Below are positions 1 to 64,000 of a stretch of 64,000 nucleotides of DNA, piece by piece (position 1 is the first letter of the stretch; each line of letters opens with the position of its first letter). The notes below the pieces were generated by a model that saw only the letters and a program-made list of their open reading frames with translations, was not told the origin of the DNA and ran no database searches. This DNA comes from Psychroserpens sp. SPM9 (GTDB lineage: Bacteria > Bacteroidota > Bacteroidia > Flavobacteriales > Flavobacteriaceae): positions 310,001 to 374,000 of the forward strand of contig NZ_JANZNR010000002.1 in NCBI RefSeq assembly GCF_025153525.1, given 5' to 3'. The position numbers and the translations under genes are program-made.

Positions 1-416
1 TCAAAGCTTTTGCTTCTATAGATTTCGCCGCCTTTTGAAATTTCTAAAAAGGCCGCAGGAGCAGCATCATGATGATGTGTTTTAGAAGGCGCTTCATAAT
101 CTGAAAGAGCGGTTTCGTCTATGGCACTCAACAATTGGATAAATGCCTCTTTTTCTTCCTTCGGAATTAAACGCGTTGTGATAGCCTTTAAGTTATAATC
201 GTTCGTATATTTTATAGAATCACCTTCTATCCATATTTGCAAATAAAAGCCTCTTGTGGACGCACGATAACTAGTGATTTCATGGTCTTGAAGTCTCATT
301 TCTGAAGCTTGTAGCGTCAATTCTGAAGATGCCTCATGAGTTCCCATCTGTGCTTTCTTTTGATCACATTCCTTTGCCGAAATTAGCATAACGAATAAAC
401 ATATTATGAGTTTCAT
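1..416 (-). CDS. Hypothetical exported protein, 3' end beyond window
   Basis: An open frame starts at an ATG at 416 and is still open at the window edge, giving 138 visible codons. The N-terminus (MKLIICLFVMLISAKEC) is a short basic and hydrophobic segment ending in a cysteine, as in lipoproteins, but the residue before the cysteine is Glu rather than a small residue, so lipidation is uncertain. The rest is soluble and polar, with a His-rich patch (THHHDAAPA) near the visible end. I do not recognise the family. It lies about 50 bases beyond the stop of sufS on the same strand and could be cotranscribed with it. Confidence 0.7.
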   Translation of the reverse strand, partial: MKLIICLFVMLISAKECDQKKAQMGTHEASSELTLQASEMRLQDHEITSYRASTRGFYLQIWIEGDSIKYTNDYNLKAITTRLIPKEEKEAFIQLLSAIDETALSDYEAPSKTHHHDAAPAAFLEISKGGEIYRSKSF

Positions 417-467
417 ACCTTTTAGCTTTTAGTGTTTACAGTAATATTACAAAAAAGAAGCCAAACT

Positions 468-1688
468 TTAAGACAGCATCATTTTTGCTTTCTTAACACC
501 TGAAATTAAAGCGTCTATTTCGGCTTTAGTATTGTAAAATGCAAAGGAGGCTCTAACGGTTCCTGGAATATTGAAAAAATCCATAATAGGTTGAGCACAA
601 TGGTGTCCTGTTCGAACCGCAATACCCATTTTGTCCAATATGGTTCCTACATCGTATGGATGAATATCTTTCAGATTAAAAGAAATTACCGATGTTTTGT
701 TTTTTAAATCTTTTGGACCAATAATCTCCAAGCCTTCAATTTCTAGCAACTGTGCTGTGGCATATTCTAAAAGTTCATGCTCATAGCGTGAAATTGCATC
801 AAAGCCAATGGCATTCATATAATCTACAGCAGCTCCAAAGGCAATTCCGCCACAAATATTAGGCGTTCCTGCTTCAAATTTATGAGGCAAACCAGCATAG
901 GTCGTTTTTTCAAAAGACACCTGATCTATCATTTCGCCACCACCTTGATAAGGTGGTAATTTATCGAGCCATTCTTCTTTTCCGTACAGAACACCAACAC
1001 CTGTTGGTCCACACATTTTATGAGCAGAAGCTACATAAAAATCAACATCGAGCGCCTGAACATCGGGTTTGATGTGCGGACACGATTGTGCGCCATCAAT
1101 AAGAACAGCGGCACCAACTTCATGGGCTTTTTGAATGATGGTTTCAATAGGATTAATGGTACCTAAGGCATTCGAAATATGGTTGACAAACACTAGTTTT
1201 GTACGTTCTGAGAGCAGTGCTTCATAAGCATTCATTATTAACTCACCATCAGTAGTCATAGGAATGACTTTTAAAGTCGCTCCTGTTCGCTCACATAACA
1301 TTTGCCAAGGCACAATATTACTATGGTGTTCTAATGCCGATACTATAACCTCATCATGCGCATCTAACAAGCTGGTAAAACCATTAGCCACTAAATTAAT
1401 ACCATGTGTTGTCCCAGAGGTTAGTAGTATTTCATAGCTATGCTTGGCATTAAAATGCTGTTGAATTTTAAGTCGGGCATCTTCGTATAAATCGGTGGCC
1501 TCCTGACTTAAAGTATGAACACCTCTATGAATATTAGCATTGTAATTTGAATAATAATCTACAATCACATCAATCACTTGTTGTGGTGTTTGTGAGGTTG
1601 CGGCATTATCAAAATATACTAAAGGCTTTCCGTTGACCTGTCTGTTAAGGATAGGAAAATCTGCTCTAATGTTATCAATATTTATCAT
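468..1688 (-). CDS. sufS: Cysteine desulfurase SufS
   Basis: A 406-residue class-V aminotransferase-fold, PLP-dependent enzyme that takes sulfur from L-cysteine for iron-sulfur cluster assembly in the cytoplasm. The PLP lysine is Lys224 in SAHKMCGPTG, and the persulfide-forming cysteine is Cys364 in RTGHHCAQP. These positions and the short active-site loop are typical of the SufS (group II) type, and the length is normal. It is the last suf gene, but unlike sufABCD it is separated from sufD by a plus-strand cassette at 1797-4378. A perfect -7 box (TAATTTTG) lies on its strand 6 bases before the ATG, so it probably has its own promoter and almost no leader. Function is secure from motifs and context. 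Confidence 0.96.
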   Translation of the reverse strand: MINIDNIRADFPILNRQVNGKPLVYFDNAATSQTPQQVIDVIVDYYSNYNANIHRGVHTLSQEATDLYEDARLKIQQHFNAKHSYEILLTSGTTHGINLVANGFTSLLDAHDEVIVSALEHHSNIVPWQMLCERTGATLKVIPMTTDGELIMNAYEALLSERTKLVFVNHISNALGTINPIETIIQKAHEVGAAVLIDGAQSCPHIKPDVQALDVDFYVASAHKMCGPTGVGVLYGKEEWLDKLPPYQGGGEMIDQVSFEKTTYAGLPHKFEAGTPNICGGIAFGAAVDYMNAIGFDAISRYEHELLEYATAQLLEIEGLEIIGPKDLKNKTSVISFNLKDIHPYDVGTILDKMGIAVRTGHHCAQPIMDFFNIPGTVRASFAFYNTKAEIDALISGVKKAKMMLS

Positions 1689-1693
1689 AGATA

Positions 1694-1701
1694 CAAAATT
1701 A
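1694..1701 (-). promoter_or_regulatory. Putative -7 box of sufS
   Basis: TAATTTTG on the minus strand matches the Bacteroidota -7 consensus TAnnTTTG. It ends 5 bases before the sufS ATG (1688), so the transcript would start at or very near the start codon (leaderless or nearly so). No clear -33 element was recognised. Confidence 0.5.
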
Positions 1702-1796
1702 CAAGATGTTTATCTAATATGTCATTTATAAAAAAAAACTTATAAAATTTTTAGCATTTTGTTTGTATACATTTAAATAAAATGTATTTTTATCAC

Positions 1797-2135
1797 ATGT
1801 ATAGCAAAGAACTCACCAAAGGAACCTTACAACCTATTATATTAAAACTCGTAAACAGTCGAGATAAAATGTATGGTTACGAGATTACACAAGAAGTAAA
1901 AAAATTAACGTCTGGAAAAATAGATATTTCAGAAGGTGCTCTGTATCCAATTCTGCATAAACTAGAAGCTAAAGGTGTTTTAGATACAGAAAAAGTATAT
2001 ATAGGTAAACGTGTCAGAAAATATTATAAAGTCACCAAAGAAGGCAAGCAAATGGTAGCCGAAGTCACTAATGAAATACATGACTTTATCAAGACACTTC
2101 AACTAATTTTTAACTCAGAAAATATAACATCATGA
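1797..2135 (+). CDS. PadR-family transcriptional regulator
   Basis: A small winged-helix protein of about 112 residues. The PadR hallmark is clear: MYGYEITQEVKKL in the recognition region, then EGALYPILHKLEAKGVL and the wing (RKYYKVTKEGK). The family represses transcription as dimers, often of a membrane-protein gene next to its own. An in-frame ATG 15 bases upstream (1782) is possible, but MYSKEL is the usual N-terminus in this subfamily, so 1797 is preferred. The stop overlaps the next start (ATGA, 4 bases), which suggests translational coupling with the membrane protein that follows. First gene of a four-gene plus-strand cassette set between sufD and sufS. Likely autoregulated; target inferred only from linkage. 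Confidence 0.9.
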   Translation: MYSKELTKGTLQPIILKLVNSRDKMYGYEITQEVKKLTSGKIDISEGALYPILHKLEAKGVLDTEKVYIGKRVRKYYKVTKEGKQMVAEVTNEIHDFIKTLQLIFNSENITS

Positions 2136-2560
2136 TACTATCTGATCAACAAATTGAATTTATAGATAATAACTTAAAGCTTTATGGTGTGACATCTGAT
2201 GCATTGCGAGAAGATTTGCTCGACCACATATGCACCTTTATAGAAACCAATGAATCTCAAGATTTTGATTGTTTATATCAAGAAGCACTTCAGAAATTTG
2301 GTGGATATGCCAATTTTCAAAATTTACAGCGCGAAACTCACCTTCAACAACATGCTAAACAGATAGTTATGATAAATAAGTTGAAGTTTTCTGCTGGCTT
2401 TGTTGTCATTCTTCTGTTGGTTACAAGTTTAGTATTTCAAATGATGCAATGGCCTTACGCCAATGCTTGGTTACTAGGCGCAATACTCATCTCATTTTTG
2501 GTAATACTGCCAATTCATTTTTATGCTAGATATAAAAAATCAATCCATAAATTTTCTTAA
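2132..2560 (+). CDS. Small two-helix membrane protein with N-terminal helical domain
   Basis: 142 residues. Residues 1-80 are soluble and resemble the short helical prefix (DLLDHICTFIE, then YQEALQKFGGY) found in many membrane proteins encoded next to PadR regulators. Two hydrophobic helices follow (about 89-108 and 114-132), joined by a tight QWPY turn and ending in a basic tail (FYARYKKS). The C-terminal half resembles the product of the next gene (FQMMQWPY versus FEFLTWPY; IHFYARYKK versus VYFYQKYKQ), so the two are probably paralogous. ATGA overlap with the PadR gene. Function unknown; probably controlled by, or a partner of, the PadR regulator. Confidence 0.85.
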   Translation: MILSDQQIEFIDNNLKLYGVTSDALREDLLDHICTFIETNESQDFDCLYQEALQKFGGYANFQNLQRETHLQQHAKQIVMINKLKFSAGFVVILLLVTSLVFQMMQWPYANAWLLGAILISFLVILPIHFYARYKKSIHKFS

Positions 2561-2570
2561 ATCAACTACT

Positions 2571-2744
2571 ATGAAAAAATCATTCTACGTTCTCGGATTT
2601 ATTACCTTCTTCATTTTAGGTATTGGTGCCATGTTTGAATTTTTAACATGGCCTTATCGAGGTATAATTGTATTTGTAGGGTTTTTATTTTTAAACTTTG
2701 GGCTAATCCCTGTCTACTTTTATCAAAAATATAAGCAATGTTAA
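2571..2744 (+). CDS. 57-residue two-helix membrane protein
   Basis: Starts at MKKSFYVLGF rather than at an in-frame ATG 48 bases upstream (2523) that lies inside the previous gene. Two hydrophobic helices flank an FLTWPYRG turn, followed by a short basic tail (FYQKYKQC). The helix-WP-helix pattern is common in Bacteroidota membrane proteins, including the N-terminus of GldL, but no motility genes are nearby. It matches the C-terminal half of the preceding protein, as if only the membrane module had been duplicated. Its last 7 bases overlap the start of the hydrolase gene, suggesting coupled translation. Function unknown. Confidence 0.75.
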   Translation: MKKSFYVLGFITFFILGIGAMFEFLTWPYRGIIVFVGFLFLNFGLIPVYFYQKYKQC

Positions 2745-4378
2745 GAGCTTATTGTTTGCTAGCATTATGGTGTATATCTATTAAAAGTACTGCACAAAGC
2801 GAACCTAAAGTCAAAATCGATGCACTTTTACAAGAGTATGAAATACAAGATGCTCCTGGTTTGGCTATTAGAGTTCTTCAAGATACGACCATACTTTATT
2901 CAAGAGGAATTGGGAGTGCTAATTTAGATTATAATATCAAAAATTCGGATTCCACTATTTTTAGTCTTGCTTCCATTAGTAAGCAATTTACAGCTGCTGC
3001 AATATGGGCTTTAATACAAGAATCAAAATTAAATTTAGAGGATCCTATTACTTTGTTTTTTCCAGGCTTTCCCAGTTACGGAAAATCAATACAAATTAAA
3101 CACCTTTTAAACCATTCAAGTGGAATTAGAAATTATCACACCCTAATGCATTTATCTGGCTTTGATTATGATAAAAATTATTATGACAATTCTTATGTTC
3201 TTGAATTAGCTCAAAGACAAAAAAATCTCAATCATTTTCCAGGCGAAAAAATCACTTATTCAAATACAAATTACAACCTGTTAGCCTTAATAGTAGAACA
3301 AGTTTCAGGTCAAAACTTGGATACCTATCTGAAAACTAAAATTCTTAATCCGTTGGGTATGAAAAATACATTTGTAAAAGTTACTAGCGGAAAACCAATA
3401 AAAAATAGAGCTATAGGTTATCAAAAACAAGAAGACGGCTTTGTTTATAATACATCAAACCAGTTGAGTTATGGTGCAGGAAGTATGGGCAGTAATTTAA
3501 TTGACATGACACTATGGGCGCAAATGCTTAATGAGGAAACACCTAAGTTTAAAGACCTCGCTAAGTTTCTTAAAACTTCTGAAGTACTAGCTTCGGGTCA
3601 AGAAGCAACATATACAAGAGGTTTAATGCTTGATCATTACAAAGGGTTTAAAACCTTTAGTCATAGTGGTTTTGGTTTTGGTGGACAAACACAATTTATA
3701 TCTGTACCAGATAAAAAGATTAGTATTATTATACTTACAAATTTACAGTCTATAAACCCAACACCTATCGCTTATCAAATTCTAAATTTGTTCATAAGTT
3801 CTGAGGAAAAAGAGCTTATCGAAATAGATCCATTTGAGCCTTACGAACCTCAAAATTTGAATCAGTTTATTGGTGATTATATAGAAATTAATAGTGATAT
3901 GACCATGCAGATTTTAGTTGAAAATGACACACTAAAAGCGATGGGCTCTAAGGGAAAAACCAAAATACCTTTACTACAAAACAGCAGTAATGAGTTTGTA
4001 AGACATCATGCTCAAAATGTAAAATATAATTTTAAAAAAACACCAACCTACGATATGACTATTTCATTTGGAGGAACTCCTTTTTACTTTAAACGCATAA
4101 AACTTATAAAGCAAATCCCTAATCATTTAGAAGACTATACAGGCAATTATTTTTCGGAAGAATTGCAAGCAACATATCACTTTTTTATAGAAAATGATAC
4201 ATTAAAATTATCATATGCTCAACATGATACGATCACTCTACATCCAATACTAATTAACCAATTTGGTAATGGAGATAGGACTTTATACCATTTTATATCA
4301 TCAAATAATAATAATATCACTGGAATGTTATTGTCTTGCGACGGACAAGTAAGTAATATAGAGTTCGTTAAAGATTGA
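2738..4378 (+). CDS. Serine beta-lactamase-fold hydrolase (class C / PBP-like), exported
   Basis: 546 residues with a cleavable signal peptide (through about residue 19, STAQS). The N-terminal 350 residues are a beta-lactamase/penicillin-binding-protein fold: SISK carries the acylated serine and the lysine, YSN is the second motif, and HSGFGFGG replaces the KTG motif, as in AmpC-like esterases and D-aminopeptidases. About 190 further residues form a beta-rich C-terminal region of the type seen in family members with unknown substrate. It probably acts in the periplasm or at the surface on a peptide, ester or muropeptide; resistance activity should not be assumed. Last gene of the PadR cassette; its 3' end overlaps convergent sufD by 11 bases. 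Confidence 0.9.
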   Translation: MLRAYCLLALWCISIKSTAQSEPKVKIDALLQEYEIQDAPGLAIRVLQDTTILYSRGIGSANLDYNIKNSDSTIFSLASISKQFTAAAIWALIQESKLNLEDPITLFFPGFPSYGKSIQIKHLLNHSSGIRNYHTLMHLSGFDYDKNYYDNSYVLELAQRQKNLNHFPGEKITYSNTNYNLLALIVEQVSGQNLDTYLKTKILNPLGMKNTFVKVTSGKPIKNRAIGYQKQEDGFVYNTSNQLSYGAGSMGSNLIDMTLWAQMLNEETPKFKDLAKFLKTSEVLASGQEATYTRGLMLDHYKGFKTFSHSGFGFGGQTQFISVPDKKISIIILTNLQSINPTPIAYQILNLFISSEEKELIEIDPFEPYEPQNLNQFIGDYIEINSDMTMQILVENDTLKAMGSKGKTKIPLLQNSSNEFVRHHAQNVKYNFKKTPTYDMTISFGGTPFYFKRIKLIKQIPNHLEDYTGNYFSEELQATYHFFIENDTLKLSYAQHDTITLHPILINQFGNGDRTLYHFISSNNNNITGMLLSCDGQVSNIEFVKD

Positions 4379-5681
4379 ATCCTATATTTACACCTAATTT
4401 ATTAGCGATAATCTTGGTAATACGTTGTTTAATTTCAGGGATTTTAACCGAATCCAATACATTATTGCTAAAAGCAAACATCAATAAAGCTTTAGCTTCC
4501 TTTTCGGGAATCCCTCGAGATCGCATGTAGAACATAGCACTCTCATCTAATTGCCCAATGGTACAGCCATGAGAACACTTGACGTCATCAGCAAAAATCT
4601 CTAACTGAGGTTTCGTGTTTATAGAGGCTTTATCGCTTAATAAAATATTATTGTTCGCCTGAAAAGCATTGGTTTTCTGAGCAATTTTGTCAACAACGAC
4701 TTTTCCATTGAAAACACCTGTAGACTTATCAGCAAATATGCCTTTGTAATCCTGATGACTTTCGCAATTTGGCTCGATATGATGCACTAATGTATTGTGG
4801 TCAACATGTTGCTTATCGCCAATAATAGTCACGCCTTTTAAAGTAGAATCGATACGCTCACCTTCCTGATAAAAATTAAGGTTATTACGCGTAAGTTGAC
4901 CTCCAAAACTAAAAGTATGCACAGAAGCATGGCTTTCACGTTTTTGCTTGATAAATGTATGATCAACTAACGAGGCACTTTGCTTGTCATTCTGAATTTT
5001 ATAATAATCAACAATGGCACGTTTATTTGCAAAAACTTCGGTGACACTGTTAGTTAAAACCGGATGGTCTGTTAAACTTTGATGACGTTCAATAATTTGA
5101 ACATGAGAATTTTCATCTACCACAATCAAGTTACGCGGTTGTAAAAGTAAAGCCGATTCATTACCAGTTGAAAAATGAATAATCTGAATTGGTTTTTCAA
5201 CCACTTTATTTTTCGGAATATGAATATAGGCACCTTCTTGTGAAAATGCTGTGTTTAAAGAGGATAAACTGTCTTTAGTAGCCGCTTTATTGAAATAATT
5301 TTCAATCATCAAACGGTATTTTGGTTTAGTTAATGCTGCAGACATTAAACAAACATCAATCCCATCATGCGTTGTTTGAGATAAGTGAGAAGAATACTTT
5401 CCATCGACAAAAACCACTTTGTAGGTATCAATATCATGAATAAAATACTTCTTAATATCTCTGTATTCTAAGGCGTTTTCTTGCTTCGGAAACACACTGT
5501 AATCATGTTTTAATACCGTGTTTAATGAGGTGTATTTCCAGGCTTCATCACGTTTAGACGGAAATCCTTTATCTTCAAATGATTTCATAGCTTCACTTCT
5601 AACATCATGAACCGGAGTTTCATTATTAACCGTGTTCTCAAATGCCATAAATGACGATATTAATTTATCTTTTAAATCCAT
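4368..5681 (-). CDS. sufD: Fe-S cluster assembly protein SufD
   Basis: 437 residues, a normal SufD length. The SufB/SufD beta-helix core is recognisable from residues 130 onwards, with the conserved C-terminal stretch KCSHGCTIGQLDESAMFYM and the RGIPEKEAKALL helix. It partners SufB and SufC in the SufBC2D scaffold that builds iron-sulfur clusters. It lies 75 bases after sufC on the same strand. Its stop overlaps the end of the plus-strand hydrolase gene, so the usual continuation into sufS is interrupted here. Assignment as SufD rather than SufB rests on length, sequence and the presence of a separate complete sufB. Confidence 0.95.
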   Translation of the reverse strand: MDLKDKLISSFMAFENTVNNETPVHDVRSEAMKSFEDKGFPSKRDEAWKYTSLNTVLKHDYSVFPKQENALEYRDIKKYFIHDIDTYKVVFVDGKYSSHLSQTTHDGIDVCLMSAALTKPKYRLMIENYFNKAATKDSLSSLNTAFSQEGAYIHIPKNKVVEKPIQIIHFSTGNESALLLQPRNLIVVDENSHVQIIERHQSLTDHPVLTNSVTEVFANKRAIVDYYKIQNDKQSASLVDHTFIKQKRESHASVHTFSFGGQLTRNNLNFYQEGERIDSTLKGVTIIGDKQHVDHNTLVHHIEPNCESHQDYKGIFADKSTGVFNGKVVVDKIAQKTNAFQANNNILLSDKASINTKPQLEIFADDVKCSHGCTIGQLDESAMFYMRSRGIPEKEAKALLMFAFSNNVLDSVKIPEIKQRITKIIANKLGVNIGFNL

Positions 5682-5756
5682 TCTCTTTGTATCCTTTCTG
5701 CAAAAGCAGCACTATTTATTTGTACATTTATTCTAGATTCCTAATCAGAAACTGTA

Positions 5757-6506
5757 CTATACCAATTCTTGTTTAATCCAATCGTAACCCTTTTCTTCGA
5801 GTTCGTGCGCCAATTCTTTGGTTCCAGATTTAACGATTCGTCCTTCGTGAAGTACATGTACAAAATCTGGTACGATATAATCTAATAAACGTTGGTAATG
5901 TGTAATAACAATCACCGCATTGTCTTTGCTTTTTAGTTTATTAACACCATTAGCTACAATACGCAAAGCATCGATATCAAGACCTGAATCGGTTTCATCT
6001 AAAATAGCTAGTTTAGGTTCTAGCATTGCCATTTGAAAAATCTCATTACGCTTTTTCTCGCCTCCAGAAAATCCTTCATTTAAAGAACGTGATAAAAACT
6101 TTCTATCAATCTCTAAAAGTTCGGCTTTTTCACGAATCATTTTCAGCATTTCATTAGCTGGCATGTCGTCTTGCCCTTTAGCTTTTCTAGTTTCGTTAAT
6201 CGCTGTTTTCATGAAGTTTGTAACACTAACTCCCGGAATTTCAACAGGATATTGAAACGATAAAAAGATCCCTTTATGAGCACGTTCTTCGGCAGCGAGT
6301 TCATCAATATCCTCATTATCTAAAAGGATTTCTCCTTTAGTAACTTCATATTCTTCTTTGCCAGCAATCACAGAAGCTAAAGTACTTTTACCCGAACCAT
6401 TTGGCCCCATTATGGCGTGAACTTCACCAGCTTTAACTTCTAAATTAATGCCTCTTAAAATGGCTTTGTCTTCAACACTTGCGTGTAAATCATTTATCTT
6501 TAACAT
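5757..6506 (-). CDS. sufC: Fe-S cluster assembly ATPase SufC
   Basis: 249-residue cytoplasmic ABC-type ATPase. Walker A is GPNGSGKST, the signature is FSGGEKKR, and Walker B with its switch glutamate is LAILDETDSGLD; the D-E-T-D-S-G-L-D form is characteristic of SufC. ATP binding drives rearrangement of the SufBCD scaffold. It starts one base after the stop of the lipoprotein gene on the same strand and precedes sufD, so it is surely part of the suf operon. No anomalies. Confidence 0.97.
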   Translation of the reverse strand: MLKINDLHASVEDKAILRGINLEVKAGEVHAIMGPNGSGKSTLASVIAGKEEYEVTKGEILLDNEDIDELAAEERAHKGIFLSFQYPVEIPGVSVTNFMKTAINETRKAKGQDDMPANEMLKMIREKAELLEIDRKFLSRSLNEGFSGGEKKRNEIFQMAMLEPKLAILDETDSGLDIDALRIVANGVNKLKSKDNAVIVITHYQRLLDYIVPDFVHVLHEGRIVKSGTKELAHELEEKGYDWIKQELV

Positions 6507-6507
6507 A

Positions 6508-6945
6508 TTATTTGCTACCTACTTTTATAACTTCGTTTTCATTTAAATCTGGTGCAGTCACCTTCAATATTTCTTTTATTTCAATACGGTCTTCCCAACC
6601 TTCTGTTTCAGGGTCTTTTTTAAACATTCGCCCTCTTATAGTTACAGGAACCATATCGGTATCTTCCTGTTTATACGGTTTTGCAAGCGTGTTTAACTCC
6701 TGTAGTTTTTCGTCAATGACAAGACCATAAATCTTGGTGGCTGTTTGTAATACTGCAGCATTGTCTTTTTTAGAATAAATAAAATTCCCTTGAATAGCTA
6801 TGAGGCCATCGCTTTGCTTTAAAGTTTTGCCTTCTTCAGCAACGACTGCTTTTTCTTCAGATGTAACATCTGTGTCTTTTTTCTGATCGTCTTTACAGCT
6901 TATAAACGCTGTAAACATCATCATTAATACAAGTATTTTTCTCAT
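6508..6945 (-). CDS. Hypothetical lipoprotein encoded inside the suf operon
   Basis: 145 residues beginning with a lipoprotein signal (MRKILVLMMMFTAFISC, lipidated Cys17) and a charged KDDQKKD linker. The mature domain from about residue 50 has alternating strands (GNFIYSKKDNAAVLQTATKIYGLVI, given here in part) and ends in VTIRGRMFKKDPETEGWED followed by IEIKEIL, a small beta-barrel-like pattern that could be OB-like. No metal ligands are evident. It sits between sufB (10 bases) and sufC (1 base), so it is cotranscribed with cytoplasmic Fe-S assembly genes although its product is exported. Family and function not recognised. Confidence 0.85.
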   Translation of the reverse strand: MRKILVLMMMFTAFISCKDDQKKDTDVTSEEKAVVAEEGKTLKQSDGLIAIQGNFIYSKKDNAAVLQTATKIYGLVIDEKLQELNTLAKPYKQEDTDMVPVTIRGRMFKKDPETEGWEDRIEIKEILKVTAPDLNENEVIKVGSK

Positions 6946-6955
6946 ACTACTAATT

Positions 6956-8407
6956 TTAACCTACAGAACCTTCGAGACTAATTTCTAATAATTTTTGAGC
7001 TTCTACAGCAAACTCCATTGGTAATTTATTGAGTACCTCTTTGCTAAACCCGTTAACGATAAGTGCAATTGCTTTTTCGGTATCAATTCCTCTTTGGTTG
7101 CAATAAAAAATCTGATCCTCACCAATTTTACTTGTGGTGGCTTCGTGCTCTATTTGAGCCGATTTATTTTTTGCTTCGATATACGGAAACGTATGTGCGC
7201 CACATTCATTTCCCATCAACAAACTATCACATTGAGAAAAGTTTCTGGCATTATCTGCTCTGGAGCTAATCTGAACCAAACCTCTATAAGAATTTTGAGA
7301 TTTCCCTGCGGAAATTCCTTTAGAAATAATGGTTGATTTTGTGTTTTTTCCGAGGTGAATCATCTTCGTTCCGGTATCGGCTTGCTGGTAATTATTGGTC
7401 ACAGCAATGGAGTAAAATTCACCTACCGAATTATCGCCTTTCAATATACATGAAGGGTATTTCCAAGTTACAGCAGATCCTGTTTCTACTTGAGTCCAAG
7501 AGATTTTTGCATTGGTTTCACACAAGCCTCTTTTGGTTACAAAGTTATAAACACCTCCTTTACCTTCAGCATTTCCTGGGTACCAGTTTTGAACGGTAGA
7601 ATATTTAATTTCAGCATCGTCTAAAGCAATAAGCTCTACTACGGCTGCGTGCAATTGATTTTCATCACGACTTGGCGCTGTACAGCCTTCAAGGTAAGAA
7701 ACATAGCTCCCTTCATCGGCAATGACTAATGTTCTTTCAAACTGACCAGTACCTGCCTGATTAATTCTAAAGTAAGTTGAGAGCTCCATTGGGCAACGAA
7801 CTCCTTTAGGGATGTAGCAAAAACTACCATCACTAAACACAGCACTATTTAATGCTGCATAAAAATTGTCTTTTTGGGGTACAACTGTACCAATATATTT
7901 TTTAACCAGTTCTGGATGTTCTTTAATCGCTTCAGAAATACTCATAAAAATGATTCCTTTCTCGGCAAGTGTCTTTTTAAAAGTTGTCGCTACCGAAACA
8001 GAATCGACCACAACATCCATAGCTACTCCAGCTAGTTTCTTTTGTTCATCAAGAGAAATTCCTAACTTTTCAAAGGTTGCTAACAGCTCTGGATCTACTT
8101 CGTCTATGCTGTCATACTTCGGTTTACTGTTAGGTGCAGAATAATAAGAAATTGCTTGAAAATCTGGTTTTTGATAATGAACGTTTGCCCATTCAGGCTC
8201 GGTCATATCTTTCCAGACTTTAAAGGCTTCAAGTCTCCAATCTGTCATCCATTGTGGCTCTTCCTTTTTCTTAGAAATGGCACGAACAATGTCTTCATTT
8301 AGACCATTGGGAAACGTTTCTGATTCAATGTCTGTATAAAAACCATATTCATATTCTTTGGTTTTTAATTCTTCTCTTAAATCATCTTCTGTATACTTAT
8401 TGCTCAT
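6956..8407 (-). CDS. sufB: Fe-S cluster assembly protein SufB
   Basis: 483 residues, the usual SufB length. It shows the conserved N-terminal [13 protein letters not shown] and the core [25 protein letters not shown], then EKGGVYNF-like and C-terminal [20 protein letters not shown] stretches, with the conserved cysteines of the scaffold. SufB is the subunit that accepts persulfide sulfur and assembles the cluster in the SufBC2D complex. It lies 9 bases after the SufA-like gene and 10 bases before the lipoprotein gene in the same operon. Confidence 0.97.
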
Positions 8408-8416
8408 AAATCGTTT

Positions 8417-8746
8417 TTAAAGTGAGAATGATTCTCCGCAACCACAGGTTCTGTTAGCATTTGGGTTATTAAACACAAATCCAGCGCCATTCAATCCGCC
8501 AGAATATTCAAGGGTTGTACCTATCAAATACAAAAAGCTCTTTTTATCAACGATAATTTTAACACCATTATCTTCAAAGACTTTATCATCTTCTTGTTGG
8601 TCTTTATCAAACTTTAAATCATATGATAAACCAGAGCATCCACCGCTTTTTACACCAACTCTAATAAAGTCGGTCGTAGCGTTAAAGCCATCGTCATTCA
8701 TCAACTCAATGACTTTCTTTTTAGCTGATTCTGATACTTTAATCAT
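8417..8746 (-). CDS. sufA: A-type iron-sulfur carrier (SufA/IscA/HesB family)
   Basis: 109 residues. All three conserved cysteines are present: one in GGCSGLSYDLKF and two in the C-terminal CGCGESFSL. The family carries assembled Fe-S clusters from the scaffold to target enzymes. It is the first gene of the suf operon, with a -7 box about 117 bases upstream. Motifs alone do not separate SufA from IscA or ErpA; the name is based on operon position. Confidence 0.93.
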   Translation of the reverse strand: MIKVSESAKKKVIELMNDDGFNATTDFIRVGVKSGGCSGLSYDLKFDKDQQEDDKVFEDNGVKIIVDKKSFLYLIGTTLEYSGGLNGAGFVFNNPNANRTCGCGESFSL

Positions 8747-8862
8747 GTGTTTTATAGATTTAATCTGTTTTTACTGTAATGCTTTATTGTCAGATTTGTA
8801 TCTATTAAGTCTTCAACTTCTTCCTAAAAAACTTAAAAAAGAGGTTTTGTCTAAATAGATTG

Positions 8863-8870
8863 CAAATATA
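8863..8870 (-). promoter_or_regulatory. Putative -7 box of the suf operon
   Basis: TATATTTG on the minus strand is a perfect TAnnTTTG match. Transcription would begin near 8856, leaving a leader of about 110 bases before the SufA-like start codon, long enough to hold regulatory structure, although no clear hairpin was recognised in it. Confidence 0.55.
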
Positions 8871-8992
8871 CAACATAAGTCTATTTATACCATAGAACCT
8901 AACATTATATTAGCAAATGATGATATACGCAATTTTAATACTGAAATGACTTATCAATATTAGAATATAACACAGTGAAGTAAAGCGCTTAT

Positions 8993-9232
8993 TTAGATTG
9001 AAAGCTGCCTATGAACATATTGGCTTTTTAAGAGAAAAAGTTGCCTCAGTGCTGTGCTTATTTCACGATTTTTTATCGGAAGTATATCAAACTCTTCTCG
9101 ATCTCGCTCAGAAACTTTAGATTGACACGTTTTACAAATAAGTTCATATGAATTTTTAGACGCCAAAGGGGAGCGCTCTAAATTGTGTCCAAAAACCGAA
9201 CACGATAATTCGTTGGTCGTAGTGGTTTGCAT
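8993..9232 (-). CDS. Small zinc-ribbon-like protein, copy 1 of 3
   Basis: 79 residues. It has CSVFGHN near the N-terminus (Cys11, His16) and CKTC at Cys33/Cys36. Two further genes at 10428 and 10780 encode relatives with the same C-x2-FGH element, the same 22-residue spacing to a CxxC, and a similar helical tail (here IKNREISTALRQL). The Cys, His and CxxC set suggests a single zinc site. This copy is the most divergent: the region between CxxC and tail lacks the TPKY element of the other two. Function unknown. Downstream of, and convergent with, nothing obvious; about 160 bases from divergent thiL. Confidence 0.75.
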   Translation of the reverse strand: MQTTTTNELSCSVFGHNLERSPLASKNSYELICKTCQSKVSERDREEFDILPIKNREISTALRQLFLLKSQYVHRQLSI

Positions 9233-9382
9233 AGTAGGTTAAAAAAATTTGGGAAGACTAACATAGGAATTTAAATTTAACTCATCGTTAAAACACCTGT
9301 TTTTTCGATGAAATACATGTATTCGTATCTGCAGTAGTTATAAAAATGCAGCTTCTAATCATGCTCTTCTAAAAAAGCTACT

Positions 9383-9390
9383 TATTTTTG
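9383..9390 (+). promoter_or_regulatory. Putative -7 box of thiL
   Basis: TATTTTTG is a perfect TAnnTTTG match whose last base is 5 bases before the thiL ATG (9395). A transcript from it would be leaderless or carry a leader of only a few bases. Confidence 0.5.
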
Positions 9391-9394
9391 CAAT

Positions 9395-10447
9395 ATGATA
9401 GAAGATAAAAATCCGCAACGCACCTCATTAGATCAACTTGGAGAATTTGGTCTTATTGAGCATTTAACTAAGAATTTTGAAATCAAACAACAAACCACAG
9501 TTAAAGGTATTGGTGATGATGCAGCAGTATTAAATCATGGCTCTAAACAAATCTTAGTGACTACCGATTTATTGGTTGAGAATGTGCATTTTGATTTGAC
9601 TTATGTCCCGTTAAAGCATTTAGGTTACAAAGCCGTTATAGTTAACCTAAGTGATGTTTATGCTATGAACGCGAATGCAACTCAAATAACAGTTTCTATT
9701 GCTGTGTCTAATCGTTTTCCTTTAGAAGCTTTGGAAGAATTGTATGCTGGAATAGAAACTGCTGCAAAGATTTATAATATTGATGTGATTGGAGGCGATA
9801 CGACTTCATCAACAACCGGATTGATTATTTCTGTTACTGCTATTGGAGAAGTTACCAAGGAATCTATTGTGTATAGAGATGGTGCCAAACCTAACGATTT
9901 ACTGGTTGTAACTGGAGATATTGGCGCTGCCTATATGGGATTACAAGTATTGGAACGTGAAAAAGAAGTATTTAAAGTGAATCCACAAAATCAACCTGAT
10001 TTGGACGCTTATACCTATATTATCGAACGACAATTAAAACCTGAAGCGCGGAAAGATATTGTTGAACTCCTCCACAAATTAAACGTCAAACCTACAGCTA
10101 TGATTGATATTAGTGACGGACTCTCATCTGAGGTGTTACATATCTGTAAGCAAAGTGATGTTGGCGTTGAAATTTATGAGAATAAAATTCCGTTAGATCC
10201 ACAAGTTATTTCCACCTGTGAAGAATTTAATATAGACAGCACTACAATTGCTTTAAATGGTGGTGAAGATTATGAATTACTCATGACTATTTCTCAAGAA
10301 GATTTCCCGAAAATAAAAGGCAACCCCAACTTAACGGTTATAGGTTACATGACTGAAAAAGACAGAGGTATGCATCTAATTACTCGTGGTGAGCAAGCAA
10401 TTCCTATTATAGCAAAAGGCTGGAATGCTATGAAAAATGAGGCGTAA
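9395..10447 (+). CDS. thiL: Thiamine-monophosphate kinase
   Basis: 350 residues. ThiL phosphorylates thiamine monophosphate to thiamine diphosphate, the last step of cofactor synthesis. The PurM/ThiL-superfamily motifs are in order: GIGDDAAVL, TTDLLVENVHFD, NLSDVYAMNA, GGDTTSS, and DISDGLSSE in the C-terminal half. Length is normal. No other thiamine gene is nearby. The last 20 bases overlap the convergent small zinc-ribbon-like gene at 10428. A -7 box directly upstream suggests its own, nearly leaderless, transcript. Confidence 0.95.
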   Translation: MIEDKNPQRTSLDQLGEFGLIEHLTKNFEIKQQTTVKGIGDDAAVLNHGSKQILVTTDLLVENVHFDLTYVPLKHLGYKAVIVNLSDVYAMNANATQITVSIAVSNRFPLEALEELYAGIETAAKIYNIDVIGGDTTSSTTGLIISVTAIGEVTKESIVYRDGAKPNDLLVVTGDIGAAYMGLQVLEREKEVFKVNPQNQPDLDAYTYIIERQLKPEARKDIVELLHKLNVKPTAMIDISDGLSSEVLHICKQSDVGVEIYENKIPLDPQVISTCEEFNIDSTTIALNGGEDYELLMTISQEDFPKIKGNPNLTVIGYMTEKDRGMHLITRGEQAIPIIAKGWNAMKNEA

Positions 10448-10700
10448 AATTTAACAGAGACTTTTCAGCAGGATCTTTTGAAAGTGCTTTTTGTTGAATT
10501 CTTAACGTTCTTCTCGTGTGAATTCGTTCTAAAACCGAATTGATTTCTTTATACTTCGGTGTTAATGGCGTTAAACCACCTTTGCCACTGGTTGTGACTT
10601 CAGAACTACAATGGGTACATTTATATTCCTTGACGTGGTATGTAATGTTTTTGGAAACTTCGTAGTGATGTCCAAAAATTGAGCAGTAAAGACTTTTCAC
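10428..10700 (-). CDS. Small zinc-ribbon-like protein, copy 2 of 3
   Basis: 90 residues from a GTG start that places the motif directly at the N-terminus (MKSLYCSIFGHHYE). Cys6 and His11 of the CxxFGH element and Cys28/Cys31 (CTHC) are the likely zinc ligands. A Ser/Gly-rich loop and LTPLTPKYKEINSVLERIH follow, nearly the same as copy 3 (LTELTPKYQEINAILADIY). The C-terminal tail is basic and variable. It overlaps the end of thiL by 20 bases on the opposite strand. Unknown function; the compact form suggests a nucleic-acid- or protein-binding accessory protein, which is inference. Confidence 0.78.
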   Translation of the reverse strand: MKSLYCSIFGHHYEVSKNITYHVKEYKCTHCSSEVTTSGKGGLTPLTPKYKEINSVLERIHTRRTLRIQQKALSKDPAEKSLLNFTPHFS

Positions 10701-10779
10701 CTTGTTAAACTGTTTTAGTTATTAATTTTAGAGGATATCTAAATATATAAAAACCAAACAATAAAAGTGAGATTTTACG

Positions 10780-11046
10780 CTAATATATCGATGAACTGAG
10801 TGATTTGTTCTTTAAACGAGACATTCTACGCGAATAAATATCGGCTAAAATGGCATTTATTTCTTGATATTTAGGGGTTAATTCGGTGAGTTTCCCATTT
10901 CCATTTGTGGTGAGTTGGCGCTTGCAACATTTGCAGGTATACTCCTTAACATGCGAGGTTACTTTTTTGGTCATCTCATAGTTATGTCCAAAAATATCAC
11001 AGTAAATCTTTAACGGACTTGACGATTTTGATGTAGTTTTTTTCAT
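10780..11046 (-). CDS. Small zinc-ribbon-like protein, copy 3 of 3
   Basis: 88 residues. A Lys/Ser-rich N-terminus precedes YCDIFGHNYE (Cys16, His21); then comes YTCKCCKR with a CxxC pair at Cys38/Cys41 and an extra cysteine between them. LTELTPKYQEINAILADIY and a basic tail end the protein. It shares the framework SHVKEY-C-x2-C and TTxGxGxLTxLTPKYxEIN with copy 2, so the two arose by duplication. It is 79 bases upstream of copy 2 on the same strand and may be cotranscribed. Function unknown. Confidence 0.8.
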   Translation of the reverse strand: MKKTTSKSSSPLKIYCDIFGHNYEMTKKVTSHVKEYTCKCCKRQLTTNGNGKLTELTPKYQEINAILADIYSRRMSRLKNKSLSSSIY

Positions 11047-11110
11047 GGCTGTTAGATTTGGGGAGTATAAACTTAGAAAAAAAAGTCAATTAAAACGCTT
11101 AAAAGTATTT

Positions 11111-11884
11111 TTATTCGACAAAGTGTTTTATAATGTAGGATAATTCTGATTTATTTTCAATATGACTCATGTGACCAAAGCTTAATTCATAACAAATAAT
11201 GGAAGTGTCTTGCGTTTCTTTGAGTATACGAGCACCATCAACAACTGGGTCTTGCTCGCCAATGATTATCGCCTTTTTGGTGTTTAAAGATTTGAAAAAA
11301 TCAAACTTATCATCTCGAATACACATCCCTTCTTGAGCTGCCATATAACCTTGTAACGGTGTTTGTAAAGCTTGAGCTAATGCTTCATCTAGCTCTTTTT
11401 TATGAGTAATTTTACTTTCAGGAGAAAACAAATTAGTAAACGACATGCGCACCATAGCTTCATAGTTGGTTTGTACCATGGTATTTGCTCTTCGCCTCAA
11501 AACCTTCCGTTCTTCATCATCAGCATAGTACGTAGAATTCATCAAACACAACCCAGAAACCGACACTGGATTCATTTCAGCTAAAGCTAAAGCTACATAA
11601 CCACCCATAGAATGCCCTATAAGAGTATATGCTCGAATCGTTAAATGTTGCAGCACTTCTAATACGGCTTGTGCCATATCATTCATTGTATGGATATAAC
11701 CTAGACATTCTGTTTGTCCGTGACCCAATAAATCAACACAAATAATTCTATGGTTTTCGAGTAATGTTGGTTTTAAAGCGTTCCACATCGTCAAATTTTC
11801 TAAAAATCCGTGAAGTAAAACGACTACTGTACCTTCACCTTCGTCTGTATAATGAACAGGAATTCCTTTGTAGTGTAAAATCAT
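11111..11884 (-). CDS. Alpha/beta hydrolase
   Basis: About 257 residues, taking MILHYKG as start (an ATG two codons earlier is equally readable). The fold is clear: HGFLENLTMW forms the oxyanion region, GHSMGGYVAL holds the nucleophile serine, GEQDPVVD the acid and SFGHMSHIE the histidine. It has the size and cap region of the MenH/esterase-type hydrolases. No menaquinone or degradation genes are adjacent, so the substrate is unknown. Cytoplasmic, no signal peptide. Divergent from brnQ with about 50 bases between them. Confidence 0.9.
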   Translation of the reverse strand: MILHYKGIPVHYTDEGEGTVVVLLHGFLENLTMWNALKPTLLENHRIICVDLLGHGQTECLGYIHTMNDMAQAVLEVLQHLTIRAYTLIGHSMGGYVALALAEMNPVSVSGLCLMNSTYYADDEERKVLRRRANTMVQTNYEAMVRMSFTNLFSPESKITHKKELDEALAQALQTPLQGYMAAQEGMCIRDDKFDFFKSLNTKKAIIIGEQDPVVDGARILKETQDTSIICYELSFGHMSHIENKSELSYIIKHFVE

Positions 11885-11930
11885 GAGCACAAAGATACAG
11901 TATGAGACTATTTTGCAAATAAGTATTTAC

Positions 11931-11938
11931 TATATTTG
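11931..11938 (+). promoter_or_regulatory. Putative -7 box of brnQ
   Basis: TATATTTG, a perfect TAnnTTTG match, ends directly at the first possible brnQ ATG (11939). If used, transcription would start a few bases inside that reading frame, so translation would have to start downstream, for example at the TTG at 11963. Confidence 0.5.
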
Positions 11939-13261
11939 ATGTCAACCTCTAAAACATCTTCATTGAATTCTAGAAAAGAACTATTCATCACAAGCTTTGC
12001 GTTATTCTCATTGTTTTTTGGAGCTGGAAATTTACTTCTTCCGCCACTTTTAGGTTACAATTCTGGTGAAAACTGGTTTTGGGTTGCTATCGGGTTTATG
12101 ATTACAGCCGTAGTAATTCCTATTATTGGAATCTTGGCGCATGCTAAATTACAAGGGACATTGTACGACTTCGGAAAAAAAGTATCGCCTCAATTTAGCC
12201 TTATTTATTGTGTTATTATTTATGTTATAGCCGTTGCGATTCCGTCGCCAAGAACAGCAGCAGCAACGCATGAAATAGCCATTCATCCTACATTTGGGAG
12301 CAGCCCGCTTTTAACAAGCACTATTTATTTTGCACTTGTGTTGGTTTTTGTTTTGAATCGTTCTAAAATTTTGAGTTTTATAGGTAAATTCTTAACACCA
12401 TTAATTGTAATTATGCTATTGATGGTTATTGGAATCGGACTCTTTTCTTCGGAAATGGTTACAAGTACATCACAATTTGAAACGCCCATAGTAAGTGGTA
12501 TTTTAGAAGGGTATCAAACCTTTGATGCGATTGGTGCAGTCGTTGTAGGTGCGGTCATTATTATTTCTATCAACTTACGCTATAAAGGTAGTTTTGAAGA
12601 AAAAAAAGCCTTGATTGCTAAGTCTGGATGGGTTGCTGGTTTGGGTTTATTTGTGATATACGCTGGATTAATTTCGGTTGGTGCTTATTACGGTTCAGAA
12701 ATTAATATTAACGACGAATTAAGCAACGACATGCAACGTGCCAATTTACTGAGAGGCATTAGCACTAGCGCTTTAGGAACATTTGGAAATTCTATATTGA
12801 GCATTTTGATATCCTTAGCTTGTTTTACAACAGCTGTAGGAATTATAGCCGGAACAGCCGATTACTTTAAAGGCCTACTCCATAACTCGCAATCGGTTTA
12901 CATCATCACAGCAATTATTGCCTGTGTCTTTGGTGTGGTTGTTGGGCAATTAGATTTTAACTCTATTATTATTGTTGCTGTCCCAGTATTACTCTTTATC
13001 TATCCCATTACAATCGTTTTGATTTTACTGAATGTGTTTCCAAAACAGTTTTCAACGCCTATGGTTTTTAGAGCCGTAGTTTTAGTGACTTTTATATTTA
13101 GTGTTCCTGATGTTATAAATTTTGTAAGTCCTTCTAAAGGCTTGAAAGATCTTATTGGATATATTCCGTTAGCTAAATATAGTTTAGGTTGGGTGCTCCC
13201 TGCTTTGGTGACTTGTTTAGGTGTAGGGCTATTAACCTTAAATCAAACAAAAAAAGCCTAA
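11939..13261 (+). CDS. brnQ: Branched-chain amino acid carrier BrnQ (LIVCS family)
   Basis: About 440 residues with roughly 12 hydrophobic helices. The family N-terminal signature is present (TSFALFSLFFGAGNLLLPP), as are later conserved stretches (IPSPRTAAATHE; FTTAVGIIAGTADYF). It is a sodium-coupled importer of leucine, isoleucine and valine in the inner membrane. The start is uncertain: the ATG at 11939 abuts a perfect -7 box, whereas a TTG at 11963 would give an N-terminus (MNSRKELFITSFALF) of the usual family length. The stop lies in a hairpin that serves as terminator for the convergent peptidase gene. Confidence 0.92.
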   Translation: MSTSKTSSLNSRKELFITSFALFSLFFGAGNLLLPPLLGYNSGENWFWVAIGFMITAVVIPIIGILAHAKLQGTLYDFGKKVSPQFSLIYCVIIYVIAVAIPSPRTAAATHEIAIHPTFGSSPLLTSTIYFALVLVFVLNRSKILSFIGKFLTPLIVIMLLMVIGIGLFSSEMVTSTSQFETPIVSGILEGYQTFDAIGAVVVGAVIIISINLRYKGSFEEKKALIAKSGWVAGLGLFVIYAGLISVGAYYGSEININDELSNDMQRANLLRGISTSALGTFGNSILSILISLACFTTAVGIIAGTADYFKGLLHNSQSVYIITAIIACVFGVVVGQLDFNSIIIVAVPVLLFIYPITIVLILLNVFPKQFSTPMVFRAVVLVTFIFSVPDVINFVSPSKGLKDLIGYIPLAKYSLGWVLPALVTCLGVGLLTLNQTKKA

Positions 13262-13280
13262 AACAATTATTTAGGCTTAA
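13249..13280 (-). terminator. Rho-independent terminator of the Xaa-Pro aminopeptidase gene
   Basis: A 9-bp stem, AAGCCTAAA (13254-13262) with TTTAGGCTT (13270-13278), and a 7-base loop. On the minus strand it is followed by a run of T, so it fits termination of the peptidase transcript. It overlaps the brnQ stop codon; on the plus strand the T run is weak. Confidence 0.7.
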
Positions 13281-13302
13281 GTACGTTTTACAACAACCCA
13301 AA

Positions 13303-14595
13303 CTAAGAATTCATCAGGTCCTCAATTTCATCAGCTTCAATTGGTATATGACGCATCAGGTTAAATGGTTCTCCTTTATCCTGAATAACCACATCATCCT
13401 CGAGGCGAATTCCGAAACCTTCTTCTGGAATATAAATCCCTGGTTCCACCGTAAACACCATATTAGCTTGCATTGGCTCTGTGAGAATTCCGTAGTCATG
13501 CGTATCTAAACCTATATGATGTGAGGTACCATGCATAAAATATTTTTTATAGGCTGGCCAATCTTTGTTTTCATTTTGAACATCGGCCTTATCTAATAAG
13601 CCCAAACCTAAAAGCTCTGAAGTCATCATTTTCCCAACTTCAACATGGTAAGGCGCCCAAAGTGTTCCAGGAACTAATAGCTTAGTCGCTTCATTTTTGA
13701 CGCGATTTACAGCATTGTAAACTGCTTTTTGTCTGTCGGTAAATCGTCCGGAAACAGGTATGGTTCGGGACATGTCACTAGAGTAATTAGCATACTCGGC
13801 AGCCACATCAAAAAGAATTAAATCTCCCGCTTTACATTGTTGATTGTTTTCTATATAATGCAATACATTAGCATTATTACCCGAAGCGATAATTGGTGTA
13901 TAGGCAAATCCTTTAGAACGGTTATTTAAAAACTCATGCATGAATTCTGCTTCAATATTGAATTCCCAAACATCAGGTTTAACAAAGTCTAAAATCCGTC
14001 TGAATCCTTTCTCTGTAATATCACACGCTTGTTGCATTAAATCAATTTCAATTTGATCTTTTACAGAACGTAAACGCTGTAATATAGGATTACTCTTAGC
14101 CACGCGATGTGCAGGATATTTAGCTTTTAACCATTTTGTAAAACGGTCTTCACGAGTTTCAGTTTCTACTGACGCTCGGTAATGCTCGTTGGTATTTATA
14201 TAAACCGTGTCACATTGGGTCATGATCTCAAAGATGATTTTCTCCATATCCTGAAGCCAGTAAACGGTTTTAATTCCGCTGGTTTCAAAAGCAGCCACTT
14301 TGGTTAACTTTTCGCCTTCCCAAACTGCTATGTGTTCATTAGTTTCTTTTAAAAATAAAATTTCACGATGATGTTCGTTTGGGCAGTCTGGAAATAAGAC
14401 CAAGATACTTTCTTCTTGATCTACACCGCTTAAATAAAAAATATCCCGATGCTGCTCAAAGGGCATGGTACTATCTGCACTTATGGGATAAATGTCATTA
14501 GAATTGAAAACCGCAAGACTATTGGGTTCCATTTTAGACATGAAGTTTTTTCGGTTTTTTATAAAAAGCTTAGAATCTATTTTATGATATTTCAT
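13303..14595 (-). CDS. pepP: Xaa-Pro aminopeptidase (M24B family)
   Basis: 430 residues from the ATG at 14595 (MKYHKIDSKLF); an upstream in-frame ATG at 14655 would add 20 hydrophobic residues not seen in the family and crosses a likely promoter. The N-terminal half is the creatinase-like domain; the C-terminal half is the pita-bread metallopeptidase fold with the five metal ligands: the two Asp of LFDVAAEYANYSSDMSRT, His in GTSHHIGLDTHD, Glu in VEPGIYIPEEG and Glu in GIRLEDDVV. It removes N-terminal residues preceding proline in the cytoplasm. Single gene with its own terminator. Confidence 0.93.
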   Translation of the reverse strand: MKYHKIDSKLFIKNRKNFMSKMEPNSLAVFNSNDIYPISADSTMPFEQHRDIFYLSGVDQEESILVLFPDCPNEHHREILFLKETNEHIAVWEGEKLTKVAAFETSGIKTVYWLQDMEKIIFEIMTQCDTVYINTNEHYRASVETETREDRFTKWLKAKYPAHRVAKSNPILQRLRSVKDQIEIDLMQQACDITEKGFRRILDFVKPDVWEFNIEAEFMHEFLNNRSKGFAYTPIIASGNNANVLHYIENNQQCKAGDLILFDVAAEYANYSSDMSRTIPVSGRFTDRQKAVYNAVNRVKNEATKLLVPGTLWAPYHVEVGKMMTSELLGLGLLDKADVQNENKDWPAYKKYFMHGTSHHIGLDTHDYGILTEPMQANMVFTVEPGIYIPEEGFGIRLEDDVVIQDKGEPFNLMRHIPIEADEIEDLMNS

Positions 14596-14881
14596 TTCTG
14601 TAATTTTGAGACGTAAAGTTAAAAATAAATAAGGCGTTACATAAGCCAAAAACATCTTTTTTTAATGTAGTTAGCGCCTAAATTACCTGATAGCATTTTC
14701 ACATGACAATAGACTCCTTGGCAAACCTGCATCGATATTAAAACAACCTATACCTATAAATACCCTAGGTCTAAAGTATTTAATTTGACATTGTTCTGAT
14801 ATAAAATATGCCTATCGTATAATTTTAGCTACGCTCATCATCTATATTTATTACCTTTATAAGCAATAAAAATCAACCACC
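14596..14881. other. Gene-free divergent intergenic region
   Basis: About 285 bases between the divergent peptidase and propeller genes. It presumably holds both promoters; TACCTTTA near 14853 and TAACTTTA on the minus strand near the peptidase start are one-mismatch -7 boxes. No repeats, hairpins or reading frames were recognised. Confidence 0.5.
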
Positions 14882-17719
14882 ATGTTTAAACAAATTTGTT
14901 CTCTTCTTTTCTGCGCCTCATTGTTCATTAATGCACAACAACCTGCTACAACTTCAAAACTCGTAGATGAAGGATTAACTAAAAAAGCCAATTTAACTAA
15001 AGCCTCTCTGGTAAAACATGTGCCTTTTGAAAATATAGGTCCAACAGTAATGAGTGGTCGTGTTACAGATTTGGCGGTCAATCCTGAAAACCCAAATGAG
15101 TTTTATGTTGGCTATGCTTCAGGAGGCGTTTGGCATACAACAAATAATGGAACCTCTTTTAATCCGATTCTCGATACTTCGGAAACTCAAAATGTTGGAG
15201 ATATTGCTGTCGATTGGAAAAACAGAACCTTATGGGTTGGCACTGGAGAAAATAATGCTTCACGATCTAGTTACGCCGGAATTGGTATATTAAAATCAAC
15301 CGATAACGGTAAAACATGGCAAAATATGGGACTAAAAGATTCGCATCATATCGGACGAATTTTAATCAATCCCAACAATCCTGATGAAGTTGTAGTTGGT
15401 GTCACAGGTCACTTATATTCTCCTAACCAACAACGCGGGATTTACAAAACTGTTGATGGCGGAAAAACATGGACACAACAATTGTTTGTGGATGATGTAA
15501 GCGGAATTATTGACGTACAACGTCACCCAAATGATTTTAATTTGATGTTTGCTTCCTCATGGACTAAAGATCGAAAAGCCTGGAATTTTGATGGTAGTGG
15601 GAATAATTCTGCCATCTATAAAAGTACAGATGCCGGAAACACATGGACCAAAGTATCCACCAAAAAAAGTGGCTTTCCTACAGGTCAAGGTGTGGGTCGA
15701 ATTGGCTTGGCAGTATATGATAACAATATCATTTATGCCATTCACGATAGTCAGTTTCGCAGACCTTCAGAAACCAAAAAAGAAGACTCTGATATCCTGA
15801 CCAAAGAAGATTTTAAATCGATGTCTACAGATGTTTTTCTGAAATTAGAGGATAAAAAACTCAATGGCTATTTAAAAATGAATGGCTTTCAAGAAAAATA
15901 CAGAGCAGAAAATGTAAAACAAATGGTGCGCAATGGACACGTAAAACCTGCAGACCTAGCCAGCTATTTGGAAGATGCTAATTCCTTACTTTTTGATACA
16001 CCTGTTATTGGTACCGAAGTCTATAAAAGTACCGATGGAGGCATGACCTGGAAAAAAACACATGACGACTACCTCGATGGCATTTACTATAGTTACGGAT
16101 ACTACTTTGGTCATATCTATGTTGCGCCTAATAATCCTGATAATATTTATATCTATGGTGTTCCGATTGTAAAATCTAAAGATGGCGGGAAAACCTATAC
16201 TTCTATAGATGCCGAAAATGTTCATGCCGATCACCATGCGCTTTGGATTAATCCTAAAAACCCTAACCATCTCATCAATGGTAATGATGGTGGCGTGAAT
16301 ATCACCTATGATGATGGTGAAAACTGGATCAAAAACAATTCGCCTTCCGTAGGACAATTTTATGCCATTAATGTAGACAACTCCAAACCTTACAAGATAT
16401 ACGGAGGCTTACAAGACAATGGCGTTTGGGTAGGAACTTATGGTGCTTCCGAAAACAAACGTTGGCATCAAAACGGGCAATATCCTTGGAAAAGCATTAT
16501 GGGAGGCGATGGAATGCAAATCCAAATTGACAGTAGAAACCCTAATATCTTATATACTGGTTTTCAATTTGGAAATTATTTCAGACTCAATTTAGAAACC
16601 GAAGATCGTGCCTACATTCAGCCAAAACATGAACTAGGAGATACACCTTATCGTTTTAACTGGCAAACACCTATTTTATTATCATCTCATAATCAGGATA
16701 TTTTATATCTGGGCGGAAATAAATTAATGCGCTCTATGAATCAAGGAAACGATTGGACTCCTATAAGTGATGATCTAACCAATGGTGGGAAAAAAGGAAA
16801 TGTAGCCTACGGAACCTTGACTTCTATTAGCGAATCTCCTTTTCAGTTTGGTTTGATTTATACGGGTAGTGACGACGGATTAATTCATATTACCAAAGAT
16901 GCGGGCGGAAGCTGGCAAAACATTTCAAAAAGCCTACCTAAAGATCTTTGGGTAAGTCGTATTATCGCATCTCAACATAAAAAAGAACGAGTATATGTCA
17001 CCTTAAACGGTTACCGTTGGGATGATTTTAAAGTCTACGCTTATAAAAGTGATGACTACGGAAAGACCTGGACGAATATTGGTGCTAATATTCCTATATC
17101 TCCTGTCAATGTTATTAAAGAAGATACCGAAAATGAAAATGTTTTATACCTAGGAACAGATAATGGTGCTTATGTTTCTTTTAATCGAGGTGAAAGCTGG
17201 GAAGTATTTAGCAATGGTCTTCCAAATGTAGCCATTCATGATATGGTGATTCAGCCTGAAACTAAACATTTATTATTAGGAACACACGGACGAAGCATTT
17301 ATAAAACAAATATTGCACCACTTCAGCAAATGAATGCTGCAATGCAATCGAAAGCAACTACCTTATTTAAGGTAAACGATACAAGGTTTTCTAGGCGCTG
17401 GGGACGTTCTTTTAGCCAATTTTCTGAACCCTATGAACCTACATTAGACCTGACGTTTTATGCTAATAATTCCGAAGAAAAAACAATACGTATCTTATCA
17501 AAAAAAGGCGCATTGCTCAATGAAATAAAAGTGGTTGCAGACAAAGGGTTTAATTATACCACCTATGATTTAACACTGACAGAAAAAGGCAAAAAAGAAC
17601 TACTTAAAGAAGATACTAATATTGAAATCGAAACGGCCGATAACGGTAAGTATTATATTCCGAAAGGAGAGTATACGGTTCAAATTGATGATGAAAAAAC
17701 GACGTTTGAAGTGAAATAA
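14882..17719 (+). CDS. Secreted VPS10/sortilin-like beta-propeller protein (BNR/Asp-box repeats)
   Basis: 945 residues with a signal peptide (MFKQICSLLFCASLFINAQ). At least seven Asp-box motifs (S/K-x-D-x-G-x-x-W) are seen, for example KSTDNGKTWQ, KTVDGGKTWTQ, KSTDAGNTWTK, KSTDGGMTWKK and KSDDYGKTWTN, as in sialidase, sortilin and plant photosystem-assembly-factor type propellers. Two propellers probably fill residues 45-820; an insertion at about 295-365 lacks the repeat pattern. The C-terminal 100 residues look like a beta-sandwich domain. Often annotated as glycosyl hydrolase, but no catalytic evidence is visible. Probably periplasmic, outer-membrane-associated or secreted. Followed after 38 bases by a lipoprotein gene. 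Confidence 0.85.
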   Translation: MFKQICSLLFCASLFINAQQPATTSKLVDEGLTKKANLTKASLVKHVPFENIGPTVMSGRVTDLAVNPENPNEFYVGYASGGVWHTTNNGTSFNPILDTSETQNVGDIAVDWKNRTLWVGTGENNASRSSYAGIGILKSTDNGKTWQNMGLKDSHHIGRILINPNNPDEVVVGVTGHLYSPNQQRGIYKTVDGGKTWTQQLFVDDVSGIIDVQRHPNDFNLMFASSWTKDRKAWNFDGSGNNSAIYKSTDAGNTWTKVSTKKSGFPTGQGVGRIGLAVYDNNIIYAIHDSQFRRPSETKKEDSDILTKEDFKSMSTDVFLKLEDKKLNGYLKMNGFQEKYRAENVKQMVRNGHVKPADLASYLEDANSLLFDTPVIGTEVYKSTDGGMTWKKTHDDYLDGIYYSYGYYFGHIYVAPNNPDNIYIYGVPIVKSKDGGKTYTSIDAENVHADHHALWINPKNPNHLINGNDGGVNITYDDGENWIKNNSPSVGQFYAINVDNSKPYKIYGGLQDNGVWVGTYGASENKRWHQNGQYPWKSIMGGDGMQIQIDSRNPNILYTGFQFGNYFRLNLETEDRAYIQPKHELGDTPYRFNWQTPILLSSHNQDILYLGGNKLMRSMNQGNDWTPISDDLTNGGKKGNVAYGTLTSISESPFQFGLIYTGSDDGLIHITKDAGGSWQNISKSLPKDLWVSRIIASQHKKERVYVTLNGYRWDDFKVYAYKSDDYGKTWTNIGANIPISPVNVIKEDTENENVLYLGTDNGAYVSFNRGESWEVFSNGLPNVAIHDMVIQPETKHLLLGTHGRSIYKTNIAPLQQMNAAMQSKATTLFKVNDTRFSRRWGRSFSQFSEPYEPTLDLTFYANNSEEKTIRILSKKGALLNEIKVVADKGFNYTTYDLTLTEKGKKELLKEDTNIEIETADNGKYYIPKGEYTVQIDDEKTTFEVK

Positions 17720-17757
17720 ATTGGTGTAATTTTAGTTATATTAAAAACTCTAAATCT

Positions 17758-18627
17758 ATGAAAATACTTAAATTAACACTTCTGTTCATTTGCGGATTGA
17801 TATTGTCTTGTAGTGATGACCAAGACGATACACCTCAAACGACAGCGCCCAAGCTAATCATTAAATTAAAATTTGACCCTAATCAAGAACGTTTAGGTAA
17901 TCTAGGACAACCCGTTTCGGTGGCATCAGGAAATGCAGCTCAATCACCTACTATAAACAGAATGAGTGCCAATTATATCGAATTTGCTCCAACAGCAACA
18001 ACAGCTTTAGGAACAGGCGAAATTGTATTTGAAGGTGACGAAACTTCTGTTGGTGGCGCTCAAGCTATCGACTTTCAAAACGCCTTGTTTGCCGGAAACA
18101 ACGAGACGTTTTTAGAGGTGCCTTTAAGTGATATTTCCGCAGGAAGCTACGAATGGGTTAGAGTCTCTCTAGCTTATCAGGAAGGCGCCATTAATTTGTT
18201 AGTTAACGGTCAAGATCTCACCGGGACTTTAGCGAGTTTTGTAGGTTATAATTCTTATATCTCTTCATTTGACCTTAATGGGAGTACCATTGAAGTCAAT
18301 GAAAATAAAGCTCAAGGATTTTGGGCGTTTGAAGCTTTAGGATTTACAACACAAGGTCAAGCTCCTGAAGGCGCCACAACAGTTCCCAATCCTTTATTTG
18401 ACTCCTCTCCAATTCCGCAAGGGTCTTGTGTTGTCACAGGAGAATTTGAAAACGGACTGACCATCACAGGTGCTGAAACTCAAGATGTGACAGTCACCTT
18501 ATCATTTTCTATAAATAATAGTTTTGAATGGACAGAAGTTAATCAAGACGGAAAATACGAACCCGAAGCTGGAGAACAAGTGGTCGACATGGGATTGAGA
18601 GGCTTAATTCCTAGTGTTGGAGATTAA
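17758..18627 (+). CDS. Hypothetical lipoprotein
   Basis: 289 residues with a clear lipoprotein signal (MKILKLTLLFICGLILSC, Cys18) followed by an acidic SDDQDDT stretch, a common surface- or outer-membrane-lipoprotein start in Bacteroidota. The mature part is beta-rich and almost free of Lys after residue 45, with conserved-looking elements PKLIIKLKFDPNQERLGNLG, then ISAGSYEWVRVSLAYQEG, and a C-terminal SFSINNSFEW with an acidic DQDGKYEPEAGEQ-like loop that could bind calcium. Family not recognised. It lies 38 bases after the propeller gene and may be cotranscribed. Confidence 0.8.
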   Translation: MKILKLTLLFICGLILSCSDDQDDTPQTTAPKLIIKLKFDPNQERLGNLGQPVSVASGNAAQSPTINRMSANYIEFAPTATTALGTGEIVFEGDETSVGGAQAIDFQNALFAGNNETFLEVPLSDISAGSYEWVRVSLAYQEGAINLLVNGQDLTGTLASFVGYNSYISSFDLNGSTIEVNENKAQGFWAFEALGFTTQGQAPEGATTVPNPLFDSSPIPQGSCVVTGEFENGLTITGAETQDVTVTLSFSINNSFEWTEVNQDGKYEPEAGEQVVDMGLRGLIPSVGD

Positions 18628-18750
18628 CACATCAACAACTACAAAATGATTGCCAAGCATAAGCGCAAGTCATACCTGTTGATTTGAAAATAATTCTAAA
18701 ATTCAACTTTTAATTAAACCGATTCTAAATAACCAAAATAGAGGTTAAAA

Positions 18751-18782
18751 TTTGTCGCTCATCGCTTAGTGCCTTATCTTTG
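18751..18782 (+). promoter_or_regulatory. Putative promoter of the sdh operon
   Basis: TTTG at 18751-18754 and TATCTTTG at 18775-18782 are separated by 20 bases, matching the -33 and -7 elements of the Bacteroidota housekeeping promoter. It is the clearest two-part promoter in the window. Leader about 20 bases to the sdhC ATG. Confidence 0.7.
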
Positions 18783-18809
18783 TTGTACAAATAATTAACT
18801 ACAATTATA

Positions 18810-19496
18810 ATGAGCGGAATTCTAAATTCGTCGATTGGAAGAAAATTTGCTATGGCACTTTCAGCATTCTTCCTTATGATTTTTATCTTACAACATTTTG
18901 CAATTAATAGCCTTTCGGTAATCAATCCAGACACTTTTAATGAAGTCTCTCACTTTATGGGAACGTTTTGGGTGATTCAATACTTATTGCAACCTGTTCT
19001 GATTTTAGGTGTTATTTTCCATTTTGTAATGGGATTTGTTCTGGAGATAAAAAACAACAAGGCAAGACAAATTAGTTATGCAAAAAATAATGGTGCGGCC
19101 AATTCTACATGGATGAGTAGAAACATGATTTGGAGTGGTGGTTTTATTCTTGTGTTTCTTGTCATTCACTTTATCGATTTTTGGATTCCTGAAATAAACA
19201 CAAAGTATATCGCTGGTGATATGTCTGGATTAATAGATCCAAATGTTGCTGATAGCGGTTACAGATACTACGAAGAATTAGTTCATAAATTTGAACCTAT
19301 TTGGAGAGTTGCATTATACTGTTTAGGTTTTATATTCTTAGCGCTCCACTTATTGCATGGCTTTAATTCGGCATTCCAATCGGTTGGCGCAAACAATAAA
19401 TACACAAAAGGTTTAAAAGGATTCGGAAAATTCTATGCTATTGTGATTCCTGTAGGATTTATTTTTATAGCATTATTCCATCATTTTTCTCACTAA
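18810..19496 (+). CDS. sdhC: Succinate dehydrogenase cytochrome b558 subunit
   Basis: 228 residues with five predicted helices (about 16-38, 55-80, 106-128, 165-188, 203-225). This is the single-subunit diheme anchor of type B succinate:quinone oxidoreductases. Candidate heme ligands are the histidines in LQHFAIN, VIFHFVMGF, VIHFIDFW and LHLLHGFNSAFQS. It passes electrons to menaquinone in the inner membrane. The succinate dehydrogenase flavoprotein gene follows 15 bases later. Preceded by a good promoter. Confidence 0.95.
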   Translation: MSGILNSSIGRKFAMALSAFFLMIFILQHFAINSLSVINPDTFNEVSHFMGTFWVIQYLLQPVLILGVIFHFVMGFVLEIKNNKARQISYAKNNGAANSTWMSRNMIWSGGFILVFLVIHFIDFWIPEINTKYIAGDMSGLIDPNVADSGYRYYEELVHKFEPIWRVALYCLGFIFLALHLLHGFNSAFQSVGANNKYTKGLKGFGKFYAIVIPVGFIFIALFHHFSH

Positions 19497-19511
19497 AAAA
19501 CACATCTAAAT

Positions 19512-21524
19512 ATGGCTTTAGATTCTAAAATACCAAACGGTCCAATTGCAGACAAATGGACAAATTATAAAAATCATATCGACTTAGTCAATCCAGCAAA
19601 CAAACGTAATATTGATGTTATTGTTGTAGGTACTGGATTAGCTGGTGGATCGGCTGCGGCTACCTTAGCAGAGCTTGGTTATAACGTTAAAGCATTTTGT
19701 TTTCAGGATTCTCCAAGACGTGCGCATTCTATTGCTGCTCAAGGTGGAATTAATGCTGCAAAAAATTATCAGGGTGACGGCGATTCAACCTACAGATTGT
19801 TTTATGACACCGTAAAAGGTGGTGATTACCGTTCGCGTGAAGCTAACGTATATCGCTTGGCTGAAGTGTCTGCAAACATTATCGACCAATGTGTTGCGCA
19901 AGGAGTTCCTTTTGCACGTGAATATGGTGGTTTATTAGACAACCGCTCGTTTGGAGGCGTTTTAGTATCCAGAACATTTTATGCTGCCGGACAAACCGGA
20001 CAACAATTATTATTAGGAGCCTATTCTGCCATGAACCGTCAAATTGGTCGTGGTAAAATTAAAATGTATAACCGTCATGAAATGTTAGACGTTGTTATCG
20101 TTGACGGAAAAGCTCGTGGTATTATCACACGTAATTTAATTACTGGTGAAATTGAAAGACACTCAGCCCATGCTGTCGTCTTAGGAACAGGTGGCTATGG
20201 TAATGTGTTTTTCTTATCAACTAACGCTATGGGTTCTAATGTAACAGCTGCATGGAAAGCACACAAACGTGGTGCTTACTTTGCGAATCCGTGTTACACA
20301 CAAATTCACCCAACCTGTATTCCAGTATCTGGAGACCATCAGTCTAAGCTTACATTGATGTCGGAGTCTTTACGTAATGACGGACGTATTTGGGTGCCTA
20401 AAAAAATAGAAGATGTTGAAGCTATTCGCAATAAAACATTAAAGCCTAAAGATATTCCCGAAGCAGATCGCGATTATTACTTAGAACGTCGTTATCCTGC
20501 CTTCGGAAACCTTGTACCTCGTGATGTAGCTTCACGTGCTGCTAAAGAACGTTGTGATGCTGGTTATGGTGTTAATGCAACCGGTGAAGCGGTATTTTTA
20601 GATTTTGCTTCTGCGATTCAACGTTACGGAAAGGAGCAAGCTCACGTTAAAGGTTTAGATGAAAACGATGCTGCTTTAGTTAAAAAACTAGGGCAAGAGG
20701 TTGTTAAAAATAAATACGGAAACTTATTCCAGATGTATGAAAAAATTGTAGATCAAGATCCGTACAATACACCAATGATGATTTATCCAGCAGTGCATTA
20801 TACCATGGGTGGAATCTGGGTAGATTATAACTTAATGACAACCGTTCCTGGTTTATACTGTATCGGTGAAGCCAATTTCTCAGATCATGGTGCTAACCGA
20901 CTAGGAGCTTCGGCTTTAATGCAAGGTTTAGCCGATGGCTATTTTGTATTACCATATACCATTGGTGATTATTTATCTGATGATATTCGTACAGGACCAA
21001 TTTCTACCGATACTAAAGAATTTGTCGCTGCTGAAAATGAGGTTAAAGAAAGACTAAATTTCTTTGTGACTAATGACGGACAACATTCTGTTGATTATTT
21101 CCACAAGAAATTAGGTAAAATCATGTGGAATAAAGTAGGAATGTCTCGTAACGTAAAAGGTTTAACCGAAGCCATTTCAGAAATAAAAGCGTTAAGAGAA
21201 CAATTCTGGAAAGAGGTAAAAGTGCCGGGTACTAACGAAGAATACAATGAAGAATTGGCTAAAGCTGGACGTGTTGCAGATTTCTTAGAACTCGGGGAAT
21301 TATTCGCTAAAGATGCTTTAAATAGAGAAGAATCTTGTGGTGGACATTTTAGAGAAGATGCTGTTGAACTCGATGGAGAGCAAAAAGGAGAAGCAAAGCG
21401 TGACGATGAAAACTTTGCTTATGTTGCCGCTTGGGAATACAAAGGAGAACCTAGTGATGCCGTTTTACATAAAGAACAACTCGAATTTAAAGACATCGAA
21501 TTGAAACAAAGAAGTTATAAATAA
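19512..21524 (+). CDS. sdhA: Succinate dehydrogenase flavoprotein subunit
   Basis: 670 residues. The FAD site is at the N-terminus ([19 protein letters not shown]), the flavinylation region is [18 protein letters not shown], active-site segments include HPTCIP and [18 protein letters not shown], and [19 protein letters not shown] is the second FAD contact. The C-terminal helical region ends in a charged tail. It oxidises succinate to fumarate at the cytoplasmic face. The 18-base gap to the next gene and the 15-base gap behind it place it in the sdh operon. Length and motifs match the type B SdhA/FrdA of Bacteroidota. Confidence 0.97.
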
Positions 21525-21541
21525 CCAACTAAACTAAACCG

Positions 21542-21904
21542 ATGAATACGCATACGCTTAAATTAAAACTCAAAAGAATTGACCCTGTTAAATACGCAAC
21601 TATTTCTGCCTTGCTAACAGCCTTAATTGTACTTATTTTATTTGTGCCATTCTTTCTGCTTTTTTCACTTGTAGGTGCTGGATCTGCTTCTGGTTTTGGT
21701 GAAGGAGCTGCTATTTTTGGAGGTGGCGTTTTTATCATCATTTTAGCACCAATTATTTATGGCGTTGTCGCCTTTATTGTCACATTAATTTCTACAGCAT
21801 TACTCAACTTTATTTTAAAGAAAACGGGAGGTTTAGATATTGATTTTGAAAAAACCGGTTTAGAAATTTCTGAAATTGGTAAAGACCACAGAATAGAACA
21901 GTAA
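21542..21904 (+). CDS. Small membrane protein encoded between sdhA and sdhB
   Basis: 120 residues. The N-terminus is basic (LKLKLKRIDPVKYATI), followed by a long hydrophobic helix (about 20-46), a Gly-rich loop (GAGSASGFGEGAAIFGGG) and a second helix pair (about 60-90); the C-terminal 25 residues are soluble. The layout resembles the DUF3566-type small membrane proteins (KIDP start, two or more helices), which is suggestive only. It is not a heme-binding anchor: no histidine lies in its helices. It sits 17 bases after sdhA and 12 bases before sdhB, so it must be cotranscribed. A role in assembling or modulating the complex is inference. Confidence 0.85.
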   Translation: MNTHTLKLKLKRIDPVKYATISALLTALIVLILFVPFFLLFSLVGAGSASGFGEGAAIFGGGVFIIILAPIIYGVVAFIVTLISTALLNFILKKTGGLDIDFEKTGLEISEIGKDHRIEQ

Positions 21905-21916
21905 AAAACACTTGTT

Positions 21917-22663
21917 ATGAACTTAACATTAAAAATATGGCGTCAAAAAAACGCCGATACCAAAGGGAAATTAGTCGACTATAGCCTTAGCGATGTGTCT
22001 CCAGATATGTCTTTTCTTGAAATGTTAGATGTTTTAAACGAACAGCTCATCAACAAAGGAGAAGAACCTGTTGCTTTCGATCATGATTGTCGTGAAGGCA
22101 TCTGCGGAATGTGCTCACTGTATATTAATGGTGAAGCTCACGGACCCGATCGAGGTGTGACAACATGCCAACTCCACATGCGTATGTTTAAAGATGGAGA
22201 TACAATCTATATCGAGCCTTTTAGAGCGAAAGCATTTCCTGTAATTAAAGATTTAATCGTCGATAGAAGTTCCTTTGATCGTATTCAACATGCTGGTGGA
22301 TTTATTTCGGTAAATACCTCTGGAAACACGATTGATGCCAACGCCATTCCTGTTAATAAAGAAGATGCCGATGATGCGTTTGCAGCTGCCACCTGTATTG
22401 GCTGTGGTGCTTGTGTTGCTTCTTGTAAAAACTCAAGTGCAATGTTATTTGTTGGTGCCAAAGTATCGCAATTTGCCTTACTGCCACAAGGAAAAGTTGA
22501 AGCGACAGATCGTGTTTTAAATATGGTCAAACAAATGGATGAAGAAGGTTTTGGAAACTGTACCAATACTGGAGCTTGCGAAGTTGAATGTCCTAAAGGC
22601 ATTTCTTTAGAAAACATTGCTCGTATGAATCAAGAGTATTTAAAAGCAGCGCTTAAAGGTTAA
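21917..22663 (+). CDS. sdhB: Succinate dehydrogenase iron-sulfur subunit
   Basis: 248 residues. The [2Fe-2S] cysteines are in [13 protein letters not shown] and the later TCQLHM; the [4Fe-4S] and [3Fe-4S] cysteines are in [14 protein letters not shown] and [15 protein letters not shown]. It links the flavin of SdhA to the hemes of SdhC. Long form of the type seen in class B enzymes of Bacteroidota and Epsilonproteobacteria. Last gene of the operon, followed by a good terminator at 22693-22722. Confidence 0.96.
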
Positions 22664-22692
22664 GCTAACCAACCAAATTCTAAATATATTTT

Positions 22693-22722
22693 AAGCCCAA
22701 GTTGTAGCGACTTGGGTTTTTT
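22693..22722 (+). terminator. Rho-independent terminator of the sdh operon
   Basis: Stem CCCAAGT (22696-22702) with ACTTGGG (22710-22716), extended by three weaker pairs, loop TGTAGCG, followed by six T. It lies 30 bases after the sdhB stop. Confidence 0.85.
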
Positions 22723-22748
22723 CGTTTCTTTATACTTCAAACAACAGC

Positions 22749-24518
22749 ATGAACACGCCCTTATCATTTTATAAATCCGAATTAGCTCAACACCAAGCTG
22801 AAGTAAGTAGCCTTCAAAAACGGATGATACTTCTAAGTGCATTGCGCTTATCACTATTTATAGCCACCATTGCTGGTATATACTTCACTCGTTCTAATTG
22901 GCAAATCGCAACGGTGATTGGCATTATTGGATCTGGTGCCTTTCTATTCTTATTGTCAAAATATACAGATGTTAAAGCCAAACGAAAACGCCATCAAGCT
23001 CTCATTCAAATTAATGAAGAGGAGTTAAACATTGCAGCGGGTGATTTTCACCACAGAGATACGGGTTTACAATTTCAAGAGCCCAAACACTTTTATAGTT
23101 TAGATATCGATCTCTTCGGAAAAGGATCTTTTTTTCAATTCACCAACCGAACTAGCACTTCCGAAGGCCAAGAACAACTTGCCAATGCGCTCAAAGCTAA
23201 TCAAATTGCGCACATTGAAAAACGTCAAAATGGCATTAGAGAATTATCTGAAAAACCGAAATGGTCCCAACTTTACGCTGCAACGGCAAGCTTAATACAA
23301 ACCGAAACACCAGCTGTAAAAATAATTGAATGGTTAAAAACGCATCGGTCTTATATTCCAAATTTTATGAGATGGATTCCCTTGCTTTTTTCATTACTAT
23401 CCTTGAGTTTATTAACCCTCGGAATTCTAAAAATAATAGATATAGTTTTGTTTGGATATTGGATTTTTGTCGGATTTGCAATCACAGGTGTCTATTTAAA
23501 AAATATCAATAAACTCGCTGTTAACAGTGATAAAATGAAAGACACCTTTAGGCAATATGCTGCGCTTTTACTCCAAATTGAAAATGAAGATTTTTCTTCA
23601 GAATTATTGAAAGAGAAACAGCAAAAAATTCAATCTGAAAACAAAAAAGCATCCGCAATTTTTTCCGAATTTTCGAAACATTTAGATGCTTTAGATAATC
23701 GAAATAATTTAATTGGAGCTGTTTTTGGAAATGGATACCTTTTATCCGATATTCGAAATGCTTACAGAGTTGAACAGTGGATTGCTAAATATGCGCACAA
23801 AGTTGAAGATTGGTTTGACGTGGTGTCTTTCTTTGATGCTTATAACAGCTTGGGCACTTATGCATTTAACCACCCAACACATGTATACCCTAAAATTCAC
23901 AATAAAAAAGCGGTTATTGAAGCCAAAGATTTAGGACACCCTTTATTAGACCAATCCAAACGCGTTGATAGCAATGTTACTATAAATGACCAGGAGTTTT
24001 TTATTGTTACAGGTGCCAATATGGCTGGTAAAAGTACTTTTTTGAGAACCATTTCCTTACATATTGTGATGGCAAATATGGGCTTACCTGTTTGCGCAAG
24101 CTCTAGTAATTATACGCCTGTTAAACTTATTACAAGCATGCGAACCAGTGATTCACTAACTGATGACAGTAGTTATTTCTTTAGTGAATTAACTCGTTTA
24201 AAATTTATTGTTGATGCCATAGACAAAGAGCCTTATTTTATTATTCTGGATGAAATATTAAAAGGAACTAACAGTACAGATAAGGCTATAGGCTCCCGAA
24301 AGTTTGTAGAAAAACTAGTTGCCGGAAATGCCACAGGAATAATTGCGACCCATGATTTGAGCCTTTGCGAAATTTCTGAAGAACTCAACGAGGTCAAAAA
24401 CTATTATTTTGATGCCGAGATTGTAAATGATGAACTCTATTTTGACTATAGATTTAAAAAAGGCATTTGTCAAAATATGAATGCAAGCTTTCTACTGAAG
24501 AAAATGGAGATTGTTTAA
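22749..24518 (+). CDS. Membrane-anchored MutS-family ATPase
   Basis: 589 residues. The C-terminal third is a MutS-type ABC ATPase: Walker A TGANMAGKST (about 421-430), conserved MRTSDSLTDDSSYFFSEL, Walker B FIILDEILKGTNSTD and the ATHD switch. The N-terminal half is not the mismatch-recognition domain: it has two hydrophobic helices at about 28-46 and 52-71 and another pair at about 201-250. The middle (260-400) is a helical lever-like region. Such membrane-linked MutS-like proteins occur in Bacteroidota; role unknown, and classical mismatch repair is unlikely because the DNA-reading domain is absent. It follows the sdh terminator and ends at a terminator shared with rpmA. Confidence 0.88.
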   Translation: MNTPLSFYKSELAQHQAEVSSLQKRMILLSALRLSLFIATIAGIYFTRSNWQIATVIGIIGSGAFLFLLSKYTDVKAKRKRHQALIQINEEELNIAAGDFHHRDTGLQFQEPKHFYSLDIDLFGKGSFFQFTNRTSTSEGQEQLANALKANQIAHIEKRQNGIRELSEKPKWSQLYAATASLIQTETPAVKIIEWLKTHRSYIPNFMRWIPLLFSLLSLSLLTLGILKIIDIVLFGYWIFVGFAITGVYLKNINKLAVNSDKMKDTFRQYAALLLQIENEDFSSELLKEKQQKIQSENKKASAIFSEFSKHLDALDNRNNLIGAVFGNGYLLSDIRNAYRVEQWIAKYAHKVEDWFDVVSFFDAYNSLGTYAFNHPTHVYPKIHNKKAVIEAKDLGHPLLDQSKRVDSNVTINDQEFFIVTGANMAGKSTFLRTISLHIVMANMGLPVCASSSNYTPVKLITSMRTSDSLTDDSSYFFSELTRLKFIVDAIDKEPYFIILDEILKGTNSTDKAIGSRKFVEKLVAGNATGIIATHDLSLCEISEELNEVKNYYFDAEIVNDELYFDYRFKKGICQNMNASFLLKKMEIV

Positions 24519-24570
24519 GTTTACGATGTCCTCAGAAGGAGGCAGATAATCAACTAAAAAATAGAAAACA

Positions 24571-24600
24571 AAAAACCCATTCTTTTCAGAATGGGTTTTT
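24571..24600. terminator. Bidirectional terminator between the MutS-like gene and rpmA
   Basis: A 13-bp perfect stem (24571-24583 with 24588-24600), starting AAAAACCCAT, with a TTTC loop. A runs on one side and T runs on the other let it work for both convergent transcripts. Confidence 0.88.
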
Positions 24601-24623
24601 AAAATTTTAGAGATAAAATTCAA

Positions 24624-24884
24624 TTAAGCTTCAAAAGGCTCAACAGAAACAAAAGATTTACCATCTTTTTTCTTTGTGAATTTTACGACACCATCAACTT
24701 TAGCGTGTAAAGTGTGGTCTTTTCCGCCATACACATTTTCACCTGGGTGATGTGTATTACCTCTTTGTCTTACGATAATGTTTCCAGCGATTGCCGCTTG
24801 TCCACCAAAAATCTTCACACCTAAGCGTTTCGATTCTGATTCTCTACCGTTTTTAGAACTACCTACTCCTTTTTTATGAGCCAT
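24624..24884 (-). CDS. rpmA: 50S ribosomal protein L27
   Basis: 86 residues with the typical start [20 protein letters not shown] and the conserved [16 protein letters not shown] and [16 protein letters not shown] (A-site-facing protein of the large subunit). No N-terminal extension of the cleaved Firmicutes type. It lies 43 bases after rplU in the usual L21-L27 order and ends at a bidirectional terminator. Confidence 0.97.
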
Positions 24885-24927
24885 TGTCTTAAGGTTTTAT
24901 ATTGTTATACTTAAGTGTTATTGAAAT

Positions 24928-25620
24928 TTATTTTTCAATACCACCATCTAATCTGTCTTGTAATTCTTTAAGCTCGTCCCACTTTCCATCGGCAGCTAAT
25001 TTCGCTTGCTTTGGCCAAGTATCTGTAACGATGTGTGCTAATCTTGAACTTGCTTCAGATAACACCGCGCTTAATTCTTCTGGTTTAGCTTTTGCAACTT
25101 TAGCAAAAGTTTCATATCCAGCATTTACCAATGCTTCAGCAGCTTTTGGTCCAGCACCTTCAATTTTCTTTAAATCGTCGGCCTTTCCTGTTGCTTTTTT
25201 AACAGCAGCTTTAGGTGCCGCTTTTTTAGCTTCAGTTTTTGCTTCTACTTTTGGTTCAGCTTTTTTAGTTTCTTTTTTTGGAGCAGCTTCTTTTGCTGGC
25301 TTAGCTCCTGAAGAAACGATAGTTTCGATTACGATTTCAGATAAAGATTGTCTGTGTCCATTTTTTACACGGTAACCTTTTCTTCTTTTCTTTTTGAAAA
25401 CTATCACTTTATCACCTTTAAGGTGCTTTAAGACTTTAGCACTTACTTGTGCTCCGTCTATAGCTGGGGCGCCTAAAGTTACATTGTTACCATCGCCTAT
25501 TAAAAGAACATTATCGAAAGAAACTTTCTTACCTTCTTCTACTGCTAAACGGTTAACAAAAACTTTTTGGTCTTTTTCAACTTTAAATTGATGCCCTGCT
25601 ATCTCTACAATTGCGTACAT
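24928..25620 (-). CDS. rplU: 50S ribosomal protein L21 with C-terminal helix-hairpin-helix extension
   Basis: 230 residues, more than twice the usual length of about 103. Residues 1-103 are a complete L21 (MYAIVEIAGHQFKV; IVFKKKRRKGYRVKNGHRQ). Residues 106-147 are an Ala/Lys/Pro-rich linker with KAEPK- and KKAAPK-like repeats. Residues 148-230 form a helical domain with the hairpin sequence LKKIEGAGPKAAEALVNAGY, like the small helix-hairpin-helix units of DNA- or RNA-binding proteins. The frame is continuous, so it is a true fusion. The linker and domain probably project from the ribosome. A -7 box lies about 63 bases upstream. Confidence 0.95.
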   Translation of the reverse strand: MYAIVEIAGHQFKVEKDQKVFVNRLAVEEGKKVSFDNVLLIGDGNNVTLGAPAIDGAQVSAKVLKHLKGDKVIVFKKKRRKGYRVKNGHRQSLSEIVIETIVSSGAKPAKEAAPKKETKKAEPKVEAKTEAKKAAPKAAVKKATGKADDLKKIEGAGPKAAEALVNAGYETFAKVAKAKPEELSAVLSEASSRLAHIVTDTWPKQAKLAADGKWDELKELQDRLDGGIEK

Positions 25621-25682
25621 AGCGTAACGTTTTTATTAATTATTTTGTTCAAAATGTGTGCTATCTCTTCAGAAAGCGGGTG

Positions 25683-25690
25683 CAAATATA
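25683..25690 (-). promoter_or_regulatory. Putative -7 box of rplU-rpmA
   Basis: TATATTTG on the minus strand, perfect TAnnTTTG; predicted leader about 55 bases. Confidence 0.6.
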
Positions 25691-25863
25691 CATTCTAATT
25701 AATTAATTTACAAACGATTTATAAGTTTTGATTTAATTCTCTCGTATTTATCATTTTATGCAAAAATCAGGAGGCATCACTTTTAAACTCCATAAAACAA
25801 CTGAAACTCAAATTTTAAGATTTTTTTCTCAGTAAAAATGCGAAAAAAGGTATCCCTATTCCC

Positions 25864-25871
25864 TATTTTTG
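25864..25871 (+). promoter_or_regulatory. Putative -7 box of the M16 peptidase operon
   Basis: TATTTTTG, perfect TAnnTTTG; transcription would start near 25878, giving a leader of about 88 bases that begins with the inverted repeat at 25876-25910. Confidence 0.5.
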
Positions 25872-25875
25872 TGGA

Positions 25876-25910
25876 ATTAGTGTAACTTTTTATCTAAATG
25901 GTACACTAAT
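25876..25910 (+). repeat. Inverted repeat at the start of the M16 operon leader
   Basis: ATTAGTGTA (25876-25884) and TACACTAAT (25902-25910) are perfect inverted copies separated by 17 bases. It could be an operator next to the -7 box or a hairpin at the very 5' end of the transcript. Confidence 0.55.
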
Positions 25911-25965
25911 CACGCAACTTGAAAATAATGAAATCAAACTCACAATTAATTTAAAACAAATCACA

Positions 25966-27300
25966 ATGAAAAAATGCTTATTATTTTTAACTTCTTTGAT
26001 GCTTGTTGGTGTTGTTGCCAATGCTCAAAAAGTTGAATTTGAAGAATTTGATCTAGAAAACGGACTTCATGTCATTCTACATCAAGATAATACGGCTCCT
26101 GTAGTCACCGTTGGTGTCATGTATGACGTAGGAGGAAAAGATTTAGGAGGAAGCCCAGAAGCACCTCGTACAGGCTTTGCTCACTTTTTTGAACACCTTT
26201 TATTTGAAGGAACAAAAAATATAGATCGTGGAGAATGGTTTAAAATTGTATCATCTAATGGTGGAAGCAATAATGCCAATACATCTCTTGACAGAACTTA
26301 TTATTATGAAGTTTTTCCGTCAAACAGTTTAGAATTAGGACTTTGGATGGAATCTGAGCGTATGTTTCACCCAGTGATTGATCAGGTTGGAGTCGACACT
26401 CAAAACGAGGTCGTAAAAGAAGAAAAACGTTTACGTTATGACAACTCTCCTTATGGTCAGTTTTTGTTCGCTGTAAGCGAAAACTTATTTAAAAACCACC
26501 CTTATAAAAACAAAAATATTGGTGAAATGGCAGACTTAGATGCGTCTACTTTAGCAGAATTTCAACAGTATTTTAAAGATTGGTATGGACCAAACAATGC
26601 CGCTTTAGTCGTTGCTGGAGATATTGATAGCAAAGAAGCTAAAAAACTTGTTGAGAAGTATTTTAAAGATATTCCTAGTAGACCAGTTCCAACAAGAAAC
26701 TTCCCAAAAGAAGAGCCAATTACTGAAACTATTAAGACCAAATACCACGATCCAAATATTCAGATTCCTGCGATTATAGCAGCCTATAGAACACCAGGTT
26801 TTAAAAGTCGTGATGCCTATGTATTAAGTATGGTTTCTACCTACTTAAGTGATGGTAAGACTTCAAAATTATACAAGAAAATAGTCGACGATAAAAAAAT
26901 GGCGCTTCAGGTAGGGGCTATTAATATTGACCAAATGGATTATAGTATTTATGCGGTTTACGGGTTGCCTTTAGGAGATACGTCACTAGACGCATTGCTT
27001 GCCGAAATAGATGAAGAAATTGTAAAAATGCAAAATGAATTAATTTCAGAAAAAGACTTTGAAAAACTTCAAAACAAAATTGAAAATCGCTTTGTAAACT
27101 CAAACTCAAGTGTTCAGGGTATTGCAAATTCTCTGGTTAGATATTATATGTTGTACGATGATGTCAATTTAATTAATAATGAAATTGAAATCTTCCGTTC
27201 TATTACGCGTCAAGAAATTCAAGATGTCGTAAAAAAATACTTAAATCCTAACCAACGTGTCGAGTTAGAATACTTACCAAAAGATAAAAGTGAGAACTAA
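25966..27300 (+). CDS. M16-family zinc peptidase, catalytic subunit
   Basis: 444 residues with a signal peptide (MKKCLLFLTSLMLVGVVANAQ). The inverted zinc motif HxxEH is intact in GFAHFFEHLLFEGT, with the third ligand in the following ENEVVKEEKRL-type helix. Two homologous halves give the normal single-subunit M16B length. Exported, so it probably degrades peptides in the periplasm or at the outer membrane. It is followed after 8 bases by a non-catalytic M16 partner, a layout typical of heterodimeric M16B enzymes. Confidence 0.94.
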   Translation: MKKCLLFLTSLMLVGVVANAQKVEFEEFDLENGLHVILHQDNTAPVVTVGVMYDVGGKDLGGSPEAPRTGFAHFFEHLLFEGTKNIDRGEWFKIVSSNGGSNNANTSLDRTYYYEVFPSNSLELGLWMESERMFHPVIDQVGVDTQNEVVKEEKRLRYDNSPYGQFLFAVSENLFKNHPYKNKNIGEMADLDASTLAEFQQYFKDWYGPNNAALVVAGDIDSKEAKKLVEKYFKDIPSRPVPTRNFPKEEPITETIKTKYHDPNIQIPAIIAAYRTPGFKSRDAYVLSMVSTYLSDGKTSKLYKKIVDDKKMALQVGAINIDQMDYSIYAVYGLPLGDTSLDALLAEIDEEIVKMQNELISEKDFEKLQNKIENRFVNSNSSVQGIANSLVRYYMLYDDVNLINNEIEIFRSITRQEIQDVVKKYLNPNQRVELEYLPKDKSEN

Positions 27301-27308
27301 AAAATAAG

Positions 27309-29360
27309 ATGAAAATGAAATTTAAAATATCAATATTATTAGTCGCATTTTTAATGTCTGCTGGTGCTTTTGCCCAACTAGACCGCTCAAAAATGCCAGA
27401 ACCAGGACCAGCTCCAAAAATTTCTCTGGAGAAACCTGAAGAATTTAAACTTAAAAACGGATTAACTGTTTTAGTTGTCGAAAACCACAAACTTCCTAGA
27501 GTTTCGTATTCGTTAACTATTGACAACAAACCAATGACTGTTGGCGAAAAAGCCGGTGTTGAAAGTTTAATTGGTGCCATGATGGGTAACGGAACGAAAA
27601 ACATCTCTAAAGATGAATTTAATGAAGAGGTTGACTTTTTAGGAGCACGAATCAATTTTAGTTTTAGTGGTGGCTTTGCGAGTTCTTTATCGAAATACTC
27701 TGATCGCATTTTAGAATTAATGGCAGATGCAGCTATCAATCCATTATTAACTGAAGAAGAATTCGAGAAAGAAAAAGAAAAACTTATCGAAGGTCTTAAA
27801 ACCAACGAAAAAAGTGTAGACGCTGTTGCAAGCCGAGTAGGTGCCGCTTTATCGTATGGAAAAAAACATCCTTACGGTGAATTTACGACCGAAGAAACTG
27901 TTAAAAACGTAACATTTGGAGATGCTGTAGCCTTTTATGAAAAATACTTTAATCCAAACAACGCTTATTTAGTAGTGGTTGGTGATGTTGATTACAAAGA
28001 CATTAAAAAGCAGATTGAAAAACATTTTAGTAAATGGGAAAAATCTGTAGGTGTAGATTACACGGTTCCTAATGAAGCGCCTAACGCTCAGTATACACAA
28101 ATTAACTTCGTAGACATGCCTAATGCTGTTCAGTCTAACATTTCTGTGACTAACAATGTGGATTTAGAAACGAAAGATGCCGACTACCATTCTGTTTTAA
28201 TTGCTAACCGAATTTTTGGTGGTGACTTTAACAGTTATTTAAATATGAACCTTCGTGAAAAACATGGGTATACTTATGGTGCTCGTTCTAGTGTTGGTAC
28301 AGACAAATACGCTTCTCGATTTAGTGCTGGTGCTGCCGTTAGAAATATGGTAACAGATAGTGCAGTTGTGAATACCTTAAAAGAAATAAACCGTATTAAA
28401 ACAGAACTTGTAGATCAGGAAACACTTAAAAATGTAAAAGCGGCTTATGTTGGTCAATTTGTTATGGCTTTAGAAAGCCCACAAACCATAGCTCGTTATG
28501 CACTAAATATTAAATTAAACGATCTTCCTGAAGATTTTTACACCACCTATTTACAAAAAATCAATGCCGTTACAGCTGATGATGTAAAACGTGTTGCTAA
28601 CAAATACTTTAAAACTGAAAACGCACGTATTGTTGTCGTTGGAAAGGGAAGTGAAGTTTTAGAAAATCTTGAAAAAACAGGAATTCCTATCAAGTATTAT
28701 GATGCTTATGCTAACGAAACAGAAAAGCCAACTTACGATATAGAAATGCCTGCCGATATGGATGCTAGCAAAGTAATGCAAGCCTATATTGATGCCATAG
28801 GAGGTCGTGCTGCTCTTGATAAAGTAAATTCTGTTTACATGACTGCTGAAGCTGAATTACAGCCAGGTATGATGATGAATTTAGCAATGAAGAAAACCGT
28901 AAAGAATCAAATGCTTCAAGAAATCAATGTGATGGGACAATCTCAAAAACAGGTTTTAGATGGTAATTCTGGTTACTCGTTTGCTCAAGGACAAAAGAAA
29001 GAAATGACTGAAGATGAAGTAAAAGAAGCTCAAATAGAATCTTCGCCTTTCCCAGAAGTTAACTATCTAAATGGTGATGTGACTCTTGAAAAAATTGAAA
29101 TGGTAGAGGGTGTAAAAGCTTATAAAATCAAAGTTGACGATGTTACAAGCATCTACTACAATGTTGAAACTGGTTTAAAAATTAAAGAGCTTAAAACTAG
29201 TGAAGCTGGTTCTCAATCTACATTCTATTCAGATTATAAAGAAGTGGCTGGAATTAAGTTTCCGTTTACTATTGGTCAAACTATGGGCCCAAGACGTTTT
29301 GATTTCAAAATCAAAGAAATTAAAGTAAATGAAGGTGTGAGTGATGCCGATTTTGACTAA
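27309..29360 (+). CDS. M16-family partner subunit lacking the zinc motif, with C-terminal LolA-like domain
   Basis: 683 residues with a signal peptide (ending AGAFAQ). Residues 40-460 are a two-half M16 fold, but the place of HxxEH is occupied by AGVESLIGAMMGNGTKN, so no zinc site exists and it must act as the substrate-binding half of a heterodimer with the preceding enzyme. Residues 480-683 form an extra domain starting MQAYIDAIGGRAALDKVNS and containing beta-strand repeats like LolA/outer-membrane-lipoprotein-sorting folds. Eight bases separate it from the catalytic subunit gene. A terminator follows at 29381. Confidence 0.92.
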   Translation: MKMKFKISILLVAFLMSAGAFAQLDRSKMPEPGPAPKISLEKPEEFKLKNGLTVLVVENHKLPRVSYSLTIDNKPMTVGEKAGVESLIGAMMGNGTKNISKDEFNEEVDFLGARINFSFSGGFASSLSKYSDRILELMADAAINPLLTEEEFEKEKEKLIEGLKTNEKSVDAVASRVGAALSYGKKHPYGEFTTEETVKNVTFGDAVAFYEKYFNPNNAYLVVVGDVDYKDIKKQIEKHFSKWEKSVGVDYTVPNEAPNAQYTQINFVDMPNAVQSNISVTNNVDLETKDADYHSVLIANRIFGGDFNSYLNMNLREKHGYTYGARSSVGTDKYASRFSAGAAVRNMVTDSAVVNTLKEINRIKTELVDQETLKNVKAAYVGQFVMALESPQTIARYALNIKLNDLPEDFYTTYLQKINAVTADDVKRVANKYFKTENARIVVVGKGSEVLENLEKTGIPIKYYDAYANETEKPTYDIEMPADMDASKVMQAYIDAIGGRAALDKVNSVYMTAEAELQPGMMMNLAMKKTVKNQMLQEINVMGQSQKQVLDGNSGYSFAQGQKKEMTEDEVKEAQIESSPFPEVNYLNGDVTLEKIEMVEGVKAYKIKVDDVTSIYYNVETGLKIKELKTSEAGSQSTFYSDYKEVAGIKFPFTIGQTMGPRRFDFKIKEIKVNEGVSDADFD

Positions 29361-29380
29361 ATCCTAGCACATATCATATT

Positions 29381-29415
29381 AAAAAAATCCGGAGTATATA
29401 CTTCGGATTTTTTTT
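29381..29415. terminator. Bidirectional terminator after the M16 operon
   Basis: Stem AAAATCCGGAGTATA-type arm with TACTTCGGATTTT, one mismatch, flanked by A and T runs. It ends both the M16 operon and the convergent transporter gene, whose stop lies in the T run. Confidence 0.82.
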
Positions 29416-30331
29416 ATGGCTTTCGCTTATGCGCTAAATACACGCCTAAAAGAATAATCCCACTGGCTAATACCTGTATCACACTAAAGCTTTCGCCATC
29501 TAATAATCCCCAACCCAAAGCGACGATAGGCATTAAATAAGTAACTGATGACGCAAACACTGGTGTCGAAATCTGTACCAAGGTATTAAACAACACTTTC
29601 GCAAGTGCAGTACCAAAAAATGATAAAATCACCACATACACAACAGACATTTGAAAATCTGGATTTTGATAGGTATGCTCGGTAAAAAAATCGGTGCCTA
29701 ATAAAATAAGTAATGCTGGTATAAATATGGCCACATAATTACCAGTAGCAATACTTAAAGGCGATGTATTCTGAAGGTGTTTTTTTATGATGTTGACATT
29801 TAAAGCGTACATCACAGTTGCGATAATCACAAAACCAGCATATAAATAATTTTGATTCGGATTTAAATCAGCACCTTTTAAAATTAATATACTCGTGCCA
29901 ATAAAACCAATAATCACACCTAATATCTGACGTTTGGTAGACGCTATTTTAAAAACCGCAAAACCAAATAATACGGTATTGAGTGGCACTAAAGAATTTA
30001 AAATAGAAGCGATAGCACTATCAATTTCGGTTTCGGCAATGGCAAATAAAAAGGCTGGAATAAATGATCCTAAAAACCCCGAAATTACAATCCATTTCCA
30101 TTCTCTTTTTTTTATCCGTTTTAAGCTTTTTAAACCTACAGCAAATAAAAAAATCCCAGTGATGATGGTCCGCAACGCTCCCAATTGATAAGGCGTTAAT
30201 CCCAGTAAAGATTTTTTGATTAGAATGAAGGAGCTTCCCCAGATTATCGATAAAATCAGCAGGTAAACCCACTTAACGTTGATTTTTCCCATAGGTGTCT
30301 TAAGTAATTCACAAAATTCGTTAATTTTCAT
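29414..30331 (-). CDS. EamA/DMT-family transporter
   Basis: 305 residues with ten hydrophobic helices in two EamA repeats (about 20-150 and 165-300). Typical features are the early SIIWGSSFILIKKSL, the mid-protein repeat start, and a short basic C-terminus (AHKRKP). The second methionine (MGKINVKW, at 30292) is an alternative start giving the usual family N-terminus. Probably an inner-membrane exporter of amino acids or another metabolite; substrate unknown. Divergent from the metal-binding lipoprotein gene. Confidence 0.9.
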   Translation of the reverse strand: MKINEFCELLKTPMGKINVKWVYLLILSIIWGSSFILIKKSLLGLTPYQLGALRTIITGIFLFAVGLKSLKRIKKREWKWIVISGFLGSFIPAFLFAIAETEIDSAIASILNSLVPLNTVLFGFAVFKIASTKRQILGVIIGFIGTSILILKGADLNPNQNYLYAGFVIIATVMYALNVNIIKKHLQNTSPLSIATGNYVAIFIPALLILLGTDFFTEHTYQNPDFQMSVVYVVILSFFGTALAKVLFNTLVQISTPVFASSVTYLMPIVALGWGLLDGESFSVIQVLASGIILLGVYLAHKRKP

Positions 30332-30352
30332 GCAAGGAACATCAATATTTAT

Positions 30353-30360
30353 TAAGTTTG
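30353..30360 (+). promoter_or_regulatory. Putative -7 box of the HMA lipoprotein gene
   Basis: TAAGTTTG, perfect TAnnTTTG, 24 bases before the ATG at 30385. It supports that ATG over the in-frame ATG at 30358, which overlaps the box. Confidence 0.5.
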
Positions 30361-30384
30361 TTCATAATTCTATTTAAAATAACT

Positions 30385-30891
30385 ATGAAGACATTAAAAA
30401 ATATAGTAGCGATTGCATTAATTTCTGTATCAATGGTGGCTTGTAAAAGCGAAACAACACCTGAGGTGAAAACTGTTGAAACTTCGTCAGAAATAAATAC
30501 GAATGCTGCAAAAAAATTAGATCCTAACGCTACCTATGCCAAAGCAGAATTTGGTATCGAAGGAATGACCTGCGCTATGGGTTGTGCAAAATCTATCGAA
30601 AAGAAAATAGCAAAAATGGATGGCGTCAAATCTGCTAAGGTCGATTTTGACAAAGAACTCGCCATGGTTGAATATGACGAAGCTATGGTTACACCAACAA
30701 CCTTAGAAGAAGCGGTTGCAAAAGCAGGAGACACTTACAAAGTGAAAGACATGAAAACAGTAACATCATTTTCTTCTGAAAAATACGAATGTAAAGGCGA
30801 AGGAAAAGCTTGTTGTGCCAATAAAACTGAGAAAGAAAAAATGGCCTGTGCCGAAGATTGTAAAAAAGACTGTTGTGCTGGAAAAGCATAA
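30385..30891 (+). CDS. Exported lipoprotein with heavy-metal-associated domain and Cys-rich tail
   Basis: 168 residues from the ATG at 30385 (MKTLKNIVAIALISVSMVAC, lipid Cys20). Residues 54-125 are an HMA (ferredoxin-like) metal-binding domain with GMTCAMGCAKSIEKKI. The metal motif is CxxxC (Cys63, Cys67) rather than the canonical CxxC. Residues 134-168 form a tail with seven cysteines, including two CC pairs (KACCANK, KDCCAGK). It probably binds copper or another soft metal on the periplasmic side. No copper ATPase or regulator is adjacent. Monocistronic, ending at a strong terminator. Confidence 0.9.
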   Translation: MKTLKNIVAIALISVSMVACKSETTPEVKTVETSSEINTNAAKKLDPNATYAKAEFGIEGMTCAMGCAKSIEKKIAKMDGVKSAKVDFDKELAMVEYDEAMVTPTTLEEAVAKAGDTYKVKDMKTVTSFSSEKYECKGEGKACCANKTEKEKMACAEDCKKDCCAGKA

Positions 30892-30910
30892 CCCAACATT
30901 TATATAATGA

Positions 30911-30940
30911 AAAGAGCCACTCAAACAGAGTGGCTTTTTT
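30911..30940. terminator. Terminator between HMA lipoprotein and CYTH genes
   Basis: Stem AGCCACTC (30915-30922) and GAGTGGCT (30928-30935), loop AAACA, six T after it on the plus strand. An A-rich flank gives a weaker T run for the convergent gene, whose stop overlaps the 3' end. Confidence 0.85.
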
Positions 30941-31409
30941 ATGACCAGGATTTGTAAGGATACAAACTCAATTGCGAATTGTAATACCGCTCATCGCCTG
31001 TAACTTCCTGCCCTAACCATTTGGGTATGTTATAGACTTCATCTTGATGATTTAATTCAACTTCTGCTATAATTAAACCTTCATTGTCTTCTAAAAATAC
31101 ATCTACTTCAAACACATGATCTCCAACCTGAACCTCATACCTTATTTTATCAATAACCCCTGTTTCACAAATCTTTAATAAAGCTTCAGCATCTTTTTTT
31201 GAAATTTCTTTTTCCCATTCAAAACGCGATACACCATCACTCGAAGAACGCCCTTTAACGGTTAAAAACCCTTTGTCACCTTTAAGCCTTACTCTAACAG
31301 TTCGGTCTGGATGCGTATTCAAAAACCCCTGAACAATTCGAGTTTGTAAATGAGAATCAGCTATAAAATCTTGAGAATTCACTAAAAATTTACGTTCTAT
31401 TTCTATCAT
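30939..31409 (-). CDS. CYTH-domain protein (triphosphate tunnel family)
   Basis: 156 residues from the ATG at 31409 (MIEIERKFLV); four extra codons upstream are possible. The family signature ExExK is at residues 2-6, followed by alternating basic strands (TVRVRLKGDKGFLTVKG; EVDVFLEDNEGLIIAEVEL) that line a tunnel binding triphosphates with a divalent metal. Bacterial members of this length are mostly inorganic triphosphatases or thiamine-triphosphatase-like; adenylate cyclase is also in the family. The substrate cannot be read from the sequence. Divergent from dinB with 32 bases between. Confidence 0.9.
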   Translation of the reverse strand: MIEIERKFLVNSQDFIADSHLQTRIVQGFLNTHPDRTVRVRLKGDKGFLTVKGRSSSDGVSRFEWEKEISKKDAEALLKICETGVIDKIRYEVQVGDHVFEVDVFLEDNEGLIIAEVELNHQDEVYNIPKWLGQEVTGDERYYNSQLSLYPYKSWS

Positions 31410-31415
31410 TAAAAA

Positions 31416-31430
31416 AGACATTTAATGTCT
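31416..31430. promoter_or_regulatory. Perfect palindrome between CYTH gene and dinB
   Basis: AGACATT-T-AATGTCT is a perfect 7+1+7 inverted repeat, directly before a -7-like TAAATTTA and 11 bases before the dinB ATG. Its position fits an operator for dinB or for both divergent genes. Confidence 0.45.
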
Positions 31431-31441
31431 AAATTTACACT

Positions 31442-32554
31442 ATGCTTAACAATTTACCAATAAGAAAAATTATTCATGTCGATATGGATGCGTTTTACGC
31501 TTCTGTAGCGCAAATGGATAACCCTAAACTTAAAGGTAAACCTATTGCGGTTGGAGGTGGTGGTACTCGTGGTGTTATTAGTGCTGCCAGTTATGAGGCT
31601 CGGAAATTTGGTGTTAAAAGTGCCATGTCTGGACGCTTGGCCATAAAATTATGTCCGGAACTGATCTTTGTTCGAACCGATTTTGCACGTTATACCGAAA
31701 TTTCTAAAAAAGTCCGACGCATATTTTATGACTATACTGATTTAGTGGAACCGCTTTCTCTTGATGAAGCTTATTTAGACGTTACCGAAAACAAAAAAGG
31801 AAACCCAAGTGCGTCATTATTAGCTCAAGAAATTAGAACGCGCATTTTTAATGAGGTTGGTTTAACAGCATCGGCTGGTATTTCTATCAATAAATTTATT
31901 GCTAAAGTTGCCAGCGATTACAATAAGCCTAACGGACAAAAAACAGTGAATCCCGAGGAGGTACTTCAGTTTTTAGAAGATTTGGATATTCGAAAGTTTT
32001 ACGGTGTTGGAAAAGTTACTGCCGAAAAAATGTACCAAAAAGGCATTTTTACAGGCAAAGATTTAAAAGCTAAATCTCTTGAATATCTCGATGAAAACTT
32101 CGGAAAATCGGGACGTTATTATTATTACATTGTTCGCGGGATTCAAAACAGTGAAGTGAAGCCAAATCGCATCAGGAAATCCCTAGCAGCCGAACGTACC
32201 TTTAGCGAAAATTTATCCTCGGAAATCTTTATGCTCGAAAAGCTAGATCATATTGCTGAAGAAGTTGCCAAACGACTCCAAAAAAGTAAAGTGGCTGGAA
32301 AAACCATCACTCTAAAAATCAAATACAGCGATTTTACATTACAAACCCGAAGTAAAACTCTAGCCTATTATATTAGTGACAAAAGTTTGATTTTAGAAAC
32401 GGCTAAAGATTTATTGTATCAAGAAAAAATGAGTAATTCTGTACGTTTGCTGGGCATTTCGCTATCTAATTTAAATACTGAAAAAAACAAAAAAGAAAAG
32501 CCCAAAGCCGACCTAGATAAAATGGTAAGTGTACAGCTTAAATTTGATTTTTAA
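31442..32554 (+). CDS. dinB: DNA polymerase IV
   Basis: 370 residues, Y-family translesion polymerase. Catalytic residues are in HVDMDAFYASV and SLDEAYLDVT; the steric region is GVISAASYEARKFGVKSAM. The thumb helix-hairpin-helix (RKFYGVGKVTAEKMYQKG) and little-finger domain follow. The protein ends in SVQLKFDF, a sliding-clamp-binding type tail. It copies damaged DNA in the cytoplasm. A perfect palindrome overlaps its promoter region and may mediate damage control. No LexA gene is in the window. Confidence 0.96.
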   Translation: MLNNLPIRKIIHVDMDAFYASVAQMDNPKLKGKPIAVGGGGTRGVISAASYEARKFGVKSAMSGRLAIKLCPELIFVRTDFARYTEISKKVRRIFYDYTDLVEPLSLDEAYLDVTENKKGNPSASLLAQEIRTRIFNEVGLTASAGISINKFIAKVASDYNKPNGQKTVNPEEVLQFLEDLDIRKFYGVGKVTAEKMYQKGIFTGKDLKAKSLEYLDENFGKSGRYYYYIVRGIQNSEVKPNRIRKSLAAERTFSENLSSEIFMLEKLDHIAEEVAKRLQKSKVAGKTITLKIKYSDFTLQTRSKTLAYYISDKSLILETAKDLLYQEKMSNSVRLLGISLSNLNTEKNKKEKPKADLDKMVSVQLKFDF

Positions 32555-32624
32555 ATGCTAAATCTTGTTAACCATATCACTATTTTAAGATATTGTTTAT
32601 AAATTTAAGCTAAAACCAATCCCT

Positions 32625-33620
32625 ATGAAGTATGTAATTATCGCCATATTAAGCCTGTTACTATGGAATTGTAAGGATCAAAATCAGGCAGAGAGCCAAG
32701 AAGAAAAACCTGTTAAAACTAAAAACATCGTGTCCAAAGAAGGAGCAGTTCATCCTGTTGCTCCAGAGCTTTTTTCTCAGTTTATCAATGTGAGAGATTT
32801 TACAATTAATACTGAAGGGAATGAAGCTTATTTCACTTTATTAAGTCCAGCACGAGAACTTTCTGTTATCATGCGTATACAAAAGGAGAACAACGCATGG
32901 AGCGAACCTAAAATCACCAGTTTTTCTGGACAATATATAGATTTAGAGCCTTATTTGTCGCCTGACGGTTTACAACTTTATTTTGCTTCTAACCGACCTG
33001 TTTCTAAAGACAGTACTCATACAAAAGACTTTGATATTTGGTATGTCGAACGTTCTCAAAAAGACAGCAAATGGTCTGAACCTAAGCATATCAAAGCGCC
33101 CGTAAATTCAACTTATGATGAATTTTATCCTGCGATTACTTTATCTAAAAACCTTTATTTCACAGCCATCAAAGAAGGTATGAATGGACAAGATGATATT
33201 TTTATGAGCCGCTGGAATGGCAACAGCTACGAAGAACCCATAGCTTTGAGTGAAGGTGTCAATACCAAAGGTGCTGAGTTTAATGCTTATGTAGCTCCTG
33301 ATGAATCTTATATTTTATTTAGCGGTTGGCGTAGACCTGACGGAATTGGAAGTGGTGATTTATATATGAGCAAACGAGAACAAGGCAAATGGCAAACGGC
33401 TGTAAACTTAGGAGCAACTATCAATTCAGAACACACAGATTATTGTCCGTTTGTAAATACTGTAACCGGAACGCTCTATTTTACAAGCCGAAGAAGTTAT
33501 GTTGAAAAAAAGGACGCAGGATATACCAATTATAATGAACTTTTGACTGAAATCAACAGGTATGATAATGGCTCGAGTCGCATTTATAAAGTGGATATTA
33601 CCGATTTAATTTCCCAATAA
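32625..33620 (+). CDS. PD40-type beta-propeller lipoprotein
   Basis: 331 residues with a lipoprotein signal (MKYVIIAILSLLLWNC, Cys16). From about residue 60 there are repeats of the WD40-like/TolB type: YLSPDGLQLYFASNRP, FYPAITLSKNLYFTAI, YVAPDESYILFSGWRRPDG and FVNTVTGTLYFTSRR, enough for a propeller of about six blades. Such proteins often bind peptidoglycan or sense ligands in the periplasm; the role here is unknown. It follows dinB after 70 bases and is probably transcribed separately. Confidence 0.86.
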   Translation: MKYVIIAILSLLLWNCKDQNQAESQEEKPVKTKNIVSKEGAVHPVAPELFSQFINVRDFTINTEGNEAYFTLLSPARELSVIMRIQKENNAWSEPKITSFSGQYIDLEPYLSPDGLQLYFASNRPVSKDSTHTKDFDIWYVERSQKDSKWSEPKHIKAPVNSTYDEFYPAITLSKNLYFTAIKEGMNGQDDIFMSRWNGNSYEEPIALSEGVNTKGAEFNAYVAPDESYILFSGWRRPDGIGSGDLYMSKREQGKWQTAVNLGATINSEHTDYCPFVNTVTGTLYFTSRRSYVEKKDAGYTNYNELLTEINRYDNGSSRIYKVDITDLISQ

Positions 33621-33733
33621 GTCATTAAAAACAACCACGCTTTTCATAAGATGAACATCAAAAAACGTGTGAAATATTCATTACTCTAAAATAACATTAA
33701 TGAGTAAAGCACGACTTTTGGGTAACACCCAAT

Positions 33734-35176
33734 TTAAAAACTACAACTTGTAATTTCGGTAACTCTTAAAGTATTTACCATTCCCTTATCCTGAATTGGC
33801 ATAGCTGCTAAACTAATGAGCATGTCACCAACCTCAAGATAGCCTTTTTTACAGGCAATGGCATTTACGTCTTCAATGGTTTCGTCTGTACTTACAAACT
33901 TATCGTAGTAAAAGGCTTCAACACCCCAAAGCAAACTGAGTTGTGTTAAGATGCGCTTATTAGAAGTAAATACTAAAATATGAGCAGATGGTCTCCAGGC
34001 CGAAATTTGAAATGCGGTATAGCCCGAATTGGTTAATGTTGAAATGGCTTTTGCACTAATTTCATTTGCCATATGAGCAGCGTGGTAACAAATAGATTTT
34101 GTAATGTAACGCTTGGTTTTAATGTGTGGAGGTGATTGCGGAACTTTAATTAAGTCTGAATCTTCAACACTTCGAATAATATTTGCCATTTGACGAATCA
34201 CCTGAACCGGATAACTTCCAACCGAAGTTTCACCAGATAACATCACTGCATCGGCGCCATCCATAACCGAATTGGCTACATCATTAACCTCAGCACGTGT
34301 TGGTGTTAAACTAGTTATCATGGTTTCCATCATTTGAGTTGCAATGATTACCGGAATTCTAGCACGTTTAGCGCGTAACACTAATTTTTTCTGAATTAAT
34401 GGTACTTCTTCCGCAGGAATTTCAACACCTAAATCACCACGAGCCACCATCAAACCATCACAATAGGCTACAATCTTATCGATATTTTCTACAGCTTCGG
34501 GTTTTTCGATTTTGGCAATAATCGGAATTTTATGATCGCTATGTTCTTTAATAAGTTCTTCGAGTTGCATTAAATCTTCAGCATGACGAACAAAAGATAA
34601 AGCCATCCAATCCACTTTTAAACCACAGGCGAAAATAGCATCTTCAACATCCTTTTCAGTTAAAGCTGGTTGAGAAATGTTCGTATTTGGAAGATTCACG
34701 CCTTTTTTAGAACGCAGAGGTCCACCTTGAATCACTTTGGCTTTGACTTCAGACTTTCTATCAGTAGAAACGACTTCAAAAATTAATTTTCCATCATCTA
34801 AAAGAATACGTTCTCCAGGTTTAGCATCTTGAGGAAACTTGTCATAAGTCATATACACACGTTCTTTGGTGCCTTCAAAACGTTTTCCTGTGGCAAAAAT
34901 AATTTCGTCTCCTTCGTTAACAATAACTTCCCCTTTCATGACTCCAACTCGTAGTTTTGGGCCTTGCAAATCGGCAAGAATCGAAGCGTTAAAACCAAAC
35001 TCTTCGTTTAAGTCTCTAATCATTTTCACGCGCTCTTCAACATCTTTATAATCGGCATGAGAAAAATTGATTCGAAATACATTGGCACCTTCAATCAACA
35101 TGTTTTTAAGCACTTCTTTGCTGCTAGTTGCTGGTCCTAAGGTGGCTACTATTTTAGTTTTCTTGGTTCGTAACAT
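33734..35176 (-). CDS. pyk: Pyruvate kinase
   Basis: 480 residues. It converts phosphoenolpyruvate and ADP to pyruvate and ATP. Recognisable are TKIVATLGPAT at the N-terminus, NFSHADYKDV, the active-site IIAKIEKPEAVENID and MVARGDLGVEIP, and the ATQMMETM segment; the C-terminal domain begins near 355. Its start codon directly follows, and shares its A with, the end of the IPExxxVDY-family gene (one-base overlap at 35176), so the two are coupled. Last gene of the acpP-fabF-rnc-pyk run. Confidence 0.97.
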   Translation of the reverse strand: MLRTKKTKIVATLGPATSSKEVLKNMLIEGANVFRINFSHADYKDVEERVKMIRDLNEEFGFNASILADLQGPKLRVGVMKGEVIVNEGDEIIFATGKRFEGTKERVYMTYDKFPQDAKPGERILLDDGKLIFEVVSTDRKSEVKAKVIQGGPLRSKKGVNLPNTNISQPALTEKDVEDAIFACGLKVDWMALSFVRHAEDLMQLEELIKEHSDHKIPIIAKIEKPEAVENIDKIVAYCDGLMVARGDLGVEIPAEEVPLIQKKLVLRAKRARIPVIIATQMMETMITSLTPTRAEVNDVANSVMDGADAVMLSGETSVGSYPVQVIRQMANIIRSVEDSDLIKVPQSPPHIKTKRYITKSICYHAAHMANEISAKAISTLTNSGYTAFQISAWRPSAHILVFTSNKRILTQLSLLWGVEAFYYDKFVSTDETIEDVNAIACKKGYLEVGDMLISLAAMPIQDKGMVNTLRVTEITSCSF

Positions 35177-35658
35177 TAGTCAAAAATTAGGTGGTCTTTA
35201 GATTTTATTTGGTCAATATCTACACTATAAGTTGTAATAACTTGAGGTATAGATTGAATTTTATTTAAAATTAATTTCTCGTTAAAATGGCGGTGTTCAT
35301 TAGACACTTTAATGAGATAATCTACAGTTTTTAATTCGGGTAAAAGATTAACAGTTCTTCTAATTGTTGTTGGGTTTTGAAACAATGACCCTGAACTTTG
35401 GAGCGCAGCTTCTTCTTTTTTACATACGTTTGAAACTAAATTCCAAACCGTATCAAATTTTGTGTTTTCCCATTCATAAATTGAAAAGGATGCTGCAAAA
35501 TAATTGTAATCCAGGTCTTGAGGTTTTCGAACTAAATTAAGCCCTAAATGTTTATTTAAAAGATAGGCTAATCGATAATCTTCTAGTCTACAATGAATCG
35601 CTAACAGTGAAAAAGAAGCATCATAAAAATCGTCAACAACTAACTTGTGTAATGCCAT
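35176..35658 (-). CDS. IPExxxVDY family protein
   Basis: 160 residues. The family motif appears as LPELKTVDYLIKV near residue 115 (Leu in place of the first Ile). The rest is an uncharacterised soluble fold with a conserved-looking N-terminus (HKLVVDDFYDASFSLLAIHC, in part). The family is restricted to Bacteroidota and is typically encoded between rnc and pyk, as here. Function unknown. One-base overlap with pyk suggests that their levels are linked. Confidence 0.9.
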   Translation of the reverse strand: MALHKLVVDDFYDASFSLLAIHCRLEDYRLAYLLNKHLGLNLVRKPQDLDYNYFAASFSIYEWENTKFDTVWNLVSNVCKKEEAALQSSGSLFQNPTTIRRTVNLLPELKTVDYLIKVSNEHRHFNEKLILNKIQSIPQVITTYSVDIDQIKSKDHLIFD

Positions 35659-35780
35659 AATTAATCAAATACAAGTTGTAAATATAGTATATAAAAGCTA
35701 TTTAATTGTGAAGTTTTGGTTAATCTTATAACACGTATAGCAACGAAAACGTTGTAGTTAATGAAATTTATTTAGAGGAT

Positions 35781-36524
35781 TTAAAACCCTTTAGTAATTT
35801 CTTTCTGAAAGGCAAAAAATGCACGTTTGGAAGCTTTTTCTTCGGCTTTCTTTTTTGAAGTCGCTCGCGCTTTAGAAACAACTTTATCATCAATAGACAG
35901 CTTAACCGAAAAATGCTTTAAATCGTCATTTCCTGTGTCTTCATACACATTGTAATCAAAGGTCTTTTTTTCTTTTTGACACCATTCTATAAGCAAACTT
36001 TTATAACTGATTACACGTCCTTCTAAAGTCTCGATATCGACATGAGGTTTAATGACGCGTTTGTAAATAAACTGTTCACAATACTTATAACCTTTATCTA
36101 AATAAATAGCACCAACAAGCGCTTCAAAAAGGTTGCCGTGAATATTATTTCCGAAGTTAGATTTCGGAATTTTACTTTCCACTAAATCAATCAGTTTCAA
36201 CTCCTTACCTAATTCATTAAGGTGTTCTCTACTTACTACTTTAGAGCGCATTTTTGTAAGATAACCTTCATCGCCATGAGGTACTTTTTCGAATAAATAG
36301 GCAGCAATTACTGCACTTAACATAGCGTCTCCAACAAACTCAAGCCTTTCATAATTTATTGCATTTCCTTTTTTGTCCTTAATATTCATAGAACGATGCG
36401 TGAATGCTTTAATGTAGAGGGATTTATTTTTGACCTTATAGCCTAAAATAGTGTTGAGTAATAAAAAAAAATTCCCGCCTTTATCAGCACGGGAATTTTT
36501 TAGTATGTTACGAATGAAACTCAT
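35781..36524 (-). CDS. rnc: Ribonuclease III
   Basis: 247 residues. It has the RNase III signature NYERLEFVGDAMLSAVIAAY with the catalytic Glu/Asp, a second acidic site in NLFEALVGAIYLDKGY, and a C-terminal double-stranded RNA-binding domain (residues 175-242, ending KKKAEEKASKRAFFAF). It cleaves double-stranded RNA in rRNA maturation and mRNA decay. It starts 7 bases after fabF. Codons 8-20 form a strong terminator-like hairpin (see separate entry), which is unusual and could allow attenuation or self-cleavage of its own message. Confidence 0.96.
   Translation of the reverse strand: MSFIRNILKNSRADKGGNFFLLLNTILGYKVKNKSLYIKAFTHRSMNIKDKKGNAINYERLEFVGDAMLSAVIAAYLFEKVPHGDEGYLTKMRSKVVSREHLNELGKELKLIDLVESKIPKSNFGNNIHGNLFEALVGAIYLDKGYKYCEQFIYKRVIKPHVDIETLEGRVISYKSLLIEWCQKEKKTFDYNVYEDTGNDDLKHFSVKLSIDDKVVSKARATSKKKAEEKASKRAFFAFQKEITKGF
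36466..36501 (-). terminator. Terminator-like hairpin inside the 5' coding part of rnc
   Basis: On the minus strand, arm AAAAAATTCCCG (36501-36490) pairs perfectly with CGGGAATTTTTT (36477-36466) over 12 bp, with a 12-base loop and a T run continuing to 36463. It has all features of an intrinsic terminator but lies within codons 8-20 of rnc, just after fabF. Confidence 0.65.
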
Positions 36525-36531
36525 TCGGGAT

Positions 36532-37782
36532 TTAATCTATTTTTTTGAATAATACACAAGCGTTATGACCGCCAAATCCAAACGTATTACTCATTGCAAC
36601 TTTAATATCTCTTTTCTGAGCTTTATTGAGTGTTAAATTTAATTCTGGATCTATGTTTTCGTCAACCGTTTCATGATTGATTGTTGGCGGTACAATACCA
36701 TGCTCCATAGCTAAAATAGAAGCAATAGCTTCAATAGCTCCCGCAGCTCCCAACAAGTGACCTGTCATAGATTTAGTAGAATTAATATTTATAGTTTTAG
36801 CGTGGCTTCCAAATACTTCAGATATAGCTTTTAATTCGGCAACATCTCCTAAAGGTGTTGATGTTCCGTGTGTATTAATGTGATCTACATCTTCAGGATT
36901 CAAACCAGCATTCTGCAAACAATTTTTCATAACTGCAACAACACCAATTCCGTCAGGATGTGGCGCAGTCATATGATAGGCATCAGACGATAACCCACCA
37001 CCTACAACTTCAGCATAAATTTTAGCACCTCTAGCTTTGGCATGTTCGTACTCTTCTAAAACGATAGCACCTGCTCCTTCACCTAATACAAAACCGTCAC
37101 GGTTAGCATCAAATGGTCTGGAAGCTGTTTCTGGGCTATCATTACGAGTAGACATAGCGTGCATGGCGTTAAAACCTCCCATACCAGCAATCGTTACTGC
37201 TGCTTCACTTCCACCAGTAATAATGACATCGCAATGACCTAAACGTATTGTGTTTAAGGCATCAATCATTGAATTGGCAGAGGACGCACAAGCAGAAACT
37301 GTTGTATAGTTAGGGCCCATGAAACCATATTTAATAGATATGTTTCCTGGAGCTATATCGGCAATCATTTTTGGAATAAAGAACGGGTTAAAACGAGGTG
37401 TACCATCACCAGCCGCATAGTTTAGCACTTCTTCTTGAAATGTTTCTAAGCCACCAATACCAGCTCCCCAAATAACGCCAACTCTTAATTTGTCTACAGC
37501 ATCAAGATCAAGTTTCGAGTCTGCGATAGCTTCATCTGAAGCCACCATTGCATACTGCGAAAACTTATCCATTCGCTTTGCTAATTTCCTATCAATAAAG
37601 TCAGTAACTTCAAAGTTTTTTACTTCACAAGCGAACTGCGTTTTGAACTTTTCAGCATCAAAATGCGTCACAGGTGCAGCGCCACTTTTACCACTAACAA
37701 GTGCATCCCAATATTCATCTTTGGTATTGCCTATTGGTGTAAGTGCACCTAAACCGGTAACTACTACTCGCTTTAATTCCAT
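36532..37782 (-). CDS. fabF: Beta-ketoacyl-ACP synthase II
   Basis: 416 residues. Condensing enzyme of fatty acid elongation. The catalytic triad is Cys in TTVSACASSANS, His in INTHGTSTPLGD and His in STKSMTGHLLGAAGA; the thiolase-fold C-terminal SNTFGFGGHNACVLF is intact. It lies 12 bases after acpP in the conserved acpP-fabF-rnc order, so the genes are cotranscribed from the promoter before acpP. Confidence 0.97.
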   Translation of the reverse strand: MELKRVVVTGLGALTPIGNTKDEYWDALVSGKSGAAPVTHFDAEKFKTQFACEVKNFEVTDFIDRKLAKRMDKFSQYAMVASDEAIADSKLDLDAVDKLRVGVIWGAGIGGLETFQEEVLNYAAGDGTPRFNPFFIPKMIADIAPGNISIKYGFMGPNYTTVSACASSANSMIDALNTIRLGHCDVIITGGSEAAVTIAGMGGFNAMHAMSTRNDSPETASRPFDANRDGFVLGEGAGAIVLEEYEHAKARGAKIYAEVVGGGLSSDAYHMTAPHPDGIGVVAVMKNCLQNAGLNPEDVDHINTHGTSTPLGDVAELKAISEVFGSHAKTININSTKSMTGHLLGAAGAIEAIASILAMEHGIVPPTINHETVDENIDPELNLTLNKAQKRDIKVAMSNTFGFGGHNACVLFKKID

Positions 37783-37794
37783 AAAATAAAGTTC

Positions 37795-38028
37795 TTATTT
37801 TGCTTCTTCTATATAAGATACAGCTTGACCAACTGTTGCAATATTTTCAGCTTGATCGTCTGGGATTTGAATATCGAATTCTTTTTCAAATTCCATGATT
37901 AACTCGACAGTATCTAATGAATCTGCTCCTAAATCGTTTGTGAAGCTCGCTTCAGTAACAACTTCGTTTTCATCAACTCCTAATTTGTCTACGATAATCG
38001 CTTTTACTCTTGATGCAATGTCTGACAT
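37795..38028 (-). CDS. acpP: Acyl carrier protein
   Basis: 77 residues, strongly acidic. The phosphopantetheine serine is in [17 protein letters not shown]. It carries acyl chains for fatty acid and lipid A synthesis. First gene of the acpP-fabF-rnc operon, with a -7 box about 32 bases upstream of its start. Confidence 0.98.
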
Positions 38029-38059
38029 AATTTTTTAATTTTAAGTTTTAATTAGGTCG

Positions 38060-38067
38060 CAAAAATA
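38060..38067 (-). promoter_or_regulatory. Putative -7 box of acpP operon
   Basis: TATTTTTG on the minus strand, perfect TAnnTTTG, 32 bases before the acpP ATG. Confidence 0.55.
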
Positions 38068-38213
38068 AAAAAACTTTATTTCAATACACACCTTTAATTT
38101 AAAAATGTGATTGTAATTTACTAAAATTACTTTGAAGATTTTAGCTTTTGCGTTCTAATTGTTAATTATTATTCTTTTTTTTGTTCTGAATAATAGTAAC
38201 CGATTGTCTGTAA

Positions 38214-38777
38214 ATGAAACGTATTGTAATCTTTGCGTCCGGAAGTGGAACCAATGCTGAAAATTTAATTAAGTTTTTTCACAACAGAGAAAATGCTTCT
38301 GTTATTCAGGTACTCACTAACAATCCTCATGCCAAAGTTTTAGATCGTGCCAAAAAACTAAAGGTTAGCGCACTGTCATTCAACAAAATAGCATTTACCG
38401 AAACAAGTGATGTCCTTAACATTCTAAAATCTGTTCAGCCTAGTTTAATTGTCTTAGCTGGTTTTCTCTGGAAATTTCCTGAAAGCATTTTGGCAGAGTT
38501 TCCTAATAAAGTGATTAACATTCATCCAGCCTTACTTCCAAAATATGGCGGAAAAGGCATGTATGGCATGCATGTTCATAAAGCTATTGTTGCTAACAAA
38601 GAACCAGAAACAGGAATCACTATTCATTATGTAAATGAACATTATGACGAAGGTGCGATTATTTTTCAGGCGAAATGCAAGGTAAATGCAACGGATACTG
38701 CTGAAGAGGTTGCTGCTAAAATTCATACATTAGAGATGGAACATTTTCCGAAGGTTGTGGAAAAGCTTTTAAAATAA
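38214..38777 (+). CDS. purN: Phosphoribosylglycinamide formyltransferase (PurN)
   Basis: 187 residues. It transfers a formyl group from 10-formyl-tetrahydrofolate to GAR in purine synthesis. The N-terminal phosphate loop is ASGSGTNAENLI; catalytic Asn and His are in VINIHPALLPKYGGKGMYG, and the catalytic Asp in HYVNEHYDEGAIIFQ. Length is normal. Divergent from acpP; no other pur gene is adjacent except the PurF-family gene 1.8 kb downstream. Confidence 0.95.
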   Translation: MKRIVIFASGSGTNAENLIKFFHNRENASVIQVLTNNPHAKVLDRAKKLKVSALSFNKIAFTETSDVLNILKSVQPSLIVLAGFLWKFPESILAEFPNKVINIHPALLPKYGGKGMYGMHVHKAIVANKEPETGITIHYVNEHYDEGAIIFQAKCKVNATDTAEEVAAKIHTLEMEHFPKVVEKLLK

Positions 38778-38859
38778 ATGACTGTCACATCGAGCAGAGT
38801 CGAGATGCTATGAAGTGCAAAATAATATAAAGAGACACCCACTTTCGTGAGTGCTAAAG

Positions 38860-39501
38860 ATGAGTAAAAAAAAGAAAAAATATTATACGGTTTGGAAAGG
38901 ACACCACACTGGTGTTTTTGAATCTTGGGATGACTGTAAAGCACAAATCAAGGATTTTCAAGGGGCACAGTATAAATCCTTTGCCACTTTTGACGCTGCA
39001 AAAAAAGCCTTAAAAGGCAACTATAAAGATTATATTGGCAAGAGCAAAAAATTTACCAGCGAACTTTCCGAAGCACAACTCAAAAAAATTGGTCAGCCTA
39101 ATTATAAGTCTATCTCAGTTGACGCAGCCTCTTCAGGTAATCCTGGTAAAATGGAATATCGTGGTGTAGAGACCAAATCAAAAAAACAGTTATTTATTCA
39201 AGGTCCTTTTGAAGAAGGGACAAATAATATTGGTGAATTTTTAGCTATTGTACATGGTTTGGCTTTTTTGAAAAAGAAAAACAGTGACTTTATTATTTAT
39301 ACCGACTCAAAAACAGCCATGAGTTGGGTGCGGAAAAAAACCTGTAATACCAAACTAGAGCGTAATGCAAAAAATAAAACCTTATTCGAATTGGTTGATC
39401 GTGCCGTAGATTGGTTAAAAAACAATACATACAACACAACCATTGTAAAATGGGAAACCAAAGCTTGGGGTGAAATTCCTGCAGATTTTGGTCGAAAATA
39501 A
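38860..39501 (+). CDS. rnhA: Ribonuclease H with N-terminal hybrid-binding (viroplasmin-like) domain
   Basis: 213 residues from the ATG at 38860; an upstream GTG would add three. The N-terminal 50 residues (YYTVWKGHHTGVFESWDDCK, then the KSFATFDAAKKAL end) are the small RNA-DNA hybrid-binding domain of RNase H1. The C-terminal domain has the catalytic acidic residues: Asp in SVDAASSGNPG, Glu in NIGEFLAIVHGL, Asp in IIYTDSKTAM and Asp in PADFGRK. It removes RNA from RNA-DNA hybrids. The arrangement is eukaryote-like but common in Bacteroidota. Confidence 0.94.
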   Translation: MSKKKKKYYTVWKGHHTGVFESWDDCKAQIKDFQGAQYKSFATFDAAKKALKGNYKDYIGKSKKFTSELSEAQLKKIGQPNYKSISVDAASSGNPGKMEYRGVETKSKKQLFIQGPFEEGTNNIGEFLAIVHGLAFLKKKNSDFIIYTDSKTAMSWVRKKTCNTKLERNAKNKTLFELVDRAVDWLKNNTYNTTIVKWETKAWGEIPADFGRK

Positions 39502-39527
39502 ATTCGCTTTTTAGTCCTTAAAAAATG

Positions 39528-39535
39528 TATATTTG
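39528..39535 (+). promoter_or_regulatory. Putative -7 box of the PfkB-family kinase gene
   Basis: TATATTTG, perfect TAnnTTTG, 20 bases before the ATG. Confidence 0.55.
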
Positions 39536-39555
39536 CAGCAAATTTTAAACGCTTT

Positions 39556-40482
39556 ATGAGCAAATTAGTTATAGTAGGTACGGTCGCTTTTGACGCTATC
39601 GAAACCCCTTTCGGAAAAACAGACAAAATTCTTGGTGGTGCTGCAACCTTTATTGGTTTAGCGGCTTCTCATTTTGATGTAGATGCAGCAGCAGTTTCGG
39701 TTGTTGGTGGTGATTTTCCTCAGGAATATTTAGATTTATTAGTAAACAAAAACATTAATATTGAAGGTGTTGAAATCGTAAAAGACGGCAAAACCTTCTT
39801 CTGGAGTGGGAAATATCATAACGATATGAACTCGAGAGATACCTTAGTGACAGAGCTGAATGTTTTAGAGCATTTTAATCCTGTCGTTCCGGAAGCTTAT
39901 CAAGATGCAGAAGTTGTGATGCTCGGAAATTTACATCCGCTTACACAGCAAAGTGTACTTGATCAAATGGCCAAGAAGCCTAAGCTTGCTATTTTAGACA
40001 CAATGAATTTCTGGATGGATATTGCGCTTGACGATTTACATGCGGTTATAAAAAATATTGATGTGATTACCATTAACGATGAAGAAGCCCGACAACTTAC
40101 AGGAGAATACTCTCTGGTGGTCGCTGCTCGTAAAATTCATGAAATGGGTCCTCAATATGTCGTGATTAAAAAAGGAGAACATGGCGCATTATTATTTCAT
40201 AATGACCATATGTTTTACGCTCCAGCTTTACCGTTAGAAGAAGTGTTTGACCCAACAGGTGCAGGAGATACTTTTGCTGGTGGATTTGCGGGTTATTTAG
40301 CAAAAACAGAAGACTATTCGTTTGAAAATATGAAAAACGCTGTCATTTACGGCTCCACATTAGCCTCATTCTGTGTCGAGAAATTTGGTACAGAGCGTAT
40401 GCAAAACATATCTAAAGACGATGTCGAATACCGATTAAAAGAGTTTAAACGACTTACACAGTTTAATATTGAATTATCATAA
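39556..40482 (+). CDS. PfkB-family sugar/nucleoside kinase
   Basis: 308 residues. Ribokinase-like fold with the N-terminal substrate-binding region (VGTVAFDAIETPFGK; GGAATFIGLAASHF) and the C-terminal PfkB signature FDPTGAGDTFAGGFAGYL with the catalytic Asp. The substrate is not evident. Its position just upstream of a PurF-family enzyme suggests a nucleoside or ribose substrate, but a terminator separates the two genes. Confidence 0.9.
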   Translation: MSKLVIVGTVAFDAIETPFGKTDKILGGAATFIGLAASHFDVDAAAVSVVGGDFPQEYLDLLVNKNINIEGVEIVKDGKTFFWSGKYHNDMNSRDTLVTELNVLEHFNPVVPEAYQDAEVVMLGNLHPLTQQSVLDQMAKKPKLAILDTMNFWMDIALDDLHAVIKNIDVITINDEEARQLTGEYSLVVAARKIHEMGPQYVVIKKGEHGALLFHNDHMFYAPALPLEEVFDPTGAGDTFAGGFAGYLAKTEDYSFENMKNAVIYGSTLASFCVEKFGTERMQNISKDDVEYRLKEFKRLTQFNIELS

Positions 40483-40485
40483 ACC

Positions 40486-40513
40486 AACGCGCTCAACATT
40501 GAGCGCGTTTTTT
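40486..40513 (+). terminator. Rho-independent terminator of the PfkB kinase gene
   Basis: Stem AACGCGCTC (40486-40494) and GAGCGCGTT (40501-40509), six-base loop, then a T run. Very GC-rich stem in AT-rich surroundings. Confidence 0.9.
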
Positions 40514-40538
40514 AATTAATACTAAATCCGAAATTTTA

Positions 40539-40546
40539 TAATTTTG
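40539..40546 (+). promoter_or_regulatory. Putative -7 box of the PurF-family gene
   Basis: TAATTTTG, perfect TAnnTTTG, 26 bases before the ATG. Confidence 0.5.
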
Positions 40547-40572
40547 GTACACGCAAAAACAACAACACAACA

Positions 40573-42471
40573 ATGAGCGATGCTTTAAAACATGAATGCG
40601 GAATTGCACTCATAAGACTTAAAAAACCATTAGAGTATTATAAAGAAAAATATGGTAGTGCATTTTACGGCGTTAATAAAATGTATCTCATGATGGAAAA
40701 ACAGCACAATCGCGGACAAGATGGTGCTGGATTTGCAAGCATAAAATTAGATACCAAACCTGGAGAGCGTTATATAAGTCGTGTACGCTCTATTGCGCAG
40801 CAACCTATACAAGATATTTTTGCTCAAATTAATGAGCGTATAAATGATGAGCTTACCGAACATCCCGAATATCAAAACGATGTAGCCTTACAAAAAAGAC
40901 ATATTCCCTATGTTGGCGAATTACTGTTAGGACATGTACGCTACGGAACGTTTGGAAAAAACAGTGTTGAAAGTGTTCACCCTTTTTTAAGACAAAATAA
41001 CTGGATGCATAGAAATCTTATCGTAGCTGGTAATTTTAATATGACTAATGTAAATCAGTTGTTTGATGGTTTGGTACAATTAGGTCAGCACCCAAAAGAA
41101 AAGGCTGATACCATTACTATAATGGAAAAAATTGGTCATTTTTTAGACGATGCAGTCGCTAAGATTTATAAAAAACTTAAAAAAGAAGGTTATAATAAAA
41201 ACGAGTGTTCGCCACTAATTGCCGAACGACTTAATGTTGCTAAAATCTTAAAAAAATCATCAAAAAACTGGGATGGTGGTTATGCGATGGCAGGACTTTT
41301 AGGCCATGGAGATTCGTTTGTTTTGCGTGATCCTTCTGGGATTCGCCCAGCTTATTACTATGAAGACGATGAGATTGTAGTTGTCGCTTCAGAGCGTCCA
41401 GTCATACAAACCGTTTTTAATGTCAATTTTGATGATGTTAAAGAGCTAGCTCCTGGTCATGCCATCATTACTAAAAAATCTGGGGAGGTTTATATTGAAG
41501 AAATCATAACGCCTTTAGAACGAAAAGCGTGTTCTTTCGAGCGTATTTATTTTTCCCGCGGAAGTGATGCCGAAATATATCAAGAACGTAAAAACCTTGG
41601 TAAACTATTAATGCCAAACGTATTAGAGGCAATTGATAACGACACTAAGAATACCGTGTTTTCTTATATTCCAAATACCGCGGAAACGTCTTTCTTCGGA
41701 ATGATAGAAACTGTTGAAAAACATTTAAACGAAAAGAAAACGCAGGCCATTTTAGATGGTAACGGGAAACTATCTGCAGAACGTGTCACTGAAATTCTTT
41801 CAGAACGACCACGCATTGAAAAGATTGCAATTAAAGATGTTAAGCTTCGGACGTTTATTACGGAAGACAGTAGTCGGGATGACTTGGTTGCTCACGTTTA
41901 TGATGTAACCTATGGTGTCATCAAATCAACAGACAATTTAGTCATTATCGATGATAGTATTGTAAGAGGAACTACGCTCAAAAAGAGTATCATTAAAATG
42001 ATGGATCGTTTGAATCCAAAACAAATCGTTGTAGTGTCTTCAGCACCGCAAATTAGATATCCTGATTGCTACGGAATCGATATGGCTAACCTTGAAAGCC
42101 TTATCGCTTTTAGAGCCATGCTGGAACTTTTAAAAGAGCGTGACAAATACCATTTAGTTGAAGAGGTCTATCATAAATGTAAAGCTCAACTGGAATTAAA
42201 AGATAGTGAGGTTAAAAACTTTGTCAAAGACTTATATAGTGAATTTACAGCTGATGAAATTTCTGATAAGATTGCAGAGTTAATTTCAGATGATACTGTA
42301 AAAGCAAAAGTGAAGACAATCTTTCAACCTATAGAAAATCTACATAAAGCCTGTCCGAAAAATTTAGGAGATTGGTATTTCACTGGAAATTATCCAACCG
42401 ATGGTGGTAACCGAGTGGTTAACAGAGCTTTCGTGAATTTTTATGAAGGAAATCAAGAAAGAGCTTATTAG
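40573..42471 (+). CDS. purF: Amidophosphoribosyltransferase (PurF family, long form)
   Basis: 632 residues, about 130 longer than classical PurF. The N-terminal glutamine amidotransferase domain starts at Cys9 after an eight-residue propeptide (MSDALKHEC), and has HNRGQDGAGFAS and GHVRYGTFG. The phosphoribosyltransferase signature is VIIDDSIVRGTTLKKS. An insertion in residues 70-120 and 160-230 and a C-terminal extension of about 100 residues set it apart. Bacteroidota often have such a long paralogue, so whether this copy makes phosphoribosylamine or another product is open. No Fe-S ligand pattern was recognised. Confidence 0.85.
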   Translation: MSDALKHECGIALIRLKKPLEYYKEKYGSAFYGVNKMYLMMEKQHNRGQDGAGFASIKLDTKPGERYISRVRSIAQQPIQDIFAQINERINDELTEHPEYQNDVALQKRHIPYVGELLLGHVRYGTFGKNSVESVHPFLRQNNWMHRNLIVAGNFNMTNVNQLFDGLVQLGQHPKEKADTITIMEKIGHFLDDAVAKIYKKLKKEGYNKNECSPLIAERLNVAKILKKSSKNWDGGYAMAGLLGHGDSFVLRDPSGIRPAYYYEDDEIVVVASERPVIQTVFNVNFDDVKELAPGHAIITKKSGEVYIEEIITPLERKACSFERIYFSRGSDAEIYQERKNLGKLLMPNVLEAIDNDTKNTVFSYIPNTAETSFFGMIETVEKHLNEKKTQAILDGNGKLSAERVTEILSERPRIEKIAIKDVKLRTFITEDSSRDDLVAHVYDVTYGVIKSTDNLVIIDDSIVRGTTLKKSIIKMMDRLNPKQIVVVSSAPQIRYPDCYGIDMANLESLIAFRAMLELLKERDKYHLVEEVYHKCKAQLELKDSEVKNFVKDLYSEFTADEISDKIAELISDDTVKAKVKTIFQPIENLHKACPKNLGDWYFTGNYPTDGGNRVVNRAFVNFYEGNQERAY

Positions 42472-42490
42472 ATAAACGGCTCATTTATGG

Positions 42491-42530
42491 CACTTTATCC
42501 CAAAAAAGTGCATTTCGCCCGATAAAAGTG
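42491..42530. repeat. Near-palindrome overlapping the direct repeats
   Basis: CACTTTATC (42491-42499) and GATAAAAGTG (42521-42530) are inverted copies apart from one extra base, enclosing the first direct repeat. Confidence 0.4.
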
Positions 42531-42537
42531 CATTTCG
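42504..42537. promoter_or_regulatory. Tandem 14-base direct repeat, possible regulator-binding site
   Basis: AAAAGTGCATTTCG occurs at 42504-42517 and 42524-42537, exactly 20 bases apart, so both would face the same side of the helix (about two turns). It lies 35-68 bases upstream of the -7 box of the first small RNA unit, the usual place for an activator such as a LytTR-type response regulator. The identity of the regulator is inference. Confidence 0.5.
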
Positions 42538-42581
42538 TCTAATATTTAACAAATCTTAGATAATAAACACATACATTGGTA

Positions 42582-42656
42582 TCACCATAACATAAGTAGG
42601 TTAAGTTCATGGTAGATTTGGGGCAAAAAAAGGTGAACTTCTGTTCACCTTTTTTT
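42582..42656 (+). ncRNA. Putative small RNA, unit 1
   Basis: A -7-like box TACATTGG (42572-42579) precedes a 49-base domain (42582-42630) that recurs at 42880 with one difference. It can fold into a hairpin: ACCAT pairs with ATGGT (42584-42588/42609-42613), then AAC with GTT and TAA with TTA, loop GTAGG, with an A-A mismatch and one bulged base. A conserved AGATTTGGGGC linker follows, then a terminator: AGGTGAAC with GTTCACCT, loop TTCT, flanked by A and T runs. The only difference between copies in the domain falls on the bulged base. No protein gene follows. Rfam identity (for example the Flavo-1 motif) was not checked. Confidence 0.6.
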
Positions 42657-42869
42657 ATGGACATAGGTTTAAACACTTCTTAAATTAAACCTAAAAAAAT
42701 CACTTCCGTTTTGTTTTTTTATAACGCATTACAAGTCAACGCATTTATATGATTACTTAAAGTTCATGTTTATTCAAGCTGTTCAACCTTCAGGACCACC
42801 GTTTTTTCCGTTTAAGCCAATTTATTCGTCGTTGGTCTAATAAATTAAATTATTAAATAAAAGTGCTGT

Positions 42870-42877
42870 TATATTTG
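42870..42877 (+). promoter_or_regulatory. Putative -7 box of small RNA unit 2
   Basis: TATATTTG, perfect TAnnTTTG, immediately before the conserved 49-base domain. AAAAGTGC, the first half of the direct repeat found before unit 1, occurs at 42859-42866. Confidence 0.6.
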
Positions 42878-42879
42878 TT

Positions 42880-42952
42880 TCACCATAACATAAGTAGGTT
42901 AAGTTTATGGTAGATTTGGGGCAAAAAAGTCGGACTCTCGTCCGGCTTTTTT
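42880..42952 (+). ncRNA. Putative small RNA, unit 2
   Basis: Second copy of the 49-base domain (42880-42928), 298 bases after the first; the same hairpin (ACCAT 42882-42886, ATGGT 42907-42911) and AGATTTGGGGC linker. The terminator is unrelated in sequence but keeps the form: GTCGGAC with GTCCGGC (7 bp, one G-T pair), loop TCTC, six T. Such conservation of fold with turnover of sequence supports a functional RNA that ends at its own terminator. The downstream gene is on the opposite strand, so this is not a leader. Confidence 0.62.
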
Positions 42953-43010
42953 CATTTTAAGTCTAATCCAAATAAGCCTTTTTAGTTTCCGAAGCCAACT
43001 AACAGATATA

Positions 43011-43042
43011 AAAAAAAGCAAACTCTAATAGAGTTTGCTTTT
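43011..43042. terminator. Terminator of the superoxide dismutase gene
   Basis: Stem of 11 bp, AAAGCAAACTC (43015-43025) with GAGTTTGCTTT (43031-43041), loop TAATA, followed on the minus strand by a run of seven T. It can also stop plus-strand transcripts from the small RNA region. Confidence 0.85.
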
Positions 43043-43064
43043 ATGTATCTAAAATTTGAAATAC

Positions 43065-43673
43065 TTACTTCGCTTCAGCATAACGACGCTCAACTTCATT
43101 CCAGTTAACAACTTTAAAGAAAGCGTCAATATAGTCTGGACGTCTATTTTGATAATTTAAATAATAAGCGTGTTCCCAAACATCTAATCCTAAAATTGGT
43201 GTGCCACCACAAGTAACACCTGGCATTAATGGATTATCTTGATTAGGTGTCGAGCAAACCTCAACTTTTCCACCTTTATGAACACAAAGCCAAGCCCATC
43301 CCGATCCAAATTGCGTTGCAGCAGCTTTACTAAAAGCTTCAACAAAGGCATCTTTTGAACCAAATTCGGCCTCAATAGCATCTTTTAAATCTCCAGATAA
43401 ATACCCTTTATCTTCAGGATTCATAACATCCCAAAATAATGAATGGTTATAAAAACCGCCACCATTATTTCTAACAGCTTTGTTATCCATGTCTAGATTT
43501 CCTAAAATAGACTCTATAGATTTTCCTTCTAAATCAGTGCCTTCAATAGCGGCATTCAATTTAGTGGTATAGCCATTGTGATGTTTAGTGTGATGTATTT
43601 CCATTGTACGTGCATCAATATGTGGTTCTAATGCATCGTATGCGTATTTTAATTTCGGTAATTCGAAAGCCAT
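43065..43673 (-). CDS. sodA: Superoxide dismutase (Fe/Mn family)
   Basis: 202 residues. The four metal ligands are seen: His in [12 protein letters not shown], His in NHSLFWDVM, and Asp and His in [20 protein letters not shown]. The N-terminal [18 protein letters not shown] is typical. It dismutates superoxide in the cytoplasm. Fe versus Mn preference cannot be settled from these motifs, so the symbol is tentative. Monocistronic, with a -7 box at 43711-43718. Confidence 0.94.
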
Positions 43674-43710
43674 AATAATTAGTTTTTTAATTGTTAATAC
43701 TTAATAACCT

Positions 43711-43718
43711 CAAATTTA
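43711..43718 (-). promoter_or_regulatory. Putative -7 box of the superoxide dismutase gene
   Basis: TAAATTTG on the minus strand, perfect TAnnTTTG, 38 bases before the ATG. Confidence 0.55.
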
Positions 43719-43787
43719 CGCATAAAACAGCGCAATTAAAAATATTAAATACTTATGAACTCATAGATAGTTTTTATAATTTTAAGC

Positions 43788-46700
43788 GTGCAAAATCAAT
43801 CTCCTTTTATAGTTTATAATGCCTCTGCTGGAAGTGGAAAAACCTTCACATTGGTTAAAGATTACCTCAAGATTTTATTTACATCTAAAAGTAAGTTAGC
43901 CTTTAGGCATATTTTAGCGCTTACTTTTACCAATAAAGCTGTTGGTGAGATGAAAGAAAGAATCATCAATATGCTAAAAGCCTTTTCTGAGGAAGAAATT
44001 CTTCAAAGTTCTAACAGTATGTTTGAGCACCTGGTCGAAGAACTTGATATGGAACCCAAAGCACTTCATCTCCGTTCTAAAGCAATATTACAAACCATTA
44101 TACACAACTATGCTGCTTTTGACATTTCTACTATTGATAAATTTAATCATAAACTAATTAGAACTTTTGCCTACGATTTAAAACTCCCAGTGAACTTTGA
44201 AGTAGAGCTAGACACTTCAACTTTACTGAGCAAAGCCGTAGATCAACTTATTGATCAAGCTGGAAGTGATAATGAACTTACCAAAGTATTGGTCGACTTT
44301 GCTATTGAAAAAGCTGATGATGACCGAAGCTGGGATATTGCCTACGATTTTAATGCCATTGCAAGCCTTTTGGTTAACGAAAATGACCTTAGGTATTTAG
44401 AACAATTAAAAGACAAAACTTTAACCGATTTTAAAGCGCTTAAAACCAATTTACAAAAGCAGCAAAACGATGTCGAAAAGCAAATTGTAGCCTTAGCAAA
44501 CAGCACCTTATCATCTATTGAAAACAACAATCTCGAAGCCACTGATTTTAGCAGACAAACCTTACCAAATCATTTTAAAAAAGCCGGTAATCTAGACTTT
44601 GAAAGACTTTACGATAACAAACTACAAGAAAATTTAGAGCAAAATACCTCCATTTACAATAAGAGTTTAGATGCTCATAAAGCAGCCACAATAGATCGTA
44701 TATTACCTCAAATTGCAATCAATTACCTTGCCATAAAGCGATTGGTATTCGCCTCTAAATTTTTGAAAAATGCACTAAAAAATATCACGCCTTTATCGGT
44801 TTTGAGTGCCATTGCCAAAACGCTTCAGGAAATTAAAGATGATGATGATTTATTACTCATTTCCGAATTTAACTCAATCATCAATGCCGAAATTAAAGCA
44901 CAACCGGCTCCTTTTATTTACGAACGTATTGGCGAAAAATTCAAGCATTATTTTATTGATGAATTTCAAGATACTTCGGCCTTACAATGGGAAAATTTAA
45001 TTCCTTTGGTAAGCAATGCTATCGTTGGCGAAAATGAAAAAGGTGAAGTTGGAACAGCTATGATTGTAGGCGATGCCAAACAAGCAATTTATAGATGGCG
45101 TGGCGGACGTGCTGAACAGTTTATAGATTTATACGCTGACGGGAATCCGTTTCATGTCCAAAAAACGGTTAAAAATCTCCCGACTAATTTTAGAAGTTGT
45201 AAAACGATTATCGAATTTAATAATCAGTTTTTTGATCATGTGGCCGACTTTGTTTTTACAAACGAACAGCATCGAGACATTTATAAGAATGCTACGCAAA
45301 ATATATGTTTAAACCAGGAAGGCTATGTTGAATTATCCTTTTTAGATACCAAAGATGAAGATAAAAATGAATTGCATTGCGAAGCCGTTTTAAAAACCAT
45401 CCAAAAAGCACAAGATCACGGTTTTTCCCTTAAAGACATTTGTATCATTGTAAGGCGAAAAAAAGATGGGTTTACCATTGCCGAACAACTAAGTGATATG
45501 GGTATTCCTATTATTTCTTCGGAAAGCTTACTCATCAATAATTCTCGCGAAGTTCAGTTTATCAATAACCTAATAACTTTTAGCTTACAGCCTAAAAATG
45601 ATGAAGTAAAAGCGCTGCTTCTAAGGTTTATTGCAGAAAAACTTCAATTGGATAATACCCATGAATTTTTCGATCACTTAATTCGGTTAGATGCCGCCGC
45701 CTTTTTTAAAACGTTAAATAGCTCTGGCTTTGATTTTGACTTTTATGAATTCGCTCAATTACCCATTTACGAAGCAGTTGAAAGTATCATAAGAGGATTC
45801 CATTTAAATGAAAAACCTAATGCTTATATTCAGTTTTATTTGGATGAAATTTTTGATTATTCACAACAGTATAATGCTAGTTTTTCAGGGTTTTTAGAGC
45901 ATTGGGAACGTAAAAAAGACAAACTTACTATTGCATCTCCAACAGGTAAAGATGCGATTCAGATTATGACCATTCATAAATCTAAAGGTCTAGAATTTCC
46001 TGTTGTTATTTTTCCTTATGCCAATCAAGATATCTATTTCGATATTAATCCGAAGGTTTGGTTTCCGGTAGATGAACAATTGTTTAATGGCTTTTCACAC
46101 CTCTATCTCAACATGAATAAAGATTTAGAGGCCTTTAATCCCATTGGCGAACAATTGTATAATGATTATCGCTCACAATTAGAATTGGATAGCCTTAATT
46201 TACTTTATGTGGTATTAACTCGAGCCGTAGAACAACTGTATATAATTTCAGATTATGATGTTGACCGTTCTCAAAATGAAAAAGTTACATGGTATTCTGG
46301 GTTATTTATCAATTATTTAAAATCTATTGGCGTCTGGAACAATACGCAATTAGAATACAGTTTTGGGCGTGCTGAAAAGCCTTCCGAAGCTCCCAAAGAA
46401 CAGCTTGAAACCATTGAACAAAAAGAATTCATCTCTACAAAAAAAGAAACGCATAATCTCAACATTGTAACCAGTTCAGGATCACTTTGGGATACAGCTC
46501 AAGAACGCGCTATTGAACGCGGTAATTTGGTCCATGAAATTATGTCCTTTATCACCACTAAAGAGGATATTGATTTTGCATTAAATCATCTCTTGGATCT
46601 CGGACTCATAAATGCAGAACAGTTGGAAGATTTAAAACCGACAATTCATACTATTGTAACGCACCAACAATTACAACACCTTTTTGATGGCCAACTCACC

Positions 46701-46934
46701 GTTTATAATGAAAAAGATATTATTTCTAAAGACGGTCAATTACTACGCCCAGATAGAATAGTCATTAATACCGAAAACCAAGCCACCATTATAGACTACA
46801 AAACAGGTTTAGAAAACTCAAAACACAAGGAACAACTTTATGACTATCAAGACCTGCTCGAAGACATGGGGTTTACAGTCATAAAAAAAATCCTTATCTA
46901 TATAAATGATGTTATTACTATAAAAGAATTTTAA
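43788..46934 (+). CDS. addA: AddA/RecB-like UvrD-family helicase with C-terminal nuclease
   Basis: 1048 residues from a GTG start. Helicase motifs: Walker A YNASAGSGKTFTLV (Lys18), FIDEFQDTSALQW (motif II), GDAKQAIYRWRGG, TIHKSKGLEFPVVI and LLYVVLTRAVEQLYI. The C-terminal 130 residues hold a RecB-type nuclease domain (GNLVHEIMSF; RPDRIVI; ATIIDYKTG). It should act with the AddB-like protein encoded 2.8 kb downstream in double-strand break resection. The two genes are usually neighbours; here kbl and an OmpA-family gene lie between. GTG is favoured because the Walker A is then at the usual distance from the N-terminus. Confidence 0.92.
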   Translation: MQNQSPFIVYNASAGSGKTFTLVKDYLKILFTSKSKLAFRHILALTFTNKAVGEMKERIINMLKAFSEEEILQSSNSMFEHLVEELDMEPKALHLRSKAILQTIIHNYAAFDISTIDKFNHKLIRTFAYDLKLPVNFEVELDTSTLLSKAVDQLIDQAGSDNELTKVLVDFAIEKADDDRSWDIAYDFNAIASLLVNENDLRYLEQLKDKTLTDFKALKTNLQKQQNDVEKQIVALANSTLSSIENNNLEATDFSRQTLPNHFKKAGNLDFERLYDNKLQENLEQNTSIYNKSLDAHKAATIDRILPQIAINYLAIKRLVFASKFLKNALKNITPLSVLSAIAKTLQEIKDDDDLLLISEFNSIINAEIKAQPAPFIYERIGEKFKHYFIDEFQDTSALQWENLIPLVSNAIVGENEKGEVGTAMIVGDAKQAIYRWRGGRAEQFIDLYADGNPFHVQKTVKNLPTNFRSCKTIIEFNNQFFDHVADFVFTNEQHRDIYKNATQNICLNQEGYVELSFLDTKDEDKNELHCEAVLKTIQKAQDHGFSLKDICIIVRRKKDGFTIAEQLSDMGIPIISSESLLINNSREVQFINNLITFSLQPKNDEVKALLLRFIAEKLQLDNTHEFFDHLIRLDAAAFFKTLNSSGFDFDFYEFAQLPIYEAVESIIRGFHLNEKPNAYIQFYLDEIFDYSQQYNASFSGFLEHWERKKDKLTIASPTGKDAIQIMTIHKSKGLEFPVVIFPYANQDIYFDINPKVWFPVDEQLFNGFSHLYLNMNKDLEAFNPIGEQLYNDYRSQLELDSLNLLYVVLTRAVEQLYIISDYDVDRSQNEKVTWYSGLFINYLKSIGVWNNTQLEYSFGRAEKPSEAPKEQLETIEQKEFISTKKETHNLNIVTSSGSLWDTAQERAIERGNLVHEIMSFITTKEDIDFALNHLLDLGLINAEQLEDLKPTIHTIVTHQQLQHLFDGQLTVYNEKDIISKDGQLLRPDRIVINTENQATIIDYKTGLENSKHKEQLYDYQDLLEDMGFTVIKKILIYINDVITIKEF

Positions 46935-46939
46935 ATTTG
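46932..46939 (+). promoter_or_regulatory. Putative -7 box of kbl
   Basis: TAAATTTG, perfect TAnnTTTG. Its first three bases are the stop codon of the helicase gene. ATG of kbl 18 bases later. Confidence 0.5.
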
Positions 46940-46957
46940 TAAAAAATTAAAACCACC

Positions 46958-48151
46958 ATGTACGGAAAAATAAAAGAACACTTACAACGTGAAATTACAA
47001 CTATAAAAAACGACGGTCTTTTTAAAGAAGAACGCATTATTACCTCGCCTCAAGGTGCAGAAATTACGCTGAGCACAGGTGAAACTGTTTTAAATTTTTG
47101 TGCTAATAATTACCTGGGATTATCCTCTCATCCCGAAGTGATTCAGGCGGCTAAAGATGCTATGGATACGCATGGCTTCGGAATGTCATCGGTACGTTTT
47201 ATCTGTGGTACTCAAGATATTCACAAAGAACTCGAACAGAAGATTGCCGATTTCTACGGCACTGAAGACACCATACTTTATGCTGCTGCTTTTGATGCCA
47301 ATGGTGGTGTTTTTGAACCTTTATTAGGCAAAGAAGACGCTATTATATCCGATTCGTTAAATCACGCTTCAATTATTGATGGCGTAAGACTCTGTAAGGC
47401 AGCTCGCTACCGTTATGAAAATAATAACATGCAGGATTTAGAACAGCAACTTATTGCCGCCAATGAAAATGGTGCTAGGTTCAAGATTATTGTGACCGAT
47501 GGTGTGTTTTCTATGGATGGCTTGGTAGCACCTTTAGATGATATCTGTGATTTAGCCGATAAGTATGATGCTTTAGTCATGATTGATGAATGCCATGCCA
47601 CTGGTTTTATTGGAAAAACAGGACGCGGAACCTTAGAAGAAAAAGGCGTTTTAGGGCGTATTGACATTATCACAGGAACCTTAGGAAAAGCTATGGGTGG
47701 CGCTATGGGCGGTTATACAACAGCTAAAAAAGAAGTGATAGAAATTCTTCGCCAACGTTCAAGACCTTACTTATTCTCAAACTCGTTAGCACCTGCAATT
47801 GTTGGTGCTTCTATCAAGGTTTTTGATATGTTAGCGAATAATACTGCTTTAAGAGATACTTTAGAAAGCAACACTAATTACTTCAAAAAAGGGATGAAAG
47901 CTGCTGGTTTTGACATCATTGACGGTGACTCAGCCATCGTTCCTGTGATGCTTTACGATGCAAAATTATCGCAAACCATGGCAAAAATGCTTCTAAATGA
48001 AGGTATATACGTTATAGGCTTCTTTTTCCCAGTAGTCCCAAGAGAAAAGGCAAGAATACGTGTGCAACTCTCGGCTGCCCACACTACGGCTCACTTAGAC
48101 AAAGCTATTGCTGCTTTTATAAAGGTTGGAAAAACATTAGAGATTATTTAA
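46958..48151 (+). CDS. kbl: Glycine C-acetyltransferase (2-amino-3-ketobutyrate CoA ligase)
   Basis: 397 residues, PLP-dependent alpha-oxoamine synthase family. Cofactor contacts: [25 protein letters not shown] and the PLP lysine in [15 protein letters not shown]. Kbl splits 2-amino-3-ketobutyrate with CoA into glycine and acetyl-CoA in threonine breakdown. Related enzymes (BioF, serine palmitoyltransferase, ALA synthase) share the fold, but the length and the N-terminal [19 protein letters not shown] favour Kbl. No threonine dehydrogenase gene is adjacent. Confidence 0.93.
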
Positions 48152-48198
48152 AATCAGTCCAAACTCCCTATTTTTAATAGGAATATGCAATATTTTTA

Positions 48199-48206
48199 TA
48201 TATTTG
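48199..48206 (+). promoter_or_regulatory. Putative -7 box of the OmpA-family gene
   Basis: TATATTTG, perfect TAnnTTTG; predicted leader of about 64 bases, AT-rich and probably unstructured, as is common for abundant outer-membrane protein messages. Confidence 0.6.
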
Positions 48207-48276
48207 TCTTTGTTAATAAAATTTAACAACTTACTTTTGCCTTTAATTAACACTTAAAATTAAAATTATTTAGAAT

Positions 48277-49635
48277 ATGAAAAATCTTAGCAGATTATTG
48301 TTCGCTTTAGTGCTAGTAGTAAGCTTCAATGCTAATGCACAAGACGAGAACAACCCATGGAAAATTGGAATCGGTGTAAATGCTGTTGACCTTTACCCAG
48401 TTGGAGAAGAAGCGCCATTAGGTGACTACTTTGATGAATTTTTTAATGCCAATGATCATTACAATTTCATACCTATGTTATCTAGAATAACAGTTTCAAG
48501 GTATTTAAGTGATGGCTTTACATTTACGGCTGCAGGTGCATTCAACCAAATAGAAAAGGTTGGTGATTCAAGAGCTGATGATTTATCTTACTACTCTGCT
48601 GATGGTACAGTTTCTTACAGCTTTGGAAACATTATCAATTCTTCTACTATCGATCCTTATTTAGGTGTTGGTGGTGGTTACACTTGGATTGATGAAATCG
48701 GAGCTGGTACTTTAAACGGTACTTTAGGTTTTGATGTATGGTTCAATGATAATCTTGGGTTCAACGTTCAAACATCTTACAAACATGCTTTTGAAGATTA
48801 CTTACCAAAGCACTGGCAACATTCTGTAGGATTAAACATCAAATTTGGTGGAAAAGACACTGATGGTGATGGTATCTACGATAAAGATGATGCTTGTCCA
48901 GATGTTCCTGGTTTAGAAGCATTCAACGGTTGTCCAGATTCTGATAACGATGGTATTGAAGATTCTAAAGATGATTGTCCTAACGAAGCTGGTTTAGCTG
49001 AGTTTAACGGTTGTCCTGATTCTGATAGCGATGGTGTTGCTGATAAAGATGATGACTGTCCTACAGTTGCAGGTTTAAAAGCTTTAAACGGTTGTCCTGA
49101 TGCTGATGGTGATGGTGTTGCTGATAAAGATGATCAATGTCCTAACGAAAAAGGTCCTTCTGCTAATAACGGATGCCCTTGGCCTGATACTGATGGTGAC
49201 GGTGTGTTAGACAAAGATGACCAATGTCCTAACGAAGCTGGAACTGTTGCTAACAACGGTTGTCCTGAAGTTAAGCCAACTGAAGAAGTAATGAAGCAAT
49301 TAAACGAATATGCTAGAACTATCTTATTTGATACAGGTAAAGCATCATTCAAGCAAGAATCTATGGAAGTATTAGCTGCAATGACAGCAATCTTTAAAGA
49401 ATACCCACAAGCGGATTTCTCTATCGATGGTCATACTGACAGCGTAGGTTCTAAATCTACAAACCAATTATTATCTGAAAGAAGAGCAAATGCAGTTAGA
49501 GATTACTTAATCGCTAACGGAATTAGCGCTGAAAGATTAACAGCTAATGGCTTTGGTGAAGATTACCCAATCGCTTCTAATAAAACTAGAAACGGTAGAA
49601 AAAACAACAGACGTGTAGAAGTAAAACTTAAGTAA
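48277..49635 (+). CDS. OmpA-family outer-membrane protein with TSP3 repeats
   Basis: 452 residues with a signal peptide (ending FNANAQ). Residues 25-191 form an eight-stranded barrel-like domain ending in [11 protein letters not shown]. Residues 194-330 are five thrombospondin type 3 repeats with Ca-binding DxDxDG loops ([16 protein letters not shown] and so on). Residues 335-452 are the peptidoglycan-binding OmpA domain ([39 protein letters not shown]). It links outer membrane and cell wall and is usually very abundant in Flavobacteria. Own promoter and strong terminator. Confidence 0.95.
48856..49266 (+). repeat. Tandem repeats coding for five TSP3 units
   Basis: Five imperfect tandem units, the first three exactly 81 bases (27 residues) and the fourth 87, each coding for D-x-D-x-DG-x-x-D-x-x-D-x-CP followed by a variable part and NGCP. 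Confidence 0.85.
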
Positions 49636-49660
49636 TAAGTTTAACTCAAACATAAATAAA

Positions 49661-49690
49661 AAAAACGCTCCGAAATTCGGAGCGTTTTTT
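49661..49690 (+). terminator. Rho-independent terminator of the OmpA-family gene
   Basis: Near-perfect hairpin CGCTCCGA (49666-49673) with TCGGAGCG (49677-49684), flanked by A and T runs. Confidence 0.9.
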
Positions 49691-49701
49691 ATTTTTATAG
49701 A

Positions 49702-52449
49702 ATGAGAACATTCATCGACGACGTCATTATTGATTTAATTAATAAAGAGTATAATATCTCTCAATTGACGTTTGTTTTGCCGAGTAAACGTGCCGGAACT
49801 TTTTTAAAGCACGCCATATCAAAACATGTTAAATCAACCTTATTTGCTCCCGAAATTGTTTCTATTGAATCATTTGTAGAAACCTTATCAGACTTTCAAT
49901 ATGCCACTAATGCCGAACTGTTATTTGAGTTTTATGACGTTTATATAAAACAGACGCCTAAAGATCAAATAGAACCTTTTGACAAGTTCTCCAAATGGGC
50001 GCAATTGCTGCTTCAGGATTTTAATGAAATAGATCGTTATCTTATTCCGCAGGATCAAGTTTTCGACTATTTAAGTGCTATTAAAGAAATTGAACACCAA
50101 CATTGGTCTCTTGATGAAGAGCCAACACCTTATATAAAAAACTATTTACTGTTCTGGAATCGTTTAAAATTCTATTATTATGAATTTCAAAAACAACTCA
50201 CGTCCAAGAAAAAAGGCTATCAAGGTTTAGTATACAGAGAGGCTGTAAATAACCTAGAACAGTTTATTTCCGTACATTCTAATACCACTTACGTTTTTGT
50301 TGGTTTTAACGCCTTAAACAGAGCCGAAGAACTCATCATTCAGGAATTATTACAACAAGAACTAGCACTCATTTACTGGGATATTGATACAAGCTTCATC
50401 ACCAATCCTGTACATGATGCTGGTCTTTTTACACGCCATCATAAAACCCATTGGAAATACTTTGATAAACATGAGTTTAATTGGGCAACTAACCACTATT
50501 CCGAAGAAAAAGAAATCCATTGTATTGGAGCACCTAAAAATATCAGTCAGGTAAAATATGTTGGTGAACTCTTAGAAACCATTTATAATAAAAAACAAAA
50601 CCTCCAAAATACAGCGGTCGTATTAGGTGACGAAAGCTTATTATTACCATTACTCAATTCGATTCCAAAATCTATAAACGCCATAAACATTACTATGGGA
50701 TTGCCTTTAAGGGTCATTCCTTTAGCATCACTTTTTGAAACCTTATTTTATATTCATAAATCCGCTAGCCAAAACTTGTATTATAAAGATGTGATAAATG
50801 TGTTATCAAACCCGTTTATAAATTCACTCTTAAATCAAGACGCTGAGGAAATTATTAAATACATACGCACAAACAACAAAACCTATCTTGGGCTGGAACA
50901 TTTAAAACAATTAACGCCTCAGCACAAAGACATTATTGACCTTCTTTTTGGTTCTTGGGCAGATACACCCAACATTGCTATTAAAAATTGTTCTAAACTT
51001 ATTCTTAAGCTCAAATCTGATTTAGATACAGACAAACAAAATAATGTATTGCCTTTAGAGTATTTATATCGTTTTAATCAGGTTTTTAATAGTCTGGAAA
51101 GCTTAAACCAATCCTTTACTCATATTACTAGTATTTCAACGCTGTTTAGCCTTTACAGAGAATTAATTAAAATAGAAACCTTAGATTTTAAAGGAGAACC
51201 ACTACAAGGTTTGCAAATTATGGGGATGCTAGAATCTCGTGTTTTAGATTTTGAAACTGTGATTATAACGTCGGTAAACGAAGGCATTTTACCCACCGGA
51301 AAAACCAACAGTTCATTTATTCCTTTTGATGTTAAAATCGAAAACAAGCTTCCAACATACAAAGAAAAAGATGCCGTTTATACCTATCATTTTTACCATT
51401 TATTACAACGTGCTAAAACAGCTTATATACTTTATAATACCGAACCAGATGTACTCAATGGTGGGGAAAAAAGCAGATTTATCACACAATTAGAAATTGA
51501 AGGCATACACAATATCAAATCGTATGTGCTTTCATCTGAAGTCCCTTCAATAGAGCGCAGTTTACAATCTATAAAAAAATCACCTGAAATTCTCCAAGCC
51601 CTTGATCGGGTTGCAGAGAAGGGGTTTTCACCTTCATCCTTAACGAATTATATAAGAAATCCTATCGACTTTTATTATGAAAAAATACTCGGAATTCATC
51701 AATACGAAGATGTCGAAGAAAATGTCGCTTTTAATACCTTAGGGACAATTATACATAATACTTTGGAAGATTTTTATGAGCCCTTAGAAGGCGAAAATCT
51801 TACAACTGAACACCTAAAAGCCATGGCATCTCAGATTGATACTGTGGTTGCCCATCATTTTAAAGAAGAGTTTAAAGAAGGAGATATTAGTAGTGGAAAA
51901 AACCTCATCATCTTTGAAATTGCCAAACGGTATATAGCTAATTTTTTAAATCTTGAAATTGAAGATCTCAAACAAGGAAATACCATTAAAATTATAGCGA
52001 TAGAGACTAAAAACAAGGTCGCTATAAATCTAGATAATATTTCAAAGACAGTATTTCTAACAGGTAAAGTTGATCGTGTCGATGCGTACAACGGAACCTT
52101 AAGAATTATAGATTACAAGACAGGAAGGGTCGAACCTGGTAAAGTTCAAGTTACCAATTGGGAAGATATCACGACCGATTATGACAAATACAGTAAAAGC
52201 TTTCAACTTTTAATGTATGCTTATATGATGTATAAAAGTGATGTAATTTCTTTGCCTGTTGAAGCGGGAATAATATCTTTTAAAAGTTTGAATTCTGGAG
52301 TATTAAAATTTGCTAAAAAGATACCTCAAAGCAAATCTAAAGATTACACCATTACTTCTGAAACATTAGATGCTTTTGAGGTGGAACTCAAATCATTAAT
52401 TTCAGAGCTTTATAATCCTGACATAGATTTTATTGAAAAAGAAATATAG
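49702..52449 (+). CDS. addB: AddB-like subunit with PD-(D/E)XK nuclease domain
   Basis: 915 residues. The N-terminal and middle parts resemble an inactivated UvrD-type helicase (LTFVLPSKRAGTFLKHAI at the Walker A position without GxGKT). The C-terminal 280 residues form a RecB-family nuclease: SSLTNYIRNPIDFYYEKIL, the LGTIIHNTLEDFY helix, and LTGKVDRVDAYNG with RIIDYKTGRV as catalytic core. AddB of Bacillus has four cysteines binding an Fe-S cluster; here Asn replaces the one before P in the NPIDFY motif, and no matching cysteines were seen. It should pair with the AddA-like helicase. The next gene starts on its stop codon (TAGTG). Confidence 0.88.
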   Translation: MRTFIDDVIIDLINKEYNISQLTFVLPSKRAGTFLKHAISKHVKSTLFAPEIVSIESFVETLSDFQYATNAELLFEFYDVYIKQTPKDQIEPFDKFSKWAQLLLQDFNEIDRYLIPQDQVFDYLSAIKEIEHQHWSLDEEPTPYIKNYLLFWNRLKFYYYEFQKQLTSKKKGYQGLVYREAVNNLEQFISVHSNTTYVFVGFNALNRAEELIIQELLQQELALIYWDIDTSFITNPVHDAGLFTRHHKTHWKYFDKHEFNWATNHYSEEKEIHCIGAPKNISQVKYVGELLETIYNKKQNLQNTAVVLGDESLLLPLLNSIPKSINAINITMGLPLRVIPLASLFETLFYIHKSASQNLYYKDVINVLSNPFINSLLNQDAEEIIKYIRTNNKTYLGLEHLKQLTPQHKDIIDLLFGSWADTPNIAIKNCSKLILKLKSDLDTDKQNNVLPLEYLYRFNQVFNSLESLNQSFTHITSISTLFSLYRELIKIETLDFKGEPLQGLQIMGMLESRVLDFETVIITSVNEGILPTGKTNSSFIPFDVKIENKLPTYKEKDAVYTYHFYHLLQRAKTAYILYNTEPDVLNGGEKSRFITQLEIEGIHNIKSYVLSSEVPSIERSLQSIKKSPEILQALDRVAEKGFSPSSLTNYIRNPIDFYYEKILGIHQYEDVEENVAFNTLGTIIHNTLEDFYEPLEGENLTTEHLKAMASQIDTVVAHHFKEEFKEGDISSGKNLIIFEIAKRYIANFLNLEIEDLKQGNTIKIIAIETKNKVAINLDNISKTVFLTGKVDRVDAYNGTLRIIDYKTGRVEPGKVQVTNWEDITTDYDKYSKSFQLLMYAYMMYKSDVISLPVEAGIISFKSLNSGVLKFAKKIPQSKSKDYTITSETLDAFEVELKSLISELYNPDIDFIEKEI

Positions 52450-53291
52450 TGAAAACAAAAAACCAAGTAGTATATCGAGACCATAAAAAGCCCATTGTTT
52501 GGGATGCGTTTTTTAAATCTAGCGGCATCCAAAAACCTATTGTAGTATTCTGCCATGGCTATAAGGGTTTTAAAGATTGGGGAGCCTGGGACTTGGTAGC
52601 TGAAACCTTTAGCAAACATGATGTGTTCTTTATCAAATTTAACTTTTCACATAATGGAGGAACGGTCGACAATCCTATTGACTTTCCAGATTTAGAGGCT
52701 TTTGCTGAAAATAACTATTCAAAAGAACTTGATGATTTAGATGACTTTCTAAACTTTATCACTTCTGAAGCATTTGAATTTAAACAAGAGATAGATACGA
52801 ACAATATAACGCTAATCGGACACTCCAGATGTGGCGGAATAGCGATATTAAAAACATCTGAAGACCAGCGCATTACAAAATTAATCACTTGGGCGAGTGT
52901 TAGTAGCTTTGGAAAACGAACCTCAACGACAGGGGATTTAAAACAATGGAAAAAAGAGGGCGTCAAGTACGTTTTAAACGGAAGAACAAAACAATACATG
53001 CCGCATAACTATCAATTCTATGAAGATTTTAAAGCCAATGAACAACGTTTGAATATAGAAGCAGCGATTAAACGCATTACAACTCCAGTGCTTATCATTC
53101 ATGCAAAAGGGGATCCTTCGGTATCTTTTAACGAAGCTGAAATTTTAAAAGCCTGTAATACTAACCATAAACTTTTTCCGATAGAAGGTTCAAATCACGT
53201 CTTTGATACTAGACATCCGTGGACACAAGATAAACTGCCAGAAGCCTTACAACTCGTGGTTGAAGAAAGTATCAAGTTTATTAAAAATTAA
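52449..53291 (+). CDS. Alpha/beta hydrolase
   Basis: 280 residues from a GTG that overlaps the stop of the AddB-like gene by one base (TAGTG), suggesting translational coupling. HGYKGFKDWGAWD forms the oxyanion side, IGHSRCGGIAI the nucleophile elbow with Ser followed by Arg-Cys, AKGDPSVSF the acid and SNHVFDTRHP the histidine, as in dienelactone-hydrolase- and BAAT-like esterases. No signal peptide. Substrate unknown; coupling with a DNA-repair gene is not an obvious functional link. Its stop overlaps the convergent histidine kinase gene by 4 bases. Confidence 0.9.
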   Translation: MKTKNQVVYRDHKKPIVWDAFFKSSGIQKPIVVFCHGYKGFKDWGAWDLVAETFSKHDVFFIKFNFSHNGGTVDNPIDFPDLEAFAENNYSKELDDLDDFLNFITSEAFEFKQEIDTNNITLIGHSRCGGIAILKTSEDQRITKLITWASVSSFGKRTSTTGDLKQWKKEGVKYVLNGRTKQYMPHNYQFYEDFKANEQRLNIEAAIKRITTPVLIIHAKGDPSVSFNEAEILKACNTNHKLFPIEGSNHVFDTRHPWTQDKLPEALQLVVEESIKFIKN

Positions 53292-55648
53292 GCAATTTTA
53301 AGCTTCGGTTGTACTTGACAAGCTTCCATCTTTTTAAATAACAAGTCTTTATTGATAGGCTTGGTCATGTAATCATTCATACCTAAAGCCATGACTTTTT
53401 GCTGAGTTTCTTCCGTAGCATCAGCAGTAACAGCTATGATTGGTATCTCACTAATAGTATGACCTAATTGTCCGCTTCTAATAATTTTTGTGGCTTCATA
53501 GCCATCCATTACAGGCATTTGAAGATCCATTAATACCACATCAAAAACATCATTTTTTAATGCTTCTAATGCTTCCTGACCATTGTTAACTACAAAAAAG
53601 CTCATTTGAGAATTGGTCGACAACAACTTTTTTATCACCATTTGATTCATCTTATTGTCTTCAACCACTAAAACATGTTGCTTTAGTTTTGCGTGTTGAC
53701 GAGATTGTACTTTAGGTGCTTCAACGTCTTCTATATACTGTAATGGTAATTCAATAAATACATTGGTTCCTTGTTCTAATTTACTTTCGATTTGAATGGA
53801 ACCCTCAAATAATTCAACTAAATGTTTAACGATTGTTAATCCCAGACCAATCCCTCCAAATTGACGCTTATGATTTAAACGCATTTGATTAAAACTATCA
53901 AAAACGTTCTTTTTACTGTTGTCGTCCATACCAATTCCTGTGTCAGCTATTTGAATTGAAAAACGAGAGATATGATTGGGTTGGGGAGAGCATTTTAGTT
54001 TAAACTTAATCTGTCCTTTTTCAGTAAACTTTACAGCATTACTCAACACATTATTTATAATCTGTATGAAGCGCTCAGCATCTCCAATGATCGTCGTAGG
54101 AATTTCATAATCGATATCAAACTTATAGCTTATACCTTTTTTCTCTGCTTCGGATTTCCAGTTATTACTAATTTGATTGACTAGTAAGGACGGATTAAAG
54201 GCTTCGCTTTTAAGTTTGAGCTCATTCTTTTCTATCTTTTCAAAGTCTAAAATATCATTAACATTGCTCAACAAACTTAATGACGCATTTTTAATAACTT
54301 GGTATTGCTCTCTGTCTTCTAAAGTATGTTTTGGGCTTTTTAGTTCTAATTCGGCAATACCCATAATTGCATTAATTGGCGTACGTAATTCATGACTTAT
54401 ATTAGACATAAAGTAGGTTTTCAGCTCACTTATTTCTTCAGATTTTTGAAGCGCTTCTTCTTGTGAATGTTCTTTTTCTTCTCGCAATCTTCTCAATAAA
54501 TTGGTCATTGATAAGGATAAGAAAATGACCTCAAAACCAGAACCAAATTTAGCACTGTTCAAGGTGTAGAAATTATTAGGAATTAAACTTAAGTTATTCA
54601 TCACAAAACCTAATAAACCCAGAACTAAGAAAAATATTCCAACAGAAAAATAAGGGTCAATAGACATACGTTTAATACGCATTTTAAATACTGTTACCAA
54701 TATTAAAATTAAGCTGAACAAACCATTAACATTACTTATTGGGTAAACTAGTTCTAATGTTTTCGGACTTATAAATACCATCACAAATAGAACGGCTAAA
54801 ACGCCATAAATAAGATTATAAGCCTTTTTAAATGATGCCAGTTGCGTATCTACTTTTAAGAAATACTCACAATATTTTAAAAGAAAAAAGTTAGATGATA
54901 ATGCTGTAATCAAAACAGCTCTACTATTTAAAAACCCACCTTCTGGTAATATGTATTGAAAAATAAAACCATCTAGTGCTGCCTGCATTAATCCAATAGA
55001 AAACACATAAATACCATAGTATAAAAAGGTTTTTTCTCTGAGGCTTGAATAAAAGAATAAGTAAATGATACTAGCCAAAAAGAGTAGTCCATAAAACAAT
55101 CCTAAAAACAATTGTTGTTTATAATTCATCATCCAAAAAGACGATTCGTCATAAAGGTTTAAAGGCATGTTAATAGTTTCTCCATCACTTTTAAAATGCA
55201 AATAATACTCTTGTATCGCATTGGGTTGCAGCGTAATTTTAAAAACGGTAAGTCTGTGTGCTACTTGGCGTTCAGAAAAAGCAACTTGATCACCACTTTT
55301 AAATACTTCAACTTCAGATTCTGAAACTTGATACAAATTTGCAATATCTGTGATTGGTCTTGCCGTCTCTAAATAATACGTTTCTTGTTCATCAGACGTA
55401 TTTTCGAGTTGAAATCGAACCCAGAAATTATCAGATGTAAATCCGACACTTTGGTTTTCAGAATTAAAAGGGTGAAAAACTTTAGAGGAGTCGTTTACTA
55501 CAGTTAACACATCAAAATCTTGAGTTTTGACATTTGTAAATTCGGCGTACTCGTAAAGTTGTCCTTTACTTTTTTGCGGATTGAATGGTAAGTCTTGAGC
55601 ATAAACGCTAAGACCTATAAAATAGGTAAGTAGTAGTGTTAGTTTCAT
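53288..55648 (-). CDS. Hybrid sensor histidine kinase with 7TMR-DISM input domain
   Basis: 786 residues from the ATG at 55648, which gives a clean signal peptide (MKLTLLLTYFIGLSVYAQ); a GTG 81 bases upstream is unlikely. Order: extracellular DISMED2-like beta domain (about 25-165), seven transmembrane helices (about 175-385), HisKA with phospho-acceptor His419 in ISHELRTPINAIMG, HATPase with GIGMDD and GGIGLGLTIVKHL (about 515-635), and a receiver domain with Asp708 in VVLMDLQMPVMDGYE. It probably senses a carbohydrate-like or other small ligand. The output partner is not encoded nearby; the orphan state fits phosphotransfer to a distant regulator. Confidence 0.94.
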   Translation of the reverse strand: MKLTLLLTYFIGLSVYAQDLPFNPQKSKGQLYEYAEFTNVKTQDFDVLTVVNDSSKVFHPFNSENQSVGFTSDNFWVRFQLENTSDEQETYYLETARPITDIANLYQVSESEVEVFKSGDQVAFSERQVAHRLTVFKITLQPNAIQEYYLHFKSDGETINMPLNLYDESSFWMMNYKQQLFLGLFYGLLFLASIIYLFFYSSLREKTFLYYGIYVFSIGLMQAALDGFIFQYILPEGGFLNSRAVLITALSSNFFLLKYCEYFLKVDTQLASFKKAYNLIYGVLAVLFVMVFISPKTLELVYPISNVNGLFSLILILVTVFKMRIKRMSIDPYFSVGIFFLVLGLLGFVMNNLSLIPNNFYTLNSAKFGSGFEVIFLSLSMTNLLRRLREEKEHSQEEALQKSEEISELKTYFMSNISHELRTPINAIMGIAELELKSPKHTLEDREQYQVIKNASLSLLSNVNDILDFEKIEKNELKLKSEAFNPSLLVNQISNNWKSEAEKKGISYKFDIDYEIPTTIIGDAERFIQIINNVLSNAVKFTEKGQIKFKLKCSPQPNHISRFSIQIADTGIGMDDNSKKNVFDSFNQMRLNHKRQFGGIGLGLTIVKHLVELFEGSIQIESKLEQGTNVFIELPLQYIEDVEAPKVQSRQHAKLKQHVLVVEDNKMNQMVIKKLLSTNSQMSFFVVNNGQEALEALKNDVFDVVLMDLQMPVMDGYEATKIIRSGQLGHTISEIPIIAVTADATEETQQKVMALGMNDYMTKPINKDLLFKKMEACQVQPKLKIA

Positions 55649-55815
55649 GTTTGGGGCATTTAACTGTGAACAACATACGAGAAAAAAATTAATAATGATT
55701 TTATTTAAAGCTAAAAATCGATAAATCACCTATTTATAGGGTGTAATTCACTTTGTTACAGTAAAAAACACAATAATTACAGCTTAATATCTATAAAAGC
55801 AGTCGCCTTAAGAAT

Positions 55816-55847
55816 ACAAAAACCAAGCTGAAACACGCTTGTTTTTA
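55816..55847 (-). terminator. Possible terminator of the repeat-protein gene group
   Basis: Stem AAAACCAAGC-type arm with GCTTGTTTT (one bulged base) and an eight-base loop, with T runs on both strands, about 70 bases after the stop of the Sel1-like gene. Confidence 0.5.
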
Positions 55848-55917
55848 TAGTATAAGTCCGTTTCATGCTAATATTGAATAGTTTTTAACACGTTTTAGCT
55901 CAATTTCATCCCAATGT

Positions 55918-56913
55918 TTAATGCTTTATTTGATAGAAATTCTTGGCACCAAAGTCTTTAATTAGTTTTGATTTTAATTCTCTTATAGCTGAGATCTCAA
56001 ATTGTTGATACATGTTTTTATTTTGTAAAATAGCATCCAAGAAATCAAGAATAGTTTCTGGGTGACCATCAAAATATATGACTTGATTGAAGTCTATTTT
56101 TTTGGTTGCACTCAAGTCCATTAACCAATCAAAAAGGATTTGATTGTGCTTATAAAATAATGTCTTTAGTGATTTTTTCATGATATGTTCGACTGTAACT
56201 GTATCATTATCAACACAAATAAAAAACTTATTGTAAACATTCCAAAAATCAATCAATTTTGTTCTGTAAGTGCTATCCTTCTTAGTAAGTTTTAGGAATT
56301 GTAATAATTCATTTTCAATACTCGTATCTAAAGTGTTATTAAATGCATCATTATCTACTAAAGAGCATAATCGATTAGACAAATCAAGGACATCTACATA
56401 AAAGTCTATTCGTTTATAATCTTCTTCATTTATATACTGTTTTAAATACTTTTCGTTGTTCTTGGCGTTAATCCATTTAATAGCTTCAGTGTTCTTTTTT
56501 TTAGCACTACTAGCATACCATTTATACGCTCGTAATTTTGAACCAAATTCTTCTAAATTTTCGTAATATTTACCTAATTGGAGTTGTGCTTTATCGTGAC
56601 CCTGTTTGGCGCTTTTAGTTATATAATACTCATAACTATCTTCCACCCATTCTTTATAAAATTGATTGTCTAAAGAATCTAATTCTCGTACTGGGTCTAA
56701 GGCATGCTGCTTTTGATAATACATTTTAAGACTCTTTGAGTTTGAATTAGGCTCCAAGCTTAAACTGGTATTATAGAATACCATTCCTATTTGATACTGC
56801 GCAGAGACATCTCCAGAATCGGCCTTTTGAATCAACACATCAACATTTTGACTGCTGATATCACCTAAAGAAAATAGAACGGTTAAAACGAATACTATTT
56901 GAGTATGATGCAT
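55918..56913 (-). CDS. Secreted Sel1-like repeat protein
   Basis: 331 residues with a signal peptide (ending GDISSQ). Two Sel1-type tetratricopeptide helical repeats are seen: KADSGDVSAQYQIGMVFY at residues 31-48, then SAKQGHDKAQLQLGKYYEN and AYKWYASSAKKKNTEAIKWI around 95-150. The C-terminal 180 residues are helical without recognised repeats (LDLSNRLCSLVDNDAF, LIDFWNVYNKFFICVD). Sel1 repeats serve as protein-protein interaction scaffolds. Third gene of a minus-strand group of secreted repeat proteins; 42 bases after the WG-repeat gene. Function unknown. Confidence 0.82.
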   Translation of the reverse strand: MHHTQIVFVLTVLFSLGDISSQNVDVLIQKADSGDVSAQYQIGMVFYNTSLSLEPNSNSKSLKMYYQKQHALDPVRELDSLDNQFYKEWVEDSYEYYITKSAKQGHDKAQLQLGKYYENLEEFGSKLRAYKWYASSAKKKNTEAIKWINAKNNEKYLKQYINEEDYKRIDFYVDVLDLSNRLCSLVDNDAFNNTLDTSIENELLQFLKLTKKDSTYRTKLIDFWNVYNKFFICVDNDTVTVEHIMKKSLKTLFYKHNQILFDWLMDLSATKKIDFNQVIYFDGHPETILDFLDAILQNKNMYQQFEISAIRELKSKLIKDFGAKNFYQIKH

Positions 56914-56955
56914 GGAATTTTATTTTGGAGTCGATTTATAATGATGATTAAGTGC

Positions 56956-58485
56956 TCATTCTACCCGTTCACCTTTCTTGTTGATGTAGTAACTTTCTCC
57001 ATTAAACAATTCTACTTTTGATTTTTCAAGACCATCTGTAAATGAGAAATAATAGGCTCTTTTATATATGATAGGAATAACGACTTCTCCTTCTTTGTTA
57101 ATAAATCCCCACTTATCATTTAACTGAACCAATGCTAAACCATCATCAAAATCGGAGCACTGGTCATATATTATTGGAACACCGCCTTTCCCTTTAGTAT
57201 TAATCCACCCACATTTACCATCTAATCCAACACTTGCTAATTTGTTCTTAAATGCATATGCAAAATCATATATTGCTGGGATAACAATAGTTCCTTCTTT
57301 ATTAATAAACCCCCAACTACCATTTAATTTAACACCTGCTAATCCATCAGAAAAAGAAGTTGGATCACCATAGTCAGAAGCTGTTTCATCATATTGAAAG
57401 GGAACAATGACATTTTCAGCTTTATCAACATATCCCCATTTACCATTTAATTTAACACTCGCTAATCCTTCTGAAAATATAGATGATTCCTCATAATCAA
57501 TAGAGATAATAACTTTCCCATTTTTATCAATGTGTCCACATTTGCCATTTAACTCTACTTTTGCTAATCCATCATTAAAAGCATCGACATCATCATATAT
57601 TATTGGAATAACAACAGCTCCACTTTTATTTATAAAGCCCCATTTACCATTTAATTGAACATTTGCTAATCCTTCACTAAACCCATAGGAATTATTATAT
57701 TTAAATGATATAACTAGATTGCCATTAATATCAACATACCCATATTTATAATTTTTTTCAACAAGAAAAAGATCTTCTCCCACGCCTTCATGTATATTCC
57801 GTCTCGCAAAATCACCTTCAATGTCATGAGAATTTAACACCTGCTCTCCTTGCTCATTAATAAAGGCAAAACCTCCGTTTATTTTTATATTCATGTATTT
57901 TAAATCAGGAAGCTTTCTTTTTAAATACTTAAATCTTTCTGCAAATGGAGCCAGCCTTGCCTTTCGTTCTTCTTCTCGTTTGATTTCGGCTAAACGTTCA
58001 CGTTCTTTAGCTTCCTTTTCTTTTTCCGCTCGTCTAAGGTCTGCAAGTCGTTCTCGCTCTATTCTAGCTTTTTCTTCTTCGGCTCGTCTAATTTCGGCTA
58101 AACGCTCACGTTCTTTTCTTGCCTTCTCCTCCATGATTCCCTGATCGATTAGCGATTCGTAGGAAGCAATATCTTCTATCACTTTATCGTCTGGATTCAT
58201 ATTATAAAGCTTGTTCAATTCGTCTTTACTACGCTGAAACATTTCAACCTTCATATAGGTCTTAACTTTTAAATTTTGAATTTTCGCAGATTTCATTCCT
58301 TTTGAAATTGCTTCGATTTCTTTTATTTTATCCAACACATCCCAATATTTACCTTGCTCATATAATTTCTCAGCGCTTATAATTTTAACTTTTATCTTAT
58401 TTATTGTTGCCTTATCCAGATTTTGCGAATTAACAAATTGAAAACAACTCAGGGCTATAATAAATATTGCGATTATTTTTTTCAT
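56956..58485 (-). CDS. Secreted protein with coiled-coil and WG (KWG) repeats
   Basis: 509 residues with a signal peptide (ending QFVNSQ). Residues 25-115 look like helical TPR-type hairpins (YEQGKYWDVLDKIKEIE). Residues 120-180 are a highly charged helix with three copies of an 18-residue unit, RERLAEIRRAEEEKARIE-like, at residues 126, 144 and 162. Residues 196-509 are about nine WG repeats, for example GKWGFINKSGAVVIPIIYDD and GKWGYVDKAENVIVPFQYDE, which probably form a beta-propeller-like or solenoid scaffold. Two bases separate it from the preceding gene on the same strand. No enzyme domain; likely a structural or adhesion-type component. Confidence 0.88.
   Translation of the reverse strand: MKKIIAIFIIALSCFQFVNSQNLDKATINKIKVKIISAEKLYEQGKYWDVLDKIKEIEAISKGMKSAKIQNLKVKTYMKVEMFQRSKDELNKLYNMNPDDKVIEDIASYESLIDQGIMEEKARKERERLAEIRRAEEEKARIERERLADLRRAEKEKEAKERERLAEIKREEERKARLAPFAERFKYLKRKLPDLKYMNIKINGGFAFINEQGEQVLNSHDIEGDFARRNIHEGVGEDLFLVEKNYKYGYVDINGNLVISFKYNNSYGFSEGLANVQLNGKWGFINKSGAVVIPIIYDDVDAFNDGLAKVELNGKCGHIDKNGKVIISIDYEESSIFSEGLASVKLNGKWGYVDKAENVIVPFQYDETASDYGDPTSFSDGLAGVKLNGSWGFINKEGTIVIPAIYDFAYAFKNKLASVGLDGKCGWINTKGKGGVPIIYDQCSDFDDGLALVQLNDKWGFINKEGEVVIPIIYKRAYYFSFTDGLEKSKVELFNGESYYINKKGERVE
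57949..58110 (-). repeat. 54-base tandem repeat coding for an 18-residue helical unit
   Basis: Three tandem units of exactly 54 bases, each starting with RERLA at residues 126, 144 and 162 of the WG-repeat protein. 18 residues equal five alpha-helical turns, so the RERLA face is in register. Confidence 0.75.
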
Positions 58486-58487
58486 AA

Positions 58488-59696
58488 TTATCTGTATCTT
58501 GATTTTATACTATTTTGCCAGTTATATAATTCGATTTTACATTTTTTCTTTTTAATTTCTTTTTGCTTTTTTTCTAATGCCTTTTTCCGTTCCCTTGCCT
58601 TTTCTTCTCTTTCTTTACGAGCACTAAACTGCTGAAAGGTCTCCTTATTAGGGTCGTGACTTTCTATTGCTATTAATTTCAATGGGCCTCCAGTATGAGC
58701 TCTTGAATAAGAAAAATCAATTTCAAAACCATCATCAATAAACTCTCCATTAAAATCAACAAACCCTACTTTATAGGCCGTACAAGTTTCATAGCAAAAT
58801 TTTGATTCTAATTCTTTTCTTACCTTAGCAATACCCATTTTATATTCTAATATTTCCCAGTCTCGATAAGGAATTAAAGGTTTTCCTCGACTATTAATGA
58901 CACCTGTTAATCCATTTTTATAATCAATTTTAAAGTCGGTATCGTCTTCTGCAGAATCTAGCATCGCATCTAAATTATTATCTTTAGTTTTTGATGCCTC
59001 ACTACTACTCGATAATAAATCATCCAGATTATTTGATACTTTTTTTTTGCTGTCAGAATCACCATCTAAAAGGTCATCCAAGTTATTGGAACTAGGTTTA
59101 TTTGTTCGTCCCGTTTCTTTTAAAAAATCATCCAGATTTTTTGTTTTCTTTTTCGGTTCAACTTTAGACGCTGCTAATAAGTCATCCAGATTTGAAATCT
59201 CTTGATCTAATTTAGAAACCTCAACATCATGTTTTATTCTATCTGTTTCTTCTTCGCCTTCCGCTTTTTTAATTCCATTTAAGTGATTGTTAATTTTTTT
59301 GAAATTATCGTTAAGTCTATCTATTCGTTTTTGTAAGGCTAAACTGTAACTAAACTTATTACCTAATGATGTGCGGAGTATGTCAATTTCTCTTGCCTTC
59401 TCTTTTAAACCGCTCTCTTGAATTGAATACAATACGGCTTGAATATCTTTTTTCTTTTGGATTAATATTTTTTTATCAGAATTTAAACTGAATGAATTAG
59501 GCGATAAAGATCTTGTGTTTTTTTCATGCTGAAGCTTCGATGCTGCATAGTCATCTTCCAGTTTTTTAAGTGCTGCTCTAATTGCTTGAACTCGCTTTTG
59601 CGCTTCAGTCACAGGTTCAGCTTCAAGAATAACGCTTTGACTTAGAATTATAGATGGAATCATGAAGAGTATTACTATTGCTATTTTGAATTTCAT
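58488..59696 (-). CDS. Secreted protein with five NLDDLL motifs at 18-residue spacing
   Basis: 402 residues with a signal peptide (MKFKIAIVILFMIPSIILSQ). Residues 30-165 form a coiled coil. Residues 169-246 carry NLDDLL, NLDDFL, NLDDLL, NLDDLL and NLDAML at 169, 187, 205, 223 and 241, each 18 residues apart, separated by Ser/Lys-rich linkers. One WG-like unit follows (LTGVINSRGKPLIPYRDWEI), linking it to the next gene's product, and the C-terminus is a basic helix (EREEKARERKKALEKK). It overlaps nothing and lies 2 bases before the WG gene. Function unknown; the motif looks like a repeated docking peptide. Confidence 0.82.
   Translation of the reverse strand: MKFKIAIVILFMIPSIILSQSVILEAEPVTEAQKRVQAIRAALKKLEDDYAASKLQHEKNTRSLSPNSFSLNSDKKILIQKKKDIQAVLYSIQESGLKEKAREIDILRTSLGNKFSYSLALQKRIDRLNDNFKKINNHLNGIKKAEGEEETDRIKHDVEVSKLDQEISNLDDLLAASKVEPKKKTKNLDDFLKETGRTNKPSSNNLDDLLDGDSDSKKKVSNNLDDLLSSSSEASKTKDNNLDAMLDSAEDDTDFKIDYKNGLTGVINSRGKPLIPYRDWEILEYKMGIAKVRKELESKFCYETCTAYKVGFVDFNGEFIDDGFEIDFSYSRAHTGGPLKLIAIESHDPNKETFQQFSARKEREEKARERKKALEKKQKEIKKKKCKIELYNWQNSIKSRYR
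58959..59192 (-). repeat. 54-base-period repeats coding for NLDDLL motifs
   Basis: Five short repeats at exact 54-base spacing. Only the hexapeptide core is kept; the linkers between differ in sequence but not in length. Confidence 0.8.
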
Positions 59697-59917
59697 TGTT
59701 GAAATTTTAATTTTTAATTTACGAAATTATTTAAGCTGCACTCGTCAAATTGAATATTATTTGATGTGTTTTAGAAATAAAACAATAAATGAACTAACTA
59801 ATTATGAGAGTATTGACCTCATTGGGTAGCTAAAAACCTATCAGAATGGTAGTCTTTTAAGAAAGTGTTCTTTAAACACACGGATAAAAAAACCTCTGTA
59901 CAAAAGTCTTAAACACT

Positions 59918-60343
59918 TTATTGTTTACGATAACTTATGCCTGAAATTTCAATATTATCATTAATCATTTCTACCTGTTCTGTACTATTAATAATATAAT
60001 GTGGATTGTTAGATTGTGTAAACAGCTTATCAAATAGCATCAGGTCTAAATAGGTCGTAGTAATGTCTTGTAAAGCTTGTTGGTTTTGTAATAACTGAGT
60101 TATTGAACCATAATTAATGGTTGTAAATGCTGAGGTTTCATTTTGTGCTTCATCATCCTGTTTTATTTCGTCTCTGACACTGTTATAAGTATCTTCAATA
60201 AGGGCGATAAACTCATGACTAGCTAGAATGATTTTATATTTGGAAACCTCTAGATTTGTATAATCAAACCTTCCATAATTGAGTCCGGAGTTTACGCTTA
60301 TTAAACTTTTATCAACCCGCAAGCCATTAATAGATACTTTCAT
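59918..60343 (-). CDS. Hypothetical cytoplasmic protein
   Basis: 141 residues from an ATG at 60343 (a GTG one codon earlier is also possible). No signal peptide, unlike the three downstream genes. The start MKVSINGLRVDKSLISVNSG is strand-like; the middle (FIALIEDTYNSVRDEIKQDD; ITQLLQNQQALQDITTTYLD) is helical and acidic. Family not recognised. It lies 221 bases upstream of the NLDDLL-protein gene on the same strand and may have its own promoter. No terminator was seen after it. Confidence 0.7.
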   Translation of the reverse strand: MKVSINGLRVDKSLISVNSGLNYGRFDYTNLEVSKYKIILASHEFIALIEDTYNSVRDEIKQDDEAQNETSAFTTINYGSITQLLQNQQALQDITTTYLDLMLFDKLFTQSNNPHYIINSTEQVEMINDNIEISGISYRKQ

Positions 60344-60425
60344 CACATCTATTGGATTTGATTCACCTGCATATTAGACAATTTAAACGTTGCATTCAGA
60401 GTCAACTAACTGGTTATGATTATAG

Positions 60426-60499
60426 TGGAGCATATCGGATTCGAACCGATCGCCTCTACGCTGCCAGCGTAGCGCTCTAGCCAAATGAGCTAATGCCCC
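60426..60499 (-). tRNA. tRNA-Ala (anticodon GGC)
   Basis: 74 bases on the minus strand fold as a standard cloverleaf: acceptor GGGGCAT with ATGCTCC, anticodon stem CTACG/CGTAG with loop CTGGCAG (anticodon GGC, reading GCC and GCU), and a T arm with GGTTCGAATCC. The acceptor contains the G3-U70 wobble pair that marks alanine tRNAs. The discriminator base is A; CCA is not encoded (the next bases are CTA) and must be added afterwards. Confidence 0.97.
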
Positions 60500-60506
60500 A
60501 GTTATG

Positions 60507-61301
60507 TTATTTCAATCCGCCTAATACTAAAACAGGTAACGCGCTACTAAAATCTTTCTTTAGTATCGTATTCTTTTCCCATGTCTTAGCAAAAAATCCG
60601 CGTTTACGCCTTACAACGCACAATAAGTCCGGATTGTTATTTTTATAATGTTCTAAGACTCCTTGATAGGTCGTCGCATTTTCAGCAATGGTAGTATTAG
60701 TGATTAAACGAGATAAGTCGTCGTTGATATCAAAATCACCTTCATTGTGAAATGGCGTCTTTACCAGCAGTAAATTTAAAACCGCTTTAAATTGATTTTT
60801 AATAGCTTTCAGCGGATCTAAAGCATTTTCTTTTCTGATGATTGCAGATTTAACCGCCAACAATATTTTTACTATAGGTTTGTATACATAGCCTTCGGGA
60901 ACGATTAAAGCCGGTATATTGGTTTGCTTTACAATCTTTCCAGATGTTTTTCCTAAATACACTTCATCTTTAATCGAGTTGGTTCTAGGCTCTAATATTA
61001 TTAGGTCTACGCTCAAAGCTTTACAAGCCAACTCAATAGTATCTACAAGTTTTCCTTTAAATGTTTTAATAACAACATCAACGCCTTTGGTGTCTATTTT
61101 AGAAACATGTCCTTTTAAAAAGGCAAGGCTTTCACGCTCTAAAATATGATCTACCTTAATCATCGTGCCTGCTTTAGTGTAAACATTATATATCTGTACA
61201 ACATATAATTTAGCTCCAAAAGCTCTAGCAAAATCAACAGCATACTGCAAATGACTTTCGGCGTTTTTAGAGGAACCAACAGGAACAAGAATAGACTTCA
61301 T
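60507..61301 (-). CDS. Universal stress protein (UspA family)
   Basis: 264 residues, two tandem Usp-like halves. The first (1-140) is clear: MKSILVPVGSSKNAESHLQYA, then LGKTSGKIVKQTNIPALIVP as the nucleotide-loop end. The second (150-264) is more divergent (KILLAVKSAIIRKENALDPL; LLCVVRRKRGFF; ALPVLVLGGL). Such proteins bind ATP or other ligands and act in stress survival or metabolism; the exact role is unknown. Eight bases beyond its stop begins the tRNA-Ala gene on the same strand. Confidence 0.92.
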   Translation of the reverse strand: MKSILVPVGSSKNAESHLQYAVDFARAFGAKLYVVQIYNVYTKAGTMIKVDHILERESLAFLKGHVSKIDTKGVDVVIKTFKGKLVDTIELACKALSVDLIILEPRTNSIKDEVYLGKTSGKIVKQTNIPALIVPEGYVYKPIVKILLAVKSAIIRKENALDPLKAIKNQFKAVLNLLLVKTPFHNEGDFDINDDLSRLITNTTIAENATTYQGVLEHYKNNNPDLLCVVRRKRGFFAKTWEKNTILKKDFSSALPVLVLGGLK

Positions 61302-61318
61302 AATAAAATATTTAAAAG

Positions 61319-61326
61319 TAACTTTG
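61319..61326 (+). promoter_or_regulatory. Putative -7 box of the acetyltransferase operon
   Basis: TAACTTTG, perfect TAnnTTTG, about 50 bases before the ATG at 61376. Confidence 0.5.
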
Positions 61327-61375
61327 CATAAATTTTGGGTAAAGGTAACTAATTATGACTTTATTATAATTGCAA

Positions 61376-61876
61376 ATGATTCGTAAAGCAACTTTTAATG
61401 ATGTAGCAGGTATTATAAAAATGACCAAAGCGTGTGCGAAACATATGATAAGCAATGGTATTTTTCAATGGAACGAACACTATCCAAATCCGACTGCTTT
61501 TGAAAATGATATTCAGAGAAACGAACTTTATGTTCTAGATCTAGAAGGGACTATTAAAGGTTGTGTGGTTGTGTCTACTTTTATGGACGATGAGTATAGT
61601 CCTGTGACATGGTTAACACCTAATGAGCATAATATGTACATCCATCGTTTAGCTATTCATCCTGAATTTCAAGGACAAGGGTATGCTCAAAAGCTTATGG
61701 ATTTTGCGGAGGGACTTGCCAAAAAACAAAAAGCGACTTCTATTCGTTTAGATACCTTTTCTCAAAACAAACGCAACCAAACATTTTATGAACTTCGAGG
61801 ATATCAACGCTTGGGAACTATTTATTTTCCGAAGCAAAGTGAGCATCCTTTTTACTGCTATGAATTAGTCATTTGA
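61376..61876 (+). CDS. GNAT-family N-acetyltransferase
   Basis: 166 residues from the ATG at 61376 (MIRKATFNDVAGII); a TTG two codons earlier is less likely. The acetyl-CoA loop is in IHRLAIHPEFQGQGYAQKLMDFAE (shown here to the essential QGQGYA), followed by IRLDTFSQNKRNQTFYELRGY, a typical motif-B end. Substrate unknown. Its stop overlaps the start of the MATE gene (TTGA), suggesting coupled expression of acetyltransferase and exporter. Confidence 0.9.
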   Translation: MIRKATFNDVAGIIKMTKACAKHMISNGIFQWNEHYPNPTAFENDIQRNELYVLDLEGTIKGCVVVSTFMDDEYSPVTWLTPNEHNMYIHRLAIHPEFQGQGYAQKLMDFAEGLAKKQKATSIRLDTFSQNKRNQTFYELRGYQRLGTIYFPKQSEHPFYCYELVI

Positions 61877-63207
61877 AAACAGACATCACCTTTAAAAATA
61901 TCAACAAACTGGCTATTCCTGCATTAATTTCGGGAGTTGCCGAGCCTATCCTGTCTTTAACTGATACAGCAATCATTGGTAATGTCGATTATAACGCTGC
62001 CGAATCTCTGGCTGCTGTTGGTATTGTTGGAACCTTTATTTCGATGCTTATTTGGGTATTAGGGCAAACCAGAAGCGCCATATCATCGATTGTGTCTCAG
62101 CATTTAGGTGCCCGTCAATTAGACAAGGTAAAAAACCTTCCTGCTCAGGCCATTTTTATCATTACATCCATAAGTGTTTTAATCATTATAGCAACCTTGC
62201 CCTTTGCTTCTGGAATTTTTAAACTCTACAACGCTTCAGGACTAATTTTGGATTATAGTGTTGATTATTATAGTATTCGTGTTTTCGGATTTCCCTTTAC
62301 CTTATTTACGATTGCGATTTTTGGAACCTTTAGAGGACTCCAAAACACCTTTTATCCTATGATTATAGCCATCATTGGTACGATTGTAAATATTGTTCTG
62401 GATATTGCTTTTGTTTATGGAATTGAAGGTGTTATCAGTCCGATGCACATCAAAGGAGCCGCTTGGGCAAGTGTCATTGCTCAAATCGTTATGGCATTAT
62501 GTTCTGCTTATTTTTTGCTGAAAAAAACAGATATTTCATTACGTATGACGTTTCCGTTTAATACAGAAATTAAGAATTTTATTATCATGATTCTTAACCT
62601 TTTTGTTAGAACCTTAGCGCTTAATGCAACGCTTTATTTTGCGACCAGATTCGCAACATCCTACGGAACAGAATATATTGCAGCCTACACCATTGCAATC
62701 AATTTATGGTTTTTAGGCGCTTTTATTATCGATGGTTATGCCAGTGCTGGTAATATCCTCTCTGGAAAACTTTTAGGTGCTAAAAACTATTCAAAGCTTA
62801 TAGAATTAAGCCGGTTTTTAATTAAATGTGGTATTGGTGTTGGAGTCCTTCTGGCCATTACTGGCTTTATTTTTTATAATAGTATTGGAGGTGTTTTCAC
62901 TAAAGAACAGGCTGTTTTAGAACAGTTTTATAAGGTATTCTGGATTGTGTTGCTCATGCAACCTCTATGTGCGCTCGCATTTATTTTTGACGGCATGTTT
63001 AAAGGCATGGGTAAAATGAAATTTTTAAGAAACTTACTGCTGCTCTCAACAGGCTTGGTGTTTATTCCTATCTTATTTCTACTAGATTATTTTGAGCTAA
63101 AGTTATATGCTGTCTTTAGTGCTCTAACCGTATGGATAATTGCCAGAGGTGTGCCGCTAATTATAAAATTCAGACAACTATTTTTGTCCCTTTCACAAAA
63201 GACGTAA
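61873..63207 (+). CDS. MATE-family efflux transporter
   Basis: 444 residues from a TTG start that overlaps the preceding stop (TTGA); no other start is close. Twelve hydrophobic helices in two MATE halves. Typical sequences: PALISGVAEPILSLTDTAIIG in helix 1, RAISS-like loop after helix 2, and the repeat start in the second half (TLALNATLYF; GYASAGNILSGKLLGAKN). It exports drugs or metabolites, driven by sodium or protons, across the inner membrane. Bacteroidota members resemble the DinF branch. Substrate unknown. Confidence 0.9.
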   Translation: MKTDITFKNINKLAIPALISGVAEPILSLTDTAIIGNVDYNAAESLAAVGIVGTFISMLIWVLGQTRSAISSIVSQHLGARQLDKVKNLPAQAIFIITSISVLIIIATLPFASGIFKLYNASGLILDYSVDYYSIRVFGFPFTLFTIAIFGTFRGLQNTFYPMIIAIIGTIVNIVLDIAFVYGIEGVISPMHIKGAAWASVIAQIVMALCSAYFLLKKTDISLRMTFPFNTEIKNFIIMILNLFVRTLALNATLYFATRFATSYGTEYIAAYTIAINLWFLGAFIIDGYASAGNILSGKLLGAKNYSKLIELSRFLIKCGIGVGVLLAITGFIFYNSIGGVFTKEQAVLEQFYKVFWIVLLMQPLCALAFIFDGMFKGMGKMKFLRNLLLLSTGLVFIPILFLLDYFELKLYAVFSALTVWIIARGVPLIIKFRQLFLSLSQKT

Positions 63208-63235
63208 CTTTACATTAACTTTTAATATTAAAATT

Positions 63236-63313
63236 ATGGGCAATAGATTATTTCTTCTTTTAGCCATCGTGTTAATTATAATTTATTTCTACAACAGATA
63301 TAAACGTAGGTAA
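63236..63313 (+). CDS. 25-residue single-helix membrane peptide
   Basis: ATG at 63236, TAA at 63311-63313. The peptide MGNRLFLLLAIVLIIIYFYN plus a basic end (RYKRR) is one transmembrane helix with a positive cytoplasmic tail. Its stop overlaps the queD ATG by one base (TAATG), as in translationally coupled genes. AT-rich sequence favours chance frames, but the clean hydrophobic-basic layout and coupling argue for a real gene. Too short for a usual family call. Confidence 0.6.
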   Translation: MGNRLFLLLAIVLIIIYFYNRYKRR

Positions 63314-63765
63314 TGAGCAACATTCGTATCACTAAACAGTTTTCTTTTGAAACTGGTCATGCCCTTTACGGTTATGACGGAAAATGTAAAAACGTTCATG
63401 GTCATAGCTACAGATTGGATGTTACTGTTATTGGACAACCTATAAATGATCATTCTAATGTGAAATTTGGGATGGTGATTGACTTTAGCGATCTTAAAAA
63501 AATCGTGAAAGAAGAAATCGTCGATGTTTTTGACCATGCTACTGTATTTAATAAAAATACACCTCATGTTGAATTAGCCAAAGAACTGGAAGATCGAGGC
63601 CATAATGTGCTCCTGGTAAATTACCAGCCAACGAGTGAAATGATGGTGATTGATTTTGCTGAAAAAATAAAACAACGCCTACCCGATAATATCAAATTAC
63701 ACTCATTAAAGCTTCAGGAAACAGCAACCTCTTATGCGCAGTGGTTTGCTTCAGATAATGACTAG
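63313..63765 (+). CDS. queD: 6-carboxytetrahydropterin synthase (QueD/PTPS family)
   Basis: 150 residues. Zinc-binding histidines are in FETGHALYGY and KNVHGHSYRLDV, with catalytic Cys in the YDGKCKNVHGH stretch and His/Asp in VFDHATVFN; C-terminal LQETATSYAQWF contains the substrate Glu. It converts dihydroneopterin triphosphate to 6-carboxytetrahydropterin for queuosine synthesis; 6-pyruvoyl-tetrahydropterin synthase activity cannot be excluded. The ATG overlaps the stop of a 25-residue gene, and its own stop overlaps the next ATG by 8 bases. Confidence 0.94.
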   Translation: MSNIRITKQFSFETGHALYGYDGKCKNVHGHSYRLDVTVIGQPINDHSNVKFGMVIDFSDLKKIVKEEIVDVFDHATVFNKNTPHVELAKELEDRGHNVLLVNYQPTSEMMVIDFAEKIKQRLPDNIKLHSLKLQETATSYAQWFASDND

Positions 63766-64000
63766 TCCTACCCACATAACCATTCCGAAGGGAAAGAAAA
63801 TTTATTTTTCTTCAGACAATCATTTAGGTGCCCCAACAAAGGAAGCGTCATTACCTCGTGAAAAGAAATTTGTTGCCTGGCTTGATAGCATCAAATCAGA
63901 TGCTGCTGCTATTTTTTTGTTAGGCGATTTGTTTGATTTCTGGATGGAATACAGACGTGTGGTTCCGAAAGGCTTTACAAGAACCCTTGGAAAGTTAGCC
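63758..64000 (+). CDS. lpxH: UDP-2,3-diacylglucosamine diphosphatase-like (LpxH), 3' end beyond window
   Basis: 81 codons visible, open at the window edge. Metallophosphatase motifs are present: KKIYFSSDNHLGAP (the DxH motif is Asp-Asn-His here) and LLGDLFDFWMEYRR (GD motif). These match LpxH, which hydrolyses UDP-2,3-diacylglucosamine to lipid X in lipid A synthesis at the inner membrane. The start overlaps queD by 8 bases, indicating coupling. Confidence is limited by the partial length. Confidence 0.88.
   Translation, partial: MTSPTHITIPKGKKIYFSSDNHLGAPTKEASLPREKKFVAWLDSIKSDAAAIFLLGDLFDFWMEYRRVVPKGFTRTLGKLA

Follow-up and report, generated by a model that had tools for sequence, protein, structure and literature searches.

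A tandem pair of predicted base-pairing small RNAs behind a LytTR-type operator, from a family conserved in the Flavobacteriaceae

Described small RNAs and the locus between purF and sod

The Qrr RNAs of Vibrio are multicopy regulatory RNAs with small differences between the copies, and SroC and the chbBC decoy are sponge RNAs that titrate a small RNA. The RNAs considered here resemble Qrr in being near-identical siblings, and their predicted antisense partner resembles SroC and the chbBC decoy as an RNA titrating a small RNA; to our knowledge no sequence relation exists between them and any of these RNAs, from which they differ in that siblings, predicted targets and predicted sponge here stand under one operator.

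In Bacteroides thetaiotaomicron, the FopS/GibS RNAs (RF04319) are multicopy, measure about 65-75 nt and pair near start codons (PMC11697453). As far as that account describes them, they are like the present RNA in size, in copy number, in their TAnnTTTG-type promoters, in a conserved 5' part and in changing terminators, and both hold the stretch UUCAUGGUA..AGAUUU. For the present RNA, the leaders of P2, of a P1 orthologue and of a hydrophobic protein family (all described below) are predicted to pair at the AUG. The account also presents binding by the RRM protein RbpB as a feature of FopS, gives SusC transporters as targets, where ours are predicted to be P1, P2 and the hydrophobic family, and depicts FopS without the 5' hairpin arm found here; its passages on the promoters call them canonical and mention no LytTR-type operator.

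We searched the window, by which we mean the whole stretch of 64,000 nucleotides of Psychroserpens sp. SPM9 that was analysed, against Rfam; at gathering score it gave no match except a tRNA elsewhere in the window, and neither Flavo-1 nor 6S is among the 40 lax matches at 42500-43060. The initial annotation had left the choice between a known motif such as Flavo-1 and a new RNA; since no Rfam family is reached at gathering score and Flavo-1 and 6S are missing from the lax matches, Flavo-1, 6S and the other Rfam families were rejected and the second branch is the better one. Rfp18, a conserved small RNA of Flavobacterium psychrophilum with metalloprotease targets, is described with a third stem-loop (PMC9723704), whereas the present RNA has two hairpins, and on this comparison of descriptions the two are probably different. 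We found no account of this RNA in the literature seen, and it may have been sighted earlier as one of the 85 new Rfp RNAs of that paper. With Rfp18 set apart by description only, we call the small RNA family new, and its wiring into a regulon a variant not described before.

The tandem units and their conservation

Both units lie between a purF-like gene (40573-42471, plus strand) upstream and a convergent sod-like gene (43065-43673, minus strand) downstream, each named by eye from its translation. A domain of 49 bases occurs at 42582-42630 and at 42880-42928 with one difference, C in copy A and T in copy B, and the extended repeat (42572-42630 versus 42870-42928) matches at 93% over 59 nt. 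A genome-wide pattern count confirms this duplication, which the initial annotation had reported: at no more than three mismatches, the two copies are the only ones in the 3.8-Mb genome, and the reversed control pattern gives 0.

Copy A is preceded by the -7 box TACATTGG (42572..42579, plus strand) and by a predicted operator (42490..42541, plus strand) of three LytTR/YpdB-type half-sites, GCACTTTATC, GCATTTCGCC and GCATTTCGTC, at 20 bp spacing (half-site pairs of 20.6 and 26.0 bits), with the operator start 62 bp before the box. Small RNA A, of about 75 nt from a putative 5' end (42583..42657, plus strand), would comprise a 5' hairpin, the linker AGATTTGGGGC and an intrinsic terminator predicted from sequence at 42625..42656 (plus strand), and carries the C at the position of the difference. 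Copy B, on the same strand, has its predicted operator at 42808..42839 (CCGTTTAAGCC...GTCGTTGGTCTA, 16.9 bits), strongly conserved across 26 aligned relatives and again starting 62 bp before the -7 box, TATATTTG at 42870..42877; small RNA B, about 73 nt and likewise with a putative 5' end, would extend over 42881..42953, with the T and with a predicted intrinsic terminator at 42923..42952.

Whole-RNA folds are more stable than those of shuffled sequences (z of -3.6 and -4.4, with 0 of 200 shuffles as good for each RNA), and the 5' hairpin alone reaches a z of only -0.9. The predicted fold agrees with the hairpin initially drawn, in which the annotation had put the difference at the bulged base, and the boxes and terminators are present where they had been placed. 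The absence of a coding gene after either copy on its strand also holds, as the plus strand 3' of the units has no ORF of at least 50 aa before 43788 and the sod-like gene is convergent. Judged by sequence, each unit has its own promoter and terminator without a downstream coding gene, as is characteristic of trans-acting small RNAs.

A covariance model built from 24 copies was used to search 397 sampled genomes of Flavobacteriaceae, and 328 of them, in 205 of 237 genera, match at E<=0.001 (311 at E<=1e-8, and 17 of the 328 with a best E above 1e-8), with 1 to 7 copies per genome; the homologues that such a model was proposed to find therefore exist. Hosts by name, in at least 118 stretches, include Zobellia, Maribacter, Winogradskyella, Aquimarina, Algibacter and Flavobacterium, and among the matches listed two or more copies occur in 65 of 118 named stretches. 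Tandem expansion to 4-7 copies was seen at four loci (L044, L045, L100, L109), Zobellia among them. The covariance search reached as far as the order, where a search of 296 genomes gave 14 outside the family that match at E<=0.001 (best 41 bits) and that we took for terminator look-alikes. Viral contigs gave 0 exact matches of the core pattern.

The genomic location is largely fixed. Among 233 core-bearing loci, in which some genomes are counted more than once, 183 have a purF-like gene upstream and a sod-like gene downstream, 25 have purF only, 15 have sod only and 10 have neither, partly because the stretches end. Without exception, the 26 purF-sod loci that were aligned (L003-L028) have the C copy ahead of the T copy. 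Of 429 distinct upstream regions, 417 have a -7 box with no more than one mismatch at a distance of 4-6 nt from the core, and in 366 of these 417 the distance is exactly 4 nt.

The anatomy of the RNA was studied in an alignment of 150 matches (117 distinct rows), which was fitted to the covariance model and so leans towards it. Compensatory changes are found in 9 of the 11 pairs of the terminator helix. In the 5' hairpin, 98.5% of cells are paired with one doubly changed cell; 7 of 11 pairs are invariant, two vary from A-U to G-U and one is broken in 16 rows, which fits the loop variant CATTAGTAGG of 19 of the 150 copies, mostly from the genus Flavobacterium. Because the hairpin pairs are mostly invariant and hardly covary, the 5' hairpin is conserved as sequence. 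The covariation of stem pairs that the initial annotation had looked to for support is thus found in the terminator, while the 5' hairpin is kept with a compensatory change in a single cell. The suggestion that the terminators have no stem sequence in common is correct for this genome; in many relatives both copies have the common ends GGTGAAC...GTTCACC. Near-invariance across the family, a mostly fixed box spacing and covarying terminators support the view that each unit would encode a stand-alone RNA of about 75 nt, the two having their 5' domain in common.

Some copies depart from this pattern. A subclass in L102, L105, L109, L139 and L148 has the linker GATTTGGGACG and a different conserved upstream sequence, ATACCAGTAATTTAG, in which operator repeats are not clear by eye. 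Strongly diverged copies, AAGTAAAGTTCATGGTAAAAATTTGGGGC, in L119 and L120 (genomes G243 and G410; in tandem in L120) are distant family members, with direct repeats upstream still visible by eye.

A LytTR-type operator, candidate targets and a predicted antisense RNA

According to the description in PMC4847170, a LytTR-controlled promoter has a pair of repeats upstream of it, direct or inverse, each 9-11 nt long and with 11-13 nt between them; the site bound by E. coli YpdB is GGCATTTCAT as a direct repeat, with a distance of 21 bp in the yhjX oligonucleotide as printed. In 417 aligned regions, a direct repeat with the fitted half-site GCaTTTcATCtA lies upstream of the -7 box; the period is 20 (a half-site of 9 nt plus 11) in 332 of the 417, and the first half-site begins at -61 or -62 from the box in 343. 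This period, and that of 21 in most promoters of the hydrophobic family, are those of LytTR repeats. The half-site here is GCATTTCATC, 20 or 21 bp apart, as against 21 bp for YpdB at yhjX, and YpdB acts there on the yhjX gene, whereas the operator here precedes small RNAs, predicted targets and an antisense RNA. The architecture is that of LytTR sites, to which a LytTR protein would be expected to bind.

Among the training regions, 82% score above the 99th percentile of the window background, a self-inclusive figure. Seven sites of at least 14 bits occur in the window, versus 0-3 in each of five mononucleotide shuffles. Copy A has two of them, which overlap, and copy B has one; the other four are minus-strand sites (9285, 11095, 20656 and 32514), and to the last two of these we give no meaning. 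The genome has 13 LytTR genes, and a search for an operator linked to one of them found a site of at least 15 bits at only 2 of the 13 loci; the one of these two sites that was inspected is at the 3' end of the regulator gene. In the upstream context, the -7 boxes are as the initial annotation had them, and the operator, targets and sponge are additions to it.

The sites at 9285 and 11095 each precede a gene for a small Cys-containing protein, DUF1660-like below the Pfam cut-off: P1 (79 aa, 8993..9232) and P2 (88 aa, 10780..11046), both on the minus strand like all their elements. The predicted P1 operator (9285..9316, 23.6 bits) lies 51 bp before the -7 box TATGTTAG (9258-9265), and that of P2 (11095..11126, 14.5 bits) 51 bp before TAAGTTTA (11068-11075); P1 and P2 operators of at least 12 bits stand at -51 or -52 from the box, about one helical turn nearer than at the small RNAs. 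The P1 leader (9233..9257) reads TCTTCCCAAATTTTTTTAACCTACT followed by ATG and is complementary to linker and loop. The P2 leader (11047..11067) reads TACTCCCCAAATCTAACAGCC followed by ATG, and its CCCCAAATCTA (11053-11063) is perfectly complementary, over 11 nt, to TAGATTTGGGG of the small RNA. Leaders match the linker with CCCCAAATCT and the hairpin loop with ACCTACTTATG, frequently where the start codon lies. The linker region thus has its exact complement in CCCCAAATCTA, and the loop region has its own in AACCTACT(T)ATG, give or take one base.

P1 and P2 were sought within the genus of the window, in 16 stretches of 20 kb fetched in relatives at the corresponding distance. P2 orthologues were found in 11 of the 16, and 10 of the 11 leaders keep CCCAAAT, with L454 reading TAGCAAATCT; an operator of at least 12 bits precedes 8 of 12 P2 genes, the window's included, and the other four score 6.3, 8.2, 10.5 and 10.5. 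P1 orthologues were found in 10 stretches by a scan that itself required an operator of at least 12 bits; 9 of the 10 leaders keep CCCAAAT, and 7 of the 10 have ACCTACT or ACCTACTT directly before the ATG.

When 242 gene starts (window plus 10 syntenic stretches in which both genes occur) were ranked by pairing energy, P1 and P2 took ranks 1-13, 15 and 16, in a ranking where orthologues are not independent and control genes could choose among alternative starts. The P2 leader pairs at -30.6 kcal/mol, with 0 of 300 shuffled small RNAs as good, and the P1 leader at -22.8 kcal/mol, with 8 of 300, which is moderate alone; two P1 orthologue leaders reach -25.1 and -27.0 kcal/mol (1 of 300 each), all duplex energies given here ignoring accessibility. 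In the predicted P2 duplex, UUCAUGG of copy A stands opposite CCAUGAA of the mRNA, with the base that differs between A and B facing the G of AUG.

Complements of the core are not in excess, either genome-wide (72 versus 108 for the reversed control in this genome) or in the window (4 of at least 10 nt versus 6.2 expected). Targets would therefore be few, and their case rests on position and conservation; two of the four window complements of at least 10 nt outside the small RNAs lie directly behind an operator and before a start codon. The initial annotation had the RNAs possibly acting through the invariant linker, with which the complementarity of the linker to conserved leaders agrees; as a correction to it, the sequence of stem and loop is probably a pairing surface too.

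Three further genes in the window were noted. No operator precedes P3 (10431-10700, minus strand), which lies next to P2 and is its paralogue, 55% identical in the tblastn match. The gene for an 813-aa hybrid histidine kinase of the 7TMR-DISM type (53287-55729, minus strand) starts in ATGCCCCAAACATGAAA, complementary to the linker, and has the second-best pairing energy of 56 window gene starts, without an operator of at least 14 bits. A possible target is a gene (M.F.LQHF.IN.LSV...FNEVSHFMG) whose orthologues in L451, L452, L453, L454 and L456 rank 14, 17, 18, 19 and 22 for pairing of the start region and whose window copy (18810-19496, plus strand) is fifth in the window.

For a second group of candidate targets, family-wide matches to TTTGN{2,6}ACCTACTTAT were counted, which number 57 versus 51 for the reversed control. 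We read 50 of the 57, and 23 of these follow a full -7 box; 15 of the 23 are leaders of one family of hydrophobic proteins of about 250 aa, 7 of these 15 coming from genomes also used to build the profile of that family. Neither Pfam nor NCBIfam has an entry that this protein family reaches at cut-off. Of 32 genomes searched, 23 contain it, and two Flavobacteriaceae genomes were noted as giving no match. Its leaders are complementary to the small RNA (for example TATATTTGTTCAACCTACTTATAAAAATCTACTATG in L346): 14 of the 23 hold CCTACTTA or AAATCTACC exactly, and the other 9 have shorter matches or none. Upstream, 18 of 19 have an operator at p<0.01 against the window background, at sites that were not used for training and in a comparison of 130-bp stretches with 90-bp background stretches; in 18 of 19 the top-scoring site has reverse orientation and a period of 21, and that of L339 has the other orientation and a period of 23. 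Taken singly, the leaders give moderate energies, matched by 5, 18 and 1 of 300 shuffles, and in these predicted duplexes the A/B base likewise faces the AUG. Complementarity to mRNA is conserved, by sequence, both in the P1 and P2 leaders of relatives and in those of the hydrophobic family.

In Flavobacterium, where the loop is AUUAGUAGG, no matching leader family was found (48 places versus 57 for the control), so this genus offers no compensatory test. Of 13 g146 genomes that were searched, 3 contain the hydrophobic family (3 of 34 over all genomes), and there it lacks the leader site. Separately, L351 and L384 have a second gene family, of secreted proteins (SDLIYAYSHVKS by eye), with TTTG-N-CACCTACTTAT leaders and no operator of at least 14 bits, and one relative (L435) has a 15-bit operator followed by a leader with AACCTACTTATG, beside which a 123-aa ORF starts.

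An antisense RNA is predicted on the same contig at about 583.3-583.5 kb, between ABC-transporter and CoA-transferase genes (named by eye). It would contain repeated antisense copies of the core, as in TTTGCCCCAAATCTATCATAAACTTTAACTTATGAA...TTTTGCCCCAAATCTAC of a relative; most such loci have two or three copies, and L436 has one recognisable copy. The loci were found through similarity to the core, which makes their complementarity a product of the way they were chosen; the operator is not, and it is present at 15-26 bits on the antisense-reading strand in 21 of 21 loci (21 genomes, 4 genera), at sites that were not used for training. The finder places the -7 box at -51 in 8 of the loci; in the others, where its placement is -49 (4 loci) or -44 (9 loci), inspection by eye also finds a CATATTAG-like box at -51. 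In this genome the predicted pairing reaches -39.2 kcal/mol (0 of 300 shuffles as good), and the sponge strand has no ORF of at least 60 aa at this place. The antisense RNA would most likely act as a sponge that titrates the small RNAs. In seven genomes (L427-L433), antisense core copies immediately follow the stop codon of a gene for a secreted protein (T9SS-type by eye) and lie before its terminator, without an operator of at least 14 bits, as a putative 3' UTR sponge or 3' UTR target.

Proposed circuit, alternatives and significance

We propose, with a probability of roughly 0.78, that each of the two units is the gene of a small RNA that acts in trans by base-pairing, and that this pair of RNAs would block translation inside a LytTR regulon. 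The direct-repeat operator would switch both RNAs on, presumably through LytTR activation. Each RNA would offer two seeds, the hairpin loop AUAAGUAGGU and the single-stranded linker AGAUUUGGGG, to the short 5' leaders of mRNAs of the same regulon, namely P1, P2 and the hydrophobic protein of about 250 aa. Pairing at or next to the start codon would most likely block translation initiation, and with the operator on both the small RNAs and their targets this would form an incoherent feed-forward loop. The third RNA behind the same operator would most likely soak up the small RNAs and relieve the targets. As the A/B base (C or U) faces the G of AUG, we propose a division of labour in which the siblings may differ in target preference. 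More tentatively, and with somewhat less than even confidence, we picture a closed RNA circuit in which one LytTR switch serves two-seed siblings that split the work, the mRNAs they silence and a sponge, the operator-to-promoter spacing of the small RNAs differing by about one helical turn from that of targets and sponge; the small RNAs occur throughout the family, four genera yielded the sponge, and the search for P1 and P2 covered the genus of the window.

That the RNAs are distant members of the FopS/GibS family, which also pairs near start codons, is unlikely. The common stretch, the size, the type of -7 box, the multiple copies, the changing terminators and the similar proposed action agree with it, but the FopS model gives 22.8-23.2 bits here where its gathering score is 56, the local similarity is reached by 200 of 5000 shuffles, FopS is without the 5' arm, and the model matches 4 of 119 genomes of the class and none of the family genomes shown (G000, G171 and G360); true homology was rejected on the scores and the shuffles. 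We also consider it rather improbable that the pairing is real and activating, protecting or opening the mRNAs in a coherent feed-forward loop with the sponge as an ordinary target: sites at the very 5' end, immediately following the -7 box, would permit 5'-end protection, and for one type the site is in a 3' UTR, just past the stop codon, but P2, several P1 orthologues and the leaders of the hydrophobic family would pair over the AUG, which normally blocks initiation, and the sponge strand at that place of this genome has no ORF of at least 60 aa.

CsrB and RsmZ titrate CsrA and RsmA, and the RNAs could similarly be decoys for an RNA-binding protein, which would recognise the invariant hairpin and GGGG linker while no mRNA is paired. 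The stem is indeed more invariant than folding needs, and tandem arrays of up to 7 copies would suit titration; a protein site, however, would recur in sense, whereas conserved copies of the core stand in antisense in leaders, sponge RNA and 3' UTRs, and the weak relatives that were followed up read antisense in their own transcripts, and we hold this explanation to be very unlikely. A near-perfect repeat with tandem expansion in some genera might also bring to mind a repeat acting at the DNA level or a mobile one (a transposon remnant or a recombination site) with promoter-like flanks by chance, but this is scarcely credible given the mostly fixed purF-sod location, A and B orthologues that stay distinct in 26 of 26 aligned pairs, covarying terminators and the lack of exact core-pattern matches in viral contigs. 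Our preferred reading remains that of base-pairing small RNAs inside a LytTR regulon.

Regulation by small RNAs is hardly charted in flavobacteria, a family abundant in the sea, in soil and in fresh water. About four fifths of the sampled genomes of the family have the RNA described here almost unchanged in sequence, and yet it is missing from Rfam. It can be linked to a promoter code, to named candidate targets, to an antisense partner and to a candidate regulator class. It raises the further question of why two siblings with a single differing base stay distinct, and it provides directly testable hypotheses on the role of the small Cys-containing proteins and the hydrophobic protein and on the signal of the LytTR system.
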